Shown here: in pieces, positions 1 through 64,000 of the stretch | Position numbering within the stretch: position 1 is the first letter of the stretch | Layout: each line of letters opens with the position of its first letter | Assembly (NCBI RefSeq): GCF_027625475.1 | Contig: NZ_CP115174.1 | Location: 868,001-932,000 of the forward strand | Reading direction: 5' to 3' | Origin: Sphingomonas abietis | GTDB lineage: Bacteria > Pseudomonadota > Alphaproteobacteria > Sphingomonadales > Sphingomonadaceae | DNA length: 64,000 bases | Position numbers and translations under genes: made by a program | Notes under the pieces: model-generated | The model's input: the letters and a program-made list of their open reading frames with translations, nothing else | Told to the model about the DNA's origin: nothing | The model's database searches: none

Positions 1-1100
1 CGATCGCGATCCTGCTCGGCGAGGGCGAGGATGCTGCGGCTGCCGCGAAGCCCACGCCCGCCGTGAAGCCCGCACCCGCAGCGAAGAAGGAAGAGGCGCC
101 GGCCGCCGCCGCGCCGGTAGCGCCTGCCGCTAAGGCCGAGTCGGCAGTGGCTCCCGCTGCCAAGGCGGCGGCCGCATCGTCGGATGGCCGCGTGAAGGCC
201 AGCCCGCTGGCGCGCCGGATCGCCGACCAGCAGGGTATCGATCTCGCGGCGCTGTCCGGCTCCGGCCCGAACGGCCGGATCGTGAAGGCCGATCTGGAAG
301 GCGCCCAGCCGGGTGCCGCCGCGCCGGCCGCGAAGGCCGAGACGCCTGCCGCATCGCCGGCTGCGGCGCCGGTCGCGGTGTCTGCACCGGCGCCGGCGCA
401 GATCCCCGATATCCCGCACGACGCGGTCAAGCTCAGCAGCATGCGCAAGGTGATCGCGCGCCGGCTGACCGAATCGAAGCAGACCGTGCCGCATATCTAC
501 CTGACCGTGGATATCCAGCTCGATGCGCTGCTCAAGCTGCGTGGCGAGCTGAACAAGGGCCTCGAACCGCGCGGCGTGAAGCTGTCGGTCAACGACATGC
601 TGATCAAGGCGCTGGCCGTGGCGCTGATCGAGGTGCCGAGCTGCAACGTGATGCTGGCGGGCGATCAGCTCGTCACCTTCAAGCGCGCCGACGTCTCGGT
701 GGCGGTGTCGATCCCGTCCGGCCTGATCACGCCGATCATCGCCGGCGCCGACAGCAAAAGTCTGTCCGCGATCGCGAACGAGATGAAGGATCTCGCCGCG
801 CGCGCCAAGGACGGCAAGCTCAAGCCGGAAGAGTATCAGGGCGGCACCGCCTCGCTCTCCAACATGGGCATGTTCGGGATCAAGCAGTTCGAGGCGGTGA
901 TCAATCCGCCGCAGGGCATGATCATGGCGATCGGTGCCGGCGAGCGCCGCCCCTATGTCGTCAACGACGAACTGACCGTGGCGACCGTGATGTCCGCCAC
1001 CGGCAGCTTCGATCACCGTGCGATCGACGGCGCCGATGGCGCCAAGCTGATGAAGGCGTTCAAGCGTCTCGTCGAAAATCCGCTGGGCATGATCGCCTGA
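1..1100 (+). CDS. pdhC: Dihydrolipoamide acetyltransferase (PDH E2), 5'-truncated by window edge
   Basis: E2 core of the pyruvate dehydrogenase complex, which passes the acetyl group from the lipoyl arm to CoA. The frame is open from base 3 and begins IAILLGEGE, the usual end of a lipoyl domain, so the start and most of that domain lie outside the window. An Ala/Pro/Lys-rich linker follows, then the E3-binding domain (ASPLARRIADQQGID, about nt 195-300), another linker and the catalytic acyltransferase domain from about nt 415. The catalytic HxxxD signature is visible as FDHRAIDG near nt 1010. Its stop overlaps the next gene by one base, and lpdA (E3) lies 0.7 kb downstream, which fits PDH rather than the oxoglutarate complex. 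Confidence 0.95.
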   Translation, partial: IAILLGEGEDAAAAAKPTPAVKPAPAAKKEEAPAAAAPVAPAAKAESAVAPAAKAAAASSDGRVKASPLARRIADQQGIDLAALSGSGPNGRIVKADLEGAQPGAAAPAAKAETPAASPAAAPVAVSAPAPAQIPDIPHDAVKLSSMRKVIARRLTESKQTVPHIYLTVDIQLDALLKLRGELNKGLEPRGVKLSVNDMLIKALAVALIEVPSCNVMLAGDQLVTFKRADVSVAVSIPSGLITPIIAGADSKSLSAIANEMKDLAARAKDGKLKPEEYQGGTASLSNMGMFGIKQFEAVINPPQGMIMAIGAGERRPYVVNDELTVATVMSATGSFDHRAIDGADGAKLMKAFKRLVENPLGMIA

Positions 1101-1528
1101 TGAAGGCGGTCGACGCCCTGCCGCCGGAAGGCGCGCCCACCATCCGCGTGGTCGCGATGCCGGCGGATACCAATCCCTATGGCGATATCTTCGGCGGCTG
1201 GCTGATGAGCCAGATGGATTCGGCCGCAGGTTCGGTGGCCTCCCGCCACAGCCATGGGCGTGCGGTGACGATCGCGATGGACGGCATGACCTTCCATCGT
1301 CCGGTCTTCGTGGGCGACGAAGTCTCCGTGTTCGCCACGCTGGTGGCGACCGGCCGCACCTCGATGAAGATCGAGGTCGAGGCATGGCGTCGCGCCCGGC
1401 ATGACGAGAACAGCTACAAGGTGACGGAGGCGGTGTTCACCTTCGTCGCGGTGGGCGAGGATCGCCAGCCGCGCCGGGTTCCGTCGCTGTCGGTGGATGG
1501 CGGTGCCGATAGCGGCGAGGCCGCCTGA
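1100..1528 (+). CDS. Acyl-CoA thioesterase, YciA/hotdog family
   Basis: A 142-residue single hotdog-fold protein predicted to hydrolyse acyl-CoA thioesters in the cytoplasm. The family's active-site stretch is visible as NPYGDIFGGWLMSQMD (residues about 26-41), followed by the RPVFVGDEV strand typical of YciA-like enzymes. The ATG overlaps the pdhC stop by one base (TGATG), so the two are probably translationally coupled. Its position between the E2 and E3 genes suggests trimming of CoA esters around pyruvate metabolism, but the substrate cannot be read from the sequence. Confidence 0.85.
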   Translation: MKAVDALPPEGAPTIRVVAMPADTNPYGDIFGGWLMSQMDSAAGSVASRHSHGRAVTIAMDGMTFHRPVFVGDEVSVFATLVATGRTSMKIEVEAWRRARHDENSYKVTEAVFTFVAVGEDRQPRRVPSLSVDGGADSGEAA

Positions 1529-1530
1529 TC

Positions 1531-1743
1531 ATGGCGCTCGCCACCGCAATCGGCCTCGGGATGATTGCGGCGGTGGGGTTCCCTTTCATCGCGGAACGGG
1601 CGGGTGTCGATTTCGACGGGCTGTTGACCGGTGAACTGGTCCGCATCCCGATCGGCGGGATCGAGCTCCACTGGAGCTGGCTGATCTTCTGCGTGGTGAC
1701 TCTGGTCGCTTGGGGTTCCCTCAAGGCGGCCGAAAGCAAGTAG
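1531..1743 (+). CDS. Small two-segment membrane protein, unknown function
   Basis: A 70-residue protein starting two bases after the thioesterase stop. It has a hydrophobic segment at residues 2-22 and a second at about 46-63 (WSWLIFCVVTLVAWGS), separated by a short polar loop, so a hairpin in the inner membrane is likely. No family is recognised. Tight spacing between the thioesterase and lpdA supports it as a real member of the PDH operon. Role unknown. Confidence 0.65.
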   Translation: MALATAIGLGMIAAVGFPFIAERAGVDFDGLLTGELVRIPIGGIELHWSWLIFCVVTLVAWGSLKAAESK

Positions 1744-1788
1744 CAACGCGCCGCCGCATCCCGGCCGCGCGTCTCAGGAAGGACTGGA

Positions 1789-3195
1789 ATGGCTGATACC
1801 TACGATCTCGTCGTGCTGGGGTCCGGTCCCGGCGGCTATGTCGCGGCGATCCGCGCCGCGCAGCTGGGCCTCAAGGTGGCCATCGTCGAGCGCGAGCTGC
1901 TCGGCGGCATCTGCCTCAACTGGGGCTGCATCCCCACCAAGGCGCTGCTGCGCTCCTCGGAAATCTATCACTACATGACCCATGCCGATGCCTATGGGCT
2001 GACGGTGGAGAAGACCGGCTTCGATCTCGCCAAGGTGGTCAAGCGCTCGCGCGGCGTCGCCGGGCAGCTCAACGCCGGCGTGAAGGGGTTGATGAAGAAG
2101 AACAAGATCACCGTCGTCGAGGGCGTCGGCACGATCACGGGCGCGGGGAAGGGGGGCGGCAAGCTGACCGTCGTCAAGGACGGCAAGACCACCGAGCTGG
2201 CCGCCAAGGACATCATCATCGCCACCGGCGCCCGCGCCCGCGACCTGCCCTTCGCCAAGACCGACGGCGAGCGGATCTGGACCTATCGCCACGCGATGAC
2301 CCCCAAGGAGATGCCGACCAAGCTGCTGGTCATCGGATCGGGCGCGATCGGCGTCGAGTTCGCCAGCTTCTATTCGGACATGGGCGCCGAGGTGACGATC
2401 GTCGAGATGCTCGATCGCATCGTGCCGGTCGAGGACGCCGAGGTCTCCGAATTCATGACCAAGCAGCTGACCAAGCAGGGCATGAAGATCATCACCAAGG
2501 CCGGTGTCGAGAGCCTCCAGAACAACGGCAACGGCGTCACGGCGACGATCAAGCTGGCCGACGGCAAGACCGAGACCAACGAGTATAGCCACGCCATCGT
2601 CGCGGTCGGCATCGTGCCCAACACCGAGAATATCGGCCTGGAAGCGCTGGGCGTCAAAACCACGCGCGGCCATATCGAGACCGATGCCGCCTGCCGCACC
2701 AGCGTGCCCGGCATCTGGGCGATCGGCGACGTCACCGCACCGCCTTTCCTCGCGCACAAAGCGAGCCATGAGGGCATCATCGCCGCCGAGGCGATCGCGG
2801 GCGGTCATCCGCATGCCCTGGAAGTCCGCAACATCCCGGGCTGCACCTATGCCCGGCCGCAGATCGCGTCGGTCGGCCTGACCGAGGCGAAGGCGAAGGA
2901 GGCCGGTTACGAGGTGAAGGTCGGTAAATTCCCCTTCATCGGCAACGGCAAGGCGATCGCGCTCGGCGAAGCGGAAGGTTTCGTGAAGACCGTGTTCGAC
3001 GCCAAGACCGGCGAACTGCTCGGCGCGCACATGATCGGTGCCGAAGTGACCGAGCTGATCGAGGGCTACACGGTCGCCAAGCAGCTGGAAACCACCGAGG
3101 TCGAGCTGATGGAAACCACCTTCCCGCATCCCACGCTCAGCGAGATGATGCATGAGAGCGTGCTGTCGGCTTATGGCCGCGCGGTGCATTTCTGA
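1789..3195 (+). CDS. lpdA: Dihydrolipoyl dehydrogenase (E3)
   Basis: A flavoprotein that reoxidises dihydrolipoamide with NAD+ for 2-oxoacid dehydrogenase complexes; 468 residues, the normal length. The FAD-binding GSGPGG is at residues 11-16 and the redox disulfide motif GGICLNWGCIPTK gives Cys42 and Cys47. An NAD-binding GSGAIGVEF follows in the middle, and the C-terminal active-site base pair lies in HPTLSE (His447, Glu452). It is preceded by AGGAAGGACTGG-type ribosome-binding sequence and sits downstream of the E2 gene, making it the E3 of this PDH cluster. Confidence 0.97.
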   Translation: MADTYDLVVLGSGPGGYVAAIRAAQLGLKVAIVERELLGGICLNWGCIPTKALLRSSEIYHYMTHADAYGLTVEKTGFDLAKVVKRSRGVAGQLNAGVKGLMKKNKITVVEGVGTITGAGKGGGKLTVVKDGKTTELAAKDIIIATGARARDLPFAKTDGERIWTYRHAMTPKEMPTKLLVIGSGAIGVEFASFYSDMGAEVTIVEMLDRIVPVEDAEVSEFMTKQLTKQGMKIITKAGVESLQNNGNGVTATIKLADGKTETNEYSHAIVAVGIVPNTENIGLEALGVKTTRGHIETDAACRTSVPGIWAIGDVTAPPFLAHKASHEGIIAAEAIAGGHPHALEVRNIPGCTYARPQIASVGLTEAKAKEAGYEVKVGKFPFIGNGKAIALGEAEGFVKTVFDAKTGELLGAHMIGAEVTELIEGYTVAKQLETTEVELMETTFPHPTLSEMMHESVLSAYGRAVHF

Positions 3196-3219
3196 TAAAG
3201 AAAGCTTGACGAACGCCCG

Positions 3220-3225
3220 TATAAT
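3220..3225 (+). promoter_or_regulatory. Candidate -10 box upstream of the small lipoprotein gene
   Basis: A perfect TATAAT lies 75 bp before the lipoprotein start, in a locally AT-rich stretch after lpdA. No convincing -35 hexamer sits 16-18 bp upstream (a TTGACG occurs only 8 bp away), so this is a weak call. Confidence 0.3.
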
Positions 3226-3299
3226 CGCGTTTTTCGAAACGGCTGCGGCCGTGTTGCATTGCGGAACGTCCGCTGGTGATCGAATTAGGAGAATATCGA

Positions 3300-3509
3300 A
3301 TGAAGAAGGGTATCACGCTCGCTGCGGTTGCGGCCCTCGCGCTTGGCGCGGCCGCTTGCCACAAGTCCGCTGACACGAACACGGCGAACGTTTCGGCCGA
3401 AGACAATATGCTGGTTCCCGCCGACGAGAATTCGATGGGCGACATGAACAGCATGGGTGCCACCGACAACATGGCGATGGACAACAGCGCGTCGACCAAC
3501 GCGATGTAA
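3300..3509 (+). CDS. Small Met/Asn-rich lipoprotein, unknown function
   Basis: A 69-residue protein with a lipoprotein signal peptide: a Lys-Lys start, a hydrophobic stretch and the lipobox LGAAAC, so Cys20 or so would be lipidated. The mature part is acidic and rich in Met, Asn and Ser (repeated NSMGDMN/NSMGATDN-like units) without a recognised domain. The start is chosen because AGGAGA at 3287-3292 lies seven bases before this ATG. A strong terminator follows directly, so it is probably a single-gene transcript. Met-rich secreted peptides sometimes bind metals, and a CDF transporter is next door, but that is only suggestive. Confidence 0.7.
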   Translation: MKKGITLAAVAALALGAAACHKSADTNTANVSAEDNMLVPADENSMGDMNSMGATDNMAMDNSASTNAM

Positions 3510-3515
3510 TCCGTT

Positions 3516-3558
3516 GGACGGCCGGCGATGGGATCGTCGCCGGCCGTCCACGCCTTTT
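3516..3558 (+). terminator. Rho-independent terminator after the small lipoprotein
   Basis: A perfect 13-bp stem (3516-3528 with 3537-3549) and an 8-base loop, followed by a short T-rich stretch ending near 3558. Confidence 0.8.
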
Positions 3559-3579
3559 GATAGCGCCAGCGGAGACCGA

Positions 3580-4512
3580 ATGACCGACGAGTCTCCCCAC
3601 GGCGAAAACAAATTCGTTCTGCTGGCGGCGCTCGCCGCCAATCTCGGCATCGCTGTCGCCAAGTTCGTCGCCGCCGGGATCACCGGATCCGCCGCGATGC
3701 TGACCGAGGGCTTCCACTCGGTCGTCGACAGCCTCAACCAGATTCTCCTTCTCTACGGCCAGAAGCGCGCCGCGCGGCCCGCCGATGCCGAGCATCCCGC
3801 CGGCTATGGCCGCGAGCTCTATTTCTGGAGCTTCGTGGTCGCGATCCTGATCTTCGCGACCGGCGCCGGTCTCTCCGTCTACGAAGGCATCGCCCATCTG
3901 CGCGCGCCCGAGCCGCCGCAGGATGCCACCGTCGCCTATATCGTCCTGATCCTGTCGCTGCTGCTGGAAGGCGGCAGCTGGTGGGCGGCGATGCGCGCCT
4001 TCGCCAAGGGCAAGGGCGATCAGGGCTGGTGGCAGGCGATCCGGCGCTCGAAGGATCCGCCGGCCTTCATCGTGCTGTTCGAGGATTCGGCGGCGATGGC
4101 GGGCCTGGTGATCGCCGGTGTCGGGATCTGGCTGAGTGATGTCACCGACGATGGCCGATGGGATGGCGCCGCTTCGATCGCGATCGGAATCGTGCTGGGC
4201 GTCGTCGCCATCCTGCTCGCCCGCGAATCCAAGGGGCTGCTGATCGGCGAGCGCGCGTCGCCCGAACTGATCGAGGCGATTCGATCGGGGATCGCCGCGC
4301 GGCCGGAGGTGAGTGGCGTCGGGCAGGTGGTGACGCTGCACCTCGGCCCACGCTCGGTGTTCGTCGGTGCGGACGTCGATTTCGTCGATGCGGTGCCGGC
4401 CGGCGCGGTGGAGGTGATGATCGCGGAAGTGGAGGCGGCGCTCCGTAGGGACTGGCCGGAGATCGGATCGCTGTATATCAAACCCAAATCTATGGTTAAC
4501 GCCGCAATCTGA
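3580..4512 (+). CDS. Cation diffusion facilitator family transporter
   Basis: A 310-residue inner-membrane metal/proton antiporter of the CDF family. The start is the ATG at 3580 with GGAG at 3571; reading further upstream would run through the terminator. The first half contains the metal-site helix TEGFHSVVDSLNQ (His and Asp spaced as in the family), and the second metal-binding helix reads FEDSAAMAGL. About six hydrophobic segments are followed by a soluble C-terminal domain ending in a short basic tail. The substrate (Zn, Fe, Co or Mn) is not determined by the visible motifs. Confidence 0.88.
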   Translation: MTDESPHGENKFVLLAALAANLGIAVAKFVAAGITGSAAMLTEGFHSVVDSLNQILLLYGQKRAARPADAEHPAGYGRELYFWSFVVAILIFATGAGLSVYEGIAHLRAPEPPQDATVAYIVLILSLLLEGGSWWAAMRAFAKGKGDQGWWQAIRRSKDPPAFIVLFEDSAAMAGLVIAGVGIWLSDVTDDGRWDGAASIAIGIVLGVVAILLARESKGLLIGERASPELIEAIRSGIAARPEVSGVGQVVTLHLGPRSVFVGADVDFVDAVPAGAVEVMIAEVEAALRRDWPEIGSLYIKPKSMVNAAI

Positions 4513-4524
4513 TCGGACCTGCTC

Positions 4525-5631
4525 TTGCGCCGCGCCCTGTTCGCCGTCCTCCTCGCTTTCCCCATCATCGCCGCCTCGCCGGCGCCCAAGGTTGCTCCGG
4601 CGACGGCGACGATCGCCGCACCCGCATCGAAGGAGCGGGGGCTCCCGCTTCGGCCGAGGTCCGATGCCACGCTCGCGGCGCCTGTCGCCCCGCACAGCTA
4701 TGGTCCGCGGCTCGAGGGCTTCGACTACCCGTTCCCGGTGCATGAATATCGGACGATGGCGCAGGGCCAGTCGGTCGAGATGGCCTATATGGAATTGGCG
4801 CCGGCCAAGCCCAACGGACGCACCGTCGTGCTGCTCCACGGCAAGAATTTCTGCGGCGCGACCTGGGGCGATACGGCGCGGGTGCTGGCGGCGGCGGGTT
4901 ATCGGGTGATCGTGCCGGACCAGATCGGCTTCTGCAAATCCTCCAAGCCCGCCGGTTTCCAATATAGCCTCTATGGCATGGCGACGATGACCGCCGATCT
5001 GCTGCGCTCGCGCGGGGTGACCAGGGCGACGCTGGTCGGCCACTCGATGGGCGGGCTGATCGCGATGCGGCTGTCGATGGCGCAGCCGCAGCTGATCGAT
5101 CAGATGGTGCTGGTCGATCCGCTCGGCCTGGCCGACCAGATGGCGCAGGGCGTGCCCTATATCGATATCGACAAGGCGGCCGATCTGGAGCGCAAGCGGA
5201 CGCTCGCCTCGATGAAAGCGCATCAGCAGACCTATTATTATCACGGGGTCTGGCGCCGCGATTATGATCGCTGGGTCGATATGCAGGCGGGTCTTTATGA
5301 GGGCCCGGGCCGGGACGCGGTGATCGACGCGCAGGCGCGCACCACCGAGATGATCGAGACCCAGCCGCTGGCCTATGAATTCAACCGGATCACCGTGCCG
5401 ACGATCCTGATGATCGGCACGCTCGACCATAATGTCTTCGGCAAGAGCTGGGCGCCGCCGGAGATCGCCGGCCAGCTGCCGGAAGCGTCGACGCTGGGGG
5501 ACAAGGCGGCGTCGCGGATGCGGCAGGCGCGGTTCGTGCCGCTGCCGGGGCTGGGCCATGTGCCGCAGGTCGAGGATCCGGCGCGCTTCCAGGTGGCGCT
5601 GATTCAGGCGCTGTCGGGGGCGCTGGACTAG
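4525..5631 (+). CDS. Secreted alpha/beta hydrolase
   Basis: A 368-residue alpha/beta-hydrolase-fold enzyme with a TTG start and an N-terminal signal peptide (about residues 1-18), so it probably acts in the periplasm. The nucleophile elbow is GHSMGG with Ser174; the oxyanion region is LLHGKNFCG, and the catalytic His345 lies in LGHVPQVE near the C-terminus. An Asp between them (MIGTLDHNVFG region) fits the acid. The substrate is unknown. It starts 12 bases after the CDF gene, so the two may be co-transcribed. Confidence 0.85.
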   Translation: MRRALFAVLLAFPIIAASPAPKVAPATATIAAPASKERGLPLRPRSDATLAAPVAPHSYGPRLEGFDYPFPVHEYRTMAQGQSVEMAYMELAPAKPNGRTVVLLHGKNFCGATWGDTARVLAAAGYRVIVPDQIGFCKSSKPAGFQYSLYGMATMTADLLRSRGVTRATLVGHSMGGLIAMRLSMAQPQLIDQMVLVDPLGLADQMAQGVPYIDIDKAADLERKRTLASMKAHQQTYYYHGVWRRDYDRWVDMQAGLYEGPGRDAVIDAQARTTEMIETQPLAYEFNRITVPTILMIGTLDHNVFGKSWAPPEIAGQLPEASTLGDKAASRMRQARFVPLPGLGHVPQVEDPARFQVALIQALSGALD

Positions 5632-5656
5632 CATCCGCCGCTGCCCGCTCCCCCGG

Positions 5657-5685
5657 TTGACCGGTTCTGAGTCGGGCGCTATAGG
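5657..5685 (+). promoter_or_regulatory. Candidate promoter of the str (rpsL) operon
   Basis: TTGACC at 5657-5662, a 17-bp spacer and TATAGG at 5680-5685. It lies 170 bp before rpsL in the only sizeable gap ahead of the ribosomal cluster. Close to a sigma-70 housekeeping promoter. Confidence 0.5.
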
Positions 5686-5856
5686 CCGCGCTCGCTCGCA
5701 CGGACTCGTTCCGTCGGGTGTGCTTGAACATTGCCGATGCTGGCTGAGGCTCGGGTGGGTCGGAAATGACCGCCGGAGCCTTCGTGCATTTACGCACGAT
5801 TGCATTTTGCAGCGTCCGGGTATGGCAAAGTAACCATGTGAAAGGTGAAGGCTTCA

Positions 5857-6228
5857 ATGCCGACGATCAACCAGCTGGTCCGCAAGGGCCGCGATCCGCA
5901 GAAGGCCAAGTCCAAGGTCCCTGCGATGGAGCAGAATCCGCAGAAGCGCGGCGTTTGCACCCGCGTCTACACGACGACCCCGAAGAAGCCGAACTCGGCT
6001 CTGCGCAAGGTGGCCAAGGTTCGCCTGACCAACCAGCGCGAAGTCATCAGCTACATCCCGGGCGAAGGCCACAACCTTCAGGAGCACTCGGTCGTGCTGA
6101 TCCGTGGCGGTCGTGTGCGCGATCTTCCCGGCGTTCGTTATCACGTCCTGCGCGGCGTGCTCGATACGCAGGGTGTCAAGGACCGCAAGCAGTCCCGCTC
6201 CAAGTACGGCGCCAAGCGTCCGAAGTAA
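5857..6228 (+). CDS. rpsL: 30S ribosomal protein S12
   Basis: A 123-residue decoding-centre protein. The start is the ATG at 5857, because S12 always begins [11 protein letters not shown]; an upstream in-frame GTG at 5845 would only add four residues and overlaps the ribosome-binding region AAAGGTG. The [13 protein letters not shown] loop is intact, with Lys43 as in drug-sensitive E. coli. The second streptomycin-related position, Lys88 in E. coli numbering with Met, is Arg88 here (GGRVRDLPG). First gene of the str operon. Confidence 0.97.
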
Positions 6229-6282
6229 GCCGGTCACCCATTCGCGTGTGACCAATCAGGCTGAAGTTGAAGGAAATAAGAT

Positions 6283-6753
6283 ATGTCCCGTCGTCGTCGC
6301 CCCGAGAAGCGCGAGATCCTGCCGGATCCGAAGTTCGGTGATATCGTGCTCTCGAAGTTCATGAATTCCGTGATGCTGGATGGCAAGAAGGCCGTCGCAG
6401 AAGGCATCATCTACTCCGCTCTCGACGTGATCGAGGCGCGCGCCAAGCGTGATCCGATCGGCGTGTTCCACGACGCGCTGACCAACGTGAAGCCGGGCAT
6501 CGAGGTCCGTTCGCGCCGCGTCGGCGGTGCGACCTACCAGGTTCCCGTCGAAGTGCGCCCCGAGCGTGCCCAGGCGCTGGCGATCCGCTGGCTGATCACG
6601 GCCGCCCGCGGCCGCAGCGAGCACACCATGGACGCACGGCTTTCGGCCGAGCTGATGGACGCCGCCAACAACCGCGGCAATGCGGTGAAGAAGCGCGAAG
6701 ACACGCACCGCATGGCGGAAGCGAACCGCGCCTTCAGCCACTACCGCTGGTAA
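6283..6753 (+). CDS. rpsG: 30S ribosomal protein S7
   Basis: A 156-residue primary 16S-binding protein of the small-subunit head. It begins [20 protein letters not shown] and ends NRAFSHYRW, both typical of S7. Start supported by GAAGGAA shortly before the ATG. It follows rpsL by 54 bases in the conserved order rpsL-rpsG-fusA-tuf. Confidence 0.97.
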
Positions 6754-6824
6754 CGGCGGGATTGGCCGGCTTTCGCTGGTAAATCCGGAAGGACTCGAAA
6801 GAGTCACACTTCCTTCCCATATCG

Positions 6825-6852
6825 TCGGGGCAGGGCTTTTGGCCCTCCCCGA
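6825..6852 (+). other. Stem-loop between rpsG and fusA
   Basis: A GC-rich inverted repeat (left arm from 6825, right arm ending 6852) around a TTTT loop. There is no T-tract after it, so it is more likely an RNA-stability or processing element than a terminator. Confidence 0.35.
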
Positions 6853-6869
6853 CATCGGAGTTTAAGATC

Positions 6870-8966
<2,097 letters not shown>

Positions 8967-9042
8967 CGCAAAAACATTCGTTATGGGCCGCCGCTTCCGG
9001 GCGGCGAGTCCCTTGGACAGATTCGAGAGAAGGTAGGATATA

Positions 9043-10233
9043 ATGGCGAAAGCTAAGTTCGAGCGGAACAAGCCGCACTGCAACATCGGCACCATCGGTC
9101 ACGTCGATCATGGCAAGACCTCGCTGACGGCTGCGATCACCAAGGTGCTGGCCGAGACCGGCGGCGCCACGTTCACCAGCTATGCCAACATCGACAAGGC
9201 TCCCGAGGAGCGCGAGCGCGGCATCACCATCTCGACCGCACACGTCGAGTATGAGACCGAAGCCCGCCACTACGCGCACGTCGATTGCCCGGGCCACGCC
9301 GATTATGTGAAGAACATGATCACCGGTGCCGCCCAGATGGACGGCGCGATCCTCGTCGTGTCCGCGACCGACGGCCCGATGCCGCAGACCCGCGAGCACA
9401 TCCTGCTCGCCCGCCAGGTCGGCGTGCCGCAGCTCGTCGTGTTCATGAACAAGGTCGATCTGGTCGACGATCCCGAGATCCTCGAGCTCGTCGAGCTGGA
9501 AATCCGCGAGCTGCTCTCGAAGTATGACTTCGACGGCGACAACATCCCCGTCATCCCGGGTTCGGCCGTTGCCGCCCTCGAGGACAAGACCCCCGAGATC
9601 GGCCATGACGCCGTGCTCAAGCTGATGCAGGCCGTGGACGAGTTCATCCCGCAGCCGGAGCGTCCGCTCGACAAGGCCTTCCTGATGCCGATCGAAGACG
9701 TGTTCTCGATCTCGGGTCGTGGTACGGTCGTGACCGGCCGCGTCGAGACCGGCATCGTCAAGGTGGGCGAGGAAGTCGAGATCGTCGGCATCAACGACAC
9801 CCGCAAGACCGTCGTGACCGGCGTCGAAATGTTCCGCAAGCTGCTCGATCAGGGCCAGGCCGGCGACAACATCGGCGCGCTGATCCGCGGCGTCGGCCGT
9901 GAAGAGGTCGAGCGTGGCCAGGTTCTCTGCAAGCCGGGCTCGATCAAGCCGCACACCGAGTTCAAGGCCGAAGTGTACGTGCTGTCGAAGGACGAGGGTG
10001 GCCGTCACACGCCGTTCTTCGCCAACTATCGTCCGCAGTTCTACTTCCGCACCACGGACGTGACCGGCACCGTCGAGCTGCCCGAGGGCACCGAGATGGT
10101 CATGCCCGGCGACAACGTCTCGATCGGCGTCAAGCTGATCGCGCCGATCGCGATGGATCAGGGCCTGCGCTTCGCGATCCGCGAAGGCGGCCGTACCGTC
10201 GGCGCCGGCGTCGTCGGCACGATCTCGAAGTAA
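9043..10233 (+). CDS. tuf: Elongation factor Tu
   Basis: A 396-residue GTPase that delivers aminoacyl-tRNA to the ribosome. The P-loop GHVDHGKTS is at residues 19-27, the switch I end is [13 protein letters not shown]3 is DCPGHADY and G4 is NKVD. Domains 2 and 3 are complete and it ends VGTISK. A strong terminator follows, so it closes the str operon. Many bacteria carry a second tuf copy; none is in this window. Confidence 0.97.
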
Positions 10234-10244
10234 TCGCACTACCG

Positions 10245-10283
10245 GCCGCCCGGCCCCCGCAAGGGGCCGGGCGGCTTATTCTT
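10245..10283 (+). terminator. Rho-independent terminator after tuf
   Basis: A perfect 13-bp GC stem (10245-10257 with 10263-10275), a 5-base loop, then TTATTCTT. It separates the str operon from rpsJ. Confidence 0.85.
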
Positions 10284-10351
10284 GCCCCGCGTAACGCCCG
10301 CCGGAACCGTCCGGCGTGTAGGGGTTGGCTCTTTCACATCGGCAGGACATC

Positions 10352-10663
10352 ATGGACACGCAGAACATCCGCATTCGCCTGAAGGGCTTCGATCACCGAG
10401 TGCTCGACCAGGCCACCGGCGAGATCGCCGACACCGCCCGTCGCACCGGCGCGCTCATTCGCGGTCCGATTCCGCTGCCGACCCACATTGACAAGTTCAC
10501 CGTCAACCGTGGTCCCCACATCGACAAGAAGTCGCGCGAGCAGTTCGAGGTGCGCACCTACAAGCGCCTTCTCGACATCGTGCAGCCCACCCCGCAGACG
10601 GTCGACGCGCTGATGAAGCTCGATCTCGCGGCAGGTGTTGCGGTCGAGATCAAACTGGCCTAA
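10352..10663 (+). CDS. rpsJ: 30S ribosomal protein S10
   Basis: A 103-residue protein of the small-subunit head, also the transcription factor NusE. The start is the ATG of [16 protein letters not shown], matching the family start; the upstream in-frame extension is not conserved-looking. The loop [19 protein letters not shown] is intact. It opens the S10 operon but is followed by an unusually long 293-base gap before rplC. Confidence 0.96.
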
Positions 10664-10956
10664 TGGGCCTGCACCGCGCGGGACGAATCGTCCGGCGCGG
10701 TGATTCGTTTCCCGGCGAGATCCGGTCGAGACGAGGAAAAGCTAAGGGATACCGAACGGCGTATCTCCCCGGACTTGTCCGGGATGCCGTTGTCCTGGTC
10801 CCCGCCTTTCATGCGCGATCGCAAGATCGAATATGAAAACCGAGCCCGGGGCGGGGGCATTGCTGGTTGGGCTGGGGGTCTTCCGGAGACGGGAGGCCTT
10901 TTTCGTTGGCACGCTCCCCGGCGGCAATCGGGGAGCCTCTGTTTGAGGAGTTGGTC
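10664..10956 (+). promoter_or_regulatory. Structured rpsJ-rplC spacer, possible leader
   Basis: This 293-base gap in an otherwise tight operon holds four inverted repeats: 10673-10701 (about 13 of 14 pairs, almost no loop), 10755-10791 (nested stems around CCCGGACTTGTCCGGG), 10877-10903 (terminator-like) and 10913-10936 (perfect 8-bp stem just ahead of the rplC ribosome-binding site AGGAG at about 10946-10950). No coding sequence is recognised. It may be a ribosomal-protein autoregulatory leader or a remnant of inserted repeats. Confidence 0.45.
10877..10903 (+). terminator. Terminator/attenuator-like hairpin upstream of rplC
   Basis: An 8-bp stem including two G-U pairs (10877-10884 with 10891-10898), a 6-base loop and then TTTTT (10899-10903). 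Located inside the operon, so it could act as an attenuator. Confidence 0.4.
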
Positions 10957-11826
10957 ATGCGCACTGGCGTGATCGCGAAGAAGATGGGGATGACCCGGCT
11001 GTTTCAGGAGGATGGGCGCCATGTGCCCGTCACCGTGCTGCAGCTTGATGGTCTCCAGGTTATTTCCCGTCGTGAGACGGGTCGTGACGGCTATACGGCC
11101 GTCCAGCTTGGTGCAGGCAGCGCCAAGGCGAAGAATCTGACGAAGCCCGAGCGTGGCCACTTCGGCAAGGCCGAGGTCGAGCCCAAGGCGGTCGTCGCCG
11201 AGTTCCGCGTGACCGAGGAAAACCTCCTCGACGTCGGCGTGGAAATCTCGGCCGATCACTTTATCGCCGGGCAGCTGGTCGATATCCAGGGTCGTACCCA
11301 GGGTAAGGGCTTTGCCGGTGCCATGAAGCGCTGGAACTTCGGCGGCCTGCGCGCCACCCACGGCGTGTCCGTCTCGCACCGTTCGCACGGTTCGACCGGT
11401 CAGCGCCAGGATCCGGGCAAGGTCTTCAAGAACAAGAAGATGGCCGGCCACATGGGCGACCGCAACCGCACCCAGCAGAACCTCGAGATCGTCCGCACGG
11501 ACGCCGAGCGTGGCCTGCTGTTCGTGAAGGGCTCGGTGCCCGGCTCGAAGGGTGGTTGGTTGTTCGTCAAGGACGCCGTGAAGGTCGATCTGCCGGAGGG
11601 CGTGCCCTTCCCGGCGGCGCTGCTGGATCGCAAGGCGCCGGTCGTCGAGCATGCTGCGGCTGGTCTGGTCGATGAGGCTGCCGTCCACGAAATCCCGGCG
11701 CTGCCGAGCGATGCGGAGGTCGCCGCCGGCGTCGCCGCCGCCGACGAGCATGGCGCTGGTGTTGCCGATCCCGATGCAGTGGCACCCGATGCCGCTGATC
11801 AGATCGGCACGGACAAGGAAGGCTGA
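10957..11826 (+). CDS. rplC: 50S ribosomal protein L3 with C-terminal acidic extension
   Basis: An early-assembling 23S-binding protein. The start is the ATG at 10957, giving [20 protein letters not shown], preceded by GAGGAG. The core including the W-loop region ([19 protein letters not shown]) is normal. The protein is 289 residues against about 210 in E. coli. The extra 65 or so C-terminal residues are Ala/Asp/Glu/Val-rich and low-complexity, with no domain recognised. L4, L23 and L2 follow in order. Confidence 0.95.
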
Positions 11827-11831
11827 GCACC

Positions 11832-12458
11832 ATGAAGATCAAGGTTCTCAATCTCGACGCCAGCTCTGCCGGCGACATCGAGCTCAACGATGCAGTGTTC
11901 GGCCTCGAGCCGCGCGCCGACATCCTTCATCGTGTGGTGACCTGGCAGCTCGAGAAGCGCCGTGGCACCGCACGCCCGACCCGCGAGCGTTCCGACGTGG
12001 CGCGTACCGGCAAGCGTCTGGGCAACCAGAAGGGCGGCGGTACGGCTCGTCACGGTGACCGCGCCGCACCGATCTTCATCGGTGGTGGTAAGGCTCACGG
12101 TGCCCGCCTGCGTGACTTCAACCCGTCGCTGAACAAGAAGATTCGCGCGATGGGCCTGAAGATGGCGCTGTCGGCCAAGGCCAAGGACGGCTCGCTCGTC
12201 GTGGTCGATGCGCTCGACGTCGCCGAGGGCAAGACCCAGACGCTGGTCGGTCAGCTGGCCGCACTGGGCTTCGGCAAGAAGGCGCTGGTGATCGACGGCG
12301 AGGCGCTGAACGTCTCGTTCGCGCACGCTTCGTCGAACATCCGCGGCATCAACCTGATGCCGGCGGTGGGCGCCAACGTCTACGACATCCTGAACCATGA
12401 CACGCTCGTGCTGACGCGCGCCGCTGTCGAGAAGCTGGAGGCGCGGTTCCATGGCTAA
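11832..12458 (+). CDS. rplD: 50S ribosomal protein L4
   Basis: A 208-residue protein lining the exit tunnel; in E. coli it also represses its own operon. Begins [20 protein letters not shown]. The basic tunnel loop ([20 protein letters not shown]) is intact. It starts five bases after rplC and overlaps rplW by eight bases, implying translational coupling. Confidence 0.96.
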
Positions 12459-12771
12459 GGCCAAGCAGGAGCAGGGCGCGATCGACATCCGTCACTATGA
12501 CGTGATCGTCGGCCCGCACATCACCGAGAAGTCCACCCTGGTCTCCGAGCACAACGCGGTTGTGTTCAAGGTTGCGGGCGACGCCACGAAGCCGGCCATC
12601 AAGGCCGCCGTCGAGGCGCTGTTCAACGTGACCGTGACCGCCGTCAACACGATGGTCGTCAAGGGCAAGACGAAGCGCTGGAAGGGGGCTCCCTACAAGC
12701 GCACCGACATGAAGAAGGCGATCGTGACGCTGGCCGAAGGCCAGTCCATCGACGTCACGACGGGGATCTGA
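12451..12771 (+). CDS. rplW: 50S ribosomal protein L23
   Basis: A 106-residue protein at the tunnel exit, docking site for trigger factor and SRP. The conserved stretch [10 protein letters not shown] lies near residue 25, and the loop [10 protein letters not shown] is intact. The ATG lies inside the end of rplD. Order rplD-rplW-rplB is canonical. Confidence 0.96.
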
Positions 12772-12776
12772 GAGCC

Positions 12777-13613
12777 ATGGCACTCAAGCATTACAACCCC
12801 ACATCGCCGGCGCGTCGCGGACTCATCCTCGTCGATCGCTCGTCGCTGTGGAAGGGCAAGCCGGTCAAGTCGCTGGTCGAGGGTCTCCGCAAGTCGGGCG
12901 GCCGCAACAACCAGGGTCATGCGACCGCACGCGGCATCGCGGGCGGCCACAAGCAGAAGTATCGCTTCGTCGACTTCAAGCGTCGTCGCTGGGATGCGCC
13001 GGCGACCGTCGAGCGTCTGGAATACGATCCCAACCGTTCGGCCTTCATCGCACTGGTGAAGTACGAGGACGGTGAGCTGGCCTACATCCTGGCACCGCAG
13101 CGCCTGGCTCCCGGCGACTCCGTCGTCGCGGGCAAGAAGACCGACGTGAAGCCGGGCAATGCCATGGAAATCGGCCAGACCCCGGTCGGCACGATCGTCC
13201 ACAATGTCGAGCTGAAGCCCGGCAAGGGCGGCCAGATCGCCCGCGCCGCCGGCACCTATGTGCAGGTCGTGGGTCGCGATCGCGGCATGGTGATCGTTCG
13301 CCTGAACTCGGGCGAGCAGCGCTTCATCCGTTCGGAGTGCATGTGCACCGTCGGTGCCGTGTCCAACCCGGACAACGGCAACACCAACCTCGCCAAGGCC
13401 GGTCGCAACCGCTGGCTCGGCCATCGTCCGCTCACCCGCGGCGTCGCCAAGAACCCGGTCGACCATCCGCACGGCGGTGGTGAAGGCCGGACCTCGGGCG
13501 GCCGTCACCCGGTCACGCCTTGGGGCAAGCCGACGAAGGGTGCCAAGACCCGGCACAACAAGTCGACCGACAAGATGATCATCCGTTCGCGTCACGCGAA
13601 GAAGAAGAGGTAA
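12777..13613 (+). CDS. rplB: 50S ribosomal protein L2
   Basis: A 278-residue protein next to the peptidyl-transferase centre. Begins [20 protein letters not shown] and contains the conserved [19 protein letters not shown] early and [13 protein letters not shown] near the C-terminus, which includes the functionally important His. Normal length, five bases after rplW. Confidence 0.97.
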
Positions 13614-13618
13614 TCGAG

Positions 13619-13894
13619 ATGGCTCGTTCCGTCTGGAAGGGTCCGTTCGTGGACCTCAGCCTGCTCCGCAAGGCGCAGACCGCGCAGGAGACTTCTGCGC
13701 GCGCACCGATCAAGACCTGGTCGCGCCGCTCGACGATCCTCCCGGATTTCGTCGGCCTGACCTTCAGCCTCTACAATGGCCGCAAGTTCGTGCCGATCAC
13801 CGTCAACGAAGACATGGTCGGTCACAAGCTGGGTGAATTCGCGCCGACGCGCTATTTCCCCGGCCATGCCGCCGACAAGAAGGGCAAGCGCTGA
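13619..13894 (+). CDS. rpsS: 30S ribosomal protein S19
   Basis: A 91-residue head protein that pairs with S13. The start is the ATG at 13619 giving [16 protein letters not shown]; a longer in-frame reading runs back into rplB and is not credible. Contains [14 protein letters not shown] and [14 protein letters not shown]. The stop overlaps rplV by one base. Confidence 0.96.
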
Positions 13895-14271
13895 TGTCGA
13901 AGCCAGCATCCCCCCGCAAGGTCGGTGAGAAGGAGGCCCTTGCGGTCGCCACCTCCGTCCGCGGCTCGCCGCAGAAGCTCAACCTGGTTGCGGCGCTGAT
14001 CCGCAACCGGTCGGCCGGCGACGCGCTCAACATCCTCTCCTTCTCCACGAAGGCGATGGCTGTCGACGTTCGCAAGTGCCTCGCTTCCGCCATCGCCAAC
14101 GCCGAGAACAACCATAATCTCGACGTCGACGCGCTGGTCGTGAAGGAAGCTTCGGTCGGCAAGGGCCTCGTGATGAAGCGCTTCGCCACCCGCGCCCGCG
14201 GCCGTTCGGCCCGGATCGTCAAGCCGTTCTCGCGGCTGCGGATCGTCGTCCGTGAGCAGGAGGCCGAATAA
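13894..14271 (+). CDS. rplV: 50S ribosomal protein L22
   Basis: A 125-residue protein whose hairpin reaches into the exit tunnel near L4. The conserved [16 protein letters not shown] is near residue 25 and the tunnel hairpin with [15 protein letters not shown] near the C-terminus. Its ATG and stop each overlap the neighbouring ribosomal gene by one base. Confidence 0.96.
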
Positions 14272-14966
14272 TGGGTCATAAGTCCAATCCGATCGGCATG
14301 CGCCTGCAGATCAACCGCACGTGGGACAGCCGTTGGTACGCCGACGGTGCCGACTACGGCCAGATGCTGCTCGAGGATCTCCGCATCCGCCAGTACATCT
14401 TCAAGACGCTGCCGCAGGCCGCGATCTCGAAGGTCGTGATCGAGCGCCCCGCCAAGCTCGCCCGCATCTCCGTCTATGCTGCACGCCCCGGCGTCATCAT
14501 CGGCAAGAAGGGCGCGGACATCGAGAAGCTCCGCCGCGCACTCGGCAAGATGACCAGCGCCGACGTGTCGCTGAACATCGTCGAGATCCGCAAGCCGGAA
14601 ATCGATTCGAAGCTCGTGGCGCAGTCGGTTGCCGACCAGCTCGAGCGTCGCGTGGCGTTCCGTCGTGCGATGAAGCGCGCGGTGCAGTCCGCTCTGCGTC
14701 TCGGCGCCGAGGGCATCCGCATCACCTGCGCCGGCCGTCTGGGCGGCGCGGAGATCGCGCGCACCGAATGGTATCGTGAGGGTCGGGTGCCGCTGCACAC
14801 GCTCCGCGCGAATATCGATTACGCCGAAGCCGAGGCGCACACCGCCTACGGCGTGTGCGGTATCAAGGTCTGGATCTTCAAGGGTGAGATCCTCGGCCAT
14901 GACCCGCTCGCGCAGGATCGGCTGATGATGGAAGCTCAGACGTCCGGAGTTCGTCCGGCGCGCTGA
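14271..14966 (+). CDS. rpsC: 30S ribosomal protein S3
   Basis: A 231-residue protein at the mRNA entry site. Begins [20 protein letters not shown]. The KH-domain GxxG loop reads [15 protein letters not shown] (about residues 74-88). The C-terminal domain contains [25 protein letters not shown]-loop hairpin with a 7-bp stem (14965-14982) overlaps its stop codon. Confidence 0.97.
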
Positions 14967-15029
14967 TCGGGGAAACCCGATCACGCTGCCTGATCGACCG
15001 TCGTCACGGTGTCAGAAGGTAAGTAAGAC

Positions 15030-15467
15030 ATGCTGCAACCGAAGCGCACCAAGTTCCGCAAGGCCTTCAAGGGCCGCATCCATGGCGATGCCAAGAGCGG
15101 AACCACGCTGAACCAGGGCGCCTATGGCCTGAAGGCCATGGAGCCCGAGCGGATCACCGCTCGTCAGATCGAGGCGGCTCGCCGCGCGATCACCCGTCAC
15201 ATCAAGCGCCAGGGCCGCCTGCACATCCGGATCTTCCCGGACGTGCCGGTGTCGTCGAAGCCGGCCGAAGTCCGCATGGGCTCGGGCAAGGGTTCGCCGG
15301 AATTCTGGGTCGCCCGCGTGAAGCCGGGCCGTATCCTGTTCGAACTCGAAGGCGTGGCCGGCCCGCTGGCTGCCGAGGCGTTCAGCCGCGCAGCCGAAAA
15401 GCTGCCGATCAAAGTGAAGGTCGTCGCCCGCCTTGGCGACACCAGCCACCTCGTTGGGGAGGCGTAA
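15030..15467 (+). CDS. rplP: 50S ribosomal protein L16
   Basis: A 145-residue protein that positions tRNA at the large-subunit A site. Begins [19 protein letters not shown] and carries the conserved [19 protein letters not shown] segment. The 63-base gap to rpsC is long for this operon. AGAAGG-type ribosome binding sequence precedes the ATG. Confidence 0.96.
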
Positions 15468-15470
15468 GCC

Positions 15471-15674
15471 ATGGCCAAGAATGACGACATCAAGGTGGCG
15501 ACTGACGATCAGCTGTCCACCCAGCTTTCCGAGCTGAAGCGCGAGCAGTTCAACCTGCGCTTCCAGGCCGCGACCGGCCAGCTCGAGAAGCCGAGCCGCG
15601 TTCGTGAGGTTCGCCGCACGATCGCCCGCATCAAGACTGCACAGGCGGCCCGTTCCGCCTCGTCGGCTAAGTAA
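15471..15674 (+). CDS. rpmC: 50S ribosomal protein L29
   Basis: A 67-residue two-helix protein near the tunnel exit. The signature [19 protein letters not shown] and the following RRTIARIKT are typical. Three bases separate it from rplP and the order rplP-rpmC-rpsQ is canonical. Confidence 0.94.
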
Positions 15675-15687
15675 GGAGCAACCAGCC

Positions 15688-15960
15688 ATGCCGAAGCGCG
15701 TGCTGACCGGAACGGTGGTCTCCGACAAGACCGACAAGACCGTGGTGGTGTCCGTGGAGCGTCGTGTGCAGCACGCCCTCTACGGCAAGATCATCAAGCG
15801 GTCGAAGAAGTATCACGCTCACGACGAGAACAACGAGTATCACACCGGTGAGACCGTTCGTATCGAGGAGTGCGCACCGATCTCGAAGCTCAAGACCTGG
15901 ACCACGATCGGCCGCATCGGCGCCGAAATCGCGATCCCGGTTCCCACCGACAACGCATAA
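15688..15960 (+). CDS. rpsQ: 30S ribosomal protein S17
   Basis: A 90-residue OB-fold protein binding helix 11 of 16S rRNA. The start is the ATG at 15688 ([20 protein letters not shown]) with AAGGAG at 15673-15678; upstream in-frame codons overlap rpmC and are ignored. Contains [16 protein letters not shown]. Confidence 0.95.
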
Positions 15961-15975
15961 GGAAGGACTGACACC

Positions 15976-16344
15976 ATGATTCAGATGCAGTCCAACCTGG
16001 ATGTCGCCGACAACTCTGGCGCCAAGCGCGTCCAGTGCATCAAGGTGCTCGGCGGCTCCAAGCGTCGTTTCGCGACCGTGGGCGACATCATCGTCGTCTC
16101 GATCAAGGAAGCGGCGCCGCGCGGCAAGGTGAAGAAGGGCGACGTCCATCGCGCCGTCATCGTCCGCACCGCGAAGGATATCCATCGCGCGGACGGCTCG
16201 ACCATCCGCTTCGACGGCAATGCCGCCGTCCTCGTCAACAAGAACGAGGAGCCGATCGGCACCCGTATCTTCGGCCCGGTGGTGCGCGAGCTCCGTGCCA
16301 AGAATCACATGAAGATCATCTCGCTCGCGCCAGAGGTGCTGTGA
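15976..16344 (+). CDS. rplN: 50S ribosomal protein L14
   Basis: A 122-residue protein forming part of the intersubunit bridge B8. Begins [20 protein letters not shown] and includes [20 protein letters not shown]. Normal length, 15 bases after rpsQ with AAGGA upstream. Ends [14 protein letters not shown]. Confidence 0.97.
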
Positions 16345-16345
16345 G

Positions 16346-16663
16346 ATGTCTGCATTGAAGATCAAGAAGGGCGACAAGGTCGTCATCCTGTCCGGCAAGG
16401 ACAAGGGCAAGACCGGCGAGGTCACCAAGGCTTTCCCCAAGGATAGCAAGGTGATCGTGTCGGGCGTCAACGTGGCGACCCGCCATCGCAAGGCGACGCA
16501 GGCCAACCCGCAGGGTGGCCTGGATCGCTTCGAGGCGCCGCTGCACGTCAGCAACGTCGCGATCGCGACCGCTGACGGCAAGCCGACCCGCGTGCGTTTC
16601 GAGACGCAGGACGGGAAGAAGGTCCGCGTGGCCGTGAAGACCGGGGAGAAGATCGATGGCTGA
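16346..16663 (+). CDS. rplX: 50S ribosomal protein L24
   Basis: A 105-residue KOW-domain assembly-initiator protein. The KOW motif is [20 protein letters not shown] at residues about 5-24. It overlaps the following rplE gene by eight bases, so translation of the two is probably coupled. Confidence 0.96.
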
Positions 16664-17240
16664 TGCTTACAAGGCTCGCCTGCAGTCGCTCTACGAGGAC
16701 AAGATCGTGGCGGCGATGACCGAGAAGTTCGGTTACGCCAACGCAATGATGGTCCCGAAGATCGAGAAGATCGTGATCAACATGGGTGTCGGCGACGCCA
16801 CCCAGGACAAGAAGCGTGTCGACCAGGCCGCTGCCGAGATGGAACTCATCGCGGGCCAGAAGCCGGTCATCACGAAGGCGAAGAAGTCGATCGCGCAGTT
16901 CAAGCTGCGTGAGGGCATGCCGATCGGTTGCAAGGTCACCCTTCGCCGCGAGCGCATGTACGAGTTTCTTGATCGCTTCGTGACCATCGCGCTGCCGCGC
17001 GTCCGCGATTTCCGGGGCCTGAACCCGAAGTCGTTCGACGGCAACGGCAACTACGCGACCGGCCTCAAGGAGCAGCTGATTTTCCCGGAAATCAGCTACG
17101 ACAAGGTCGACCGCATCCGTGGCATGGACGTGATCGTCACGACCAGCGCCAAAACCGATGACGAGGCTCGCGAGCTTCTGCGTCTCTTCGGCTTCCCCTT
17201 CCCGCAGGAAGAGAAGACCGAAGAGAAGCAGGCCGCGTAA
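16656..17240 (+). CDS. rplE: 50S ribosomal protein L5
   Basis: A 194-residue 5S rRNA-binding protein contacting P-site tRNA. Conserved stretches include [35 protein letters not shown] and [21 protein letters not shown] short Glu/Lys tail of about 10 residues extends beyond the usual end. The start lies within rplX. Confidence 0.97.
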
Positions 17241-17261
17241 GCTAGAGAGAGAACTTAAGTC

Positions 17262-17567
17262 ATGGCGAAACTGAGTTCCGTCCTCAAGAATGAGCGCCGT
17301 CGCGCGCTCGTCAAGAAGACCGCACCGAAATATGCGAAGCTGAAGGCTATCGCGAACGATGAGAGCCTGGATGAGGGCGAGCGTCTGATCGCGCGCCTTC
17401 GCATGGCCGAGCTGCCGCGCAACGGCAACCCGACCCGCATCCGCAACCGTTGCGAGATGACTGGTCGTCCGCGCGGTTACTACCGCAAGTTCCGTCTGGC
17501 GCGCGTCATTCTGCGCGATCTCGCCAATAAGGGGATGATCCCCGGCGTGACGAAGTCGAGCTGGTAA
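17262..17567 (+). CDS. rpsN: 30S ribosomal protein S14 (long, zinc-free type)
   Basis: A 101-residue head protein of the long C-minus type: it lacks the paired zinc cysteines of the short form. Begins [19 protein letters not shown] and carries [17 protein letters not shown] near the C-terminus. Normal position between rplE and rpsH. Confidence 0.95.
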
Positions 17568-17577
17568 GGGCAGAAAG

Positions 17578-17973
17578 ATGGCGATCAACGATCCCGTGGG
17601 CGATCTGCTCACCCGCATCCGCAACGGTCAGCGCGCGCGCAAGGACTCCGTCCTTTCGCCGGCGTCGAAGCTGCGGACCCGCGTTCTCGACGTGCTTCAG
17701 CGCGAGGGCTATATCCGTGGCTATTCGGACGAGGTGCTCAACGAGCATCCCGGCATCCGCATCGAGCTGAAATATTTCGAGGGCCAGCCCGCGATTCAGC
17801 ATGTTGCGCGTGTCTCCAAGCCTGGGCGTCGCGTTTATAGCGGCTCCAAGGAACTCCCCGTGGTCCGCAACGGCCTCGGCATCACCATCGTATCCACGCC
17901 CAAGGGTGTTCTGTCCGACGCGGAAGCGCGCGAGCAGAATGTCGGCGGCGAGGTTCTCGCGGAGGTCTTCTGA
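17578..17973 (+). CDS. rpsH: 30S ribosomal protein S8
   Basis: A 131-residue 16S platform protein; in E. coli it represses the spc operon. Begins [20 protein letters not shown] and ends with the conserved [20 protein letters not shown] and GGEVLAEVF. Its stop overlaps the start of rplF by one base. Confidence 0.97.
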
Positions 17974-18506
17974 TGAGCCGCATCGGCAAGAAGCCGGTTC
18001 CTGTACCGGCCGGCGTCACCGCCAGCATCGCTGACGGCCAGCTTTCGATGAAGGGCCCCAAGGGCACCCTCGCGATCGATCTGGTTTCCGAGGTAAAGTA
18101 CGCGATCGAGGACGGCAACGTCGCGATCACGCCCGCCAACGACACCAAGCGTGCGCGCTCCTTCTGGGGCATGCAGCGGACGATGGTGCAGAACCTCGTC
18201 ACCGGTGTGACCGACGGTTTCACCAAGACGCTGAACATCACCGGCGTCGGCTACCGCGCGGCGGTTCAGGGCAAGAACCTGAAGCTGCAGCTCGGCTACA
18301 GCCACGACGTGGATTTCACGATCCCGGAAGGCATCACCATAGTGACGCCCGATCCGACGACCGTGAACATCAGCGGCATCGACAAGCAGAAGGTCGGCCA
18401 GGTTGCCGCCGAGATCCGTCGCTGGCGTAAGCCCGAGCCGTATAAGGGCAAGGGCATCAAGTACGCGGGCGAGTATATCTTCCGCAAGGAAGGGAAGAAG
18501 AAGTAA
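17973..18506 (+). CDS. rplF: 50S ribosomal protein L6
   Basis: A 177-residue two-domain protein near the GTPase centre. Begins [15 protein letters not shown] and contains the signature [19 protein letters not shown] and the C-terminal [18 protein letters not shown]. One-base overlap with rpsH, one base before rplR. Confidence 0.97.
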
Positions 18507-18507
18507 G

Positions 18508-18852
18508 ATGGCCAAGCTCTCTCTCTTCGCTCGGCGCCGTCAGCGCGTCCGCACCCAGCTCCGCGCGCGGGCCGGTGGGCGTCCGCGCCTGTCGATCCAC
18601 CGTTCGGGCCGGCACATCTACGCCCAGATCATCGACGATGCGGCGGGCCACACGGTCGCTGCCGCCTCGACGCTGGGCAGCGACAATTCGGGCGCCGGCA
18701 TCGCCGCTGCGGTCGAAGTCGGCAAGCTCGTCGCCGAGCGTGCGAAGGCCGCCGGCGTCACCACGGTCGTGTTCGATCGCGGTGGTTTCCTTTTCCATGG
18801 GCGCGTCAAGGCGCTCGCAGACGCCGCCCGTGAGGGTGGTCTGGAGTTCTGA
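18508..18852 (+). CDS. rplR: 50S ribosomal protein L18
   Basis: A 114-residue 5S rRNA-binding protein. The start is the ATG at 18508 ([20 protein letters not shown]), one base after the rplF stop; longer readings lie inside rplF. Ends with the conserved [20 protein letters not shown]. Confidence 0.95.
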
Positions 18853-18854
18853 CG

Positions 18855-19577
18855 ATGGCTGACGAGATCCAGAACGCGGCGCCGGAAGGCGCCCCCGCCG
18901 AGGCTCCTCGCGAAGGTCAGGCCCCCGGCGGTCGTGGCCCGCGTGGCGGCCGTGGCCGTAGCGGCCCCGGTGGCGACAATCGCGGCCGTGGCGGCCGTGA
19001 CGGCAACCGTGGTCGTCGCGACAACAACCGCAACGCCGAAGACGGCGGCGAAGAACTGATCGAGAAGCTGGTTCACATCAACCGCGTCTCGAAGACGGTG
19101 AAGGGCGGCAAGCGCTTCGGCTTCGCAGCGCTGGTCGTGGTCGGTGACGGCAAGGGTCGCTCGGGCTTCGGCCACGGCAAGGCCCGCGAAGTTCCCGAGG
19201 CGATTTCGAAGGCGACCGCCGCTGCCAAGAAGGCAATGGTCCGCGTTCCGCTGAAGGAGGGCCGTACCCTCCATCACGACGGCAATGGCCACTTCGGTGC
19301 CGGCCGCGTGACCGTCCGTTCGGCGCCGCAGGGCACCGGCATCATCGCGGGTGGCCCGATGCGCGCCATCTTCGAGAGCCTGGGCGTTCATGACGTGGTG
19401 ACCAAGTCGGTCGGGACGTCGAACCCCTACAACATGATCCGGGCGACCTTCGAGGCGCTCAAGGAACAGACGAGCCCGAAATCGGTCGCGGCACGCCGCG
19501 GCAAGAAGATCGCGGACCTGCTCGGTCGCGGTGGCTCGCAGGCTGCCGAGGCTGACGCCGCGGCGATCGTGGAGTAA
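18855..19577 (+). CDS. rpsE: 30S ribosomal protein S5 with Gly/Arg-rich N-terminal extension
   Basis: A 240-residue protein involved in mRNA entry and decoding fidelity. The core starts near residue 62 ([20 protein letters not shown]) and includes [20 protein letters not shown] and [15 protein letters not shown]. The first 60 or so residues are an Ala/Glu start followed by a Gly/Arg/Asn-rich low-complexity region resembling RGG repeats, making it about 70 residues longer than E. coli S5. Confidence 0.96.
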
Positions 19578-19582
19578 TCGAG

Positions 19583-19759
19583 ATGGCGACCATCAAGATC
19601 ACGCAGACCGGCTCGCCGATCCGCCGCACGCAGGACCAGCGCGCCACGCTGGTTGGCCTCGGCCTCAACAAGATGCACAAGACCCGGGAGCTGGAAGACA
19701 GCCCCGAGGTCCGCGGCATGATCCGCAAGGTGCAGCACATGGTGAAGGTGGAGGGCTGA
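19583..19759 (+). CDS. rpmD: 50S ribosomal protein L30
   Basis: A 58-residue protein of the large subunit. It begins [19 protein letters not shown], with the conserved [19 protein letters not shown] in the middle and QHMVKVEG at the end. It starts five bases after rpsE with TAATCGAG before the ATG. A terminator-like hairpin follows, and the expected next gene rplO is displaced by 1.3 kb. Confidence 0.94.
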
Positions 19760-19796
19760 GCCCTCCGCCCGGATACCGGGTGTCTTGAACAAGCGA

Positions 19797-19836
19797 GGGC
19801 TCCGCTGCCGGTGAGGTGGCGGGGCCCTTGTCTTTT
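19797..19836 (+). terminator. Rho-independent terminator after rpmD
   Basis: A 13-position stem with some G-U pairs (19797-19809 with 19815-19827), a 5-base loop and TTGTCTTTT. It would end most transcription of the S10-spc operon before the inserted acyltransferase gene. Confidence 0.7.
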
Positions 19837-19924
19837 GGGCGATCGGCTGTCTTGTGGGCATCGGCTCCGGCGGAATGGAGAGCAGGATGCGGCGCACGGC
19901 ACGCGTTCGAGGGAGAGGCGGATC

Positions 19925-21007
19925 ATGCGAGCGGAGAAGCGCGTCTTCCTGACGCTCGATGGATTGCGCGGTGTCGCCGCGATCATGATCGTGCTGTTCC
20001 ACTCGCGCGCGATCGTCGGCCATTTCTACCCGGCTTCGGCCTATCTCTCGGTCGATCTGTTCTTCGCGCTGAGCGGCTGCGTGCTGGAGGCCTCCTATCG
20101 CGAGCGGCTGGCGGCGGGGCTGTCGACCCGCGAGTTCATGACCATCCGCTTCATCCGGCTGTGGCCGATGTTCGCGCTCAGCCTGCCGATCGGGCTGGCC
20201 TTCGCGGTGATGCGGATGAATGCCGGCTTCGGCCATGACAGCGGCTTCGCGTTGACCATGGCGATGGTCAGCGGCCTGCTGCTGCTGCCGACCCCGCTGA
20301 TCACCGCCAAGACCTTCGTGATGCCGCTCAACGCCGCCGGCTGGTCGCTGGTGCTCGAACTGGCGATCAATGCCCTCTACGCGCGCTGCTGGCGCTGGCT
20401 GTCGAACCGGCTGCTGTGGGGCGTGGTCGCCGTGGCCGGCATCGTGCTGGCGGCGATGAGCATCTACCATGGCGGCGTCGACATGGGATCTATGTGGGGC
20501 ACCGTCGCCGGCGGGCTGGTCCGCGTGACCTATTCCTTCACGCTCGGCGTGCTGATCTTCCGCACCTATGACGGGTGGGTGTGGCGCGGCTGGGCAGGGC
20601 TGTTGCCGCCGCTGGCGCTGATCCCGATCCTGGCGACGTGGCGGGGCGGGCTGTGGTTCGATCTCCTCTCCTCGCTGGCGCTTCTGCCGCTGCTGGTCTG
20701 GGCCGGGCTCAGGCTGGAGCCGGGCAGGGCGCTCGGCCGGCTGTTCCGCTGGGGCGGGCTGATCTCCTATGCGCTCTACGCGATGCACGGGCCGGTGATC
20801 CGCTTCGTCCACCTCGAACTGCTCCGCCATCTGCGCGGTCGGCACGATCTGTTCTGGATCGGCGGGCTGGCCGCGATCGCGGCGCTGATCCTGCTCAGCG
20901 CCGCGCTCGATCGCTGGTATGACGCGCCGCTGCGCCGTCGGTTGAGCCAATGGCTGCTCTACCGCCGCGATCGCCGGATTCGCGAATCCGCGATGACGGC
21001 GCCCTGA
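19925..21007 (+). CDS. Membrane acyltransferase, acyltransferase-3 family, inside the spc operon
   Basis: A 360-residue polytopic membrane protein of the acyltransferase-3 family, which O-acylates sugars, LPS, peptidoglycan or exopolysaccharide using cytoplasmic acyl donors. The N-terminal family signature is TLDGLRGVAAIMIVLFHSRA, with the conserved His at about residue 27. SVDLFFALSG follows, and about ten hydrophobic segments fill the rest. The start is the ATG at 19925 after GAGGGAGAGG; an upstream in-frame extension would cross the terminator. The gene separates rpmD from rplO, which are normally adjacent. Substrate unknown. Confidence 0.85.
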   Translation: MRAEKRVFLTLDGLRGVAAIMIVLFHSRAIVGHFYPASAYLSVDLFFALSGCVLEASYRERLAAGLSTREFMTIRFIRLWPMFALSLPIGLAFAVMRMNAGFGHDSGFALTMAMVSGLLLLPTPLITAKTFVMPLNAAGWSLVLELAINALYARCWRWLSNRLLWGVVAVAGIVLAAMSIYHGGVDMGSMWGTVAGGLVRVTYSFTLGVLIFRTYDGWVWRGWAGLLPPLALIPILATWRGGLWFDLLSSLALLPLLVWAGLRLEPGRALGRLFRWGGLISYALYAMHGPVIRFVHLELLRHLRGRHDLFWIGGLAAIAALILLSAALDRWYDAPLRRRLSQWLLYRRDRRIRESAMTAP

Positions 21008-21013
21008 TGTGGG

Positions 21014-21042
21014 TTGGCAAAGCGGCCGAATCGCTCTAAGGG
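21014..21042 (+). promoter_or_regulatory. Candidate promoter for rplO
   Basis: TTGGCA near 21014 is followed about 17 bp later by TAAGGG. The gene needs its own promoter if the upstream terminator works, and this is the best candidate in the 80-base gap. The -10 element is weak. Confidence 0.3.
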
Positions 21043-21088
21043 CCGCCGCTTCCCTTCACGCGCGACAAAAGCGAAAGCGAGTGCATCC

Positions 21089-21643
21089 ATGACCAAACTG
21101 AACGACATCCGCGACAACGAAGGCGCCCGCAAGTCCCGTATGCGGGTCGGCCGTGGCATCGGCTCCGGCAAGGGCAAGACCGCCGGTCGCGGCCAGAAGG
21201 GCCAGAAGAGCCGCGAAGGCGTCTCGATCAAGGGCTTCGAAGGCGGCCAGATGCCGCTCCACATGCGCATCCCGAAGCGTGGCTTCAACAACCCGTTCGC
21301 CAAGGATTTCGCCGAGATCAACCTGGGCATGATCCAGAAGCTGATCGATGCCGGCACGCTCGATGCCGGCGCGGCGATCGATCACGACGCGCTCAAGGCG
21401 GTCGGCGTGGCCCGTGGCGGCAAGAACGGCGTCCGCGTTCTCGCCAAGGGCGAGTTCTCGGCCAAGCTGTCGTTCAAGGTTGCCGGTGCCAGCGCCGCCG
21501 CCAAGGCGGCGATCGAGGCCGCCGGTGGCAGCATCGAGATCTTCGAGATCGTGACCGCGGCCGAGAAGGCCGCCGCCAAGAAGAACAAGGCGCGCGACGC
21601 GGATCGCAAGGCCCGTGGCCTTCCGCCGATCAACGCGGCCTGA
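21089..21643 (+). CDS. rplO: 50S ribosomal protein L15
   Basis: A 184-residue large-subunit assembly protein. The start is the ATG at 21089 ([20 protein letters not shown]). Contains [20 protein letters not shown] and [19 protein letters not shown]. The C-terminus has an Ala/Lys-rich tail ([20 protein letters not shown]), so it is about 40 residues longer than E. coli L15. Confidence 0.96.
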
Positions 21644-21671
21644 GCCTTTCGGTCAATCGGCCGCATGGGGC

Positions 21672-21700
21672 TTAGACAAGTCCGATCGGTTGCTTATATG
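21672..21700 (+). promoter_or_regulatory. Candidate secY promoter
   Basis: TTAGAC at 21672-21677, a 17-bp spacer and TATATG at 21695-21700. It lies directly against the hairpin that starts at 21701, so initiation from it would begin within the hairpin's left arm and escape termination. Confidence 0.45.
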
Positions 21701-21742
21701 AAGGCGGCGGGCGCGACGATGCGTTCCGCCGCCTTTGTTTTT
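21701..21742 (+). terminator. Rho-independent terminator between rplO and secY
   Basis: A perfect 10-bp stem (21701-21710 with 21726-21735), a 15-base loop and a T-tract (TGTTTTT). Expected to end transcripts coming from rplO. Confidence 0.75.
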
Positions 21743-21758
21743 CGGGGACGTTGAATTC

Positions 21759-23117
21759 ATGGCATCCGCCGCCAACCAGACGGCCGCAGGCCTCAGCCTG
21801 TCCAAGTTCGCCCAGGCCACCGATCTCAAGAAGCGGCTGTGGTTCACGATCGTCGCGCTGATCGTGTTCCGCCTGCTGAGCTTCGTGCCCCTGCCGGGCA
21901 TCGATCCGCACGCCCTCTCGCAGCTGTTCGAGAAGACCAACGGCGGCGTGCTCGATTTCTTCAACAATTTCTCGGGCGGCGCGCTGCATCGCATGTCGAT
22001 CGTGGCGCTGGGCGTGATGCCCTACATCACCGCCTCGATCGTCGTGCAGCTCGCCACCTCGCTCAGCCCTCAGCTGGAAGCGATCAAGAAGGAAGGCGAG
22101 AGCGGACGCAAGAAGCTCAACCAATATACCCGCTACCTGACGGTCTTCCTGACCGCGGTGCAGGGCTATTTCATCGCCGCGAGCCTTGAGCATGCGGCCG
22201 GCGTCGTGATCGAGCCGGGGATGATCTTTCGTATTTCCGCGGTGATCTCGCTGATCGGCGGCACGATGTTCCTGATGTGGCTGGGCGAGCAGATCACCTC
22301 GCGCGGCATCGGCAACGGCGTCTCGCTGATCATCATGGCCGGTATCGTCAGCCAGCTGCCGACCATCCTCTCGAACCTGTTCGAGAGCGGGCGGACTGGC
22401 GCGATCTCGCCGTTGGTGATCATCATCGCCATGGCGATCGCCTTCGCGCTGATCTACTTCATCTGCTTCATGGAACGGGCACAGCGCAAGGTGCTGATCC
22501 AGTATCCCAAGCGCCAGACCGCGCGCGGCATGATGCAGGGCGACAAGAGCTATCTGCCGCTCAAGATCAACACGTCCGGCGTGATCCCGCCGATCTTCGC
22601 CTCGTCGCTGCTGCTGATGCCGCTGACGATCGCGCAGTTCGCCGGCAACCGCGTGCAGGGCACCGGCCGCTGGAATGATATCCTGCTTACGGTTTCGGGC
22701 GCGCTCCAGCACGGGTCTCCGCTGTACCTGACGCTCTATGCCGCCGGCATCATCTTCTTCTGCTTCTTCTACACGGCGGTCGTGTTCAACCCGGAAGAGA
22801 CGGCGGACAATCTCAAGCGCTATGGCGGCTTCATCCCCGGTATCCGTCCGGGCAAGTCGACGGCCGATTATCTGGATTATGTGCTGACCCGCATCACCGT
22901 GATCGGTGCTGCCTATCTGACCGTGATCTGCCTGGTGCCGGAAGCGCTGATCAAGGCGTTCGGCCTGCCGCAGATGCAGATCACCGGCACCAGCCTGTTG
23001 ATCGTCGTCAATGTCACGATGGATACGGTGACCCAGATTCAGAGCCATCTTCTCGCGCATCAATATGGTGACCTGATCAAGAAGGCGAAGCTGAAAGGCG
23101 GCGCGCTGCGTCGCTGA
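21759..23117 (+). CDS. secY: Protein translocase subunit SecY
   Basis: A 452-residue channel-forming subunit of the Sec translocon with about ten transmembrane segments. Begins MASAANQTAAGLSLSKFAQA and has the first segment at about residues 25-43. The cytoplasmic loop signature GKKMGKRGxxNG-like region appears as GRGIGNGVSLIIMAGI. The C-terminal loop has RPGKSTADYLDYVLTRIT. Start is the ATG at 21759; an extension to 21735 would begin inside the terminator. Confidence 0.97.
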   Translation: MASAANQTAAGLSLSKFAQATDLKKRLWFTIVALIVFRLLSFVPLPGIDPHALSQLFEKTNGGVLDFFNNFSGGALHRMSIVALGVMPYITASIVVQLATSLSPQLEAIKKEGESGRKKLNQYTRYLTVFLTAVQGYFIAASLEHAAGVVIEPGMIFRISAVISLIGGTMFLMWLGEQITSRGIGNGVSLIIMAGIVSQLPTILSNLFESGRTGAISPLVIIIAMAIAFALIYFICFMERAQRKVLIQYPKRQTARGMMQGDKSYLPLKINTSGVIPPIFASSLLLMPLTIAQFAGNRVQGTGRWNDILLTVSGALQHGSPLYLTLYAAGIIFFCFFYTAVVFNPEETADNLKRYGGFIPGIRPGKSTADYLDYVLTRITVIGAAYLTVICLVPEALIKAFGLPQMQITGTSLLIVVNVTMDTVTQIQSHLLAHQYGDLIKKAKLKGGALRR

Positions 23118-23150
23118 TCGGCGGCAGCGTCTAGAAGTGGAAGGGAACGC

Positions 23151-23804
23151 ATGAATATCATCCTGCTGGGGCCGCCGGGCGCCGGGAAGGGCACGCAGGC
23201 CGATCGGCTGGTCAAGGCGCGCGGCATGGTCCAGCTGTCGACCGGCGACATGCTGCGCGCCGCGGTGAAGGCCGGGACGCCGACCGGGCTCAAGGCCAAG
23301 GCGGTGATGGATGCAGGCCAGCTCGTATCGGACGACATCGTGTCGGGCATCATCGGCGATGCGCTGGACGGGATCGAGCCCGGTCACGGCGGGATCTTCG
23401 ATGGCTATCCGCGCACCCAGGCCCAGGCGGTCTCGCTCGACGAGATCCTCGATGCCCGTGGCCGGACGCTCGACCATGTGATCGAACTGTCGGTCGATGA
23501 GGACAAGCTGGTCGAGCGGATCGTTGGCCGCTTCACCTGCGCCCAGTGCGGCGCCGGCTATCACGACAGCTTCAAGCTGCCGAAGGTGTCAGGCACCTGC
23601 GACGTCTGCGGCAGTCACGAGTTCAAGCGCCGTCCCGATGACAATGAGGAGACGGTGCGGACCCGCATGGCGGAGTATCGCGCCAAGACCCAGCCGATCC
23701 TGCCTTATTACGAGGCCAAGGGGCTGGTCAGCCGCGTCGACGGCATGGCCGACATCGACCATGTCGGCGCCGCGATCGACGCGATCCTCGACGCGAAGGG
23801 CTGA
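23151..23804 (+). CDS. adk: Adenylate kinase with zinc-type lid
   Basis: A 217-residue AMP/ADP/ATP-interconverting enzyme. The P-loop is GPPGAGKGTQ at residues 7-16, and the AMP-binding RGMVQLSTGDMLR follows. The long-form lid holds four cysteines (CAQC and CDVC) of the zinc-binding type, here spaced as in Gram-positive enzymes. Its place after secY is conserved in alphaproteobacteria. Confidence 0.96.
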   Translation: MNIILLGPPGAGKGTQADRLVKARGMVQLSTGDMLRAAVKAGTPTGLKAKAVMDAGQLVSDDIVSGIIGDALDGIEPGHGGIFDGYPRTQAQAVSLDEILDARGRTLDHVIELSVDEDKLVERIVGRFTCAQCGAGYHDSFKLPKVSGTCDVCGSHEFKRRPDDNEETVRTRMAEYRAKTQPILPYYEAKGLVSRVDGMADIDHVGAAIDAILDAKG

Positions 23805-23813
23805 ACGCCCGCG

Positions 23814-23858
23814 GCTTCCCGATCGCGCCGGTGACGACTGTCGGCGCAATCGGGAAGC
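23814..23858. other. Large imperfect palindrome after adk
   Basis: Arms of 16 bases (23814-23829 and 23843-23858) with one mismatch and a 13-base loop. There is no T-tract. It may end the secY-adk transcript or stabilise it. Confidence 0.45.
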
Positions 23859-23934
23859 GAGCTGCCGTTTCGCTCCGCCGAACGGCATGAGCGAGGCGCT
23901 TGCATAATCGGCGCGATCCTCCGATGGGCGGCGC

Positions 23935-24198
23935 ATGGATATCGACGCGCTCCTCCAGCATTATTTCGGCACCGACGATCCCGATACGATCACCGATCTC
24001 GGCTTCACGATCGGATCGGAGCGGTTGCGGGTCGATTTCGGCACCGAGCAGGAGCCCGGCCGTCGCTTCGCCCTGTGGACGCTGATGGAGGTGTTTGGCA
24101 TCGCGCCGACCCCGGCTGACGCCTTCCCCAAACATCCCGAACTGAAGCGGGCCGCCGAGGATTATCTCTCGGCCGCCTGGAAGATGGAACAGGAATAG
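23935..24198 (+). CDS. Small acidic hypothetical protein
   Basis: An 87-residue acidic soluble protein with no recognised family, signal peptide or membrane segment. It reads as compact and well-formed (LLQHYFGTDDPDTITDLGF at the start, a Pro-rich turn near residue 60, a helical end). It ends four bases before the SURF1 gene, which suggests co-transcription. Function unknown; a role linked to SURF1 would be a guess. Confidence 0.6.
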   Translation: MDIDALLQHYFGTDDPDTITDLGFTIGSERLRVDFGTEQEPGRRFALWTLMEVFGIAPTPADAFPKHPELKRAAEDYLSAAWKMEQE

Positions 24199-24202
24199 CC
24201 GC

Positions 24203-24982
24203 GTGACCCACAGCGATGCCCAGGATGACGATCGCCCCGCCGCACGGCGGTCGAACGGGAAACTGATCGGCTTCGGCGCGCTGCTGCTCTTTTGGTTCGT
24301 CGCCTTCTGCGTGCTGGGCACCTGGCAGGTCCACCGCCTTTCCTGGAAGCTGAACCTGATCGCGACGGTCGATCGGCGCGTCCATGCGCCGCCGGTGGCA
24401 CCGCCGGGGCCGGCCGACTGGAGTCCGCAGGATGTCGCGGACTATAATTATCTGCACGTCCGGGTGCGCGGCACCTTCCTCAACGATCGCGAGACGCTGA
24501 CCCAGGCGGTGAGCGAGCAGGGACCGGGATTCTGGGTGATGACGCCGCTGCGTACCGATCAGGGCTTCAACCTGCTGGTCAATCGCGGCTTCGTGCCGGA
24601 CGATCATCGTCAGGCCGCGACGCGCCGCGCGGGGTTGCCGCAGGGCGAGGTGACGGTGATCGGGCTGGTCCGCCTCAGCGAGCCGAAGGGTGGCTTCCTG
24701 CAAAGCAACAAGCCTGCATCGGACGAATGGCATTCGCGCGACGTCGCGGCGATCGCAGCGAAGCGCGGACTGGGCGACGTCGCGCCCTATTTCGTCGATG
24801 CGGATGCCGCGCCCAATCCGGGGGGATGGCCCTTGGGGGGGCAGACGGTCGTGAGTTTCCCCAACAATCATCTGCAATATGCCATCACCTGGTATGGCCT
24901 CGCCGTGCTGATGCTGGTCGGTGGGGTGTTGCTCGTCCGCGGCGAGCGTGCCGCCCGGCGGAGCGGGGCGAGCGGGGAATAG
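24203..24982 (+). CDS. SURF1 family protein (cytochrome oxidase assembly)
   Basis: A 259-residue inner-membrane protein of the SURF1/Shy1 family, which helps insert haem a into cytochrome c oxidase. The N-terminal membrane segment (about residues 24-42) is followed by the family signature LGTWQVHRLSWK. The periplasmic domain contains LLVNRGFVP, and a second membrane segment ends NNHLQYAITWYGLAVLMLV. It begins GTG after the small ORF. In many alphaproteobacteria it sits with cox genes, so this location is unusual. Confidence 0.87.
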   Translation: MTHSDAQDDDRPAARRSNGKLIGFGALLLFWFVAFCVLGTWQVHRLSWKLNLIATVDRRVHAPPVAPPGPADWSPQDVADYNYLHVRVRGTFLNDRETLTQAVSEQGPGFWVMTPLRTDQGFNLLVNRGFVPDDHRQAATRRAGLPQGEVTVIGLVRLSEPKGGFLQSNKPASDEWHSRDVAAIAAKRGLGDVAPYFVDADAAPNPGGWPLGGQTVVSFPNNHLQYAITWYGLAVLMLVGGVLLVRGERAARRSGASGE

Positions 24983-25016
24983 CTCCCCCCGCCGAGGCAG
25001 GGGGAGCGATCCGGCC

Positions 25017-26072
25017 TCAGGCGTCCTGAAGCGTCTTGCTGTCGATCACGAAGCGATACTTCACGTCGCCCTTGAGCATGCGCTCATAGGCGGCTTCGAT
25101 ATCCTGGATGGCGATCATCTCGATATCGGAGACAATCCCCTTCTCGGCGCAGAAGTCGAGCATCTCCTGCGTCTCGGCGATGCCGCCGATCAGCGAGCCG
25201 GCGAGCGAGCGGCGCTTGAAGATCATGCTCATCACGCTCGGCGAGGGATGCGGATGCTCGGGCACGCCGACCAGCGTCATCGTGCCGTCGCGCTTGAGCA
25301 GGTTGAGGAACGCATCCAGATTGTGGCTCGCTGCCACGGTGTTGAGGATGAAGTCGAAGCTGCCGACATGGGCCTGCATCTCTTCGTCATTCTTCGACAC
25401 CACCACCTCGTCGGCACCGAGCTGCTTCGCCGCTTCGCGCTTGTTGTCCGACGTGGTGAAGGCGACGACATGGGCGCCCAGCGCATGGGCGAGCTTGATG
25501 CCCATATGGCCGAGGCCGCCGATCCCGACGATGCCCACCTTCATGCCCGGCCCGACATTCCAGTGGCGCAGCGGCGACCAGGTGGTGATCCCGGCGCAGA
25601 GCAACGGTGCGACGGCGGCGAGTTGCTCCTCGCTGTGCGTCACCTTGAGGGCGAAATGCTCCTTGACCACGATGGCATCCGAATAGCCGCCATAGGTGTT
25701 CTCGCCGGAGCCGCTATTGTCGCCATTATAGGTGCCGGTGAAGCCGTTCTCGCAATATTGCTCGAGGCCCTCGTCGCACGACGCGCAATGATCGCAGCTG
25801 TCGACCATGCAGCCGACGCCGGCGATATCGCCGACCTTGAACTTGGTGACGTCGCCGCCGACGGCGCTGACGCGGCCGACGATCTCGTGACCCGGCACGC
25901 ACGGCCAGATCGTGTTGGTCCATTCGCCACGCGCCTGGTGGAGATCCGAATGGCAGACGCCGCAATAGAGGATGTCGATCTTCACATCCTTCGGCCCCGG
26001 CGCGCGGCGTTCAATCTCGAAGGGCGCAAGGGGAGAGTCTGCGGTTTGTGCCGCATAGGCTTTGGTGGCCAT
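25017..26072 (-). CDS. Zinc-dependent NAD(P) alcohol dehydrogenase, YahK/CAD type
   Basis: A 351-residue medium-chain dehydrogenase/reductase, probably an aldehyde reductase. The catalytic zinc site begins CGVCHSDLH, and the structural zinc loop reads GCMVDSCDHCASCDEGLEQY with four cysteines. The Rossmann motif is GIGGLGHMGIKLA. The start is the ATG at 26072 (MATKAYAAQTADSPL); reading further upstream gives a basic non-family extension. It is antisense to the surrounding ribosomal genes and lies between SURF1 and rpsM. Natural substrate unknown. Confidence 0.88.
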   Translation of the reverse strand: MATKAYAAQTADSPLAPFEIERRAPGPKDVKIDILYCGVCHSDLHQARGEWTNTIWPCVPGHEIVGRVSAVGGDVTKFKVGDIAGVGCMVDSCDHCASCDEGLEQYCENGFTGTYNGDNSGSGENTYGGYSDAIVVKEHFALKVTHSEEQLAAVAPLLCAGITTWSPLRHWNVGPGMKVGIVGIGGLGHMGIKLAHALGAHVVAFTTSDNKREAAKQLGADEVVVSKNDEEMQAHVGSFDFILNTVAASHNLDAFLNLLKRDGTMTLVGVPEHPHPSPSVMSMIFKRRSLAGSLIGGIAETQEMLDFCAEKGIVSDIEMIAIQDIEAAYERMLKGDVKYRFVIDSKTLQDA

Positions 26073-26185
26073 GTTGCTGAACCTCTGGAAAATGGGGGGA
26101 GGCCCATGATAGGGTCCGGCGGGATAGATATTCAACCGGGCGGTACATATATCTTTTGCGCGTCGCCGGTGTTGCTCGGCCAATC

Positions 26186-26214
26186 TTGACATCATGCGAC
26201 TCGGTCTTTAGGGC
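26186..26214 (+). promoter_or_regulatory. Candidate promoter of the rpsM (alpha) operon
   Basis: A perfect TTGACA at 26186-26191 with a TTTAGGGC stretch 15-17 bp downstream. The -10 is poor, but the -35 is exact and the divergent gene arrangement requires a promoter in this gap. Confidence 0.4.
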
Positions 26215-26341
26215 ACCCCGATCCCAAACCGGCTATCCGGCGGCACCGTTGCTGTGCCCGTCGGCTATCCTGCGTTTTGGGCGAAGCGACGAGATGGGGC
26301 ACCTCAGCCGGGCGCCCCGTGGAGCAGGAGAAAGTTTTACC

Positions 26342-26710
26342 ATGGCTCGTATTGCGGGTGTCAACATCCCGACCAACAAGCGCGTTGAAATCGCGTTGAC
26401 CTACATTCACGGCATCGGTTCCACCAAGGCCAAGGAAATCACCGCGCAGCTCGGCATCGAGCCTCAGCGTCGCGTGCAGGATCTGTCGGATCAGGAAGTG
26501 CTCCAGATCCGCGAAGCGATCGACGCGGGCTACACCGTGGAAGGCGATCTTCGCCGCCAGGTGGCGATGAACATCAAGCGCCTGATGGATCTCGCCTGCT
26601 ACCGTGGCCTCCGCCATCGCAAGGGCCTCCCGGTTCGCGGCCAGCGCACGCACACCAATGCGCGCACCCGCAAGGGCAAGGCCAAGCCGATCGCCGGCAA
26701 GAAGAAGTAA
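26342..26710 (+). CDS. rpsM: 30S ribosomal protein S13
   Basis: A 122-residue head protein contacting S19 and P-site tRNA. Begins [20 protein letters not shown] and ends with the conserved [20 protein letters not shown] and a basic tail. AGGAG lies 12 bases before the ATG. First gene of the alpha operon, which here lacks rpmJ and infA in front of it. Confidence 0.97.
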
Positions 26711-26774
26711 GCAGGCGCCGGTAAGAGCGGCCTCGCGGTCGCTCCCGGTCCTCTTTCAGTAGGACAGCAGAAAA

Positions 26775-27164
26775 ATGGCACGTGAACCTCAGCGCATCAA
26801 GCGGCGCGAGCGCAAGAACATCACCGCCGGCGTCGCCCATGTGAACGCCAGCTTCAACAACACCATGATCACCATCACGGACGCGCAGGGCAATGCCATC
26901 GCGTGGTCGTCGGCGGGCATGATGGGCTTCAAGGGTTCGCGCAAGTCGACCCCTTATGCCGCACAGGTTGCCGCCGAAGACGCGGGCAAGAAGGCCGCCG
27001 AGCATGGCGTCCGCACGCTCGAAGTCGAGGTGAAGGGCCCCGGTTCGGGCCGTGAGAGCGCGCTTCGCGCCCTCCAGGCTGTCGGTTTCCAGATCACGTC
27101 GATCCGCGACGTGACCTCGATCCCGCACAACGGCGTTCGCCCTTCCAAGCGCCGTCGCGTCTGA
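26775..27164 (+). CDS. rpsK: 30S ribosomal protein S11
   Basis: A 129-residue platform protein near the Shine-Dalgarno helix. Signature segments are [19 protein letters not shown] and [15 protein letters not shown], and it ends [17 protein letters not shown]. It follows rpsM in canonical order with AGGACAGCAG upstream. Confidence 0.97.
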
Positions 27165-27172
27165 TCTTTTCC

Positions 27173-27199
27173 GGAGCGTGGGGCCGTCACCCACGCTCC
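27173..27199 (+). other. Stem-loop between rpsK and rpoA
   Basis: A perfect 10-bp stem (27173-27182 with 27190-27199) and a 7-base loop, followed by CGTTTCCC. Without a real T-tract it may be a weak attenuator or processing site. Confidence 0.4.
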
Positions 27200-27256
27200 C
27201 GTTTCCCGGCCGCGGGTGGACGCATCCGCTTTGGCCCAACCCTTGAGGGAACACAC

Positions 27257-28324
27257 ATGGCCGTCAACGCCAAGAACTGGCAGGAACTCAAGAAGCCCAA
27301 CGGTCTCGAGAAGAAGAGCGGGGACGGCAAGCGCCGTGCCACCTTCGTCGCCGAGCCGCTCGAGCGTGGCTTCGGCCTGACGCTCGGCAACGCGCTGCGC
27401 CGCGTGCTGCTCTCGTCGCTCCAGGGCGCCGCCGTCACCTCGATCAAGATCGAGAACGTCCTGCACGAATTCTCGTCGCTGGCCGGCGTGCGCGAGGACG
27501 TGACCGACATCGTTCTGAACGTCAAGCAGATCGCGCTGCGGATGCAGGGCGAGGGGACGAAGCGTCTCCAGCTGTCGGCGACCGGACCTGCGGAAGTCAC
27601 CGCCGGCATGATCGCCACCAGCGGCGACATCGAGGTGATGAACCCCGATCTCGTGATCTGCCATCTCGACGAGGGTGCGACGCTCAACATGGAGCTGACC
27701 GCCGCTTCGGGTAAGGGCTATGTCACCGCCGCGATGAACCGTCCGCTCGATGCGCCGATCGGCCTCATCCCCGTCGATGCGCTCTACTCGCCGGTTCGCC
27801 AGGTCGCGTACAAGGTGGAGAACACCCGCGTCGGCCAGGAGCTCGATTACGACAAGCTCACGCTGACGATCGAGACCGACGGCACCGTGATCCCGGAAGA
27901 CGGCCTGGCCTATGCCGCGCGCATCCTTCAGGATCAGCTCCAGCTGTTCGTCCACTTCGACGACGGCCTGACCCTCACCACGTCGGTTCCGACGATGGCG
28001 GGCGTCGCCGTTCCGTCGGCCGGTGGCGCCGAGCCGGAGCAGGATGCCAACCAGCTCAACCGCTACCTTCTCAAGAAGGTGGACGAGCTCGAGCTGTCGG
28101 TGCGCTCCGCGAACTGCCTCAAGAACGACAACATCATCTACATCGGCGATCTGGTCCAGAAGACCGAGGCCGAGATGCTGCGCACGCCGAACTTCGGCCG
28201 CAAGTCGCTCAACGAGATCAAGGAAGTGCTCTCCTCGATGGGTCTGCGCCTCGGCATGGACATCCCGGGCTGGCCGCCCGAGAATATCGAGGAAATGGCC
28301 AAGAAGCTCGAACAGGAATATTAA
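27257..28324 (+). CDS. rpoA: RNA polymerase alpha subunit
   Basis: A 355-residue subunit that nucleates RNA polymerase assembly. The N-terminal dimerisation domain carries [21 protein letters not shown] linker near residue 255 leads to the C-terminal DNA/activator-binding domain with [18 protein letters not shown], slightly altered in this window to [14 protein letters not shown]. Normal alphaproteobacterial length and position. Confidence 0.97.
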
Positions 28325-28366
28325 TCCTGCTCGGACTTTGAAGCCGGCTCTGACGTTAAAGGGTGT

Positions 28367-28390
28367 GGGCGGTGCCCTGTTTCACCGCCC
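28367..28390 (+). other. Stem-loop between rpoA and rplQ
   Basis: A perfect 8-bp stem of GGGCGGTG and CACCGCCC around an 8-base loop. There is no T-tract. Confidence 0.35.
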
Positions 28391-28441
28391 GGCCCGCAGT
28401 ACCTTGAACGGCTGCGGGACGAACAATGAAGGAAGACTAAC

Positions 28442-28864
28442 ATGCGCCATCGTGTAGGCGGTCGTAAGCTCCAGCGCACCGGTTCGCACCGTACCGCGCT
28501 GTTCCGCAACCAGTCGGCCGCGCTGATCAAGCACGAGCAGATCACCACCACCCTCGCCAAGGCGAAGGAGCTTCGCCCCTATGTCGAGAAGCTGGTGACG
28601 CTGGCGAAGAAGGGTGGCCTGTCCAACCGTCGTCTCGCCCATGCCCGTATGCTCGACGATACCCAGCTGGTGAAGCTGTTCGACGTGATCGCGACCCGCT
28701 ACGCCGATCGCAACGGCGGCTATACCCGCATCATCAAGGCCGGCATCCGCGCTTCGGATGCGGCGCCGATGGCGATCATCGAGTTCGTCGATCGGGACGT
28801 CTCGGCCAAGGGCCAGGATTCGGGCCCGGTCTATTCGGACGACGATCTGGACGAAGCCGCCTGA
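28442..28864 (+). CDS. rplQ: 50S ribosomal protein L17
   Basis: A 140-residue protein at the tunnel exit. Begins [20 protein letters not shown] and contains [21 protein letters not shown] short acidic tail closes it. Last gene of the alpha operon, followed by a strong terminator. Confidence 0.96.
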
Positions 28865-28892
28865 GCTTCGCTCCGTCGTACCAGACCAACGG

Positions 28893-28923
28893 AAGGGCCG
28901 TCCCGGATCGGGGCGGCCCTTTT
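28893..28923 (+). terminator. Rho-independent terminator of the alpha operon
   Basis: An 8-bp stem (28893-28900 with 28914-28921) with extra pairing in the loop, ending in TTTT. It closes the whole ribosomal supercluster. Confidence 0.8.
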
Positions 28924-29000
28924 GCTATGGGGTCGGCATGGTTGCATGGCCGCCGCCGCGCGCTAGAGCGGATGGCTTGGCGTGACAGGAGACGAAGCCG

Positions 29001-31058
29001 ATGACCCCCGATGGCCCGATCGCCTATCCCGAAACGGCGCGAGACGATATCGTCGAGGAATTGGCGGGGCGCCGGATCGCGGACCCGTGGCGCTGGCTGG
29101 AAGGCGATGTCCGTCATGACGAGCGGGTGGCGGCCTGGGTCAAGGTACAAGCAGACCTGACTGCCGCCTATCTGGATACGCTGCCGGGCCGCGGCGCGAT
29201 TCGTGAACGGCTGACGGGCTTGTGGAATTACGAGCGAGTTTCGGTGCCGCGCCGGCGCGGCGGCCGCTATTTCTTCCGCCGCAACAGCGGGCTGGAGGCG
29301 CAGCCGGTGCTGTGCGTGCGGGATATGCTGGACGCCGCACCGCGCGTGCTGCTCGATCCGGCCGGCTGGTCCGGCGACGGTGCCACCGCACTGGGCGAGT
29401 GGGAGCCATCGAAGGACGGCAAGCGCGTCGTCTATGCGGTGCAGGATGGCGGCAGTGACTGGCGGACGCTGCGCGTGCTGGACGTGACCAGCGGAGAGAC
29501 GCTGGCCGACGAAGTTCGCTGGGTGAAGTTTTCGGGCCTCGCCTGGGCCGGCAACGGATCGGGCTTCTTCTATTCTCGCTTTCCCGAGCCCCGCGCCGGG
29601 CTGGAGCATCAGGCCCAGAATCTCGATCACGGCATCTATTTCCATCGGCTCGGCACGGACCAATCGGCCGACTTCCTGGTCTACGCGACCTCCGATCGCC
29701 CGCGCCTGATCCACGCCGGCGAGGTGAGCGAGGATGGCCGCTGGCTGCTGATCTCGTCGGCGGAAGGGACGGAGGCACGAACCGAACTGATCGTGATCGA
29801 CCTCACCGCACCGAAGCTCGCACCGAAAATCCTGGTGCGCGGGCTGGAGAATGACTGGCGGCTGGCCGGCTCCAAGGGCGACGTCTTCTATTTCGTCACC
29901 GATCTGGAGGCGCCGCGCCGTCGCATCGTCTCGATCGACGTCGGCTCCGAGATGCGCCGCCGTCGCGAGATCGTGGCGCATGGCGAGGATCTGGTCGCCG
30001 ATGCGCTGGTCGTGGGCGATCGGCTGCTGGTGTCGGTGCTCCGCAATGTCGCCAGCGAATTGCGGCTTTACGATCTCGACGGCCGGCTGATGGACACGGT
30101 CGCGCTGCCGGGAGTCGGCGCGGTGGCGGCGATGGAGGGGGATGGCAGTAGCGCCGAGGCCTTCTTCGCCTTCACCAGCTATGACAGGCCGACCGAGATC
30201 CATCGCCTCGATGTCGCCAGTGCGGCGGTGCTTCCCTATGCACAGCCGTCGCTCTCCTTCGATCGGGACAGCTTCGTGGTCGAGCAGTCGGCCGCGACGT
30301 CGCGCGACGGCACCGTCATCCCGCTCTTCCTGTTGCGCCGGCGCGATGTCACCGGCCCGGCGCCGACGATGCTCTATGGCTATGGCGGATTCGAGATTTC
30401 GCTGACCCCCGGCTTCTCGCCGGCGGCGCTCGGCTGGGTGGCGATGGGCGGCGTCTATGCCGTTGCCAACATCCGGGGCGGGGGCGAATATGGCAAGGCG
30501 TGGCATGATGGCGGGCGCCGGGCCAACAAGCAGAACGTCTTCGACGATTTCATCGCGGCGGCGGAGCAGTTGCAGGTGGACGGCACCGCCTCGCGGATCG
30601 TGATCCACGGCCACAGCAATGGCGGGCTGTTGGTGGCCGCCGTCACCAACCAGCGGCCGGACCTGTTCGCCGCCGCGCTGCCGGCGGTCGGCGTCCACGA
30701 CATGCTGCGCTTCCACCGCTTCACCGCGGGGCGCTACTGGATCGACGATTATGGCGATCCCGGCCGCGAGGAGGATCTCGCGGTGTTGCTCGGCTATTCG
30801 CCGATCCACAATATCCGCGACGGCGTGGACTATCCGCCGATCCTGATCGCCACCGCCGATACCGACGATCGTGTCGTGCCCGCGCACAGCTTCAAATATG
30901 CCGCGGCCCTGCAGACAGCGCAGATCGGGCTGAAGCCGCATCTGATCCGCATCGAGACCCGCGCCGGCCACGGATCGGGCAAGCCCACCGCCAAGCAGAT
31001 CGAGGAGGTCGCCGATCTGTGGGCATTCGCAGCCTATTGGAGCGGGCTGGCGGTTTAG
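29001..31058 (+). CDS. Prolyl oligopeptidase family serine peptidase (S9A)
   Basis: A 685-residue enzyme with an N-terminal beta-propeller that filters substrates and a C-terminal alpha/beta-hydrolase domain. It cleaves short peptides after proline or related residues (family knowledge). The nucleophile is Ser539 in GHSNGG, the acid lies in [13 protein letters not shown] and the base is His657 in RAGHGSGKP. No signal peptide is seen, so it is probably cytoplasmic. Full family length, apparently monocistronic. Confidence 0.92.
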
Positions 31059-32119
31059 GCGGCCCGCACCTTGCCGGGGCGCCGGGGGGCCGCCAGCGCC
31101 GCGGCGATCTCGCGTTCGCCGGGCACGCGCTGCTCGATCACGCAGCGCAGCTTGAGGCCGTCGAAGCCGTGGACGGGCAGCGCCATCGCCTGCGCGATGA
31201 TCGATTCGTCGCGGGTCTCGACATGGCGGCCGGCGGCGGTGGTCACGCTGGCGATGTGGAGTATGTCGTTGAACGCGTAGCGCCCGGTCGACGCGATCAT
31301 CCGATTCTGGTCGTCGACGATGGTGATGATCGCATCGGAACTCGCTTGCTCCCCGGAATGGATCATGGCGGCGCCCTGCGCTTCCCAATCATATTCCAGA
31401 TAGAAGACACCGATCACCCGGCCATCCCGGCGGATCGGGGCGACGTAGATCAGTACCTTGCGGTTGTTGGAATAGGGGTTTTCCCACACCTCGTCGGTGA
31501 ACCAGTCCTGCCCTGCCGTGGCGTGGAGCGCGGCATTATATTGCGGCTCGTTGCGGAGGTTGACGTTGCGAACCTCGGCGTTGGCGTGGGCGCTGACCAC
31601 GACATTGCCCTCATTGTCCGCGACGAAGGCATTGAGGAAATAGGGCGAATAATGGAGCATGGCGCGCAGCCGCTCGAGCGCGAGAGCCTCGATCGCGGGA
31701 TCGGTGCGGGCCTGGGCGGCACCGGCGATGATGTAGGGATCGCTGGCCAGCACGCGGACGTCGATCGAGCGATCGTACAGCGCGCGGGAGACCGTCTGGA
31801 TGATCGACTGGGCCAGTTCGGCGAGCCGCGCGCCCTCGACCTCGGCGACCAGTTCGTCGGCGATGCCGGCGCCCTGGGCGAGGCGATCGAGCACTTCGGC
31901 GCGGAAGGTGGCGGCGGAGGTGCGCGCCTGCCCGGCCAGCGCCTTCACCTCCTGCGCCACCACCGAGAAGCCGCGCCCGGCCTCGCCCGAGCGGGCGGCC
32001 TCGATCGTGGCGTTGAGGGCCAGCAGGTTGGTGCGGCCGGCGATCGCCTCCGTCTCGCCGGCATAATGCTGAACTTCTTCCCGTAAGGTGGACAGCAGCG
32101 ATCGAATGCGGCGAGGCAT
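31055..32119 (-). CDS. Soluble chemoreceptor-like protein: short MCP signalling tip followed by Cache-like sensor
   Basis: A 354-residue protein without membrane segments. Residues 27-64 match the conserved tip of methyl-accepting chemotaxis receptors ([20 protein letters not shown], then [10 protein letters not shown]). Residues about 100-280 resemble a PDC/Cache ligand-binding fold ([35 protein letters not shown]). The usual order is sensor first and signalling hairpin last; here it is reversed, and only the descending half of the hairpin is present. Start is the ATG at 32119 with GGGGGAA upstream; reading further would run antisense through guaA. The two opposing stops of this gene and the peptidase overlap. 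Confidence 0.75.
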
Positions 32120-32263
32120 GCAAAATTCCCCCAAGAAAATCAGTCTTGGATTCGACTTAAGTCTTAACGGTAAACAAGCCGTTGACCATCGAGATGCGCG
32201 TGGAGGCGAGCGATCACCATGCCGCCTCTGGACTCGTCTGGGAGCGCCCGTTATCGGCTCGCC

Positions 32264-33826
32264 ATGACAGTCGCACCGCAAGACAGCATCCTCATCGTCG
32301 ATTTCGGCAGCCAGGTCACCCAGCTGATCGCACGCCGCGTGCGAGAATCGGGCGTCTATTGCGAGATCGTGCCCTTCCAGTCCGCCGATGCCGCGTTTGA
32401 TCGGCTCAGTCCCAAGGGGCTGATCCTGTCCGGCGGCCCAGCCTCGGTGACGGAGGAGAATGCGCCATCCGCGCCGCAGCGCTTCTTCGAGGCGGGACTG
32501 CCGATCCTCGGCATCTGCTACGGCCAGCAGACGATGTGCAAGCAGCTGGGCGGCGAAGTCGTGGTCTCGGGCGAGGGCGGCGAGTTCGGCCGCGCCTTCG
32601 TCGAGGTGAAGGCGCGTTCGGCGCTGTTCGACGGTCTGTGGGCCGAGGGTGAGCGCCATCAGGTGTGGATGAGCCACGGCGACAAGGTGACGCGGCTCCC
32701 GCAAGGCTTCGTGCCGATCGCGGTCTCGGAAGGCGCGCCCTTCGCGATCACCGCCGACGAGAGCCGCCATTTCTACGGCGTCCAGTTCCACCCCGAGGTG
32801 GTCCACACCCCCGACGGCGCCAAGCTGATCGCCAATTTCGTCCGCCATGTCTGCGGGCTCGAGGGCGACTGGTCGATGGCCGGCTTCCGGGCCGCCAAGA
32901 TCGAGGAGATCCGCAATCAGGTCGGCACCGGCAAGGTGATCTGCGGGCTGTCCGGCGGGGTCGATTCGTCGGTGGCGGCGGTGCTGATCCACGAGGCGAT
33001 CGGCGACCAGCTGACCTGCGTCTATGTCGATCACGGCCTGATGCGCGCGGGCGAGAGCGAGCAGGTCGTCTCGCTGTTCCGCAATCACTACAACATCCCG
33101 CTCGTCCATGTGAACGCGGAGACGCTGTTCCTCAATGGCCTCGCCGGCGTCACCGACCCGGAAGCCAAGCGCAAGTTCATCGGCAAGACCTTCATCGAGG
33201 TGTTCGAGGAGGAGGCGAAGAAGATCGGCGGCGCCGATTTCTTGGCACAAGGCACGCTCTACCCCGACGTGATCGAGAGCGTCAGCTTCACCGGCGGGCC
33301 GTCGGTGACGATCAAGAGCCATCACAATGTCGGTGGCCTGCCCGAGCGGATGAACATGAAGCTGGTCGAGCCGCTGCGCGAGCTGTTCAAGGACGAGGTC
33401 CGCGTGCTCGGTCGCGAGCTGGGGCTGACCGAGGCGTTCGTCGCGCGGCACCCCTTTCCGGGGCCGGGCCTGGCGATCCGCATCCCCGGCGAAGTCACCA
33501 AGGAGCGCTGCGACATCCTGCGCAAGGCCGATGCCATCTATCTGGAGGAGATCCGCAACGCCGGGCTCTACGATGCGATCTGGCAGGCGTTCGCGGTGCT
33601 GCTGCCGGTGCGCACGGTCGGCGTGATGGGCGATCACCGCACCTATGATTCGGTGTGCGGGCTGCGCGCCGTCACTTCGGTCGACGGCATGACCGCCGAC
33701 GTCTATCCGTTCGACGGCACCTTCCTCGCGCGCGTCGCGACGCGGATCGTCAACGAGGTCGCCGGCATCAACCGCGTCGTCTACGACTATACCAGCAAGC
33801 CGCCCGGCACGATCGAGTGGGAATGA
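32264..33826 (+). CDS. guaA: GMP synthase (glutamine-hydrolysing)
   Basis: A 520-residue enzyme that converts XMP to GMP. The class-I glutaminase domain has GICYGQQ (catalytic Cys at about residue 88) and VQFHPEV with its His and Glu. The ATP-pyrophosphatase P-loop is SGGVDSS, and the C-terminal dimerisation domain ends in the invariant KPPGTIEWE. The start is the ATG of [17 protein letters not shown]. The 3' end of guaA is a known integration target for genomic islands, and an island begins directly behind this stop codon. Confidence 0.97.
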
Positions 33827-33873
33827 TTTTGGCCCCTCCAGAGGGGACCAAACCTACGCTGCGATACGATCTA

Positions 33874-33904
33874 AGTGACTGATAAAAAATAATTTATCGT
33901 CACT
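33874..33904. repeat. AT-rich dyad element 48 bp behind guaA
   Basis: Inverted arms AGTGAC+GATAAA and TTTATC+GTCACT, interrupted by one extra T and separated by AAATAA. It is much more AT-rich than any nearby DNA. It could be a protein-binding site of the former integration module or a stem-loop. Confidence 0.55.
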
Positions 33905-33951
33905 GACATTCGATGACAATCGGTGGGCAGCCTTCCCGTCCGTCGCGTGAG

Positions 33952-34098
33952 CTGACGGTATCGGCTGACCTTGTCTCATCCCAAAATGCTCGATACCGTC
34001 AGGGACAACACAGCCTCTGACGGTATTTTTTCTTCCTTAAACACCGGAAAAGCCATGCTTTTTCGGGCGGGAGAGGTGCGTTTTCAGGCTGACGGTAT
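33952..34098. repeat. Four copies of the decamer CTGACGGTAT
   Basis: Exact copies at 33952-33961, 33993-34002 (reverse), 34017-34026 and 34089-34098. The second and third form an inverted pair. Four exact decamers in 147 bp are far beyond chance and do not occur in neighbouring chromosomal DNA that I can see. Confidence 0.75.
33993..34031 (+). terminator. Terminator-like hairpin made from two CTGACGGTAT decamers
   Basis: A perfect 10-bp stem (33993-34002 with 34017-34026), a 14-base loop and a run of T to about 34031. It could terminate transcripts leaving guaA. Confidence 0.55.
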
Positions 34099-34116
34099 TT
34101 TCATCGCGGAGATAGC

Positions 34117-34384
34117 GCTCATGGTGCAGCAGCAGCTCCACCGCGATCCACACGGCGGCGACCTGTTCGTCTTCCGCGGTCGGATCGGCTCGCTGGTGAA
34201 GATCATCTGGCACGACGGCCTGGGCATGTCGCTCTACGCCAAGCGGCTGGAGAAGGGGCGGTTCGTCTGGCCCTCGGCGAAGGACGGCGTGGTATCGCTG
34301 ACAGCCTCGCAGCTGGCCTGCCTGCTCGAGGGTATCGACTGGCGCAATCCGCAGTACAGCTGGCGTCCGGCGAGCGCCGGATAA
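34117..34384 (+). pseudogene. IS66 family TnpB (Orf2), 5'-truncated
   Basis: The C-terminal 85 or so residues of the IS66 accessory protein: RDPHGGDLFVFRGRIGSLVK, then WHDGLGMSLYAKRLEKGRF and LLEGIDWRNPQYSWRP. The usual N-terminus with the TDMRKGFDGL motif is absent and is replaced by the decamer-repeat region, so only a 3' fragment remains. There is no IS66 TnpA or TnpC nearby. The fragment ends at the point where a NERD-domain gene on the other strand is cut. Confidence 0.8.
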
Positions 34385-34590
34385 CCGAGGCGTGCGTGAG
34401 CGACGAGGAAATCGCACTCTCCGTCTTTTTCGGCGCCGAGATGATCCGTGCCCAGCCAAGGGCTGGAGTAAAACACCGTGAAGCTGTCATCGAGGGTGGC
34501 TGCCAGCTTATCGAAGACACGCACCTCAGCGCGGCGTCGACGGTCCTGCCGGATCGACACAGGTAGCTCCCTTGGCCACATCACCGCCAT
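34385..34590 (-). pseudogene. NERD (nuclease-related) domain protein, N-terminal fragment
   Basis: About 70 residues starting MAVMWPRELPVSIRQD and reading into RRAEVRVFDKLAATLDDSF and EKDGECDFLVAHARLGY, which resembles the start of NERD nuclease-like domains found on defence and helicase proteins. The EVKGG-type core that should follow is missing because the IS66 fragment begins there. Its ATG overlaps the stop of the DUF1998 fragment (TGATG), so the two were one operon. Called a fragment of a lost defence gene. Confidence 0.6.
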
Positions 34591-34913
34591 CAGGCCGGCC
34601 TCATCAGACCGTCGAAGAAACCTGTTTGCGGGCTACTTGGCAGCCCTGTCAGGAGACCGCGATCAAGATAGCTGTTGAACGACTCACAGGAGGTCTCCGG
34701 AGCAAGGACGCAGGCATGGCACGCCGAATGTGAGAACGTGGCCTGCGCGTTCATCATATCCGAAATGCACAGGGGATCTGACGAGCACCACTCGATCGCA
34801 AACAGCGCGCGCGTGAGGATTCCGGGAATCCTTTCTGCCTTTCCCTGCCGCTGAAGCCCTCCCAGCGTTCCGTCGGAGTCGGGAGTTGCTGTGTAGATCA
34901 GGACGCCTGCCAT
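34590..34913 (-). pseudogene. DUF1998 (DrmB-like) protein, C-terminal fragment
   Basis: 107 codons from MAGVLIYTATPDSDGTLGG to a stop, with the family's cysteine motifs WCSSDPLC and ACHACVLAPETSCE, as in the C-terminal metal-binding region of DUF1998 proteins (DrmB of DISARM, MrfA, DruE). The preceding part of the same protein is not upstream on this strand; it is found inverted at 34911-35003. The N-terminal bulk is gone. Which DUF1998 system it came from cannot be decided. Confidence 0.7.
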
Positions 34914-35003
34914 GCCCTCATGCGTCAGCTGACGCTTGAATGCGGATATTCGAGCGCATCGCTTCAGGAGCGCATCTACGCGGCGACAGGCGATGACCCC
35001 ATG
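34911..35003 (+). pseudogene. Inverted internal piece of the DUF1998 gene
   Basis: On the plus strand this reads HALMRQLTLECGY followed by SSASLQERIYAATGDDPM, the DUF1998 segment that normally directly precedes MAGVLIYT. Both ends carry the palindrome CATG (34911-34914 and 35000-35003). Flipping the interval between them would join DDPM to AGVLIYT in frame on the minus strand. The reading frame stops nine bases after the junction in the present arrangement. Confidence 0.65.
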
Positions 35004-35014
35004 AGTGTGTAGCG

Positions 35015-35041
35015 CATGATCCCGGCCGCGTCATGATCCCG
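35015..35041. repeat. Direct repeat CATGATCCCG at the trbB/DUF1998 junction
   Basis: Two exact copies at 35015-35024 and 35032-35041, 17 bp apart, exactly where trbB coding similarity stops. A likely footprint of illegitimate recombination. Confidence 0.5.
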
Positions 35042-35433
35042 CGATCGACATAGTCGTCGAGCGTGAAGATCGCGACCGCGGGTTTCCGGATAGCAAACGC
35101 CGGCGCGGCCACGACCGGGGGGATCAGGCCCTCGAAGCGCTCGCCGGTCCCGGGAAGCTCAGCCGAAACCCGCGGGGCGTGGGCATGCACCTCGGCGCCG
35201 ACATGATGGGCAACCAGCCGGATGATGCGCTCGCCATCGGACGAAGAAAGGCTCGTCCCGGTATCGACCAGACCCTGTCCGAGCCGGTCGATCCACAGCC
35301 GGCCGTCCGGATTGAGCATGACCTCGACCACCGCCGGCTCGGCGAGGAACCCCGCGATCGCTGGCCCGAGCGCAGTGCGGAGCATTCTCGCACCTCGCTG
35401 CAGCGCTTCTGTACGGAGCGGCTCGACCGACAC
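35028..35433 (-). pseudogene. trbB: Conjugal transfer ATPase TrbB, N-terminal fragment
   Basis: About 135 N-terminal residues of the VirB11-type ATPase of mating-pair formation. Recognised by [52 protein letters not shown] and [21 protein letters not shown] full protein is about 320 residues; the Walker A and B motifs are missing because similarity ends after RGIMT. The start is a GTG. No trbC or other trb genes follow. Confidence 0.85.
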
Positions 35434-35733
35434 AACGCGGTACCCTCGTTCACGGCGACCGGTTATCGGCCGCCTGGAGGGGATCTAAAGAATGCGATGG
35501 GACGCCCGGTTCAATAGCAGATTTCCCTCGTCGCAGCATGGCGTGGAAAGACTGGCAATCGGCGGGTCCAATTCACACTTCCATTTTGACTTCACAGCGC
35601 TTTCAGAGTGTCATTCCGCGTCGATCTTCACGACGGCCACGACAGCACGCACCGATTGCACGCCAGTTGAGATACTCGGAAGGCGGCGTGTACTTAGAAT
35701 CGCGCTGTAGAATGACTCTAACGGCGTGAGACT
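35434..35733. other. 300-base gap with no recognised gene
   Basis: Lies between the start of the trbB fragment and the 3' end of the subtilase gene. Short open frames exist on both strands but none resembles a known protein or has a good ribosome-binding site. The AT content is higher than in the chromosome. It probably contains the junction between the conjugation remnant and the protease cassette. Confidence 0.5.
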
Positions 35734-38265
35734 CTATCTACGTGCGCGGGCTCGAACTCTAACCGCCGTACGAATGTCATGTAGATCGACGCGTTGCGTG
35801 ACGAGTTGTCTCCGCAACTCTTGAAAGATCGGTTGTGCACCTTCAGGATCTTCGATCGTCACAATAAGCGAAAACGGTACGCCTTCGGCGGGAAACTGAG
35901 CTTCCGCACGAACGATGCTCTCGACCTGTATTTGCCACTCGGTACTGCTTCCCACTCCCTCTCCAAATCGCGCCGCATAACGCTTTGTCGGCCACCATTT
36001 CAGACCGTGAGAAATGAGCGCGCGCTCTGGTGGCGTCGTTCCCGCCGACTTTGGAAGAAATGCCTGTGTGATTTGATCGTGGAAGCTGGGCAAACCATCA
36101 GAGCGATCGACTGGCTGCCGTTGCCGCAGTTTCGCGTCGAGATTAACACGGACAAACTCTGTCCCGAACGCCTGATCGATCGGCGCGTCGTAAACAAGTG
36201 TCATGCGCACATCGCCCCGACAAGCACGGGTCCCCGGATCGACAAGTGACGCAGGCCAAGCAAATGGGAAACGAAGAATGGCAGGCCGCTTTTCTCCGAT
36301 GCTAAGCCTGCTCTCAAATACCAATGTGATTGAATGATCAGCCGTTTCCAGCATTGAGGCAGCATCGCTCGGCTGCCCAAATCCGACAAACTGTCGAGAC
36401 ACGTCCTTTAAAGATCGATGAGCAAGGCATTCGGGAACGGCTGCGTTATGTATCGCAAATGCACGGAGTGTTCTGGTTTCTAGCTTCTGCTCCGTCATGG
36501 CATCGAGCGTTGCCAATGTCTTGGCGACCAAAGGCGCCGCGAAACTGGTTCCGCGTGTTTCAACGCGCGACCCGTCTTGAGCACATGAGACCAAAGCCGT
36601 TGAATTCGGCGATGCGGAATCCCCAGTGCCGCCATAGTGGGCCAAGTCTGGCTTGACCCCGACACGCAACCCCGGACCACGGCGTGAATAAGTTGCAGGG
36701 GCGCCCTCAAGATGAGTTCCGCCCGGCGGGTTCAGAGCGCCCACCGCAAGCGCGCGCACACTTTCACACGGCATGAAAATGGTATCCGGGGCGGAACGTG
36801 ACGCAAGGGCGGCAAGTGCCTGCCGTGGCGTACGCGGCCATGCGGACCGCCATTCGGCGCCACTCAAATTACCGGCAGAGTTGACGATCAAGACGCCTTG
36901 CCTGTCTTGAATTTCGTCGAGCCGAGCAGCGTAGATACTGTAAAGGTTCTGCTCAACTGGTGAAGTTATGTTTAAGGACATATTGAAGATGCGAACATTG
37001 TGATCGTCGCGGGCTTCAACAACGGCAGCTTCCAGCTCTTCGAGGAAGGCTTCGAAACCTCGCTGACCGTATGTGTCGAGAAATCTTCCCCGGGGCAGCA
37101 ACGGAATGTCAACAATGTCACAACCATCCAACTCACGACCTATCTCAGTACCGTTGTGCCCGCGAGCACCGGTCAGAATACCAGCGACTAGGGTCCCATG
37201 AGTCGGGTCACAGTCGTCGACGTCGAGATAGTCATATCGATCTCGCACCCAACCGGCGAACAGGGGGCATATACCCGTATCGATAACTCCGACCTTGGGG
37301 TATGCACCAGTTGCCACTCGGGCTGGAACTTCGAAATTGCCTGGGGCCGTTGCTGTTGGGGCATCCGAAGGCTGCAATAGAACCGGAAATCGAATGCGCC
37401 TCACGAGCGGATGAGCTGCAATGACCGTCAGAACGTGTTCGTGCCGGCTCACATCGGCATCAACATCGGCGACAGGCGGTACCAGAGATAACTCACCTCG
37501 GATCGCGCGACGATCTTCGATCAGCGGCCGTGTAGGCGCTGTGGTCACCAACAATTCAATAGATGGCACGCCACCCGGGCTTGGCAGAAGCGCAGCATAA
37601 GTCCCGTTGCCTAATTGTGCGATGTCGTGCTGGAGAGTTTCAAACGATTGACGCATTCCGAGGATGTCAGCGCTGCTCGTAACCTCGAGCGGGCGCTGTT
37701 CGAACAACTCCACGATGTAACCGCTCGCTGCAGACGGATCGAGCATTGCGTCAACCGCCGCAGCTGCTGCAAACCCGCGTTTCCCCTCGGGGGATGTAAT
37801 CTCGATGGACTCGATAGCGCCCAATTCGGAGCGGGCTCTTGTGACGTAATGATAGGGTTTGCCGGTTTTGCTCGAAATTCGCGTTTCGCCCGCAGGCTCT
37901 GCGGTCTCAAAGCGCCCACGTAGTCGCGCAATATGGATGCGCGGCATCCGGAAGAAAAGCTCTCCGGGAGCTCCAGCTCCGACGCAGGGAAACTGATCCG
38001 CGAGGAACAACGCACGGTTCGGACGATAGGATTTGGCAATCGCCTCAACACGCATACGTACGCGGACATATGTCACCGGACCAAAGCGTGATGCCGCCAG
38101 CCTCGCGTCGATCTCGTCTAAACGCGTCAGCAATGTCAGCTTGTGCTTTAAAAATGCTTGATCGTTCTTCTCGAAAAAGTCTTTGTCCGGACCCGCACGA
38201 CCGGGATCCGGAGCTCGAATGAACGAGTCGTCGTTCAGTACGATCTGGACAGGATTGTTAGGCAT
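35734..38265 (-). CDS. Subtilisin-like serine protease (S8), IetS-like partner of the AAA ATPase
   Basis: An 843-residue protein with no signal peptide, so probably cytoplasmic. A 310-residue N-terminal region precedes the S8 domain, whose triad is Asp329 (VGVIDTG), His356 (DPTHGTLVAG) and Ser574 (RGTSFAAP); the oxyanion Asn is in VNSAGN. About 240 residues follow the domain. The gene overlaps the upstream AAA ATPase gene by eight bases. This pairing matches the ietA/ietS modules known from Agrobacterium plasmids as a stability/toxicity system and listed among defence systems. All catalytic residues are present and no frameshift is seen. Confidence 0.85.
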   Translation of the reverse strand: MPNNPVQIVLNDDSFIRAPDPGRAGPDKDFFEKNDQAFLKHKLTLLTRLDEIDARLAASRFGPVTYVRVRMRVEAIAKSYRPNRALFLADQFPCVGAGAPGELFFRMPRIHIARLRGRFETAEPAGETRISSKTGKPYHYVTRARSELGAIESIEITSPEGKRGFAAAAAVDAMLDPSAASGYIVELFEQRPLEVTSSADILGMRQSFETLQHDIAQLGNGTYAALLPSPGGVPSIELLVTTAPTRPLIEDRRAIRGELSLVPPVADVDADVSRHEHVLTVIAAHPLVRRIRFPVLLQPSDAPTATAPGNFEVPARVATGAYPKVGVIDTGICPLFAGWVRDRYDYLDVDDCDPTHGTLVAGILTGARGHNGTEIGRELDGCDIVDIPLLPRGRFLDTYGQRGFEAFLEELEAAVVEARDDHNVRIFNMSLNITSPVEQNLYSIYAARLDEIQDRQGVLIVNSAGNLSGAEWRSAWPRTPRQALAALASRSAPDTIFMPCESVRALAVGALNPPGGTHLEGAPATYSRRGPGLRVGVKPDLAHYGGTGDSASPNSTALVSCAQDGSRVETRGTSFAAPLVAKTLATLDAMTEQKLETRTLRAFAIHNAAVPECLAHRSLKDVSRQFVGFGQPSDAASMLETADHSITLVFESRLSIGEKRPAILRFPFAWPASLVDPGTRACRGDVRMTLVYDAPIDQAFGTEFVRVNLDAKLRQRQPVDRSDGLPSFHDQITQAFLPKSAGTTPPERALISHGLKWWPTKRYAARFGEGVGSSTEWQIQVESIVRAEAQFPAEGVPFSLIVTIEDPEGAQPIFQELRRQLVTQRVDLHDIRTAVRVRARARR

Positions 38266-39475
38266 CAGCGGTCCTCACAGCCGTCTTCTCATCCGATGCC
38301 CATTCACCGGACCATCTCGATATTTTACTCTGACTGCAGTCGAACATTTGCGCGAGACTATCCTGTCTAATGCCCAAGTCGGCATGAAGAACCTCGCCGA
38401 TGAACTTCGGCTCATTTACTAAAAATAGACGGGCCGGTCCCATGTCGGAATCTTCTATTCCCAAGCGCGGAAGCAAAGTTTTTGTGGCTAGCGTGATAGC
38501 GCGTGGCGTCGCCTCACTTCCTGACAATGCAAGGCTACGACGCAGAGCATCGGCGAACGTTTTCAAGTCGGAGCCGGAACGGGGGCCGGCGACATAGCTA
38601 AGCGTTTTTATAACGTCGTCGCCCAGCTCGAGCGATCCTAGGAACGTACGCAGCATTTCTAATCTTGTCGGCAGATCAGGCTGTCCAATCCGAACGTGAT
38701 TCTGAAAACGCCGCCAAACGGCTGGATCCAAAAGACCCTCATGATTTGTAATTGCTATGGTAAGACCTTTATTAGCCCGAGCATCCAAATTCTGTAGTAG
38801 AGTATTTACTACTCGCTTAAGCTCTCCCAGTTCATGGGGATCATCTCGCATCTTCGCCAATGCATCGAACTCATCCAAAATGAGTACGCACCGATATCGG
38901 TTCGCGAAATCGAAAAGATTTGCGATATTTCGCGCGGTCGTCCCCAAAAATGAGCTGACAAGACCGTCAATGCGAGCGTTTACGACCGGTAAGTTGAGCT
39001 TGGCGGCAAGCGTGAGGGCTGCGAGAGTCTTTCCTGTGCCAGGGGGGCCGTAGAACAAGCAAGATCGGGAGGGCTCCACGCCAAGCGCTTTCAGAGCTTC
39101 TGCATTTTGCCATTCCGAAACCAATGCCCCCATCGCCAACTGGAGCGTTTCATCGAAAATGGGCGACGGTTGGCCGGCGCTCGGCGCCAGCAGGATCTCC
39201 GCGAGCGGAACGCTTGTCTCTCGATCGACCGGCGGATGCACATTGCCGGTCAACTCGTCGCCGACAACCAGCGAGCGTGATACCTCAACGTTGCTAGGAG
39301 CCAGCGATACATCGCTGGTGACGTTCGCGAGCAATGCGCTCAGCGTCGCAGCGTCACGCTCGTCGCCAGCCTTCGTCAACCGGTCGCGTAAACGTTCGAC
39401 CTGCTTCCTGAATCGACCATCACCGTTTTCCAGGCCGATCCTGCACAAACTCTGGATCGCCGAAAAATGCTCCAT
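38258..39475 (-). CDS. AAA+ ATPase with C-terminal helix-turn-helix, IetA-like
   Basis: A 405-residue AAA+ protein. An N-terminal helical region of about 100 residues precedes the ATPase core: Walker A GPPGTGKT (143-150), pore-like region SSFLGTTARN, Walker B LILDEFDAL (198-206), sensor 1 AITNHEG and an arginine-finger candidate in VWRRFQNHV. Residues 370-389 (RQDSLAQMFDCSQSKISRWS) look like a helix-turn-helix, so the protein may also bind DNA. The ribosome-binding site GGAGGT is eight bases before the ATG. It is co-transcribed with the protease; by analogy it may deliver or restrain substrates for it. Confidence 0.85.
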   Translation of the reverse strand: MEHFSAIQSLCRIGLENGDGRFRKQVERLRDRLTKAGDERDAATLSALLANVTSDVSLAPSNVEVSRSLVVGDELTGNVHPPVDRETSVPLAEILLAPSAGQPSPIFDETLQLAMGALVSEWQNAEALKALGVEPSRSCLFYGPPGTGKTLAALTLAAKLNLPVVNARIDGLVSSFLGTTARNIANLFDFANRYRCVLILDEFDALAKMRDDPHELGELKRVVNTLLQNLDARANKGLTIAITNHEGLLDPAVWRRFQNHVRIGQPDLPTRLEMLRTFLGSLELGDDVIKTLSYVAGPRSGSDLKTFADALRRSLALSGSEATPRAITLATKTLLPRLGIEDSDMGPARLFLVNEPKFIGEVLHADLGIRQDSLAQMFDCSQSKISRWSGEWASDEKTAVRTADA

Positions 39476-39511
39476 AACGCCCTACCTCCGAGGAATCTCT
39501 TTATCCAAGGA

Positions 39512-39540
39512 CATATGCGACGTATCAGCCATATATGCAA
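39512..39540 (-). promoter_or_regulatory. Candidate promoter of the AAA/subtilase cassette
   Basis: On the minus strand, TTGCAT (39540-39535), a 17-bp spacer and CATATG (39517-39512). Both hexamers overlap copies of the 20-bp-spaced repeat, so a protein bound to the repeats would block this promoter. The hexamers are imperfect. Confidence 0.35.
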
Positions 39541-39578
39541 GATAATCCTTTTATATGCAGAAAGCTGGCTAGAAATGC
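39513..39578. repeat. Four hexamers spaced exactly 20 bp apart upstream of the AAA gene
   Basis: ATATGC at 39513, 39533 and 39553, and AAATGC at 39573. The last three are followed by A. The interval is exactly 20 bp each time, about two helical turns, so all copies face the same side of the DNA. They lie 38-103 bases before the ATPase start codon. Confidence 0.8.
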
Positions 39579-39615
39579 AGATAATGTCGGTCGGCGAGGC
39601 CGGCCCCGTATCTAA

Positions 39616-39867
39616 TATCGGGCGCTGCGCAAACATGTGTTCTGCCCGGAAGGGCACCTTCACCTGAAGTCCGGCGTCCTGTCGCCACTCAAGCGCTTCG
39701 CGTTCGAGCTCCGCGCGATCGTCGCGCGCCAGCCACTTCCCGGGTACGTGCTGTCACTCGAATTCGTGGTCGGACGCGAGCGCCTGGCGTTCGTGGCTGT
39801 CCCGGAGGACCCGCTCGATTTCGCCTTCCGCCGCTGGTCACCCAAGGCTGTGGATAAGCAGCGATGA
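39616..39867 (+). pseudogene. repA: Replication initiator RepA (RPA family), C-terminal fragment
   Basis: About 83 codons ending at the TGA 39865-39867. The segment SGVLSPLKRFAFELR followed by RQPLPGYVLSLE resembles the C-terminus of the plasmid/ICE initiator called replication initiator protein A. The frame is closed by TAA at 39613-39615, so the rest of the gene is absent; the AAA/subtilase cassette lies on that side. Identification rests on family memory plus the DnaA box, iterons and following DUF2840-traF order. Confidence 0.55.
39849..39857 (-). promoter_or_regulatory. DnaA box at the 3' end of repA
   Basis: TGTGGATAA is the exact reverse complement of the consensus TTATCCACA. It lies 14 bases before the first iteron. 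Confidence 0.7.
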
Positions 39868-39870
39868 CGG

Positions 39871-39937
39871 TCGTCCTATCAGGAACCGCGGGAGTCGTCC
39901 GATCGGGAACCGCCGAGTCGTCCCATCGGGAACCCGG
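39871..39937 (+). repeat. Three iteron-like direct repeats (vestigial replication origin)
   Basis: Copies start at 39871, 39895 and 39918 with the core TCGTCCNATCRGGAACC; 15 of 17 positions are invariant. Spacing is 24 and 23 bp, about two helical turns. Together with the DnaA box they look like the origin of a RepA-type replicon. Confidence 0.75.
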
Positions 39938-39996
39938 AACGCCTGTAAGCGACGGGAATCACTGCGCGAATCTGCTCCCTTCTAACAATGCTAACA

Positions 39997-40015
39997 AAGA
40001 GTCCTTCGGACTCTT
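39997..40015 (+). terminator. Hairpin downstream of repA and iterons
   Basis: A perfect 8-bp stem AAGAGTCC/GGACTCTT with a 3-base loop. Flanking GCTAAC repeats occur on both sides. No T-tract beyond TT, so termination is uncertain. Confidence 0.4.
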
Positions 40016-40035
40016 GCTAACGGACGCGCCGTTTC

Positions 40036-40185
40036 CGATCGGACGAGGCCGTGAACCTTGATCCATGTGAAGCAGCGCCCGACCACTGGCGCCATGTTCA
40101 CAACCGACTTGCTGCCGGCCTGTTGCCGCGCGCCTATCTTCCGGACCGCCATCGCGCATGGCTGCGGCGAAAGGCTGTCTCGTGA
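40036..40185 (+). pseudogene. DUF2840 family protein, C-terminal fragment
   Basis: About 49 codons reading LDPCEAAPDHWRHVHNRLAA, then PRAYLPDRHRAWLRRKA and a stop. DUF2840 proteins of IncP-like conjugative elements end in the same DHWRHVHNR segment and normally sit between parA and traF. The stop overlaps the GTG start of traF (GTGA), preserving the original operon junction. The N-terminal two thirds and parA are missing. Confidence 0.7.
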
Positions 40186-40823
40186 GACGCTGGTCGATCG
40201 TACTGGTCGGCCTGGCCGGCGTCGTCGCAGTGCTGGCACCCGCCGTGCACAGGAACCGCACACGGTTTCTCTGGAATGCGACCGCCAGCACACCGGTCGG
40301 CCTCTACCGCGTGGATCCGTTGCGGGTCATCCGGCCCGGCGTGATGATCGCTGTTCGCCCGGATCCTGCTACCGCAAAACTGGCGGCCGAGCGCCACTAT
40401 CTGCCTCTGGGTTTGCCGCTCATCAAATGGGTGGCTGCCGCGAACGGCGACCTCGTCTGTCGCACGGGCACGACAATCAGCATCAACGGCCGGGCTGTCG
40501 GCCAGGCGCGACGGCGCGACCATCTCGGCCGTCCGCTGCCCCGTTGGCAGGGATGCGTCCTGCTCGGCCACGACAGCGTCTTCGTCATGAACACCGCCGT
40601 GCCGGACAGTTTCGACGGCCGGTATTTCGGCGTGCTCCGGCGCTCCGCCATCCTTGGGCGTGCAGTCCCGGTGTGGACCGAGGCGCACAGCCGCGACCCT
40701 GGAGTATCGATTTTCTTGATGGGTAGGCCTGGCAACGGGAGGCCGTCTCTACGCACATTTTGTTGCAAACGCGTTCGCGCGGCATCCACGACGGCCTGCG
40801 GCCGGGCAACGGGCGTCGTTTAA
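40182..40823 (+). CDS. traF: TraF-like S26 signal peptidase (conjugal transfer), 3' end altered
   Basis: A serine peptidase that matures the conjugative pilin in IncP-type systems. GTG start at 40182. An N-terminal membrane segment (residues about 5-22) is followed by the catalytic Ser36 in TASTPVGLYRV and Lys82 in LPLIKWV; the box DGRYFGVLRRSAILGRAVPVW is present (positions about 40614-40676). Family members usually stop just after this VW; here the frame continues about 45 codons into decayed IS5-family sequence, so the true C-terminus is uncertain. Without pilin and trb genes it is probably without function. Confidence 0.75.
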   Translation: MRRWSIVLVGLAGVVAVLAPAVHRNRTRFLWNATASTPVGLYRVDPLRVIRPGVMIAVRPDPATAKLAAERHYLPLGLPLIKWVAAANGDLVCRTGTTISINGRAVGQARRRDHLGRPLPRWQGCVLLGHDSVFVMNTAVPDSFDGRYFGVLRRSAILGRAVPVWTEAHSRDPGVSIFLMGRPGNGRPSLRTFCCKRVRAASTTACGRATGVV

Positions 40824-41165
40824 CGGTTGAGTCCCTTTTTCATGCCGACAGCGCAGTGGTGCGCCCGGACGACGGCGCTGTCGATCCTGTCGGCGGATCG
40901 CGCGCGGCCCGCTATCTCGGCGAGCGTCTCGCGCATCGCATCGAACACGCCCGTTTCGACCCAACGCCGATGCCGCCGGAAGACGCTGTACCACTTGCCA
41001 TGGTCGTCGGGCAGGCGCCGCCACGGCGAGCCCGTCCTCGCCATCCACATCATGCCTTCGAGATACGGACTGTCATCGCCCGCCGGTCGACAACCCCGCC
41101 CGCTCAGACGGGAACAGCCCGATCCGTTCGCCCAACGCCGCCTCCAAAGGCAGCCTTGAATCAAC
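40735..41165 (-). pseudogene. IS5-family transposase remnant
   Basis: Minus-strand reading shows GMMWMARTGSPWRRLPDDHG, then YSVFRRHRRWVETGVFDAM, RSADRIDSAVVRAHHCAVG and MKKG, typical of the first half of IS5/IS427-group transposases with the first catalytic Asp in the IDS motif. Stops and frameshifts occur on both sides (a TAA after MKKGLNR and a shifted N-terminus). Similarity fades toward 40735 at the traF end. The DDE second half is missing. Confidence 0.7.
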
Positions 41166-41303
41166 TGAGACTCGCCCCGTAAGGCTTTGTCCACGAAGCC
41201 CGGTCTGCTACCGACGCGGCAGGACGAGGGCAGGAATGGCGTCCACGCCGTTCCGACGATGATTGGCCCTCGAGAAACCGCCATTATCGACCGGAAGAGC
41301 ATG

Positions 41304-41651
41304 ATGACCGTCACCCTGTTTGGCATCAAGAATTGCGACACGATGAAGAAGGCGTGGACGTGGCTCGATGATCATGGCGTCGCCTATGATTTCCACGACT
41401 ATAAGAAGGTCGGCATCGATCGCCCGACGCTGGAGGGCTGGGTCGCCGAGCATGGCTGGGAGAAGGTGCTCAACCGCGCCGGCACCACCTTCCGCAAGCT
41501 TCCCGAAGCCGATCGGGAAGGGCTGGATGCGGAGCGGGCGATCATGCTGATGCTGGCGCAGCCGTCAATGATCAAGCGCCCCGTGCTCGACACTGATGGC
41601 CATACGCTGCTCGGCTTCAAGCCCGAGGCCTATGGTGAGGTCTTTCCGTGA
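41304..41651 (+). CDS. ArsC/Spx family protein (YffB-like)
   Basis: A 115-residue thioredoxin-fold protein of the ArsC/Spx/YffB family. The single N-terminal Cys is in FGIKNCDTMKKAWTWL. The C-terminal IKRPVLDTDG segment is shared with the family. The usual arsenate-reductase partner cysteines are not obvious, so the role (disulfide/glutathione-linked reduction or regulation) is open. Start at the second of two adjacent ATGs; GGAAG precedes it. First chromosomal gene on the right of the island. Confidence 0.85.
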   Translation: MTVTLFGIKNCDTMKKAWTWLDDHGVAYDFHDYKKVGIDRPTLEGWVAEHGWEKVLNRAGTTFRKLPEADREGLDAERAIMLMLAQPSMIKRPVLDTDGHTLLGFKPEAYGEVFP

Positions 41652-42283
41652 TGCTGGCGGCCGCGCTGCTGGTGTCGGCCGCCCCCTGGCCCGATACGCC
41701 GCAAGCGCGGGTGGAGGCGCTGGCCGTGCTCCAGACGCTCAATGCCAATCTGCTCAGCCACGACAGCGCGACCCTGACCCTCGATCGCTGGTGCGCCGAT
41801 CACCATATCGCGCAGCCGGCGACGGTGGTGGCCGAGCGGGTGCGGGGCGAGGACAAGCCCGCCACCGCCGACATCCGCGCCGCGCTCAAAGTGACACCGG
41901 ACATGCCGGTCGCCTATCGCCGGGTGCGCTTGCGCTGCGGCGATCATGTGCTGTCCGATGCCGACAATTGGTATGTCCCGGCGCGTCTCACCGCCGCCAT
42001 GAACGACGCACTGGAGCAGAGCGATATCGCCTTCGGTCGCGCGGTGCAGGCGCTGCATTTCGCGCGCCATACGCTGTCGGCGACCTTGCTCTGGTCGCCG
42101 CTGCCGGACGGGCGGGAGATGACCGGGCTGCCGGGGATGCCGCTGCGGCCGGGCCGGCTGGCCATCCCTGACCATGTGCTGGAGCATCGGGCGATCCTCG
42201 CCACCCCCGATGGCACGCCGTTCAGCCTGGTGGTGGAAAGCTATACCTCGGCGGTCCTCGACTTCCCGCCACCCGCGGGCTAG
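41651..42283 (+). CDS. Secreted protein with distant chorismate lyase (UbiC)-like fold
   Basis: A 210-residue protein overlapping the previous stop by one base (TGATG). A short hydrophobic start ([14 protein letters not shown]) may be a signal peptide. The body contains [20 protein letters not shown], then [12 protein letters not shown] and a C-terminal VLEHRAIL...[10 protein letters not shown] pattern reminiscent of UbiC/UTRA-type proteins, where Arg and Glu bind the carboxylate ligand. Real chorismate lyase activity is not shown; an export signal argues against it. Confidence 0.5.
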
Positions 42284-42293
42284 GCCTCGCACC

Positions 42294-43151
42294 ATGTCCA
42301 CCACCTTCACGCTCGACACGTCGACGAGCCGGGCGACCCCGACGCCGGCACCGATGAAACGGCTGACCGTGCCCGCCATCGCCGGGCGCAAGGGCGGCGA
42401 GCCGATCGTCATGCTGACGGCCTATACGGCGCGGATGGCGCAGCTGCTCGATCCGCATTGCGACATGCTGCTGGTCGGTGACAGCCTGGGGCAGGTGATC
42501 TACGGCCTGCCGTCCACGCTTCAGGTCACGCTCGACATGATGATCGCGCATGGCGCGGCGGTGGTGCGCGGCAGCTATCATTCGGTCGTCATCATCGACA
42601 TGCCGTTCGGCAGCTATGAGAAGAGCCCGGAGCAGGCGTTCGAATCCGCCGCGCGGATCATGGCGGAGACCGGCGCGGCGGGCGTGAAGCTGGAGGGCGG
42701 TGAGGCGATGGCGGCGACCGTGGCCTTCCTCACCCATCGCGGCATCCCGGTGGTCGGTCATGTCGGGCTCACCCCGCAGGCGGTCAATGTGCTGGGCGGC
42801 TATGGCGCGCGCGGCCGCAGCGACGAGGAGCAGGCCCAGATCATCGACGACGCGCGGGCGATCGCCGATGCCGGGGCGTTCGCGCTGGTCGTCGAGGGTG
42901 TCGTCGAGACGCTGGCTCGCGCGGTGACGGACGATGTCCGTTGCCCGGTGATCGGCATCGGCGCATCCAATGCGTGTGACGGGCAGGTGCTGGTGATCGA
43001 CGACATGCTCGGCATGTTCGAGCGCACCGCGCGATTCGTGAAACGCTACGATGATCTTGCTACCCGCATCTCCTCCGCCGCCGAAACTTACGCCGGCGAG
43101 GTGCGCTCGCGTGCTTTCCCGACCGCTGCTGAAACATACGCCCCCAAGTAG
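42294..43151 (+). CDS. panB: 3-methyl-2-oxobutanoate hydroxymethyltransferase
   Basis: A 285-residue first enzyme of pantothenate synthesis, adding a hydroxymethyl group from methylene-THF to ketoisovalerate. Recognised by [29 protein letters not shown], the metal-binding VKLEGGEAM and HVGLTPQ, and [19 protein letters not shown]. The ATG at 42294 is used; an upstream in-frame extension lies in the previous gene. panC is not adjacent. Confidence 0.96.
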
Positions 43152-43226
43152 CTGTTTCGCTCGGCGCAACTCACCGCTAAGGTCCGCCGCGCTTTCGGGG
43201 CGCGGTATGCCCCTTGGAGACTTTGA

Positions 43227-43925
43227 TTGGCACTGAAGCCCCAGAATAACGAAGCCTTCTTTCGCGAGGTGGATGACGAGGTCCGCCGCGAGCAGACTGC
43301 AAGGCTGGCACGTCGCTATGGCGTGATCGTCGCCGTCCTCGTGCTGCTGGCGCTGGCGGCGTTCGGCGGCACCCTCTGGTGGCGTTCGCACCAGAATGCG
43401 GTGGCCGGCGAGCGCGGCGACCAGTTCATGGCCGCCATGGCCTCGATCTCGGCCGGCAAGGACGATGATGCGCGCAAGCAGCTCGATGCCCTCGCCGGGA
43501 CGGGCGTGAAGGGCTATGCGCCGCTCTCGCGGATGCTCGAGGCCGACATGCTGGTGCGCGAGCGCAAGGAGAAACAGGCCGCCACGGCGTTCCTCAATAT
43601 CTCGCAGGACAGCAGTGCGCCCCAGCAGCTGCGCGACGCGGCGCTGCTGCGGGCGACCACGCTCCAGTTCGATACGCTGCCGCCGCAGCAGGTGGTCGAC
43701 CGGCTGAAGCCGCTGGCGGTGACGGGCAATCCCTGGTTCGGCAGTGCCGGCGAGATGACCGGTATCGCCTATATGAAGCTCAACCATCCGAAGCTGGCGG
43801 GGGCCATGTTCGTGGCGATGACCAAGGACAAGGCCGTGCCCGCATCGCTGCGCGCACGGGTGGCCCAGCTGGCGGCAGATCTCGGCTTCGAGCCGGTTCA
43901 GCCTTCGGAAATCCCGGCCGCCTGA
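43227..43925 (+). CDS. YfgM-like membrane-anchored tetratricopeptide protein
   Basis: A 232-residue protein with a TTG start, a cytoplasmic N-terminus, one membrane segment at about residues 33-51 (VIVAVLVLLALAAFGG) and an Ala-rich helical periplasmic part of the DUF2133/YfgM type. In E. coli YfgM works with the periplasmic chaperone network at the Sec translocon. The order yfgM-bamB-der supports the assignment. Its stop overlaps the next reading frame. Confidence 0.8.
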   Translation: MALKPQNNEAFFREVDDEVRREQTARLARRYGVIVAVLVLLALAAFGGTLWWRSHQNAVAGERGDQFMAAMASISAGKDDDARKQLDALAGTGVKGYAPLSRMLEADMLVRERKEKQAATAFLNISQDSSAPQQLRDAALLRATTLQFDTLPPQQVVDRLKPLAVTGNPWFGSAGEMTGIAYMKLNHPKLAGAMFVAMTKDKAVPASLRARVAQLAADLGFEPVQPSEIPAA

Positions 43926-43996
43926 TGGCAGGCGTCATGGCGGCGAAACCCGCGATCGAACAGGAATGTGAGCAGACGATGATGGGGCGGGACAGC

Positions 43997-45394
43997 ATGG
44001 ATCGAACGCGCAAGGCGCAGGCGCCGCTGGTGGCGGTGCTGATGGCAGCGACGCTGCTCGGCGGTTGCGGCGTGTTCAAGGGCGGCAGCAAGAAGCCCCA
44101 GACGGCCGTACTGGGCGAGCGCATCCCGGTGCTGACCGTGGAAAGCAGCGCCGGCACCGATCCGGCGATGGCATCCCGGCAGGTGCTGGTGCCCCCGGCC
44201 GAGGTCAATACCGATTGGACGCAGCCGGCCGGCAACGCCCGCAAGGCGATGGGCAATGTCGGGCTCGGTGCGCAGCCGGTGCGGGTGTGGGTCAATGGCC
44301 TCGCGAAGGCGGGCAAGGACGAGCGCCTGGCGGCCACGCCGGTGATCGCGGAGGGCCATGTCTTCGTGATCGACGCGCTCGCCAATGTTCATGCCTATGA
44401 CGCGCAGACCGGCCGCGAATTGTGGGCGACCCAGCTCAAGGCGAAGCCCGGCGTGTCGCTCAAGAAGGCGGGGGTCATGGGCCTGTTCGGCCAGAAGGAG
44501 CAGAAGCGCTACAGCCGCTCGCTGTTCGGCGGCGGCGTCAGCTACGACAGTGGCAAGCTCTACGCGACCAGCGGCCTCGGCGAAGTGGCGCAGCTCGATG
44601 CGGCGACCGGCAAGATCGGCTGGCGGGTTTCGCCCGGTGGCCCGCTGCGCGGCGCACCGTCCATCGCCAATGGCAGCCTCTATGTGATGAGCCAGGACAA
44701 CCAGATCTACGCGCTGTCCCAAACCGATGGCGCGACCCAGTGGACGGCCTCCGGCCCGCTCGAGACGGCGGGCGTGTTCGGCGTCGCCTCGCCGGCGATC
44801 GCCCGTGCCACCGTGGTCGCCGGCTTCTCGTCGGGCGATCTCGACGCCTATCGCTACGAAAATGGCCGCGTCGTCTGGCAGGACGCACTGACGCGCACCA
44901 GCATGTCCACCAGCGTCGGCGACGTCACCGACGTCGATGCGAGCCCGGTGCTCGATGAAAGCCGGGTCTATGCGGTAGGCGCGGGCGGGCGCATGATCGC
45001 GCTCGATCTCGTCACCGGCCAGCGCCTGTGGGAGGTCAATCTCGGCGGCATCTCGACACCGGCGCTCGGCGGTGACTGGCTGTTCGTGGTGGCCGACGAT
45101 GCCAAGGTCTATTGCATCGAGCGGACCACGGGCAAGATCCGCTGGACCAGCCAGTTGCAGCATTGGAAGAACGAGAAGAAGAAGAACAACCTGATCTTCT
45201 GGAACGGCCCGGTTCTGGCCGGCGGTCGTCTCGTGCTGACCAACTCGCTGGGCGAGCTGGCCTATGTCTCTGTTGCCGATGGCAAGCTGCTGTCGACGGA
45301 GAAGGCCGGCAAGCGCTTCTCGTTGCCGCCGGTGGTGGCCAACAACATGATGTACCTGTTGTCCAGCGACGGCCATATCAGCGCCTGGCGCTGA
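43997..45394 (+). CDS. bamB: Outer membrane assembly lipoprotein BamB
   Basis: A 465-residue beta-propeller lipoprotein of the BAM complex that inserts outer-membrane proteins. The lipobox is LLGGC, giving a lipidated Cys in CGVFKGG. Repeated PQQ-like blades show as YDAQTGRELWATQLK, LDAATGKIGWRV, ALSQTDGATQWT, LDLVTGQRLWEV and IERTTGKIRWTS. The start at 43997 leaves a normal signal peptide; starts at 43925 or 43979 are possible but give a long n-region. Sits between yfgM and der as in E. coli. Confidence 0.9.
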   Translation: MDRTRKAQAPLVAVLMAATLLGGCGVFKGGSKKPQTAVLGERIPVLTVESSAGTDPAMASRQVLVPPAEVNTDWTQPAGNARKAMGNVGLGAQPVRVWVNGLAKAGKDERLAATPVIAEGHVFVIDALANVHAYDAQTGRELWATQLKAKPGVSLKKAGVMGLFGQKEQKRYSRSLFGGGVSYDSGKLYATSGLGEVAQLDAATGKIGWRVSPGGPLRGAPSIANGSLYVMSQDNQIYALSQTDGATQWTASGPLETAGVFGVASPAIARATVVAGFSSGDLDAYRYENGRVVWQDALTRTSMSTSVGDVTDVDASPVLDESRVYAVGAGGRMIALDLVTGQRLWEVNLGGISTPALGGDWLFVVADDAKVYCIERTTGKIRWTSQLQHWKNEKKKNNLIFWNGPVLAGGRLVLTNSLGELAYVSVADGKLLSTEKAGKRFSLPPVVANNMMYLLSSDGHISAWR

Positions 45395-45442
45395 GCCGGC
45401 CATCCTCTTCCGGTTCGCCGGGAGGGGGCGGTATTCTCTCTC

Positions 45443-45478
45443 GCGCATCGCTTTTCCACGCGGAAGGCGATGCGCTTT
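45443..45478 (+). terminator. Hairpin after bamB
   Basis: A perfect 9-bp stem (45443-45451 with 45467-45475) with further pairing in the loop, followed by TTTAT. Confidence 0.55.
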
Positions 45479-45482
45479 ATGG

Positions 45483-45514
45483 GCCCTCTCCCGGTAATCG
45501 CGGGGGAGGGCTTT
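45483..45514 (+). terminator. Second hairpin before der
   Basis: A 10-position GC stem (45483-45492 with 45502-45511, one mismatch) followed by TTTG. A tandem terminator arrangement with the previous hairpin. Confidence 0.5.
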
Positions 45515-45547
45515 GATGTTGGCCTGAATCGGCCCTAAAGGAGCCGA

Positions 45548-46939
45548 ATGTCCAACAAGCAGCCCATCGTCGCGATCGTCGGCCGTCCCAACGTCGGCAA
45601 GTCGACCCTGTTCAACCGCCTCGTCGGAAAGCGCATCGCGCTGGTCGATGATCGGCCGGGCGTGACCCGCGATCGGCGCGAAGGCGAGGCCGATCTGCTC
45701 GGCGTGCCGTTCCGCATCGTCGATACCGCCGGTTTCGAGAGCGACGACCCGCAGACCCTGCCGGGCCGGATGCGCGCGCAGACCGAGGCGGCGGTGGCGC
45801 AGGCCGATGCCGCGCTGTTCATGATCGACGCGCGCGCCGGCGTGACCCCGCTGGACGAGACGGTGGCGCAATGGCTGCGCGGCTCCGACACGCCGATCAT
45901 CCTCGTCTGCAACAAATCCGAGGGCAAGGCGGCCGAGCCCGGTATCATGGAGGGCTTCCGCCTGGGCCTGGGCGATCCCGTTCCGCTGTCCGCCGAACAT
46001 GGCGAGGGCATGGGCGACCTGTTCGAGGCGTTGCTGCCGCACATCGAGCGGGAGGAGATCGAGGAAGAGGAAGCCGACGAGGATGATCCCGACGCGATCC
46101 TGAAACTCGCGATCGTCGGGCGGCCCAATGCCGGCAAATCGACGCTGGTGAACCAGTTCCTCCGGGAAGAGCGGATGATCACTGGGCCGGAAGCCGGGAT
46201 CACCCGCGATTCGATCGCGGTCGACTGGATGTGGCCGAGCCCCGAGGGCCGTTTCCGCGCCGTTCGCCTGATCGACACCGCCGGCCTGCGCAAGAAGGCG
46301 AAGATCGAGGACAAGCTGGAGAAGCTCTCCGCGTCCGACACGATGCGCGCGGTCGATTTCGCCGAAGTCGTGGTGTTGCTGCTCGATGCCACGCGCGGGC
46401 TGGAGGCGCAGGATCTGCGCATCGCCGACCATGTGCTGCAGGAGGGCCGGGCGCTCGTCATCGCGCTCAACAAATGGGATGTGGCGGAAGGCCAGTCCGC
46501 CCTGTTCAACGGCGTGAAGACGGCGCTGGAAGAGGGGCTCAGCCAGGCGCGCGGCGTGCCGCTGATCGCGGTCTCGGCGGCGACCGGCAAAGGGCTGGAC
46601 CAGTTGCTCGGCGCCGCCTTCGAGACCCGCGAAGCGTGGTCCAAGCGTGTCTCCACCGGCGTGCTCAACCGCTGGTTCGAGAAGGCGGTGGAGAAGAACC
46701 CGCCGCCCGCGCCCGGCGGCAAGCGGATCAAGCTGCGCTTCCTCACCCAGGCCAAGACGCGGCCGCCCGGCTTCGTGCTGTTCGGCACCCGTGTCGATCA
46801 GCTGCCGATGAGCTATCAGCGCTACCTGATCAACGGGATCCGCAAGGATCTCGGCTTCGGGGCGGTGCCGGTTCGCCTGACGCTGCGCGCGCCCAAGAAT
46901 CCCTACGGGACCAAGCCCAACGACAAGCGCGACGACTGA
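45548..46939 (+). CDS. der: Ribosome biogenesis GTPase Der (EngA)
   Basis: A 463-residue double-GTPase required for 50S assembly. The first G domain has GRPNVGKST (about residues 12-20), DTAGF and NKSEG; the second has GRPNAGKST, DTAGL and NKWD. A C-terminal KH-like domain ends PNDKRDD. Preceded by AAAGGAG. The first-domain G4 motif NKSE instead of NKxD is common in alphaproteobacterial Der. Confidence 0.96.
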   Translation: MSNKQPIVAIVGRPNVGKSTLFNRLVGKRIALVDDRPGVTRDRREGEADLLGVPFRIVDTAGFESDDPQTLPGRMRAQTEAAVAQADAALFMIDARAGVTPLDETVAQWLRGSDTPIILVCNKSEGKAAEPGIMEGFRLGLGDPVPLSAEHGEGMGDLFEALLPHIEREEIEEEEADEDDPDAILKLAIVGRPNAGKSTLVNQFLREERMITGPEAGITRDSIAVDWMWPSPEGRFRAVRLIDTAGLRKKAKIEDKLEKLSASDTMRAVDFAEVVVLLLDATRGLEAQDLRIADHVLQEGRALVIALNKWDVAEGQSALFNGVKTALEEGLSQARGVPLIAVSAATGKGLDQLLGAAFETREAWSKRVSTGVLNRWFEKAVEKNPPPAPGGKRIKLRFLTQAKTRPPGFVLFGTRVDQLPMSYQRYLINGIRKDLGFGAVPVRLTLRAPKNPYGTKPNDKRDD

Positions 46940-46941
46940 GG

Positions 46942-47163
46942 GTGACCCGGCTCGACCTTCGCGGTCTGCGCTGCCCCTGGCCGGCGATCCGGGTGGCACG
47001 CGCGATCCGTGAGGCGAGCGAGTGGGCGGAGATCGTGGCCGTGGCCGACGATCCCGCCGCCCCGCGCGAGATCATGGCGGTGGCCACCGAATGCGGGTGG
47101 CAAATAGCGCCGCAAATGACCGAAATCGGCGCCGGGCTTCGACTAATAGCTAATCGTCCGTAA
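46942..47163 (+). CDS. TusA-like sulfurtransferase
   Basis: A 73-residue protein of the TusA/SirA/YeeD fold starting GTG two bases after der. The family signature is LDLRGLRCPWPAIRVARA, with the active Cys11 in the CPxP motif. TusA-type proteins relay persulfide sulfur for tRNA thiolation or cofactor synthesis. The C-terminal half (VATECGWQIAPQ) fits. Partner genes are not nearby. Confidence 0.8.
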   Translation: MTRLDLRGLRCPWPAIRVARAIREASEWAEIVAVADDPAAPREIMAVATECGWQIAPQMTEIGAGLRLIANRP

Positions 47164-47229
47164 CTATCTCTTTACCCGATATAGCTCATAGCTGAACTGT
47201 TAGGTTCCGTGGTTGAAGGGGGTCGTGAC

Positions 47230-47670
47230 GTGGCTATTGGAGCCGCCGAACTAGTCGATTGGGGCGTCTTTGCCCGCGTTCGCGCGGAGCTGGGCTCCGG
47301 ATTCGTGCGAATCCTCGGCTATTTCCGCGAAGACGGAATCAAGTCTGTTGGCCAGATCGAGCAGGCGATCCGCGATCGGTCTGCGGCCGCGCTGGTGCTG
47401 CCGGCGCATACGCTGAAAGGCGAGGCGCGGCAGTTCGGCGCAGCCCCGCTGGCGGAACTGGCCGAAATCATCGAGACGACCGCGCGCCGCTGTGTCGAAG
47501 CGCGCGAGACGCCGGACGAGCTGATCGAGCAGGTGGTGGAATTGCGCCCGCTGTTCGACGCGACGCTCAAACTGTTCGATCGCGAGGTCAATCCGATCGT
47601 GGAGCGCCGGCCCGCCGGTGGCGGCTTCGGCCGTAAGCCCGCAGGCGGCTTCGGCATGGCGCAGCGCTGA
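47230..47670 (+). CDS. Orphan histidine phosphotransfer (HPt) protein
   Basis: A 146-residue helical protein with the HPt signature LPAHTLKGEARQFGA; His60 would carry the phosphate. HPt proteins relay phosphate between hybrid kinases and response regulators. The GTG at 47230 is preferred because GAAGGGGG lies seven bases before it; an upstream GTG at 47209 would add seven residues. A Gly/Arg-rich tail of about 20 residues ends the protein. No kinase or regulator gene is adjacent. Confidence 0.78.
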   Translation: MAIGAAELVDWGVFARVRAELGSGFVRILGYFREDGIKSVGQIEQAIRDRSAAALVLPAHTLKGEARQFGAAPLAELAEIIETTARRCVEARETPDELIEQVVELRPLFDATLKLFDREVNPIVERRPAGGGFGRKPAGGFGMAQR

Positions 47671-47731
47671 CGCTCACCCCGATCGGCGGGGATCATCCCA
47701 TGCCGATATGATCACGGTCGCAGCAGATACG

Positions 47732-47768
47732 AAAACGCCCGGCCCGACTGAGTCGAACCGGGCGTTTT
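47732..47768. terminator. Bidirectional terminator between HPt gene and bfr
   Basis: A perfect 11-bp stem with AAAA and TTTT at its ends (47732-47742 with 47758-47768), so it can terminate both converging genes. Confidence 0.85.
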
Positions 47769-47794
47769 CGCTATCATGGGGTGCCGATCCCGGT

Positions 47795-48295
47795 TCAGGC
47801 GCCGGTGGCGGCATGGCCCTCGTTGGCGGGCTTGCTCTGGAGCTGGATATAGTTCTGGATGCCCATCAGCTTGATGAGGTCGAACTGCTTTTCCAGATAA
47901 TCGACATGCTCTTCTTCGTTGGAGAGGATCCTGCCGAACAGATCGCGGCTGACATAGTCGCGCACCGACTCGGCATGGGCCATGCCCTCGCGCAGCGCCG
48001 GGATCGCATCCTCCTCGAGCGCCATGTCGGCCTTGAGGATCTCCTCCACCGACTCTCCGATCCGGAGACGGCCGAGCAGCTGGAAATTGGGCAGGCCGTC
48101 GAGGAACAGGATACGTTCCGACAGCCAGTCGGCATGCTTCATCTCGTCGATGGATTCATGGCGCTCGAACTCGGCGAGCTTCTCCACGCCCCAATGCTCG
48201 AGCATGCGATAGTGCAGCCAATACTGGTTGATCGCGGTGAGTTCGTTCTTGAGCGCCAGATTGAGCAGCTCGATGACTTTCGCGTCACCCTTCAT
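47795..48295 (-). CDS. bfr: Bacterioferritin
   Basis: A 166-residue iron-storage protein forming a 24-mer with haem at dimer interfaces. The di-iron ligands are present: Glu18, Glu51, His54, Glu94, Glu127 and His130, and the haem ligand Met52 lies in IDEMKHADW. Preceded on the same strand by the bacterioferritin-associated ferredoxin, so the two form an iron storage and release pair. Confidence 0.95.
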
Positions 48296-48399
48296 GATAG
48301 GCCTCCAAAGCAGTTTGGAAGCTTGTTACGCCCGCAAATCGGTGAAACCCAGCGCGAACGACTCGCGCAAATCGTTCTCAGGCATCACGGCGAATAGCG

Positions 48400-48570
48400 T
48401 CAGGCGGCGGCCTGCTCGTTGGCGATCAGTTCGCGGGCGAACGGCACGCACTGGCCACAGCGCGGGCGGCAGCCCAGCGCGGCATAGGCCGACAGGGGAT
48501 CGCGGCATCCTGAACGCGCGGCTTCGCGCACTTCCTGTTCCCGCAACGCATTGCAAACGCAGACGACCAT
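48400..48570 (-). CDS. bfd: Bacterioferritin-associated ferredoxin
   Basis: A 56-residue [2Fe-2S] protein that reduces bacterioferritin to release iron. Begins MVVCVCNALREQEVREAARS; ligands are Cys4 and Cys6 (CxC) and Cys38 and Cys41 (CGQC), the Bfd pattern. GGAGAGGGAG precedes the ATG. It lies 104 bases upstream of bfr on the same strand. Confidence 0.9.
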   Translation of the reverse strand: MVVCVCNALREQEVREAARSGCRDPLSAYAALGCRPRCGQCVPFARELIANEQAAA

Positions 48571-48610
48571 GTGCTCCCTCTCCTTGGAGTCGCTTCATGA
48601 TCTAGGGCTA

Positions 48611-48627
48611 TTGCAAGACAATCTCAA
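48611..48627 (-). promoter_or_regulatory. Candidate Fur box upstream of bfd
   Basis: TTGCAAGACAATCTCAA matches the GCAA-N5-TCTCAA pattern of proteobacterial Fur sites. It lies 41 bases before bfd and just beyond the stop codon of the next gene. Confidence 0.4.
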
Positions 48628-48629
48628 TA

Positions 48630-49850
48630 TCAAATTAAACGCATCGTCTGGATTTGCCCACGCGCCAGCGAGCGCCACGCCCATTCCAGCGGGCCATAGC
48701 GGAACCGGGCCAGCCACCACGGGCTCCACGACAGCATCAGCACCCAGACCGCGCACACGATCGGGTAGAGCCAGATCCGCTCGATCTGCGCGAACAGCCC
48801 GAAGCCCCAGCCGTAGAAGAGCCCGGTCATCAGCAGGCTGGTGCCGAGATAGTTGCTGAACGCCATCCGGCCGACAGCGCGCAGGCGCGGATGGTCGCGC
48901 GCGGTGAGCCATGCCAGCGCCAGCGCCGCCAATGCCACGGCGAGGATCGGCCGGAACAGCACGCCGCCGAGCGTGGCGGCGGCAAAGGTGGCGAGCGTGT
49001 CGAAGCCGCTGCGGAAGCACAGCCAGCAGAGCAGGATCGTCGGCGGCAGGCCGATCGCGAAGCCGATCGCGGCGGCGCGGGCGTAGCGGGCGCGGGGCCA
49101 GGCGCCGGTGAGCAAGCCGGAGCGCAGCGCCGCCATCCCGATCAGCATGTAGGCCAGCGTCTCCGGCCCGTCATAGCCGATCAGGAAAGGGATGCCGGCG
49201 GGCTCGTTGGCGAGGTTGGCGGCGACGATGCCGCTCCACGGCCCGCGCATCCGGGCGATCTCGACGGCGACATCACGCGGATCGCCGATACCGACGCCTG
49301 CGGTAAAGGCACGCCATCCCTCGATCGTCGCCTTATCCGCGCCGGGCAGGAGCGCCGCGTGCTGGAGGGTGGCGAAGCCGGCGACGAACATGCCCTGCAC
49401 GGCCAACTGAGTGATCAGCAGCAATATCGCGACGCGGATCAGCAGGCGAGTCTCCCGCAGCACGAAGGGCAGGGCGAGCGTGCCGATCAGCGCGTAATGG
49501 AGCAGAATGTCGCCCTGCCAGATCAGGAACAGGTGGGCGGCGCCGAACAGCGCCAGCGTCGCCATCCGGGCGAGGTGGACGCGCGCGCCGCTCAACCCCG
49601 CGGCCTCTGCCCGCTGGACGACGATCATCGTCGAGGCGCCGAACAGGATCGAGAAGAGCGCCCGCATCTTGCCGTCGAACAGCACGAAATTGACGGTCCA
49701 GACCGTGATGTCCGCCGATCCGGTGCCGCCGCCGCCGAGCGGGTTGAAATAGGCGCCGGAGGGCAGGGCGAAACCGGCGACGTTCATCAGCAGGATGCCC
49801 ATCACGGCGAGGCCCCGGAGGCCGTCGATGCTGCCGTGGCGCTCGTTCAC
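48630..49850 (-). CDS. DUF418 family membrane protein
   Basis: A polytopic inner-membrane protein of about 406 residues. It begins RHGSIDGLRGLAVMGILLMN, and the C-terminal DUF418 signature is visible as AVGRMAFSNYLGTSLLMT and PLEWAWRSLARG. Roughly ten hydrophobic segments. The GTG at 49850 gives the typical family start; an in-frame ATG at 49913 would add 21 residues. Function of the family is unclear, possibly transport or acyl transfer. Confidence 0.82.
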   Translation of the reverse strand: MNERHGSIDGLRGLAVMGILLMNVAGFALPSGAYFNPLGGGGTGSADITVWTVNFVLFDGKMRALFSILFGASTMIVVQRAEAAGLSGARVHLARMATLALFGAAHLFLIWQGDILLHYALIGTLALPFVLRETRLLIRVAILLLITQLAVQGMFVAGFATLQHAALLPGADKATIEGWRAFTAGVGIGDPRDVAVEIARMRGPWSGIVAANLANEPAGIPFLIGYDGPETLAYMLIGMAALRSGLLTGAWPRARYARAAAIGFAIGLPPTILLCWLCFRSGFDTLATFAAATLGGVLFRPILAVALAALALAWLTARDHPRLRAVGRMAFSNYLGTSLLMTGLFYGWGFGLFAQIERIWLYPIVCAVWVLMLSWSPWWLARFRYGPLEWAWRSLARGQIQTMRLI

Positions 49851-49967
49851 GAGCCGGGCCTGTCGGCTGTGGCGCGCGCAGTCAAGCCCTTGCCGGAACA
49901 GGGCCGGGAACATGGACGGCGGCGATCGGTTGAATCGATGATCATTTCAACCCGGAAGGAAGACATC

Positions 49968-50921
49968 ATGGCGACCGTCGCAGATTCCGCCGCCAAGCCG
50001 CGCACCAAGACGGCGGCTCGCCCGCGCAGCGCCGCTGCCAAGCCGGCCGTCACCGCGAAAGCCGCGCCGGCGAAGCGCGCCGTCCGCAAGTCGCCCGCGC
50101 CGAAGGCCGCCACGTCGCCAGCAACGGTAAAACCGGCCGCCGCGAAGACCGTCACGCAGAAACTGAGCGCCAGGGCCTTGGCCGCCGAGCAGGGTGCTGC
50201 CAGCACCGCCAGCCACGCGGTCGAGGCGATCAAGGCGGCGGCGGAGAAGGCGATCGAGGCTAGCCATGTCAAAGATGCCGCCAAGGCGGTGAAGGCGGCG
50301 ACGCGCAATGTCGGCTCGGTGAAGGCTTCGCCGAAACCCCGCACCATATCGCGCAAGGCAGCGGCCAAGCCGTCGACCGGCGTCGGCACCGGCACCATGA
50401 TCGGTGTTGCGGCGGCCGGGCTGGCAGCGGGCCTTGTCGCCAATCTCGGCCGCAAGGCGGCGGTGCAGGCCCCCAGCGTGATGGCGGGTGACTGGCTGGA
50501 GGCGCTCAAGGCCGAGCACAAGGCGGCGCTGGCGCTGCTCGATAAGCTCGCCCAATCGTCGCCCGGGCAGCCGGCCAAGCGCACGCTGCTGCTGACCCAG
50601 CTCAAGCACGCGCTCGGCAAGCACGCCTTCACCGAGGAGAATGTGATCTACCCGGCGCTGCGCGAATGGGGCGACAAGGCAGATGCCGATGCCCTCAATC
50701 ACGAGCAGGGCTATCACAAGCAGTTCCTCTACGAGCTCGACGCCATGGACAAGTCGGCGCCCGAGTTCGCGCTGAAGGTGGCCGATTTCCGGGCCGATCT
50801 CGACGCCCATATCCGCGAGGAGGAGGACAAGATCTTCCCCAAGCTGCATGGCGGGCTGAGCGCGGAAAAGAACAAGGCATTGACCGGATTGGCAAACCGC
50901 GAAGGCTTCAAGATGGCGTGA
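49968..50921 (+). CDS. Histone-like Ala/Lys/Pro tail fused to a hemerythrin (HHE) domain
   Basis: A 317-residue protein. Residues 1-140 are a basic low-complexity region with repeated AAKP/AKAAP/KPRT units like the eukaryote H1-like tails of bacterial nucleoid proteins. A Gly/Ala stretch (GVAAAGLAAGLVANLG, about 145-160) could insert into a membrane. Residues about 175-317 form an HHE domain with LKAEHKAALALLDKL, KHAFTEENVIYPAL and DAHIREEEDKIFPKL providing His and Glu ligands. Start at the ATG after GGAAGGA. HHE proteins sense or handle iron, oxygen or NO. Confidence 0.8.
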   Translation: MATVADSAAKPRTKTAARPRSAAAKPAVTAKAAPAKRAVRKSPAPKAATSPATVKPAAAKTVTQKLSARALAAEQGAASTASHAVEAIKAAAEKAIEASHVKDAAKAVKAATRNVGSVKASPKPRTISRKAAAKPSTGVGTGTMIGVAAAGLAAGLVANLGRKAAVQAPSVMAGDWLEALKAEHKAALALLDKLAQSSPGQPAKRTLLLTQLKHALGKHAFTEENVIYPALREWGDKADADALNHEQGYHKQFLYELDAMDKSAPEFALKVADFRADLDAHIREEEDKIFPKLHGGLSAEKNKALTGLANREGFKMA

Positions 50922-51018
50922 TCGGATCGGCGCGGCGGCCCGCTGGACAGCCGCGCCATCTGCGCCCAAGGCCTCTCCGCAGCGGCGGGATTGTCCCGCC
51001 CGACGGGAAGGAACGCGA

Positions 51019-51324
51019 GTGCAGGCCGACGAGGATTATGTCTATGACGAGCAGAGCGGCGAGTGGGTGCCAGCGTCGCAGCTAACCGATGCCGGCGCGC
51101 CGTCAGATACCGTCGAGGTCCGCGATTCGGTCGGCAATCTGCTGGCCGACGGCGATCAGGTCACGCTGATCAAGGATTTGACCGTCAAGGGCGCGGGGCA
51201 GACGCTCAAGCGCGGCACGCTGATCAAGTCGATCCGCCTGACCGGCGACGCCCAGGAGATCGACTGCAAATATGACGGCATCAAGGGCCTCGTCCTGCGC
51301 GCGGAGTTCGTGCGCAAGCGGTGA
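51019..51324 (+). CDS. PhnA/YjdM-like domain protein without zinc ribbon
   Basis: A 101-residue protein whose C-terminal 65 residues match the PhnA fold: VEVRDSVGNLLADGDQVTLI, then KDLTVKGAGQTLKRGT and IDCKYDGIKGLVLRAEFVRK. E. coli YjdM carries four zinc cysteines at its N-terminus; here that part is replaced by an acidic segment (DEDYVYDEQSGEWVPA). GTG start. Despite the old name the family has no proven role in phosphonate use. Confidence 0.75.
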   Translation: MQADEDYVYDEQSGEWVPASQLTDAGAPSDTVEVRDSVGNLLADGDQVTLIKDLTVKGAGQTLKRGTLIKSIRLTGDAQEIDCKYDGIKGLVLRAEFVRKR

Positions 51325-51364
51325 CGGTTAGGCCCCTAGCCGGCGGTGGGAAAGCGGGCGGCGC

Positions 51365-53548
<2,184 letters not shown>

Positions 53549-53586
53549 GCTGCGAGCCGATAGCGCCGTCTCGTCCGCGAGACAAA

Positions 53587-53616
53587 GAAAAAGGCCGGCG
53601 GGAATGCCGCCGGCCT
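53587..53616 (-). terminator. Terminator of the lipoprotein gene
   Basis: A perfect 10-bp stem (53592-53601 with 53607-53616) flanked on the plus strand by AAAAA, giving a T-tract for minus-strand transcription, i.e. for the gene at 53644-54048. Confidence 0.8.
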
Positions 53617-53643
53617 GATTGTCGGTGGAAAAGCGATCGAGGC

Positions 53644-54048
53644 TCAGGCGTCGTCGCAGCTTTCGGCGGCCTTGCCGGGCACGGTGATCTTCACCGATTT
53701 GGCGGTGGCGCTGCCATCGAGCGCGAAGCCGCCGGCGGCGACCATCGGCTGGCCGGCAGCCGGTGCCTTCAGCAGGGTCGGCGAGCCATCCTTGCTGGTC
53801 TTCAGGCTGGCGCTCAGATTGTCCGAATAGAAATCGACGAAGACCACCGCATTGTCGGCGCAGCGGAACGTCTTGGTCGCCGAGATCGACGGCGGCAGCG
53901 TGACCGGCGCGGCATTGGCCAGCGCGGTCTTCATGTCGTCGCCGTCGGCCTGGTTGATGGTGGTCGCCTGGGGCTTGCAGGCGGCGAGCGCCAGGAAGGA
54001 GACGACGGCGAGGGCCGAAACGGCGCGGAAGCGGGAAGGGGTTCGCAT
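53644..54048 (-). CDS. Lipoprotein, possibly MliC-like
   Basis: A 134-residue protein with a lipoprotein signal ([13 protein letters not shown]). The mature part has two cysteines in [17 protein letters not shown] and AAESCDDA, a layout like the C-type lysozyme inhibitor MliC, but the conserved Trp of that family is not seen. The start at 54048 ([12 protein letters not shown]) gives a normal signal peptide. Its terminator lies just after it, upstream of purL. Confidence 0.65.
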
Positions 54049-54206
54049 AGCGGGCCTGCTGATCGCGCATCCCATTCCGTAACGTCAAGCATGTTCTTGT
54101 TGTGGCGCGACCGGGGCGGGCCGCCGTCAAGGCCTGCTTTTGGGCCGGGCGTCGCTTTTGGGCAAAGCCAAGCAAAGCTGCGTTGCGGCGGCGACGCGGC
54201 CCGCCT

Positions 54207-55217
54207 ATGTCCGGCGCTATGAAAACGGCTATCGCGCCCGACGCGCTATCGCTCATCGGCAACACGCCGCTGGTTCGCCTGTCCGGCCCTTCGGCCGAAA
54301 CGGGATGCGACATTCTTGCCAAGTGCGAGTTCATGAATCCCGGCGGATCGGTGAAGGATCGCGCCGCTCTGTATATCGTGGAGGATGCGGAGGCGCGCGG
54401 GCTGCTCAAGCCGGGCGGCACGATCGTGGAGGGGACGGCCGGCAACACCGGGATCGGCCTGGCCCTGGTCGCCAATGCGAAGGGCTATCGGACGATCATC
54501 GTCATCCCCGAAACGCAGAGCCAGGAAAAGAAGGACACGTTGCGCGCGCTCGGCGCCGAACTGGTCGAGGTCGCGCCGACGGCTTATTCCAACCCGGCGC
54601 ATTATGTTCACACCTCGCGCCGGATCGCCGAGGAGACCGAGGGCGGCTTCTGGTCCAACCAGTTCGACAACACCGCCAATCGCCTCGCCCATATCCGCAC
54701 CACCGCGCAGGAGATCTGGGCGCAGACCGGCGGCCGGATCGATGGCTTCACCTGCGCCTGCGGAACCGGCGGCACGCTGGCCGGGGTCGGTCTCGGGCTC
54801 AAGGAGCATGACGAGGCGGTCACGGTCGCGCTCACCGATCCTTATGGCGCCTCGCTCTATAGTTATTATGCGTGCGGCGAACTCGCGGCCGAGGGCCATT
54901 CGGTGGCAGAGGGGATCGGCCAGAGCCGGATCACCGCCAATCTCGACGGCGCGCCGGTCGACGCCCAGTTCCGCATCGCCGACGAGGACGGACTGCGCTG
55001 GGTCCATCGGCTGCTGGCCGAGCAGGGGCTGCATGTCGGCCTATCCTCCGGCATCAACGTCGCCGGTGCGGTGGCGCTGGCGAAGCAGATCGGGCCGGGC
55101 AAGACGATCGTCACGATCCTGTGCGATTCCGGGATGCGCTATCTGTCCACCCTCTCCAACCCGGAATGGCTGCGTGCCAAGGGGCTCGCCGTGCCGCCGT
55201 GGCTGGAGCGTGGGTGA
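54207..55217 (+). CDS. cysK: Cysteine synthase A-type PLP enzyme
   Basis: A 336-residue fold-type II PLP enzyme making cysteine from O-acetylserine and sulfide. The PLP Lys is in [12 protein letters not shown], the phosphate loop is GTGGTLAG and the substrate loop TAGNTGIG. It is slightly longer than E. coli CysK. Starts at 54207 or 54219 are both possible. A cystathionine beta-synthase-like activity cannot be excluded. It overlaps the following small gene by four bases if that uses GTG. Confidence 0.88.
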
Positions 55218-55237
55218 AGGCTCGGCTCCCTGCGCGC

Positions 55238-55621
55238 ATGGTCGAGGATGACGCCCCCGCCAAGGAACGCCACCGCGACGCCGCTATCCAGCGCGTGCGC
55301 GTCGGGCTGACCGGGCTTGCCGCCGTCTTCCTGTTGACCCTGCTCGCGGCCTCGATCTTCAACATGCTCGGGCAGGACGATCATTCGGCGAAGCTCGCCA
55401 ATGGCGTCGTCGCCAATAATGGTGCCGTCGTGCCCGACGTGCCCAAGGAACCGCTGGCCGAACTGGGCGTCGCCCCCGGCGGGAATACCCCCAGGCCGGC
55501 ACCGGCCTCGCAGAAAAATGCGTCCGAGCCGCGCGGCGGTGGGACGGATGCCGCGCCGGTCACCATCCCGGCCCCGCCGGCGCCGAATCTCGGCCCGAAT
55601 TCCCCGGCTCAGCACCCCTGA
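55238..55621 (+). CDS. Single-pass membrane protein with Pro-rich tail
   Basis: A 127-residue protein: a basic cytoplasmic N-terminus, a membrane segment at about residues 24-45 (GLTGLAAVFLLTLLAASIF) and a periplasmic Pro/Ala/Asn-rich low-complexity tail. A GTG at 55214 overlapping the cysK stop (GTGA) would add eight residues. No family recognised. Position upstream of the division cluster may be incidental. Confidence 0.65.
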   Translation: MVEDDAPAKERHRDAAIQRVRVGLTGLAAVFLLTLLAASIFNMLGQDDHSAKLANGVVANNGAVVPDVPKEPLAELGVAPGGNTPRPAPASQKNASEPRGGGTDAAPVTIPAPPAPNLGPNSPAQHP

Positions 55622-55717
55622 TTCGGGCGGCTTCCGGGCCGCCGCTTCACATCGCCATCGTCGATCGATCATGCCGCCGCCCTGCCGGGCGATTGCGGCA
55701 TTTTGTCATGCACATAG

Positions 55718-55726
55718 TTATCCACA
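55718..55726 (+). promoter_or_regulatory. DnaA box upstream of the dcw cluster
   Basis: A perfect TTATCCACA in the 339-base gap before mraZ. The rest of the gap has a short GC hairpin just after the previous gene and AT-richer DNA at 55740-55860 where the mraZ promoter should lie; no clear sigma-70 hexamers were found. Confidence 0.6.
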
Positions 55727-55960
55727 GCTTCGCCCCAGGAACATATCGGGAAATCCCACGGATTTGTGCGCCGCGGCCCGATTTTGCGACCAAGCTCTAC
55801 CCAAGAAATACACAGCGAAACCATATCTACCCCATCCAGTGGTATTGTTTCCCATGTCGAACCCATGGTACTCCCCGGTCGTCCGCAAAGAGGCCCACGG
55901 GGAGCGAGGGTCATCGAGATTGCGGAAGGGCGGCGGGGCGCCGCTGGACGGGGCACAGGC

Positions 55961-56467
55961 TTGGACATCGGCCACATCTTTCAGGGCCATGCGCTGAACG
56001 CAGTGGACGCGAAGGGGCGGGTGTCCGTGCCGGCCAGCTTCCGTGCGCTCATCGAAAAGCGCGCGCTCGCCAATAATCTGGACCCTGAAAACGCCCTCAA
56101 GATCGGCGAGCACAAGAGCGGCGACTGCCTGTGGTCGCTCGACGCCGTCGCCTCCGCCGAAGTGGATCGCCAGCTGTCCGAAAGCGTCGCGGATCTCCCC
56201 GCCGCCGAGCGCATGGACAAGCTCGAGGAATTGGCGATGGACGCCCATGGCGGCCTCGAGAAGGTCACGTTCGACGGCGCCGGCCGCATGGTGCTCTCCC
56301 CCATGCTGCGCGAGTTCGGCCAGATCGAGGATCTCGCCTTCTTCGTCGGCGTCGGCCTGACCTTCCAGATCTGGAATCCCCGCATCGCGATGCTGCGCCT
56401 CCCCGAGGCATCGCGCGTGCGCAAGCCGCTGGCCTTCCTCCTCAAGGAGCGGGGCATCGTGCTGTGA
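55961..56467 (+). CDS. mraZ: Transcriptional regulator MraZ
   Basis: A 168-residue double-AbrB-fold DNA-binding protein that represses the division and cell-wall cluster. Recognised by [20 protein letters not shown] near the start and the second repeat [16 protein letters not shown]. No ATG fits; TTG at 55961 directly before [11 protein letters not shown] is the best start, and upstream ATGs would add an unusual basic tail. Its stop overlaps rsmH by four bases (GTGA). Confidence 0.85.
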
Positions 56468-57432
56468 GTGACGCTCCCCACATCCCGGTCCTGCTCGAAG
56501 AAGTGCTGGCAGGACTCGCCGTCCAGCCCGGCGAAACCCATGTCGATGGCACCTTCGGCGCGGGCGGCTATACCCGTGCGCTCCTCGCGGCGGGCGCGGC
56601 ACGGGTCTACGCTTTCGATCGCGATCCCGATGCGATCGCCGCCGGCCGCGCGCTGGAGGCCGATAGCGGCGGGCGCCTCATCCTGGTGCCCGAGCGCTTC
56701 TCGCGCATGGTCGAGGCGCTGGCCGAGCGCGGTGTCGCGCATGTCGACGGCGTGACGCTGGATATCGGCGTCTCGTCCATGCAGCTCGATCAGGCGGGCA
56801 GGGGCTTCTCCTTCCAGTCCGATGGCCCGCTCGACATGCGGATGGAGCAGGCCGGGCAGAGCGCGGCCGATTTCGTCAACGAAGCCGACGAGGCGGCGAT
56901 CGCCGATGTGCTCCATCATTATGGCGAGGAACCCCGTGCGCGCCGTATCGCCCGCGCGATCGTCGCGGCGCGGCCGCTGTCGCGCACCGGCGAACTCGCC
57001 GAGGTCGTGCGCCGCGCCGTCGGCCACCATCCGGGGATGCCCAAGGATCCGGCGACGCGGACCTTCCAGGGGATTCGCATCCACCTCAACCGGGAGCTCG
57101 ACGAGCTCGACGAGGGGCTGTCGGCGGCCGAGGCGCTGCTGGCGCCGGGCGGCCGGCTCGCAGTGGTCAGTTTCCACTCGCTGGAGGATCGCATGGTGAA
57201 GCGTTTCCTCAACGCGCGCGGCAAGCCGATGCCGGCCGGATCGCGGCATCTCCCGCAGACGCGCGCCGCGCATGCCCAGAGTTTCGAGGCGGTGTCGCGC
57301 GGTATCCGTGCCGGCGAGGCCGAGACGCGCCGCAATCCCCGTTCCCGTTCGGCGACGCTGCGCGTCGCCCGCCGCACCGCCGCCACCGCCTGGCCCATAG
57401 AGGCCGCATCTGCCCGCCAAGGAGCCCGTTAA
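56464..57432 (+). CDS. rsmH: 16S rRNA (cytosine1402-N4)-methyltransferase
   Basis: A 322-residue SAM-dependent methyltransferase acting at the ribosomal P site. Begins [18 protein letters not shown]; the SAM motif is [15 protein letters not shown], and the C-terminal [19 protein letters not shown] and [15 protein letters not shown] are diagnostic. GTG start overlapping mraZ, one-base overlap with ftsL. Confidence 0.96.
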
Positions 57433-57965
57433 TGACGATCGCGACACGATTCAGGACAGTGGGGTCAGCCGCGTGCGTCGCGGTGGCCGCGCTCGGCTGC
57501 TATCTCGTCTCGCTCCAGGTCGCGGCGGAACGCGCACGCGTGGCGGATACGGAACGGGGCCTGCTGACGGCGCAGCAGGATATCCGTACCTTGCAGACCG
57601 AGCTCAACACGCGGAGCCGACTGGTGCAGCTGGAGCGGTGGAACGCGGACGTGCTGTCGTTGACCGCGCCCAAGGCGCACCAGTATCTGGCAGGCGAGAT
57701 GCAACTCGCCAGCCTTGCCGCCCCGATGCCGACGCAGAGCGCGAACGGCGCCCCCGACGCCTCCGGCCTCCAGGTCGCGCCGGCGGTGGCGCAGGTCGCC
57801 TATCGGCGGGCGGCGGCCGTGCCGACGACCCGGCTGGTCCATTCGGTGTCGCTCGATCTCGATGCGCCCACCGAGCGGCCGGTGCTGCATCGTGCCAGCC
57901 TGACGATTCCGGGCGATGAGGTCGTCGCCTATCTCGACCGGGGCGGGAAGCCGCCGCGGCCGTGA
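57432..57965 (+). CDS. ftsL: Cell division protein FtsL-like
   Basis: A 177-residue bitopic protein between rsmH and ftsI, the place of ftsL. One membrane segment at about residues 13-30, followed by a coiled-coil stretch (VADTERGLLTAQQDIRTLQT). The C-terminal Ala/Pro-rich region makes it longer than typical FtsL. Sequence similarity is weak as usual for FtsL, so the call rests on position, topology and coiled coil. Confidence 0.8.
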   Translation: MTIATRFRTVGSAACVAVAALGCYLVSLQVAAERARVADTERGLLTAQQDIRTLQTELNTRSRLVQLERWNADVLSLTAPKAHQYLAGEMQLASLAAPMPTQSANGAPDASGLQVAPAVAQVAYRRAAAVPTTRLVHSVSLDLDAPTERPVLHRASLTIPGDEVVAYLDRGGKPPRP

Positions 57966-59719
57966 CCACGGCCACCGTCGCGCGCCCCGATCGGGTCCGG
58001 CTCGCGGACAAGCGCCAGCAATCGCTGGCGCTCGTGCATTTCCGCCTGATGGTGGTGATGCTGCTGTTCCTGGGCGTGGTCGGCGTGATCGCGTTGCGCC
58101 TGCTGTTCATGTCGATCTTCTCGACCGGCGCGGCACCCACACCGGCCGGCGATGGCCTGCTGCCGGCGCGCGGCGATATCGTCGATCGCAACGGTATCCC
58201 GCTGGCGAGCACGATCCAGGCGTGGTCGATCGGCCTGCATCCGCGCAAGCTGGTCAACGATCCGATGGACGTCGCCCAGAAGCTGAACGCGCTGATGCCC
58301 GAGCATAGTGTCGCCGACTATTTCGCGATGCTCCGGTCCAACAAGAATTTCATCTATCTGCGCCGGCGGGCGACGCCCGAGCTAGTCGCGCAGGTCAATG
58401 CGATCGGCGAACCCGGCATCGCGCTGGCGCAGGAGCCGGAGCGGCTCTACCCGCAGACCTCGCTTGCGGCCCATGTGCTCGGCTGGACCGATATCGACGG
58501 GCGCGGCGTGTTTGGCATGGAACGCGTGCTGAATGATCGCCTGCTCGATCCCGCCAAGCGCGGCACGCCGGTGGAACTCTCGATCGACGCGCGCGTCCAG
58601 GCTGCGCTGGAGCAGGAGCTCGGTGCTGCGAAGGACAAGTTCACCGCGGCGGCGGGTTCGGGCATCGTCATGGACGTGCGCACCGGCGAGGTCATCGCGA
58701 TGGCGTCGCTGCCGACCTTCAACCCGAACGACCCGGGCGGCACGCCGATCGACAACCTGCGCAACAACACCACCCAGTCGGTCTATGAACTGGGGTCGAC
58801 CTTCAAGGCGATCACGCTCGCCAACGCGATCCAGAGCGGGGTCATCAAGTCGATGGCGCAGAAATATGATGCGACTGCGCCGCTCCAGGTCGGGCGCTTC
58901 AAGATCCACGACGACGAGCCGGCGGGGCGCTGGCTCGACATCCCCGAAATGTTCGTGAAATCGTCCAACATCGTCACCGCGCGGATCGCCGACGAACTCG
59001 GCCAGCAACGCGAGATGGACATGTTTCATCGGCTCGGTTTCGGGCAGGCTCCGGAGGTGGAGCTGAAGGCCAAGGCGCGGCCGCTGTGGCCGGTCTATTG
59101 GGGCCGCACGACGGTGATGACGGTCGCTTATGGCCACGGCCTCGCGGTAACGCCGCTGAACCTCGCCATCGCCTATTCGGCGCTGGTGAATGGCGGCGTC
59201 TATCATCCCGCGACATTGCTCAAGCGCGGCCCGGACAATCCCGTGCCTGCCGGCCACCGCGTGATCTCAGAAGCGACGAGCGCGCGGATGCGGCAGCTGC
59301 TCCGCATCGTCGTGATGCCGGCGGCGGGGGGCACCGGCCGGAAGGCGGACGTTCCCGGTTTCCGTTTGGGCGGCAAGACCGGCACGGCCGAAAAGGCGCA
59401 GAATGGCGGTTACAACAAGAAGCTCAACGTTTCGACCTTCGCGGGCGTGTTCCCGATGGACGACCCGAAATACATGATCATGATGACGCTCGACGGCCCG
59501 CACGCGACCGCCGACACCTTCGGCTTCACCACCGCGGCCTGGGTGGTAGGCCCCGCCATCGGGCGTGCGGTGTCGCGGATCGGGCCGTTGCTGGGGGTCA
59601 TCCCCGACGAGCGGCACGATGTCGACGAGAGCGATCTTCTTCCGCTGATCTGGCGCCCGGATGTAGCTAAGAAGGCGCAGCTCACCGGTGCCGCGGCGGC
59701 CAAGCAGGATAAGGAATGA
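57962..59719 (+). CDS. ftsI: Peptidoglycan transpeptidase FtsI (PBP3)
   Basis: A 585-residue septal class-B penicillin-binding protein. An N-terminal membrane segment at about residues 30-52 is followed by the non-penicillin-binding module with ARGDIVDRNG. The active site is Ser279-Thr-Phe-Lys282 (ELGSTFK), then SSN and GGKTGTAEK. GTG start overlapping ftsL by four bases. Confidence 0.96.
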   Translation: MTTATVARPDRVRLADKRQQSLALVHFRLMVVMLLFLGVVGVIALRLLFMSIFSTGAAPTPAGDGLLPARGDIVDRNGIPLASTIQAWSIGLHPRKLVNDPMDVAQKLNALMPEHSVADYFAMLRSNKNFIYLRRRATPELVAQVNAIGEPGIALAQEPERLYPQTSLAAHVLGWTDIDGRGVFGMERVLNDRLLDPAKRGTPVELSIDARVQAALEQELGAAKDKFTAAAGSGIVMDVRTGEVIAMASLPTFNPNDPGGTPIDNLRNNTTQSVYELGSTFKAITLANAIQSGVIKSMAQKYDATAPLQVGRFKIHDDEPAGRWLDIPEMFVKSSNIVTARIADELGQQREMDMFHRLGFGQAPEVELKAKARPLWPVYWGRTTVMTVAYGHGLAVTPLNLAIAYSALVNGGVYHPATLLKRGPDNPVPAGHRVISEATSARMRQLLRIVVMPAAGGTGRKADVPGFRLGGKTGTAEKAQNGGYNKKLNVSTFAGVFPMDDPKYMIMMTLDGPHATADTFGFTTAAWVVGPAIGRAVSRIGPLLGVIPDERHDVDESDLLPLIWRPDVAKKAQLTGAAAAKQDKE

Positions 59720-59720
59720 G

Positions 59721-61178
59721 ATGAAACTGGGTGCTTTGATCGGCGAAAGCGCGGGCGAGGCGGCTGGCGCAACGGTGACGGGCTGTGCGATCGACCATCG
59801 CAAGGTCGCGCCCGGCACGGTCTTCGGCGCCTTCATGGGATGGGCGCGCAACGGCGAGGATTTCATCGACGGCGCGGTGGCGGCGGGGGCGATCGCGATC
59901 GTCGCCCGACCCGAAGCGAATGTGCCGGCGGGCGTGGTCCATATCGCCGATGCCGAACCCCGCCGGGCCTTCGCGCGGATCGCGGCGAAATTCTACGCGC
60001 CCTTCCCGAAGACGGTGGTGGCCGTCACCGGCACCAACGGCAAGACCTCGACGGTGGAGATGGTGCGCCAGCTCTGGCACATGCAGGGCCTGCGCGCGGC
60101 GTCGATCGGCACGCTGGGCGTCACCACGACGGATGGCGAGGGCCGCGCCCAGCAGGTGTCGACCGGGCTGACCACCCCCGATATCGTGACCTTCCTGTCC
60201 AACATGGCGGGCCTGCGCAGGGAAGGCGTCACCCACGCCGCCTTCGAGGCGTCCAGCCACGGCCTCGCCCAGTTCCGCACCGAGGGGCTGCCGGTCAAGG
60301 TCGTCGCCTTCACCAATCTCAGCCGCGACCATCTCGATTACCACGGCACGATGGAGGCCTATCTCGAGGCCAAGCTGCGGCTGTTCAGCGAAGTGGTCGA
60401 CCGAGACGGCGCGGCGGTGGTGTGGGCGGACGACGCGGCCTCGTCGCGGGTGATCGAGATTGCGCGCGAACGGGGGCTGAAGCTGATCACCGTGGGCGGC
60501 CGGGGCGAGACGCTCAAGCTGATCGAGCGCACGCCGACCCAGCTCGGCCAGACGCTGACGATCGAGGCCGGGCAGGATTTCGGGGGCAAGGTCCACAAGG
60601 TCAACCTGCCGCTGATCGGTGCCTATCAGGCCGCCAACGCGCTGGTCGCGGCCGGCTTCGCGCTGGCGACGGGCGTCAGCCTCGCCGATGTGCTGGGTGG
60701 CCTGTCGCGGCTCCAGCCGGTGCGTGGACGGCTGGAGCGGGCGGTGATCACCGCCAAGGGGGCGCCGGTCTATGTCGACTATGCGCACACGCCCGATGGC
60801 CTCCAGGCGGCGATCGAGGCGCTGAAACCCCATGCGCAAGAGCGGCTGATCGTCGTGTTCGGCGCCGGTGGCGATCGGGATGCCGGCAAGCGGCCCGAAA
60901 TGGGCGCGATCGCGGCCAAGCTGGCCGACATCGCGATCGTCACCGACGACAATCCCCGCACCGAGGATCCGGCGACGATCCGCGCCGCGATCATGGCCGC
61001 CGCACCGGGCGCCACCGAGATTGGCGATCGCCGTGCCGCGATCGCCGCCGCCATCGCGCAGGCAGGCGAGGGCGACGTCGTGCTGGTCGCAGGCAAGGGC
61101 CACGAGATCGGCCAGATCGTCGGCGACATGCTGCTTCCGTTCGACGACGTGCAGGTGGCGCGCGAGGTGGCGGCATGA
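59721..61178 (+). CDS. murE: UDP-MurNAc-tripeptide ligase (meso-DAP adding)
   Basis: A 485-residue cytoplasmic Mur ligase adding the third stem-peptide residue. The ATP loop is GTNGKTSTVEM (about residues 109-119), TTPDIVTF and the carbamoyl-Lys region are present, and the C-terminal domain has the DDNPRTEDP motif specific for diaminopimelate. Start at the ATG 59721 with AAGGAATGAG upstream, one base after ftsI. Confidence 0.96.
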   Translation: MKLGALIGESAGEAAGATVTGCAIDHRKVAPGTVFGAFMGWARNGEDFIDGAVAAGAIAIVARPEANVPAGVVHIADAEPRRAFARIAAKFYAPFPKTVVAVTGTNGKTSTVEMVRQLWHMQGLRAASIGTLGVTTTDGEGRAQQVSTGLTTPDIVTFLSNMAGLRREGVTHAAFEASSHGLAQFRTEGLPVKVVAFTNLSRDHLDYHGTMEAYLEAKLRLFSEVVDRDGAAVVWADDAASSRVIEIARERGLKLITVGGRGETLKLIERTPTQLGQTLTIEAGQDFGGKVHKVNLPLIGAYQAANALVAAGFALATGVSLADVLGGLSRLQPVRGRLERAVITAKGAPVYVDYAHTPDGLQAAIEALKPHAQERLIVVFGAGGDRDAGKRPEMGAIAAKLADIAIVTDDNPRTEDPATIRAAIMAAAPGATEIGDRRAAIAAAIAQAGEGDVVLVAGKGHEIGQIVGDMLLPFDDVQVAREVAA

Positions 61179-61202
61179 TTGTGGCAAGCGCTTCGCTTGG
61201 AG

Positions 61203-61290
61203 CACGTCCTTCGACTTCGCTCAGGACGAACGGAGAAAGATTGGCGTGCAACACCATCACCGCTCGTCCTGAGCCTGTCGAAGGACGTGC
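61203..61290. repeat. Interspersed inverted repeat between murE and murF
   Basis: Two 30-base arms (61203-61233 and 61260-61289) in opposite orientation built around CGTCCTTCGAC and GTCGAAGGACG. The same repeat type is widespread between genes in sphingomonad and caulobacter genomes. It breaks an otherwise overlapping gene cluster. Confidence 0.75.
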
Positions 61291-61305
61291 CGCAGGGTGC
61301 AGCGC

Positions 61306-62679
61306 ATGAAGGCCTTGTGGACCTCCGCCGAGATCGCCGCCGCCGTCGGCGGCACCGCCTCGGCCGACTTTCCGGTCTCGGGCGTCGCCTATGATTCGCG
61401 TGAGGTCGGCCCCGGCGACCTGTTCGTCGCGCTGACCGGCGAGAGCACCGACGGGCATCGCTTCGTCGCGCAGGCATTCCGGCAGGGCGCGGCGGGCGCG
61501 ATCGTGTCGATGCCGGTCGAGGGGCCGCATATTCTCGTCGCGGATACCACCGCCGCGCTCAACGCGCTGGGCGCGGCGTCGCGGGCCCGCACCGGGGCGA
61601 GGATCATCGGCGTCACCGGATCGGTCGGCAAGACCGGCACCAAGGAGGCGCTGTTCGCCGCGCTCGATCGCGCCGTGCCGGGCAAGGCGCATCGTTCGGT
61701 GAAGAGCTACAACAACCATGTCGGCGTGCCGCTCAGCCTGTCGCGAATGCCGGCGGAGACGCGCTTCGGCGTGTTCGAGATGGGGATGAACCACGCCGGC
61801 GAACTGGATGCGCTGACCCGGCTGGTCCGCCCGCATGTCGCGCTGGTGACGGCGATCGCGCCGGCCCATTCGGCGTTCTTCTCCGGCGAGGAGGCGATTG
61901 CGGACGCCAAGGGCGAGATTTTCCGGGGTCTCGAACCCGGTGGCACCGCGATCATTCCCTATGACAGTCCGCATCGTGATCGGCTGATCGCTGCGGCCGA
62001 ACCCCATGCCGCCCATATCCTGACCTTCGGGCGCAACAAGGGGGCGGACGTGCGGGCGAATGAGGCGGTGCGCGGTATCGCCGGCACGCTGGTCAACGCG
62101 ACGCTGCCCGCCGGCCAGCTGACCTTCACCATCGGGTTGCCCGGCGAGCATTGGGTATCCAACGCGCTCGCCGTGCTGGCGGCGGTGGAAGCGGCGGGAG
62201 GCGACCTCGCTGCCGCTGGCCTCGCGCTGGCCGAGATGGCGGGTCTGCCCGGCCGCGGCGCGCGCCGCGCGATCCGTCTTGCCGATGGCGAGGCGCTGCT
62301 GATCGACGAAAGCTACAATGCCAACCCGGCCTCGATGGCCGCGACCATCCGCGAACTGGGGCAGGAGAAAGCGACGCGCCGGATCGCGCTGCTCGGCGAG
62401 ATGCGCGAACTGGGCGAGGGATCGGCCGGCTATCATCGCGCGCTCGCCCAGCCGCTGATCGATGCGGGCGCCGGGCCGGTCATCCTCGTCGGTGAAGGGA
62501 TGGCGCCGCTGGCGGAATCGCTTGCGGGCCATGCCCAAGTCGAGCATGTGCCCGACGCCGCGACCGCGCAGGGGCTGCTGGAGCAGATGCTCCGCCCCGG
62601 CGACGCGGTGCTCGTCAAGGGTTCCAACGCCATAGGGCTCGCCCGCGTCGTCCAGGCGCTGGCGGGAGAGTTCGCCTAA
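61306..62679 (+). CDS. murF: UDP-MurNAc-tripeptide D-alanyl-D-alanine ligase
   Basis: A 457-residue Mur ligase adding the D-Ala-D-Ala dipeptide. The ATP loop is GVTGSVGKTGTKEAL, followed by KSYNNHVGVPLSL and FEMGMNHAGEL, all typical for MurF. The C-terminus has IDESYNANPASM. The ATG at 61306 gives MKALWTSAEIAAAV. Separated from murE by the 127-base repeat-containing spacer. Confidence 0.95.
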   Translation: MKALWTSAEIAAAVGGTASADFPVSGVAYDSREVGPGDLFVALTGESTDGHRFVAQAFRQGAAGAIVSMPVEGPHILVADTTAALNALGAASRARTGARIIGVTGSVGKTGTKEALFAALDRAVPGKAHRSVKSYNNHVGVPLSLSRMPAETRFGVFEMGMNHAGELDALTRLVRPHVALVTAIAPAHSAFFSGEEAIADAKGEIFRGLEPGGTAIIPYDSPHRDRLIAAAEPHAAHILTFGRNKGADVRANEAVRGIAGTLVNATLPAGQLTFTIGLPGEHWVSNALAVLAAVEAAGGDLAAAGLALAEMAGLPGRGARRAIRLADGEALLIDESYNANPASMAATIRELGQEKATRRIALLGEMRELGEGSAGYHRALAQPLIDAGAGPVILVGEGMAPLAESLAGHAQVEHVPDAATAQGLLEQMLRPGDAVLVKGSNAIGLARVVQALAGEFA

Positions 62680-63750
62680 ATGCTGTATCTGCTCGCCGAC
62701 TATCTCGGCTTTCCCCATGCCCTCAACCTGATCCGGTACATCACCTTCCGGGCGGGGGCGGCGGCGTTCACGGCGCTGTTCCTCGGCCTGATCATCGGGC
62801 CGCGGTTCATCGGCTGGCTGCGCGTGCGGCAGGGCAAGGGCCAGCCGATCCGGCTCGACGGCCCGCAGACCCATCTCGCCAAGCGCGGCACGCCGACGAT
62901 GGGCGGGCTGATGATCCTGACCAGCCTCGTCGTCTCGATGCTGCTGTGGATGGACCTGTCGAACCGCTACACCTGGGCGGTGCTGTTCGTGACGCTCGGT
63001 TTCGGCGCGATCGGCTTCATGGACGATTACGACAAGGTCAAGAAGCGCAGCCACAAGGGCGTCTCCGGCAAGGTGCGGCTGGCCTTCGAGTTCCTGATCG
63101 CGGGCATCGCGAGCTGGCTGATCGTCACCTATGGCAACACTCACCTCTATCTGCCCTTCTATAACGGGCCGGTGATCGATCTCGGCTGGTTCTACGTGCC
63201 CTTCGCGGCCTTCACCATCGTCGCCTTCGGCAATGCGGTGAACCTCACCGACGGGCTGGATGGCTTGGCGACGATGCCGGTGATCATCGCCTGCCTCGCC
63301 TTTTTCGTGATCACCTATCTGGTCGGCAACGTGAAGTTCGCGACCTATCTCGGCATTCCGCATATTCCCGGCGCGGGCGATCTGACCATCATCTGCGCGG
63401 CGATCATCGGCGCGGGGCTGGCCTTCCTGTGGTTCAACGCCCCGCCGGCCGCCGTGTTCATGGGCGATACCGGCAGCCTTGCGTTGGGCGGCGCGCTCGG
63501 CACGATCGCGGTCGTCTCGCACCATGAGATCGTGCTGGGCATCGTCGGCGGCCTGTTCGTGGTCGAGGCGATGAGCGTGATCATCCAGGTGTTCTTCTAC
63601 AAGCGCACCGGCAAGCGCGTCTTCAAGATGGCGCCGATCCACCATCATTTCGAGCAGATCGGCTGGTCCGAGCCGACGGTGGTGATCCGCTTCTGGATCG
63701 TCGCCTTCATCCTCGCGCTGGCGGGCCTCGCCACCCTGAAGCTGCGGTGA
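62680..63750 (+). CDS. mraY: Phospho-MurNAc-pentapeptide translocase
   Basis: A 356-residue integral membrane enzyme making lipid I. About ten membrane segments. Conserved cytoplasmic motifs are [23 protein letters not shown] with the catalytic Asp pair, [13 protein letters not shown] and the His-rich [15 protein letters not shown]. Starts directly after the murF stop and overlaps murD by four bases. Confidence 0.97.
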
Positions 63751-64000
63751 TCACGTCGGCCGCCTTCGTCGGCAAGCGCTATGCGGTGCTGGGGCTGGCG
63801 CGCTCCGGCCTCGCGACCGTGCGTGCGCTGGTGGCGAGCGGCGCTCAGGTCACGGCTTGGGACAGCGACGAGGCGAAGCGCAACGCGCTCCCTCTCCCCA
63901 GCGGGGAGAGGGTCGGGGTGAGGGGGAGCGAGCCGCAGGCGAGCGTCCCAGCCATCGGCGCGGACCACCCTCACCCAACCCTCTCCCCCAAGGGAGAGGG
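63747..64000 (+). CDS. murD: UDP-MurNAc-alanine D-glutamate ligase, 3'-truncated by window, with in-frame repeat insertion
   Basis: The first 84 codons of MurD, GTG start overlapping mraY (GTGA). Residues 1-48 show the normal N-terminal Rossmann-like domain: [20 protein letters not shown] and [14 protein letters not shown]. From residue about 49 the frame passes through a palindromic intergenic-type repeat, translated as [13 protein letters not shown], then a short spacer and [11 protein letters not shown] at the window edge. The frame stays open, so the gene may still be functional, with a repeat-encoded insert in a surface loop. Confidence 0.85.
63888..64000. repeat. Palindromic repeat element inside murD
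   Basis: The arms CCCTCTCCCC/GGGGAGAGGG (63890-63912) and CCCTCTCCC/GGGAGAGGG (63979-64000) each form a hairpin, and the outer GGGTGAGGG and CCCTCACCC segments pair with each other. Such elements are usually intergenic in proteobacteria. It may continue past the window. Confidence 0.8.

Follow-up and report, generated by a model that had tools for sequence, protein, structure and literature searches.

The ietA-ietS cassette and its neighborhood

The window, a stretch of 64,000 nucleotides of Sphingomonas abietis DNA, carries two adjacent genes on its minus strand, the ATPase gene first, with the protease frame overlapping it by 8 nt. ietA (38258..39475, minus strand) encodes an AAA+ ATPase of 405 aa, the predicted antitoxin and repressor, which matched Pfam AAA (1e-27) and PADLOC IetA (9e-140) and contains the Walker A, Walker B and WRRF motifs. 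ietS (35734..38265, minus strand) encodes an S8 (subtilisin-like) protease of 843 aa, the predicted toxin, which matched Pfam Peptidase_S8 (1.1e-26) and PADLOC IetS (6e-270) and has the catalytic Asp, His and Ser motifs D-T-G, H-G-T and G-T-S. The toxin and antitoxin roles of this pair are carried over from relatives, and the anti-phage label comes from the PADLOC and NCBI names. A profile of 14 IetA proteins gave 302 matches among solved structures in the PDB, of which the 60 best were of the p97/Cdc48/NSF/Rix7/Afg2/PAN type; neither an initiator-clade (DnaA-type) AAA+ core nor a protein named IetA was found among these 60. The genome itself has four weak AAA relatives of IetA, 32 to 34% identical.

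The sequence-only reading had placed a helix-turn-helix (HTH) in the cassette. By-eye alignment puts an HTH-like segment at the C terminus of IetA, at about residues 367-392 (38300..38377, minus strand), including Arg387, and the C-terminal ends of 52 aligned IetA proteins match up with it by eye, loosely in the distant rows. Two of 10 scanned IetA C termini (L057 and L068) passed a Pfam HTH cut-off, whereas that of the window gave subthreshold matches only (best, Phage_CII, 0.0012). Thus, an HTH can fairly be read for the family, and less firmly for the window IetA.

A C-terminal remnant of a replication initiator (39640-39867, plus strand; Pfam RPA, 26.3 bits against a cut-off of 27) lies directly beyond the repeat array described below, and right after it come three 20-nt direct repeats (39868-39934) at spacings of 24 and 23 bp, possibly the iterons of a dead replicon. 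Around ietAS, at 33971-35433 and 40158-40823, are an IS66 TnpB gene, an ORF that resembles a truncated conjugation ATPase but has no Pfam match, and a gene for an S26 peptidase, presumably of the TraF kind. The cassette thus appears to lie within a degraded conjugative element.

A two-turn array of direct repeats precedes ietA

Copies of ATATGC at exact 20-bp intervals had been reported ahead of the two genes. We confirmed starts at 39513, 39533 and 39553, a fourth copy with one mismatch, AAATGC, at 39573, and the exact 20-bp interval between the starts at all four sites. The sense orientation of the array is the minus strand, on which the core reads GCATA(A/T), the mismatched copy becomes GCATTT, and the order is TGCATTTC - TGCATATA - TGCATATA - CGCATATG, again with starts 20 bp apart. 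Spanning 38-103 nt ahead of ietA, the array thus holds GCATAT three times and GCATTT once on the gene strand: site 1 (GCATTT, 39573..39578), where TGCATTT begins 104 nt before the start codon of ietA (-104), and sites 2 (39553..39558, at -84), 3 (39533..39538, at -64) and 4 (39513..39518, at -44), all GCATAT and all on the minus strand.

ATATGC itself is not enriched in the 64-kb window (13 found, 15.6 expected), indicating that the spacing, rather than the word, is the unusual feature. Five exact 6-mer triples are equally spaced in the window at any spacing from 7 to 40, and this is the sole one at 20 or 21 bp. Three GCATAW words with 13-16 bp between them occur once in the 4.43-Mb genome, at this array, and no further copies of the triple were found elsewhere in it. 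The phased score of the 200 bp upstream of ietA was reached by 0 of 1000 dinucleotide shuffles. A search of plasmids found no DNA-level relatives of this upstream region. An RNA element was rejected, as 39300-40100 gave no Rfam match up to E=1.

The two-turn period recurs upstream of ietA homologs

We then examined exact 5-mer recurrence by distance in 51 dereplicated ietA upstream regions. No word was chosen in this or the single-locus test below; the 20-21 bp period was picked after seeing the window and the first homologs, and other periods were run as controls. Recurrence at 20+21 bp was 166 against 21.4 expected, with 44 of the 51 loci contributing, and the signal continued at 41+42 bp (133 against 18.5) and 62+63 bp (72 against 16.3). 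Distances half a turn off were depleted or flat (15+16 bp, 12 against 22.2 expected; another pair, 21 against 23.0). By rank, the top nine distances were 42, 21, 20, 41, 83, 63, 84, 62 and 40.

Smaller excesses, each spread over 25-29 loci, occurred in the control regions: 68 against 23.2 expected at 20+21 bp in -600..-400, 61 against 26.2 at 20+21 bp in ietA codons, and 51 against 18.4 at 41+42 bp in 5' ietS. Coding DNA favors multiples of three, and this preference may be the source of the control excess at 21 and 42 bp; it would not account for the 31 recurrences at 20 bp in -600..-400. The controls did not reproduce the full series, as 41+42 bp gave 17 against 20.0 in -600..-400 and 17 against 24.4 in ietA codons.

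Tested singly against 100 shuffles each, 42 of the 51 loci passed at 5/100 and 35 at 1/100. The corresponding controls passed at 1/100 (5/100) in 1 (5) of 51 loci for ietA codons, 3 (7) of 51 for 5' ietS and 1 (3) of 48 for -600..-400, and with nine other periods 0-6 of 51 passed at 1/100 and 1-8 at 5/100. The nine failing loci were L010, L013, L026, L034, L060, L064, L067, L068 and L069. Four of a further nine loci passed at 5% (L075, 4/200; L076, 10/200; L078, 0/200; L079, 7/200), as did two of a further three (L047 and L028, 0/200 each; L049 failed at 49/200), while a further single locus, L080, failed at 107/200. All loci together, 48 of 64 passed at 5% and 16 failed. The period also extends beyond Proteobacteria, since L028, with its TTGTTCTCG-like words, comes from a Chloroflexota MAG. 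L079 passed without an HTH-like end, next to a gene annotated as hypothetical and with no annotated S8 protease, which advises caution about the 5% level.

The 51 regions exclude near-copies of L022 (L023 and L039, of which L023 was kept in the word groups and the promoter comparison), duplicates (L001, L046 and L071, the window itself; L038, on the contig that carries L022; L051 and L052, at the positions of L032 and L030), other AAA genes of the window's own genome (L002-L005), a partial locus (L027), one only 27% identical (L029) and two with no reliable IetA start (L050 and L059). L070, with only 74 bp upstream, was used in the word groups and the HTH/word tree but is outside the 51. The founding pTiC58 locus was absent from the plasmid matches listed, which for one search were 60 of 548 records. 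The flanks of plasmid ietAS in L033, L034, L053 and L078 carry TIR, abortive-infection, SIR2 and multiubiquitin/E2 genes, as in defense islands.

Homologs without the repeats had been named in advance as evidence against the array. The proposal survived this test: most of the ietA loci examined keep the two-turn period, but part of the wider family has no clear array. In a clade assigned by identity (L064, L065, L069 and L072-L077), two of nine loci passed at 5% and none at 1%; the two were L075, which is T/G-rich, and L076, which has irregular spacings (19, 20, 19, 22). By eye, the regions upstream of L064, L069, L072, L073 and L077 have GTGGACGAA or its complement in common, as a variant in L069, and is perhaps a different type of operator. 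Among relatives of L063, L078 passed and L060 (12/100), L049 and L080 failed. L068, one of the two best HTH matches, yet shows no array (46/100). This locus is Pseudomonas phage PfAC08 (216-3130), in whose record the notes swap the names, with the ATPase as IetS and the protease as IetA.

The repeated word follows the IetA clade

The window clade (group A) comprises the window, Burkholderia dolosa (L006), Qipengyuania (L007), Novosphingobium (L008), a Rhizobium MAG (L009), a Phyllobacterium plasmid (L033) and an IMG/VR contig (L036). A comparison of the spacing upstream of homologous cassettes had been proposed from the sequence alone, and the closest cassettes indeed keep the array: all seven loci have 3-4 phased sites, 26 in total, spaced at 20 bp (12 times) or 21 bp (7 times). 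The word is tGCATAa and the mean spacing 20.4 bp. The site nearest the gene is GAATA in four of these loci, so that strictly GCA-bearing sites number 2-4 per locus.

In group B (HTH end ...QSRVSDLKKAK and alike), the word is CGATa, in up to 7 copies, with 65 sites in 12 of 13 loci (none in L013) at a mean spacing of 20.8 bp; each of the 12 fitted loci (L014, L016, L018-L026 and L034) has one empty array slot, near -66. In group C (HTH end ...DKSTVSRQLG and alike), the words are GCAaCa/GCATCR/GCACCA, in up to 8 copies, with 70 sites in 12 loci, also at 20.8 bp. Outside these groups, whose words, like the window-clade motif, were started by eye, we found TTTACA/TTGTCA (L063 and L078), TTGGAATT (L040), GTTGCGCA (L042 and L044) and TTTTGGTGG (L075). 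The three mean spacings each amount to about two turns. Between clades, therefore, the spacing is constant and the word variable (GCATAW, CGATWH, GCAHCR and others). Bradyrhizobium alone has three words, CGAT (L021 and L034), TGCA (L058) and TTTACA/TTGTCA (L078), and GCATA is common to Burkholderia (L006) and the alphaproteobacteria of the window clade, indicating that the word tracks the IetA clade and not the host.

The word was also compared with the C-terminal end of IetA. Using a tree built from the AAA part (52 rows, 324 columns), we scored the residue aligned with Arg387 against the longer phased chain, GCA or GAT. Of the 52 rows, 38 were scorable, with a chain of at least 3 and no tie, and 14 were unscorable. 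Arg went with GCA in 21 rows and another residue with GAT in 15, and the two mixed classes held one row each, Arg with GAT in L042 and another residue with GCA in L061 (Fisher, 1.6e-8). However, the tree has just two changes in either trait, which leaves two independent pairs and thus about one coordinated switch, and an independent-pairs test of the link cannot reach significance with only 2 pairs. The co-change of HTH residue and word is thus suggestive but falls short of establishing a recognition code.

Array sites interleave with promoter-like elements

The repeats had also been said to overlap the best promoter match. A candidate promoter, TTGCAT-N17-CATATG (39512..39540, minus strand), can be read within the array, and sites 3 and 4 overlap its candidate -35 and -10, respectively. 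The claim carries less weight than it was given: the candidate is weak, with 6 of 12 consensus letters, and a sigma-70 consensus scan of 39300-39800 found none above threshold.

Two other clades show a clearer arrangement. In group B, 11 of the 12 fitted loci have a TTG at an invariant position, 17 bp ahead of a TA in the CGATA site close to -45; this TA belongs to that site by construction. This -35-like TTG occupies the empty slot near -66, and the -10 lies within a site. In 8 of the 12 group C loci, a TTG lies seven nt ahead of the third-last GCA site; by eye, L030, L041 and L056 have it ahead of a later site, and L035 has none. TATATG-like letters often follow the TTG by 17 bp, at the next site. 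Both groups therefore have a conserved -35/-10-like pair interleaved with the array sites. Some sites fall within the spacer, others on the -10 or downstream, and a protein occupying the array would mask both promoter elements.

The array as a predicted autorepressor operator

Taken together, the array is likely an autorepressor operator, a reading to which we give a probability of about 0.78: the HTH of a head-to-tail IetA oligomer would read one word per protomer and shut ietA-ietS. The IetA C-terminal HTH is predicted to contact one word per protomer, with the protomers side by side and head to tail on one face of the DNA, presumably in a cooperative manner, and the oligomer would thereby close the promoter. 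With enough IetA, the operon would be off; if IetA fell, upon plasmid loss or phage attack, the operon would be derepressed and IetS unrestrained, and the derepression would either replenish the antitoxin or release the protease, much as toxin-antitoxin operons do. The array words are no palindromes but head-to-tail repeats, and AAA+ assemblies pack head to tail; such words therefore fit this packing better than they fit two-fold dimers. That IetA is the binder, that its binding represses and that its occupancy is cooperative are what we infer. A cooperative operator on one DNA face, in a self-repressing toxic cassette, had been proposed from the sequence alone, and the homologs support this proposal. 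Self-repression is supported only indirectly, by the HTH-like C terminus, the clade-specific word at constant spacing and the promoter interleaving in two clades.

The array could instead be an operator whose binder is another regulator or a host nucleoid protein, with the HTH-like end of IetA otherwise employed. The weak HTH match of the window IetA leaves room for such a binder, IetA being a predicted one. However, the word differs within Bradyrhizobium and is common to Burkholderia and alphaproteobacteria, as expected if it tracks the IetA clade, and annotated neighbors besides ietS vary between the plasmid loci examined, which makes this alternative improbable.

We consider it quite unlikely that the array serves chiefly in maintenance or incompatibility, like an iteron or centromere occupied by IetA, with secondary effects on transcription. 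With a length of about 20 bp, the direct repeats look like iterons, a replication-initiator remnant adjoins the array in the window, and pTiC58 ietAS, going by the title under which it is cited, is reportedly a stability and incompatibility determinant. Nevertheless, the period also occurs ahead of ietA on contigs of whole genomes, the promoter is interleaved with sites in two clades, and neither rep nor par genes recurred as constant neighbors in the annotated plasmid regions.

The interleaving bears equally on the direction of control. Several sites are found upstream of the -35, in a position used by activators, whereas those of groups B and C within the spacer, on the -10 and downstream suit occlusion; activation of the operon by IetA on the array thus appears still less plausible than a maintenance role. 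A coincidence of spacing, or a misreading of promoter hexamers as repeats, can be dismissed despite the lack of ATATGC enrichment in the window, given the 0/1000 shuffles, the family-wide period in homologs that already contradict chance, and the distance of 23 bp, not 20-21, between the starts of -35 and -10 hexamers that flank a 17-bp spacer.

The autorepressor reading also has a bolder form, which we regard as rather doubtful. The p97-like IetA ring may act as a DNA ruler, with one rim HTH per protomer and up to eight same-face words laid along it or wrapped round it, such that only a well-loaded assembly would shut the promoter and restrain IetS. If so, the operator would act as a counter of IetA that ties together ATP state, copy number and the release of the toxin, with a private word for each clade, and cross-recognition or titration of the array would offer a physical basis for ietAS incompatibility.

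Relation to known systems

SgiAT of SGI1, one of the closest known systems, pairs an AAA-ATPase antitoxin with a subtilisin-like toxin. PMC5006074 describes relatives of the window pair as toxin-antitoxin pairs and states that the regulation of sgiAT expression is still to be identified. A conserved operator with clade-specific words would make that question directly testable for sgiAT and ietAS. The array further suggests that a p97-type motor antitoxin doubles as a repressor that recognizes specific sequences, and it points to a candidate pairing of HTH residue with operator word. Regulated IetAS systems could be searched for by this signature, and cross-talk among IetAS copies would become predictable, which bears on the incompatibility of carrier plasmids and islands.

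The pTiC58 IetAS, the SGI1 SgiAT and the IetAS or IteAS of NCBI and PADLOC have the two protein families and the ATPase-protease order in common with the window. In the passages and listings searched on ietAS, sgiAT and AAA+ autorepression, outside the 2009 founding paper, no operator is described for ietAS, pTiC58 IetAS and SGI1 SgiAT included. This agrees with the earlier statement that no description of such an array was known for this family.

In overall design, the cassette resembles type II toxin-antitoxin operons by inference, being a small operon with an HTH-like end on the antitoxin side and sites over a candidate promoter. Type II operators are usually palindromes, whereas that of the window is a head-to-tail two-turn array and its presumed repressor a p97-like AAA+ motor. 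DnaA, in which a C-terminal HTH follows the AAA+ domain, represses its own gene through repeated non-palindromic boxes; IetA, with its HTH-like end, shares this domain order and the repeated non-palindromic boxes, but unlike DnaA it has a core of the p97/Cdc48 type, judged by the 60 best of 302 structural matches, and a protease as its partner. Iterons, parC/ParR centromeres and the heptads of the omega repressor are likewise regular direct repeats bound by an adjacently encoded protein, some of them autoregulatory, yet their proteins and repeat lengths are others and their roles are mostly in replication or partition. What appears new here is the combination of an unusual operator with an unusual repressor in a toxin-antitoxin-like operon, for which autoregulation is predicted.
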